Shown here: in pieces, positions 1-6,927 of the stretch
Layout of the letters: every line of letters begins with the position of its first letter
How positions within the stretch are numbered: position 1 is the stretch's first letter
Origin: a bacterium ADurb.Bin374
Lineage (GTDB): Bacteria; Riflebacteria; Ozemobacteria; Ozemobacterales; Ozemobacteraceae
Direction: 5' to 3'
Length of the DNA: 6,927 nt
Assembly (NCBI GenBank): GCA_002068715.1
Contig: MWAR01000565.1
Location: 1 to 6,927 of the forward strand
Translations under genes and position numbers: made by a program
Notes under the pieces: generated by a model
Database searches by the model: none
What the model was told of the DNA's origin: nothing
What the model saw: the letters and a program-made list of their open reading frames with translations, nothing else

Positions 1-582
1 GGCCGCCACAACCGCACCGAGCGCGACGAAGAAGGCGAACTCCATCGTCCGCACCCTGATGCCCATCACCTGCGCGGCGTCGGGGTCGAGGAACGCGTAG
101 ACGGTGGGCCTGAGGCTCACCAGGAGCCAGACCGCGCACGGCGCCAGAACGGCCATGATGAGCCACAGATCATGGGGTGATGCGAACAGCAGGCTTCCGA
201 ACAGCAGGTTTTTCACCTTCTCGAGACCGAAGCCGCTTTTCGCGACCAGCACGACACTGCCGGCAGAGAACGCCACGAACAGCACACCGAGGAAGGTGTC
301 ACGAGGCAGATTCAGCCACCGCTCGAACGGCAGGCCGAGAAGGATTACGACCAGCATCGCCGTCAGAAGGGCGCCGACGAACGCGGGCCAGCCAAGGAGC
401 AGGCCGAGGGCGATACCACAGGCCGCGGCTTCGGACAGCGTCACCCCGATGAAGACGACCCGTTTGAGGACGACGAACACGCCGAACAAGGCCCCCGTAG
501 CCGCGATCAGCAGGCCTACCGGAAGGGCCGTGCCGTAGATCTCCATGACGGTCGAGACCATCGATGCGAGGGATTCATGCAT
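1..582 (-). CDS. znuB: Zinc/manganese ABC transporter permease (ZnuB type), 3' end cut by window edge
   Basis: This is the inner-membrane channel subunit of a metal ABC importer of the ABC-3 family. It would work with the ATPase and binding protein encoded just upstream. The 194 residues visible are strongly hydrophobic, with several membrane segments (about 16-39, 52-83, 97-114, 138-157 and 180 onward). Family landmarks are a GVFVVLKR stretch (34-41) followed by IGVTLSEAA (45-53), where relatives usually read ALSHA; NLLFGSLL (125-132); and the DPDAAQVMGIRVR segment (166-178) before the next helix. Full-length relatives are about 260-290 residues, so roughly a third is missing off the left edge. 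The start ATG at 582-580 has GGAGGT eight bases upstream and overlaps the ATPase stop by eight bases, implying translational coupling. Zinc is inferred from the neighbouring binding protein; manganese or iron cannot be excluded. Confidence 0.9.
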   Translation of the reverse strand, partial: MHESLASMVSTVMEIYGTALPVGLLIAATGALFGVFVVLKRVVFIGVTLSEAAACGIALGLLLGWPAFVGALLTAMLVVILLGLPFERWLNLPRDTFLGVLFVAFSAGSVVLVAKSGFGLEKVKNLLFGSLLFASPHDLWLIMAVLAPCAVWLLVSLRPTVYAFLDPDAAQVMGIRVRTMEFAFFVALGAVVAA

Positions 583-1300
583 GCGCCCGCACCTCCGGTT
601 CATCGAGATGAAGATCACGCCAGGGCATCATGCGAGCTTTGCCGTGGTTCACCCGGCATACGTCGTCGGTCAGGTGACGGACGAGATCGAGGCCGTGCTG
701 GGCGAACAAAACGGTTTTGCCGTCCCTGGTCGCCAGTTCGTGCAGGAGATGGATGACCTCGCGCTCGGAATCCGCATCGAGCGAGGCCGTCGGCTCGTCC
801 ATCACGAGCACGTCGGCCCCGGTCACCAGCGCCCGGGCGATGAGCACCTTCTGCCTCATGCCGCCCGAAAGCTCATGAAACGCCTTCATCGAGTGGGCGG
901 ACAGGTTGAACCGCACCAGCAGCCGGTCGACGTGTTCCCGGTCGGCCGGAGACGGTCGGCCCCACCAGCCCAGGCGCGGATACAGCCCCATCATGACGAT
1001 GTCACGCGTGATGACGGGGAACAGCAGATCGATGCTCTGGTGCTGGGGAACGAAGCCGGCAGGCACGGTTTCGAACGGGGTCTCGATCGTTCCTGCACGA
1101 AGCGGCAGAAGCCCCAGAATCGCTCGCAACAGCGTTGTCTTGCCGGCTCCGTTCGGGCCGACGAACGGCACGAATGCCCCTCGCGGGATTTCCAGGTCGA
1201 CGTCGTCCAAAACCAGGTCCTGGTCGTAGCCGACGCACACGCCTCGGCAAAGGACAACGGGACCGGCCACGGCTTTCGCCGCGCCTGCCGTTCCGGTCAT
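575..1300 (-). CDS. znuC: Zinc/manganese ABC transporter ATP-binding protein (ZnuC type)
   Basis: This is the cytoplasmic ATPase that powers the metal importer; it is 241 residues, normal for the family. All nucleotide-binding elements are present in order: Walker A GPNGAGKT (48-55), Q-loop Gln 86 in VPQHQ, signature LSGGMRQ (144-150), Walker B VLVMDE (164-169), D-loop SLD (173-175) and switch His 202 in FAQHG. The Q-loop context, with SIDLLFP just after it, is typical of the ZnuC/MntB-like group. The reading frame stays open to 1357, but the start at 1300 is preferred: its ATG overlaps the stop of the binding-protein gene as ATGA, a GGGGAG ribosome site lies four bases upstream, and the product begins close to the expected N-terminus. 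The short Ala/Gly-rich N-terminal tail (1-14) is not part of the conserved fold. The 3' end overlaps the permease start by eight bases. Confidence 0.93.
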   Translation of the reverse strand: MTGTAGAAKAVAGPVVLCRGVCVGYDQDLVLDDVDLEIPRGAFVPFVGPNGAGKTTLLRAILGLLPLRAGTIETPFETVPAGFVPQHQSIDLLFPVITRDIVMMGLYPRLGWWGRPSPADREHVDRLLVRFNLSAHSMKAFHELSGGMRQKVLIARALVTGADVLVMDEPTASLDADSEREVIHLLHELATRDGKTVLFAQHGLDLVRHLTDDVCRVNHGKARMMPWRDLHLDEPEVRAHA

Positions 1301-2382
1301 CGCGCTCCCCCCTGCACGCCCGCCTCGGTGGCCATTGAGACGAGAGCGTCGATCCAATGGTCCACGAGACAGAAGTAATCGCCGACGCCGGCTGAGCCGC
1401 CGACGTAGTACGGCACCATGCGGTATGTCGCCCCGGTCGCCTCGGCGATCGATTTGACGGTCTGCTCGTCGAAGTAGTTGACCGACAACATGACCTTGAT
1501 GCCGTCGCGACGCATCCGGTCCTGCAACTCCCTGGTATGCTTCGGAGACGGCGGAATGCCGGGTTTTGGCTCGATGGTATCGATCTGGACGAGGTCGAAA
1601 TCGTCGCAGAAGTAGATCCAGTTTTTGTGATACGTCACGATGGGAAGGCCACGCAGCGGCAGCATCCTGCCCGTCCAGCCGCCCAGCATGTCGGACAACG
1701 GCTTGCCTTCGAAGGTGTTCTGCTTCAGGAAGTCGTGCAGTTTGCCTTCCTGATGAAGCTTCACCAGCGTTTCTCCGCCGAGGATCTCGACCAGTTCAGA
1801 TCCATAGAGACGTTTATAAAATTCGGCCTCGAGCTGACCCAGGCGGGTCCGGAACTCCTGCGCATGCGCCGGGGCATTTTTTTCGAGGCCGATCTCGATG
1901 TTCTCGATGACCCGAAGCATGTTGATGGGACTCACCGTGATGTGAGGGTTTCCATAGATATGAAGTCCCCCTTCGCTTCGCGACAGGACGGTCGGAATAT
2001 CCTTCATCCGCACCCCCTGGGCGGCCGCCACGTAGCCGACCGCCTCGCTCCTGATGCGGGGATTGCCGGACTTGTCGATGGCGGTGGGCAGCCACATTTC
2101 GAGATCGAGCCCCGTCGCGATGAGCAGGTCTGCCTCGCGCAGCATCTGGACGAACGAGGGTTTCGGTCTGATGAAATGGGCGTCCTGGTCACCCTGGACG
2201 ATATGCGACACGACGACATGCCCGCCGCCGATCCGCCGGGCGAAGTCGGCATAATCGGGAATCGTCGTGACGACGCGCAGCGGCCGTTCCCCATTTTCGG
2301 AACCGTTTGCGGCCAGAAGAGGAGCGCACCCGGCCCACAGAGCGGCAACGATGGCGATACAAATACATATATTTTTATTCAT
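1297..2382 (-). CDS. znuA: Periplasmic zinc-binding protein of ABC importer (ZnuA/TroA family)
   Basis: This is the high-affinity periplasmic receptor that delivers metal to the ABC complex; it has 361 residues. A signal peptide covers about residues 1-25 (hydrophobic core 5-18). A Cys at 19 preceded by WAG does not make a good lipobox, so a soluble protein is more likely than a lipoprotein. Cluster A-1 ligands are recognisable: His 69 in DAHF, His 147 in NPHIT and His 252 in TYHKNW, with an acidic residue near 305-306 (NYFDEQ) as the likely fourth. The conserved EPKPGIPPSPKH segment (271-282) follows. Unlike E. coli ZnuA there is no His-rich loop between the first two ligands. Instead there is a long segment (about 193-245) before the third ligand His. 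The ATG has AAAGGG eight bases upstream, overlapping the porin stop; the intergenic gap is 13 bases. The first codons are AT-rich. Zinc is favoured by the three-His site; manganese is possible. Confidence 0.92.
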   Translation of the reverse strand: MNKNICICIAIVAALWAGCAPLLAANGSENGERPLRVVTTIPDYADFARRIGGGHVVVSHIVQGDQDAHFIRPKPSFVQMLREADLLIATGLDLEMWLPTAIDKSGNPRIRSEAVGYVAAAQGVRMKDIPTVLSRSEGGLHIYGNPHITVSPINMLRVIENIEIGLEKNAPAHAQEFRTRLGQLEAEFYKRLYGSELVEILGGETLVKLHQEGKLHDFLKQNTFEGKPLSDMLGGWTGRMLPLRGLPIVTYHKNWIYFCDDFDLVQIDTIEPKPGIPPSPKHTRELQDRMRRDGIKVMLSVNYFDEQTVKSIAEATGATYRMVPYYVGGSAGVGDYFCLVDHWIDALVSMATEAGVQGGAR

Positions 2383-2395
2383 ATTTCAAACCCTT

Positions 2396-3868
2396 TCAGT
2401 AGCGGTCGTGCAGATGAGGGCCGCCGGCCCAGATGCACTGCAGCGTGATGCGCCGGTCATCCTGCTCCATGTTGTGCCCCTTGCGATAATCGAATTCGAG
2501 CCTGTAATGCACCCAGGGACTCTGGCTCCACGTCCAGTAGGGACTGACCTGGAACTCGTAGGGGTCATGCCCCGACACCATGTGCAGGGCATTCGGATAC
2601 AGCTCCGTCGGCGTGATGGCGGCGGCATACGGTTTCGAATCGGGCCGATAGTAGTCGAGGCGGATACCGGACTCGAGAATCCGGTTCAGCTTCCAGTGAA
2701 GGTTGGTGTACGCACCCCAGGCACGTGCCGTATCGCGGTCTCCCGCCGCGGTAATGATATCGCGGGCAAGATAATATCCCTCGGTGCGCCAGCAGAAGTT
2801 GCGATACCGCATCCGGTCCGTGGGTTCCCACAGGCGTGTCAGATCGAATCCCAGTGCGTAGATCGGCCGCGACTCGTCATGGATGGAGATCGCCGGCGCC
2901 GCGCCCACGTTCCAGCGGTCGTTGGTGCCCGTCAGACCGGTGACGCCCCATTCGAGATAGGTCGAGGCATCCAGATCCTTGAATTGCTTGTAGTGAGCCA
3001 GGAGGCAGGGAATACCCCGGGTGTTTTCGGCGAACAGCGCATCATTTTTCGCATGGGTGAGCTGCAGCGTGAACTCCCGTCCCATTCCCTTCTCTGCCGG
3101 CAACTGCCAGTCGAACGAAACGCCGATCTGCTCCAGCGGGCCGCCAAAAAGACGCCGGAGAGCGAGCGGGAAGTCCACCTGGTCGAGAGCGTGCTGATGC
3201 CACCGGCCCACGACACCGAACTGCTGATGGAATTTGCCCAGCGTCAGGTTGAGATCTTTCGAGAAACCGACGCGGGAGATGTAGGCTTCGCAGATTTCCG
3301 TTCCTTCCTCCTGGATGGGGAACGAGGCTTTGAACCGGGTATCCGGATCGAGATAGCATTCCCCGTGAATGCCGAGCGAGCGGAACGTACCGCGCGCCTG
3401 TTCGCGCACGTCTTCTTGCGAGCGGAACTGGGCGATGACGTCACCGGTCATGCTGATCTCGGGGTTCAACGCCTGCTGCCCCAGCTCGCCGGCCTTGAAT
3501 GTGACGGTCTGCGCAGACGGCGTGGCTCCCGTCGTCGTTTCCAGGCCAGCCGCGCCAAGGGCGCCGGCGGCCACAAGCCGGAGCCGTTCCCGCTCGTCGG
3601 CAGGCGATGATGTGACCTGCGCTGATTGCAGCATCGGAGCGGCCGGTTCGCAGGTGCCGGAGCCAAGCCTGTTCACCTGTGCCTCGAGACGTGCAATGGT
3701 CGTTTCGTATTTTTCACGCATTGCCGACATCTCTGACCGCAGACCGGCTATTTCCCCACGCAGCGTTTCAATGTCGGCGTTCGAGGCGGGTTCCGCCGCG
3801 AATGCGCCGTGCCGGCAGGGCGCAAAAGTTAAAACGAGCAGGTAGAAAGCAATTGATATATATTTCAT
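2396..3868 (-). CDS. Outer-membrane beta-barrel protein with N-terminal coiled coil, putative metal porin
   Basis: The product (490 residues) has a signal peptide (1-25, ending AFAA). A regular heptad pattern follows from Ile 33 to Leu 68 (hydrophobic residues at 33, 36, 40, 43, 47, 50, 54 and 61), predicting a short, possibly trimeric coiled coil. After a low-complexity linker (70-125), the rest looks like beta-barrel strands with alternating hydrophobic residues, many aromatics and no TonB-receptor plug. A conserved-looking block at 211-235 contains GKFHQQFG and RWHQHALDQVDFP and is rich in His and Asp. The C-terminus is an amphipathic strand ending in GPHLHDRY, with a terminal aromatic as in outer-membrane proteins. 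It resembles hypothetical porin-like proteins known beside zinc transporters. I infer passage of metal into the periplasm from its position directly ahead of the binding protein. The frame is open to 3973, but the ATG at 3868 is chosen because of GGAGA five bases upstream and the signal peptide. Confidence 0.75.
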   Translation of the reverse strand: MKYISIAFYLLVLTFAPCRHGAFAAEPASNADIETLRGEIAGLRSEMSAMREKYETTIARLEAQVNRLGSGTCEPAAPMLQSAQVTSSPADERERLRLVAAGALGAAGLETTTGATPSAQTVTFKAGELGQQALNPEISMTGDVIAQFRSQEDVREQARGTFRSLGIHGECYLDPDTRFKASFPIQEEGTEICEAYISRVGFSKDLNLTLGKFHQQFGVVGRWHQHALDQVDFPLALRRLFGGPLEQIGVSFDWQLPAEKGMGREFTLQLTHAKNDALFAENTRGIPCLLAHYKQFKDLDASTYLEWGVTGLTGTNDRWNVGAAPAISIHDESRPIYALGFDLTRLWEPTDRMRYRNFCWRTEGYYLARDIITAAGDRDTARAWGAYTNLHWKLNRILESGIRLDYYRPDSKPYAAAITPTELYPNALHMVSGHDPYEFQVSPYWTWSQSPWVHYRLEFDYRKGHNMEQDDRRITLQCIWAGGPHLHDRY

Positions 3869-3893
3869 ATTATTCTCCAATCGTGAACCGAAT

Positions 3894-3912
3894 CGCCGAC
3901 ACGGCGTCGGCG
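3894..3912 (-). other. Intercistronic RNA hairpin between His/Cys-rich gene and porin gene
   Basis: A perfect 7-base-pair GC-rich stem (CGCCGAC / GTCGGCG) with a 5-base loop lies in the 71-base gap, 16 bases before the porin ribosome site. No run of U follows it on the minus strand, so it is not a standard intrinsic terminator. It may shape processing, stability or relative expression of the first gene against the rest of the operon. Confidence 0.5.
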
Positions 3913-3939
3913 GTCTGAGGAACTTCGGAAAACCGGGGT

Positions 3940-4410
3940 TCAGCTCACAATGGGAGGACCGCGCGGCAGGCACGGCCGAAAGACGCTCCGGGAGATATCA
4001 ACATCCGGAACGTGTTCGGTGCATCTTGCGGACCGAATGTATAACACCGGCTCTCCCGCCGGTGTGATATCACTCGAGCGCACCAGGTCGGACAGCGAAC
4101 AAATCAGACAATGTTCGGACGGGCAGGGAAACACTTTTCCTGAGGGTGCCCATTGCGAAACGTGGTTCGCACCTGCAATTGCCACTGTTTGAGATTGGTG
4201 GTGCGGGTGCGGACCGAATTCACTTCCCGCCTCGTCGGGTGCCGCCACATGCACATGCGGAAACCCGGGGCAGGCATGGTCGGGCTCATCATGGCGATGT
4301 TCGCACTTTCCGCTGAGAGCGAAATGCAACAAACCGGCGGCAAGAAACCCGACCTGAAGAATCAGGCACAGAACCGCTACCGATTTCCACCATCCACGTT
4401 TTATGAGCAT
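3940..4410 (-). CDS. Small His/Cys-rich membrane-anchored protein, putative periplasmic metal binder
   Basis: This is the first gene of the uptake operon; I do not recognise a named family. From the ATG at 4410 it has 156 residues: basic residues near the N-terminus, one hydrophobic helix (about 9-32), then a presumed periplasmic region dense in His and Cys. Over residues 35-104 there are ten His and five Cys, in clusters such as CEHRHDEPDH, FPHVHV and FGPHPHHQ, then CPSEHCLIC (96-104). The last motif recalls the HCPIC-type motifs of small DUF2946-like proteins. Such composition suggests binding of zinc or another soft metal; buffering or handover to the porin or ZnuA is inference. The start is uncertain: a TTG at 4446 would add 12 residues and begins about 30 bases after the predicted transcription start, and neither start has a clear ribosome site. 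It lies 71 bases upstream of the porin gene. Overlapping plus-strand frames lack any such pattern. Confidence 0.65.
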   Translation of the reverse strand: MLIKRGWWKSVAVLCLILQVGFLAAGLLHFALSGKCEHRHDEPDHACPGFPHVHVAAPDEAGSEFGPHPHHQSQTVAIAGANHVSQWAPSGKVFPCPSEHCLICSLSDLVRSSDITPAGEPVLYIRSARCTEHVPDVDISRSVFRPCLPRGPPIVS

Positions 4411-4484
4411 CGTTTTCGACTTGCAGTCATCAGGAATGTCGATCAATCCAGAGTATCGATTTTGAACATTGGACCGTTTCGGGC

Positions 4485-4500
4485 ATTATATATCCATAAC
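4485..4500. promoter_or_regulatory. AT-rich dyad over the -10 box, possible Zur/Fur-type operator
   Basis: The plus strand reads ATTAT, six bases, ATAAC: a near-perfect inverted repeat (four of five positions pair) covering the -10 box and part of the promoter spacer. E. coli Zur sites have a similar GTTAT...ATAAC core, and znu operons are commonly repressed by Zur in this position. The similarity is short and lies in an AT-rich promoter, so chance is a real alternative. Confidence 0.3.
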
Positions 4501-4503
4501 CCA

Positions 4504-4511
4504 GACCGGTC
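4504..4511. repeat. Perfect 8-base palindrome overlapping the -35 box
   Basis: GACCGGTC overlaps four bases of the -35 hexamer of the uptake-operon promoter. It is a perfect palindrome but does not extend further on either side. It could be part of an operator; it is too short to claim. Confidence 0.25.
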
Positions 4512-4558
4512 AAACCCATCACCTCACCTGAGACCCCCCTCCACTCTGCGGTCAGTTC

Positions 4559-5179
4559 TCATTTCAGGCCTTTTGCCACCACGAACGACCCTTTGCCGAA
4601 GCCATCCTGAATCATTGACGGCAACGCTCCGGCAATGAGCGCCTGTTTGAAGAACACTTCATGGAAACCGGCTTCCGCAAGGTATTTACCGACTTCCCGC
4701 GCAGAGACAAAGAGAGCGTCTTTATAAAAAACGTCTGAAGCACTCCTTCTCTTGTACTCCTGGCCCAATTCGCTTTCCCTATCGACGAATCCGACGACGA
4801 CGCACCCCTGTGGTTTCAACACGCGGCATGCCTCTCGGAAAGTCTCGAGAACATCGTCGACGAAGCAGATGGTCGTCACCATCAGCACGCAATCGAACGC
4901 GGCATCGGGAAACGGCAACCGCTCCGCCACGGCCCGCACGACGCTCACCCCACGGTTTCTGGCCTTCGTCGCCATCTGTTCCGACGGTTCCACGCCGATC
5001 GTCATCCCCAGGGGCACAGCAAACCTGCCGGAACCGGCACCCACTTCCAGGCCTCTGATGCAAGGCGAAGGCATCATTTGCCGAATTATCCCCAATTCGG
5101 CATTGTAGAGATCGGCATGCCGATCGAACCAACTATCATACCTGTCACTATATTTATCAAAAGATTCTGTTCTGGCCAT
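4559..5179 (-). CDS. Class I SAM-dependent methyltransferase (UbiE/Methyltransf_11-like)
   Basis: This is a cytoplasmic methyltransferase of 206 residues, a normal length for a stand-alone enzyme of this fold. SAM-binding motif I is GLEVGAGSGRF (43-53). The acidic end of strand 2 is Glu 64 in GVEPSEQM. The post-motif AERLPFPDAAFDCVLMV (85-101) fits the Methyltransf_11 group, and CRVLKPQG matches the usual motif before strand 5. The N-terminal FDKYSDRYDSWFDR segment (7-20) is common in the UbiE-like branch. The substrate cannot be told: there is no ArsM-type cysteine set, so arsenite methylation is unlikely. The start at 5179 lacks a good ribosome site (GAAAG lies over 20 bases upstream), but nothing better is in frame. 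It sits alone between the efflux and uptake genes; 112 bases separate its stop from the TTG of the next gene, and they hold that gene's promoter. A link to metal metabolism is not shown. Confidence 0.9.
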   Translation of the reverse strand: MARTESFDKYSDRYDSWFDRHADLYNAELGIIRQMMPSPCIRGLEVGAGSGRFAVPLGMTIGVEPSEQMATKARNRGVSVVRAVAERLPFPDAAFDCVLMVTTICFVDDVLETFREACRVLKPQGCVVVGFVDRESELGQEYKRRSASDVFYKDALFVSAREVGKYLAEAGFHEVFFKQALIAGALPSMIQDGFGKGSFVVAKGLK

Positions 5180-5266
5180 GTGATATTTTCATCGGTTTTC
5201 TTTCGGTCGGGCAATTCCATCGACATCAGCGTGAATACGATATCATTCGTGCGGCACGGAAGCCAC

Positions 5267-5280
5267 TTGAATTGGTTCAA
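5267..5280. repeat. Short inverted repeat upstream of the methyltransferase gene
   Basis: TTGAA and TTCAA form perfect 5-base arms around a 4-base centre, about 90 bases before the methyltransferase start. This is the size of a small operator half-site pair, but I see no strong promoter around it. The rest of the gap from 5180 to 5336 holds no convincing gene. Confidence 0.25.
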
Positions 5281-5284
5281 TCAT

Positions 5285-5312
5285 GCCCTTCCAGGGTTGG
5301 ACTGGGAAAGGC
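5285..5312 (-). other. Stem-loop 24 bases downstream of czcC stop, possible weak terminator
   Basis: On the minus strand, GCCTTTCC pairs with GGAAGGGC (eight pairs including one G-U), extended by two further pairs past a bulged C, around a loop of about seven bases. It follows the czcC stop by 24 bases, where a terminator would be expected, but no U-rich tract follows. It could act as a 3'-end stabiliser or a factor-dependent stop. Confidence 0.35.
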
Positions 5313-5336
5313 CGAATGAACATCATTTTCCGGATT

Positions 5337-6698
5337 TCAAAGAGCGACAGGTTCTCCTGCAAGAATCAGAAGTTTCACCCGGGCAAGGGCGTAATCGGCC
5401 ATTGCCTGCAAGTATTCCTGATAAATGTCATCCGCGCTCCGCTGGGCTTCCAACAATTCATGAAGGGAGGCCTCCCCCATCCGGTAACTCTTTCGGATTC
5501 CTTCCAAGACCCGGTCGGCTTCGCCCAGAATCCGCTGCCGGTATTGTTCAACAGCCCGAATCATTGCCTGATACTGCGTGTAAGAGCCTTGAACTTCCGT
5601 TTTGATTCCTTCGGTCAGGCTCTGCAACTGAAGTTCGGCTTGTTTCACGGCAACCTCCGCCTGTTTCAGCGGCCCCCGCTCTCTGTTGGAAAGCGGCAAC
5701 GGCACCCCCACCGTCAAGCCCATGGTCAGAGAACGTTCCGCCGGCGAATTGGTCACCGTTCCAAACGCGTCGAATCGCTCACCAACCCGGGGCGTGTTGG
5801 TCAGGCCGATATTCACCGTCGGATCGACCGAACGATTTGCCCGGGCCAACCGCAACGCGTCACGGGCCGCATCAACTGCCAGTTCGGCTCGCCGCAGTTC
5901 CTCGTTGCCCTTCAAGGCGCGACTGATCCACTCCTCGGCCGGAATGTCCGAAGGCTGGAACGCAAGCCGGGCATCGATTTCCCGCCCTGGGAACACCTCC
6001 GCAAAGCCTTTTCCGAGAGGTTTGGAGAGGTTCACCACCGCTTTCCCGGCTTCGGCCTCCGCCATTCCAACCTCGGTCTGGAACCGTTCTTCCTCCATCC
6101 TCGATTGCCGCAGTTCGAGTTCACCGATGTCTCCCGCCTTGCAGCGGATCTCGTTCGAGGAAACCAGTTCCTGATACGCCTTGAGACTCGATCGTTTGCG
6201 TTCCAGAACTCCCTGGAGCCGGGCCGCTTCGATGAACGCTTCGGCCGCATCGGATATGAGCCGCCATCGCAGGGTTTTGACCTCGACCTCTGCCTGGCGA
6301 ACCCCTGTTCGCGCCGCTTTTATCCGTTTTTCCCGTTTTCCGGCCGTTTCAAAGGGAATCTCCAGTTCGCAAACCGTGACGATCGATGCGTTCGGTTTGT
6401 TGGCGGAAGCGAGTTCCAGAGAGTCGATTCCACCGGTGAGCTGAGGATCGGGCCGGATGCGGGCGACGGAGATGCCCGCCTTTGCGGCGGTCACGCCCTG
6501 ACGCTGGCATTCCAGCTCAGGGCTCAAATGCTCGATCGCATCGAGATACTCCCCGAAGGAAATCGTCGCTGCACCGGAAGCAACAGATGTCAAGGAAGCC
6601 ACGAAGGAGTCGGCCGGCGCTGTTCCCACAGTCGACAGACCCCCAAGGAGAACGAAGAGAAAACGAATGACGACAACAGGCAAAAATCGATCAGACAT
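5337..6698 (-). CDS. czcC: CzcC-type outer-membrane channel of heavy-metal RND efflux system
   Basis: This is the outer-membrane factor (TolC superfamily) of a tripartite RND pump that exports divalent metal from the periplasm to outside the cell. The 453-residue product starts with a signal peptide (1-29, APA before the likely cleavage) and contains two long alpha-helical coiled-coil repeats typical of the tunnel (about 45-240 and 255-447). CzcC hallmarks are [14 protein letters not shown] (113-126) and [18 protein letters not shown] (331-348), matching the PLPLFNRNQG-type consensus of the CzcC branch rather than drug-efflux Tol[17 protein letters not shown] (405-420) and a final [14 protein letters not shown] (435-448) complete the second repeat. 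The ATG at 6698 was chosen over a frame open to 6791 because AAGGAG lies six bases upstream and a signal peptide follows. It overlaps the pump gene by eight bases (ATGTCTGA). Whether the metal is Co/Zn/Cd or Cu/Ag is not certain. Confidence 0.88.
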
Positions 6699-6927
6699 GC
6701 GACTCTCCTTGCGCAGGAAACGCGGGGACACACCCCGCCTCGGGCTCAGCTTGCGGAACCGGTTCACCCGGATGGGGCGCGGCCGATCCAAAGCGACGTT
6801 GAATGAGGTAATACAAGGGGGGAAGCAAGGTCAGTGTCAGGATCGTTCCCGTGACAAGACCGCCAACCACGACGGTGGCAAGCGGCCGCTGGACATCGCT
6901 TCCCAATCCGCGGGCCAGCACGGCGGG
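6691..6927 (-). CDS. czcA: CzcA-type RND metal efflux pump, C-terminal fragment (5' end beyond window)
   Basis: Only the last 78 residues are in the window; relatives are over 1000 residues long. The fragment opens with [20 protein letters not shown], the conserved stretch ahead of the last membrane helix in heavy-metal RND pumps. It continues with [21 protein letters not shown], the final membrane helix, followed by a cytoplasmic tail of about 35 residues rich in Pro and Glu. The protein is the proton-driven inner-membrane pump that passes metal into the CzcC channel. Its stop overlaps the czcC start, so the two are co-translated. The adaptor (CzcB) is not in the window and would be expected upstream. 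The catalytic transmembrane motif that separates Zn/Co/Cd pumps from Cu/Ag pumps lies outside the window, so the metal is unassigned. Confidence 0.86.

What the first reader, a model, noticed from the sequence alone, without database searches (positions are those of the whole stretch)
1..4513. Zinc-uptake operon with its own outer-membrane porin and a His/Cys-rich anchored protein
Classical znu loci encode only the ABC importer. Here the sequence shows one promoter followed by five co-directional genes. The first two are a membrane-anchored His/Cys-rich protein and a coiled-coil beta-barrel protein, and the last three are binding protein, ATPase and permease with coupled starts and stops. That layout suggests a complete outer-to-inner membrane route for zinc without TonB. 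The ABC part is established knowledge; the role of the two extra proteins is inferred from position and composition.
Basis: partly seen in the sequence, partly recalled or inferred. Interest (0 to 1): 0.72.

Follow-up and report, generated by a model that had tools for sequence, protein, structure and literature searches.

The report
Ribosome-stalling leader of zinc operon
The small His/Cys-rich gene at the head of this zinc-uptake operon looks like a leader peptide that stalls its own ribosome and senses metal while it is being made, switching on a dedicated outer-membrane pore and a metal pump, an arrangement found in many bacterial phyla.

Summary
The operon is real. On the minus strand a sigma-70-like promoter precedes a 156-aa His/Cys-rich ORF, a coiled-coil plus 16-strand porin, and a ZnuA-type binding protein, ATPase and permease with overlapping starts and stops.

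The reading of gene 1 changes. It is best explained as a CruR/CutF-like metal-sensing arrest leader, not a zinc shuttle: N-terminal hydrophobic segment, CxxC 45 residues before RGPP, then three residues and stop. Of 80 loci, 72 carry such a leader, 1 a broken copy, 2 none, 5 are cut off. The spacing is 43-46 residues in 71 of 73 leaders (CruR: 45); little else is conserved.

In the window the Pro-Pro codons pair with the porin's ribosome-binding site in a 17-bp stem that a stalled ribosome would open. Such pairing exceeds controls over 63 loci, but 23 of them lack it.

The porin fold resembles OprP/OprO/DcaP, with conserved HxH motifs in the constriction loop and C-terminal tail. The stall, the metal (probably zinc) and the direction of control are inferred, not shown.

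The parts
4485..4513 (-). sigma-70-like promoter, TTGACC (4513-4508), 17 nt, TATAAT (4490-4485)
   Evidence: 11 of 12 matches; 1 found, 0.6 expected in shuffles
3940..4410 (-). leader ORF, 156 aa: N-terminal hydrophobic segment, His/Cys-rich middle, CLIC, RGPP, IVS, stop (alternative TTG start at 4446)
   Evidence: counterparts upstream of the porin in 72 of 80 loci
4099..4125 (-). CPSEHCLIC, the CxxC metal-binding motif candidate, 45 residues before RGPP
3952..3963 (-). RGPP codons CGC GGT CCT CCC, presumed arrest site
   Evidence: RGPP arrest shown for other peptides in PMC12992588
3939..3956 (-). 5' arm of the stem: CUCC of the Pro-Pro codons, tail codons and stop
   Evidence: 4+13 pairs with 3875-3892
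3894..3912 (-). 7-bp inner hairpin between leader stop and porin start
3875..3892 (-). 3' arm of the stem, containing the porin Shine-Dalgarno GGAG (3878-3875)
2396..3868 (-). porin, 490 aa: signal sequence, coiled coil 30-69, 16 predicted strands 137-482, RWHxH constriction-loop motif, C-terminal PHLHDRY
1297..2382 (-). ZnuA-type metal-binding protein; H69, H147, H252 conserved
575..1300 (-). ABC ATPase of the importer
1..582 (-). ABC-3 permease, cut by the window end

Best explanation
The first gene is a metal-sensing arrest leader (uORF) for a zinc-type import operon. When metal is scarce, the ribosome making the leader stalls on RGPP just before the stop. It then covers the Pro-Pro codons, whose CUCC otherwise pairs with the GGAG of the porin's ribosome-binding site, so the porin is translated; the binding protein, ATPase and permease follow through a short gap and overlapping starts. 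When metal is plentiful it binds the CxxC and neighbouring His/Cys of the nascent chain, 45 residues from the arrest site and so about at the mouth of the ribosome tunnel (tunnel length recalled), and releases the stall. The ribosome then terminates, the stem closes and the porin start is hidden. The porin is a dedicated outer-membrane channel with His ligands that feeds the periplasmic binding protein. Shown by sequence: the motif, its fixed spacing, its linkage to this operon, the complementarity. Inferred: the stall itself, metal binding, zinc as the metal, the direction of control, and His-based selectivity of the porin.
For: Leader in 72 of 80 porin loci, C..x to RxPP spacing 43-46 in 71 of 73 leaders; the spacing was not used in choosing them. 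25 of 31 independent loci with enough upstream sequence also have it, spacing 42-47, there taking the C..x motif nearest to 45. Background: R[AGS]PP in the last 16 residues of 13 of 3258 other ORFs. CruR has CXXC, RAPP and 45 residues between them (PMC9426467); RGPP gives the most stable arrest of the motifs tested in PMC12992588. Stem in the window: 17 bp, z -2.79. Over 63 loci the porin ribosome-binding site pairs with the RxPP segment at 0.478 against 0.118 shuffled; opening cost 5.9 kcal/mol against 3.0 with the leader end masked; at the binding-protein start with the same geometry 0.061 against 0.440 (65 loci). First Pro codon CCT in 43 of 73 against 13 of 117 Pro-Pro pairs in porin and binding-protein genes. 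11 of 31 leaders match DUF2946 at E<=1.
Against: No experiment. The window's own protein does not match PF11162 even at E 1. 23 of 63 loci show almost no such pairing, so the RNA switch is not universal. With the leader end masked, the window's site can re-pair with early porin codons (opening cost 4.5, against 7.9 in full and 4.0 with a shuffled leader end), so release would be partial. CruR acts through Rho instead, and CutF reacts to copper in the opposite direction. 18 of 73 leaders have C..Y/F/H and not C..C. 2 of 80 loci (L022, L024) and 6 of 31 independent loci lack a leader.
Confidence: 0.72

Rival explanations
1. The leader stalls as in CruR, but control is by Rho-dependent transcription termination between leader and porin; the pairing with the ribosome-binding site is secondary.
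For: This is the mechanism shown for CruR (PMC9426467). 23 of 63 loci lack the pairing. Leader-to-porin gaps have a median of about 110 nt, and long gaps are noted for CruR homologues.
Against: Pairing of the arrest codons with the ribosome-binding site is well above shuffled and positional controls. Base counts show no marked C-over-G stretch in the window leader (crude).
Confidence: 0.25
2. The arrest leader responds to a metal other than zinc (copper, manganese, iron, cobalt or nickel), and the importer carries that metal.
For: Studied relatives CruR and CutF respond to copper; PMC9973294 argues that some relatives may bind Ni/Co. The manganese MntC model scores the binding protein nearly as well as the zinc AztC model (58.1 against 63.6 bits, both below cut-off), and the solved relatives include zinc, manganese and iron proteins. 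A DUF2946 leader heads feoAB in L034.
Against: Binding protein with three invariant His in 15 of 15 aligned, the zinc-type ligand set (pattern recalled). The ATPase and permease also score best with the zinc Azt models, below cut-off.
Confidence: 0.25
3. One reading: gene 1 is a membrane-anchored metal-binding protein that hands zinc from porin to binding protein or buffers it.
For: His/Cys-rich composition and hydrophobic N-terminus in the window; first place in a metal operon.
Against: Only 7 relatives besides the window's own protein were found by similarity; 14-28% identity across phyla, 61% for L015, where the porin keeps at least 32% (best segment). [quoted passage not shown]
Confidence: 0.08
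4. The leader is a SecM/ApdP-like monitor of protein export or membrane insertion, and metal plays no part.
For: N-terminal hydrophobic segment and RAPP-type C terminus are shared with Sec/YidC arrest peptides (abstracts and listing).
Against: The downstream genes are a metal importer, not export machinery, and C..x at fixed spacing plus His/Cys residues are conserved.
Confidence: 0.07

Closest known systems
CruR of Bordetella pertussis (DUF2946 uORF upstream of bfrG), PMC9426467
   Same: CXXC, 45 residues, C-terminal RxPP; heads an operon with an outer-membrane metal transporter
   Different: Copper; TonB receptor and PepSY protein downstream; works through Rho. Here ZnuA-type ABC importer and porin, RGPP, and an anti-Shine-Dalgarno stem; the window protein is below PF11162 detection
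CutF of Rhodobacter capsulatus (PMC9973294)
   Same: Nascent exported protein with a Cys motif and Pro-rich C terminus; stem hides the next gene's Shine-Dalgarno sequence
   Different: Copper increases output of a multicopper oxidase; CxxxC; arrest was not detected directly
RAPP/RGPP arrest peptides (ApdA, ApdP and others; PMC12992588, PMC10951233)
   Same: C-terminal RxPP in small exported or membrane proteins encoded upstream of the regulated gene
   Different: The classical ones monitor Sec/YidC; no His/Cys sensor
ZnuABC / AztABC zinc importers
   Same: PF01297, ABC_tran and ABC-3 proteins in one operon
   Different: Below the NCBIfam equivalog cut-offs for both; operon extended by leader and porin
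OprP, OprO, DcaP porins
   Different: 11-14% identity; conserved HxH in the constriction loop and C-terminal tail

Membership tests
DUF2946 / CruR leaders | PF11162 match by the window protein | tested here: not met
   No PF11162 hit at E<=1 for the window protein; among the 31 leaders 11 match at E<=1, best 2.4e-7; the L008 leader passes the cut-off (25.3 against 23.7 bits). The window protein is therefore not filed as DUF2946.
DUF2946 / CruR leaders | CXXC motif | tested here: met
   CLIC in the window; C..C in 55 of 73 leaders, C..Y/F/H in the other 18
DUF2946 / CruR leaders | RAPP-like motif at the C terminus | tested here: met
   RGPP, 3 residues before the stop; RAPP 47, RGPP 14, RSPP 5, RPPP 3, KSPP 2, KAPP 2 of 73
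DUF2946 / CruR leaders | 45 residues, plus or minus one or two, between the motifs | tested here: met
   45 in the window; 43-46 in 71 of 73; CruR value
DUF2946 / CruR leaders | first gene of a metal operon | tested here: met
   directly upstream of the porin and ZnuA-type gene
DUF2946 / CruR leaders | arrest relieved or changed by metal | not testable with these tools
   needs in-vitro translation
DUF2946 / CruR leaders | Rho-dependent termination after the leader | not tested
   only crude base counts in the window
CutF-type control | stem hiding the next Shine-Dalgarno sequence | tested here: met
   17-bp stem in the window; above controls in 63 loci as a group, absent in 23 of them
ZnuA-family metal-binding protein | PF01297 over cut-off | tested here: met
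   139.7 bits against 29
ZnuA-family metal-binding protein | zinc-type three-His site | tested here: met
   H69, H147, H252 in 15 of 15 aligned; the ligand rule is recalled
OprP/OprO/DcaP porins | 16-strand porin fold | tested here: met
   mean pLDDT 77.8; Foldseek TM-scores on the query 0.44-0.50 for OprO and DcaP
OprP/OprO/DcaP porins | sequence-family match (Pfam Porin_O_P or BBP2) by the window protein | tested here: not met
   nothing over cut-off; BBP2 E 0.11 (cut-off 26.2, score 12.1); 11 of 26 relatives match BBP2 and 2 match Porin_O_P at E<=1
OprP/OprO/DcaP porins | trimer | not testable with these tools
   single-chain model only

The most novel reading that the evidence does not exclude
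Zinc-type import in many bacterial phyla is governed by a class of nascent-chain metal sensors in which the Pro-Pro codons that arrest the ribosome also serve as the anti-Shine-Dalgarno sequence of the next gene, so one sequence is both brake and switch. They control a dedicated metal porin with a His-bearing constriction loop and a C-terminal HxH tail. A DUF2946 leader of the same build stands before feoAB in one genome, pointing to a general family tuned to different metals by its His/Cys segment.
Probability: 0.5. Interest if true: 0.83.

Novelty: new variant of a known kind. Interest (0 to 1): 0.72.

Why it matters
Bacterial zinc uptake is generally described as controlled by the repressor Zur at the DNA (recalled). 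A leader that reads metal on the ribosome would add a second, post-transcriptional layer. It accompanies this porin-importer pair in lineages known mostly from metagenomes. It would extend CruR/CutF-type control from copper to zinc-type import, link it to a porin in place of a TonB receptor, and give a simple physical mechanism (arrest codons equal anti-Shine-Dalgarno) that a two-gene reporter can test. The porin is a candidate answer to how zinc crosses the outer membrane without TonB.

Tried and rejected
Zinc-shuttle reading of gene 1: set aside because conservation is confined to the arrest-leader motifs.

Porin by sequence: no Pfam or NCBIfam family over cut-off; a profile search of solved structures gave mainly coiled-coil matches. 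The fold comparison was needed.

Operator search: exact 7-base inverted repeats upstream of 20 of the leaders gave no shared motif apart from one repeat in L002 and L003; no Zur box is claimed, and this was a crude test.

ATPase outside Riflebacteria: the ATPase profile, grown from the window's protein, rang directly beside the importer in 8 of 80 loci (L001-L007, L039), and an ABC ATPase lies just upstream of the leader in L036. I listed further ORFs only for L008, L011, L024 and the gap in L019 and recognised none. A missed ATPase is possible.

Covariation of the stem was not quantified: only L015 and L001 are close relatives with DNA. L015 shows changes from G.U to Watson-Crick pairs by eye, but its GTG start was not picked by my automatic rule, nor was the right start of L001, so neither is in the 63 loci. 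Of 73 leaders, 7 got no porin start and 3 (L001, L012, L071) had gaps over 260 nt.

Literature: searches listed no paper whose title or abstract start describes an RxPP leader on a zinc-type ABC/porin operon. Figures and supplements of PMC12992588 and PMC9426467, which list downstream gene classes, were not available, so such a case could be listed there.
Full report
Anatomy. All genes in the finding are on the minus strand. A sigma-70-like promoter at 4513-4485 is followed by a 156-aa ORF (4410-3940), a 490-aa ORF (3868-2396), and a ZnuA-type binding protein (2382-1297), ABC ATPase (1300-575) and ABC-3 permease (582 to the window end), the last two starting inside the end of the gene before. 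Upstream lie a methyltransferase, an outer-membrane efflux protein and the end of an RND pump. The closest relatives of the porin include a protein named as from Candidatus Ozemobacteraceae and the Ozemobacteraceae and Riflebacteria loci L015 and L001.

Conservation of the operon. A scan of species genomes with a porin alignment gave 193 relatives, of which the best 80 were kept. The binding protein directly follows the porin in 77 of 80; the other three loci end at or within 151 nt of the porin. Titles of the leader-bearing loci name, as deposited, Riflebacteria, Planctomycetota, Hydrogenedentota, Auribacterota, Armatimonadota, Acidobacteria, Zipacnadia, Kiritimatiellota, Lentisphaerales, Elusimicrobia, Zixiibacteriota, Krumholzibacteriia, Latescibacterota, Omnitrophota, Calditrichota, Ignavibacteria/Melioribacteraceae, Bacteroidetes and Chlorobiota; nearly all are metagenome-assembled genomes and some labels are doubtful. 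Within the phylum of L015's genome, 10 of 39 genomes hold the porin. The exact window order with the ATPase occurs in L001-L007, 7 of 80; most others have one or two permeases and no ATPase recognised alongside.

The first gene. Similarity finds only 8 proteins, one of them the window's own, because it evolves fast: 14-28% identity to the window across phyla, 61% for L015, against 32% or more (best segment) for the porin in the 80 loci. Looking by position instead, an ORF immediately upstream of the porin with a hydrophobic N-terminus, Cys/His residues and a C-terminal [RK]xPP was found in 72 of 80 loci. One more (L049) has an in-frame stop before the motif; L022 and L024 have upstream sequence but no such ORF; L009, L039, L046, L061 and L069 are cut within 340 nt. 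With the window this makes 73 leaders. The selection favoured R[AGS]PP, hydrophobicity and Cys/His content but not spacing. The distance from C..x to RxPP is 43-46 residues in 71 of 73 (exceptions L043 and L044), and RxPP lies 1-11 residues from the end. In 31 aligned leaders the only invariant residues besides the start are the first Cys of the motif and R, P, P (the 31 were chosen with R, not K). Among 3258 other ORFs of 60-260 aa in the loci only 13 have R[AGS]PP in the last 16 residues; the one of these with a C..x motif at 43-47 proved to be another such leader, before feoAB in L034.

Independent loci. Profile searches in two further genome sets gave porin relatives in 29 of 392 and 9 of 395 genomes, many of them distant. 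Six of these 38 loci repeat earlier ones. Of the 32 new ones, one is cut, and 25 of the remaining 31 have a leader; spacing 42-47, here taking the C..x motif nearest to 45. Two more Riflebacteria-phylum loci, L092 and L093, have leaders ending in KAPP.

Link to known arrest leaders. CruR of B. pertussis (PMC9426467; passages and section 10 read) is a DUF2946 uORF: copper sensed by CXXC relieves arrest at a C-terminal RAPP, 45 residues separate the motifs, and Rho then terminates transcription. CutF (PMC9973294; passages and section 11) is a DUF2946-like nascent exported protein acting on a stem that hides the next Shine-Dalgarno sequence; its authors suggest that not all relatives are copper-specific. 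PMC12992588 (passages) shows that RAPP and RGPP support arrest, RGPP giving the most stable one, with the two Pro codons of CruR in P and A sites, and finds such uORFs ahead of TonB receptors and copper genes. The word zinc does not occur in the main text of these three papers. Eleven of 31 leaders match PF11162 at E<=1, best 2.4e-7, but the window's own does not; in a genome search the L008 leader passed the cut-off, while weak matches at E<=1 also rang in 9 of 14 control genomes, 1 of them over the cut-off. I therefore say the window protein works like CruR and do not file it as a DUF2946 member. In Caulobacter a DUF2946 protein heads the zinc-efflux czr operon (PMC4176598, passages).

RNA evidence. 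In the window, CUCC of the Pro-Pro codons plus the tail and stop (3956-3939) pair in 4+13 base pairs with 3892-3875, which ends in the porin's GGAG (z -2.79, 3 of 200 shuffles at least as stable). Over 63 loci with a usable porin start (10 of 73 dropped), the ribosome-binding site pairs with the RxPP segment at mean probability 0.478, against 0.118 when the leader end is shuffled (Wilcoxon p 5e-6); 38 of 63 exceed 0.3 and 23 are below 0.05. An earlier run with looser start picking gave 0.444 against 0.123 in 69 loci. At the binding-protein start with the same geometry the value is 0.061, against 0.440 at the porin start (65 loci, looser starts). Opening the site costs on average 5.9 kcal/mol in full, 3.0 with the leader end masked, 4.2 with it shuffled; masking lowers the cost by over 1 in 45 and raises it by over 1 in 3 of 63; the window goes from 7.9 to 4.5, its shuffled value being 4.0. 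The first Pro codon is CCT in 43 of 73 leaders, against 99 of 503 Pro codons in leader bodies, 240 of 1322 in porins and 13 of 117 Pro-Pro pairs in porin and binding-protein genes (Fisher p 3e-12). Codon choice could also serve the arrest itself. In the window the freed site can re-pair with early porin codons, a weakness for the simple switch. The loci are related to each other, so the p-values overstate independence.

Metal. The binding protein keeps H69, H147 and H252 in 15 of 15 aligned, the three-His pattern of zinc-type proteins (recalled). Its best NCBIfam neighbour is the zinc AztC (63.6 bits), but manganese MntC is close (58.1), both far below cut-off; ATPase and permease score best with AztA and AztB, also below cut-off. 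Solved relatives bind zinc, manganese or iron by their names. A Fur-family-like gene lies upstream in 5 loci (one checked by Pfam). Zinc is likely, not proven.

Judgement. The surprise is that the odd first gene most likely belongs to the regulation and not to the transport route.

Noticed in passing
L034:2648-3067 (+), before 2896-5159: A second leader (CLIC ... RAPP), over the DUF2946 cut-off (25.7 against 23.7 bits), stands before feoA (PF04023) and feoB (PF02421), directly upstream of the porin operon's own leader; the leader type also heads an iron(II) uptake locus.
   Followed up: partly
L008, L011, L024 and many other loci outside Riflebacteria: Porin and binding protein are followed by one or two ABC-3 permeases with no ABC ATPase recognised alongside; in L036 an ATPase lies just upstream of the leader. 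The ATPase may be encoded elsewhere.
   Followed up: partly
L012, L033, L042, L045, L053, just after the leader stop: Several Planctomycetota loci have a short inverted repeat (such as CAGAG...CTCTG) immediately after the leader stop, seen by eye; possibly a different RNA switch where the Shine-Dalgarno pairing is weak.
   Followed up: no
L015, L016, L020, L022, L024, L026, L028, L035: A His-rich multi-span membrane protein without a Pfam family (L024 copy) is encoded upstream of the operon, in several cases next to a Fur-family gene; possibly another metal transporter of the same regulon.
   Followed up: no
window 6927-4559 (-): End of a CusA/CzcA-like RND pump, an outer-membrane efflux protein and a SAM methyltransferase lie just upstream on the same strand, so metal efflux and import genes may be neighbours.
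   Followed up: no
L006, L007: Contigs titled Erysipelotrichia and Methylomirabilis carry Riflebacteria-like operons; their genomes (G027, G010) were drawn in the phylum search around L015, so the deposited titles are probably wrong.
   Followed up: partly
L049:7300-7960: The leader frame has a stop codon just before the RAPP part; sequencing error and decay cannot be told apart.
   Followed up: no
L001-L004, L092, L093 upstream of the operon: NifX-like and Mrp/NUBPL-type iron-sulfur ATPase genes and, in some loci, MBL-fold hydrolases sit near the operon.
   Followed up: no
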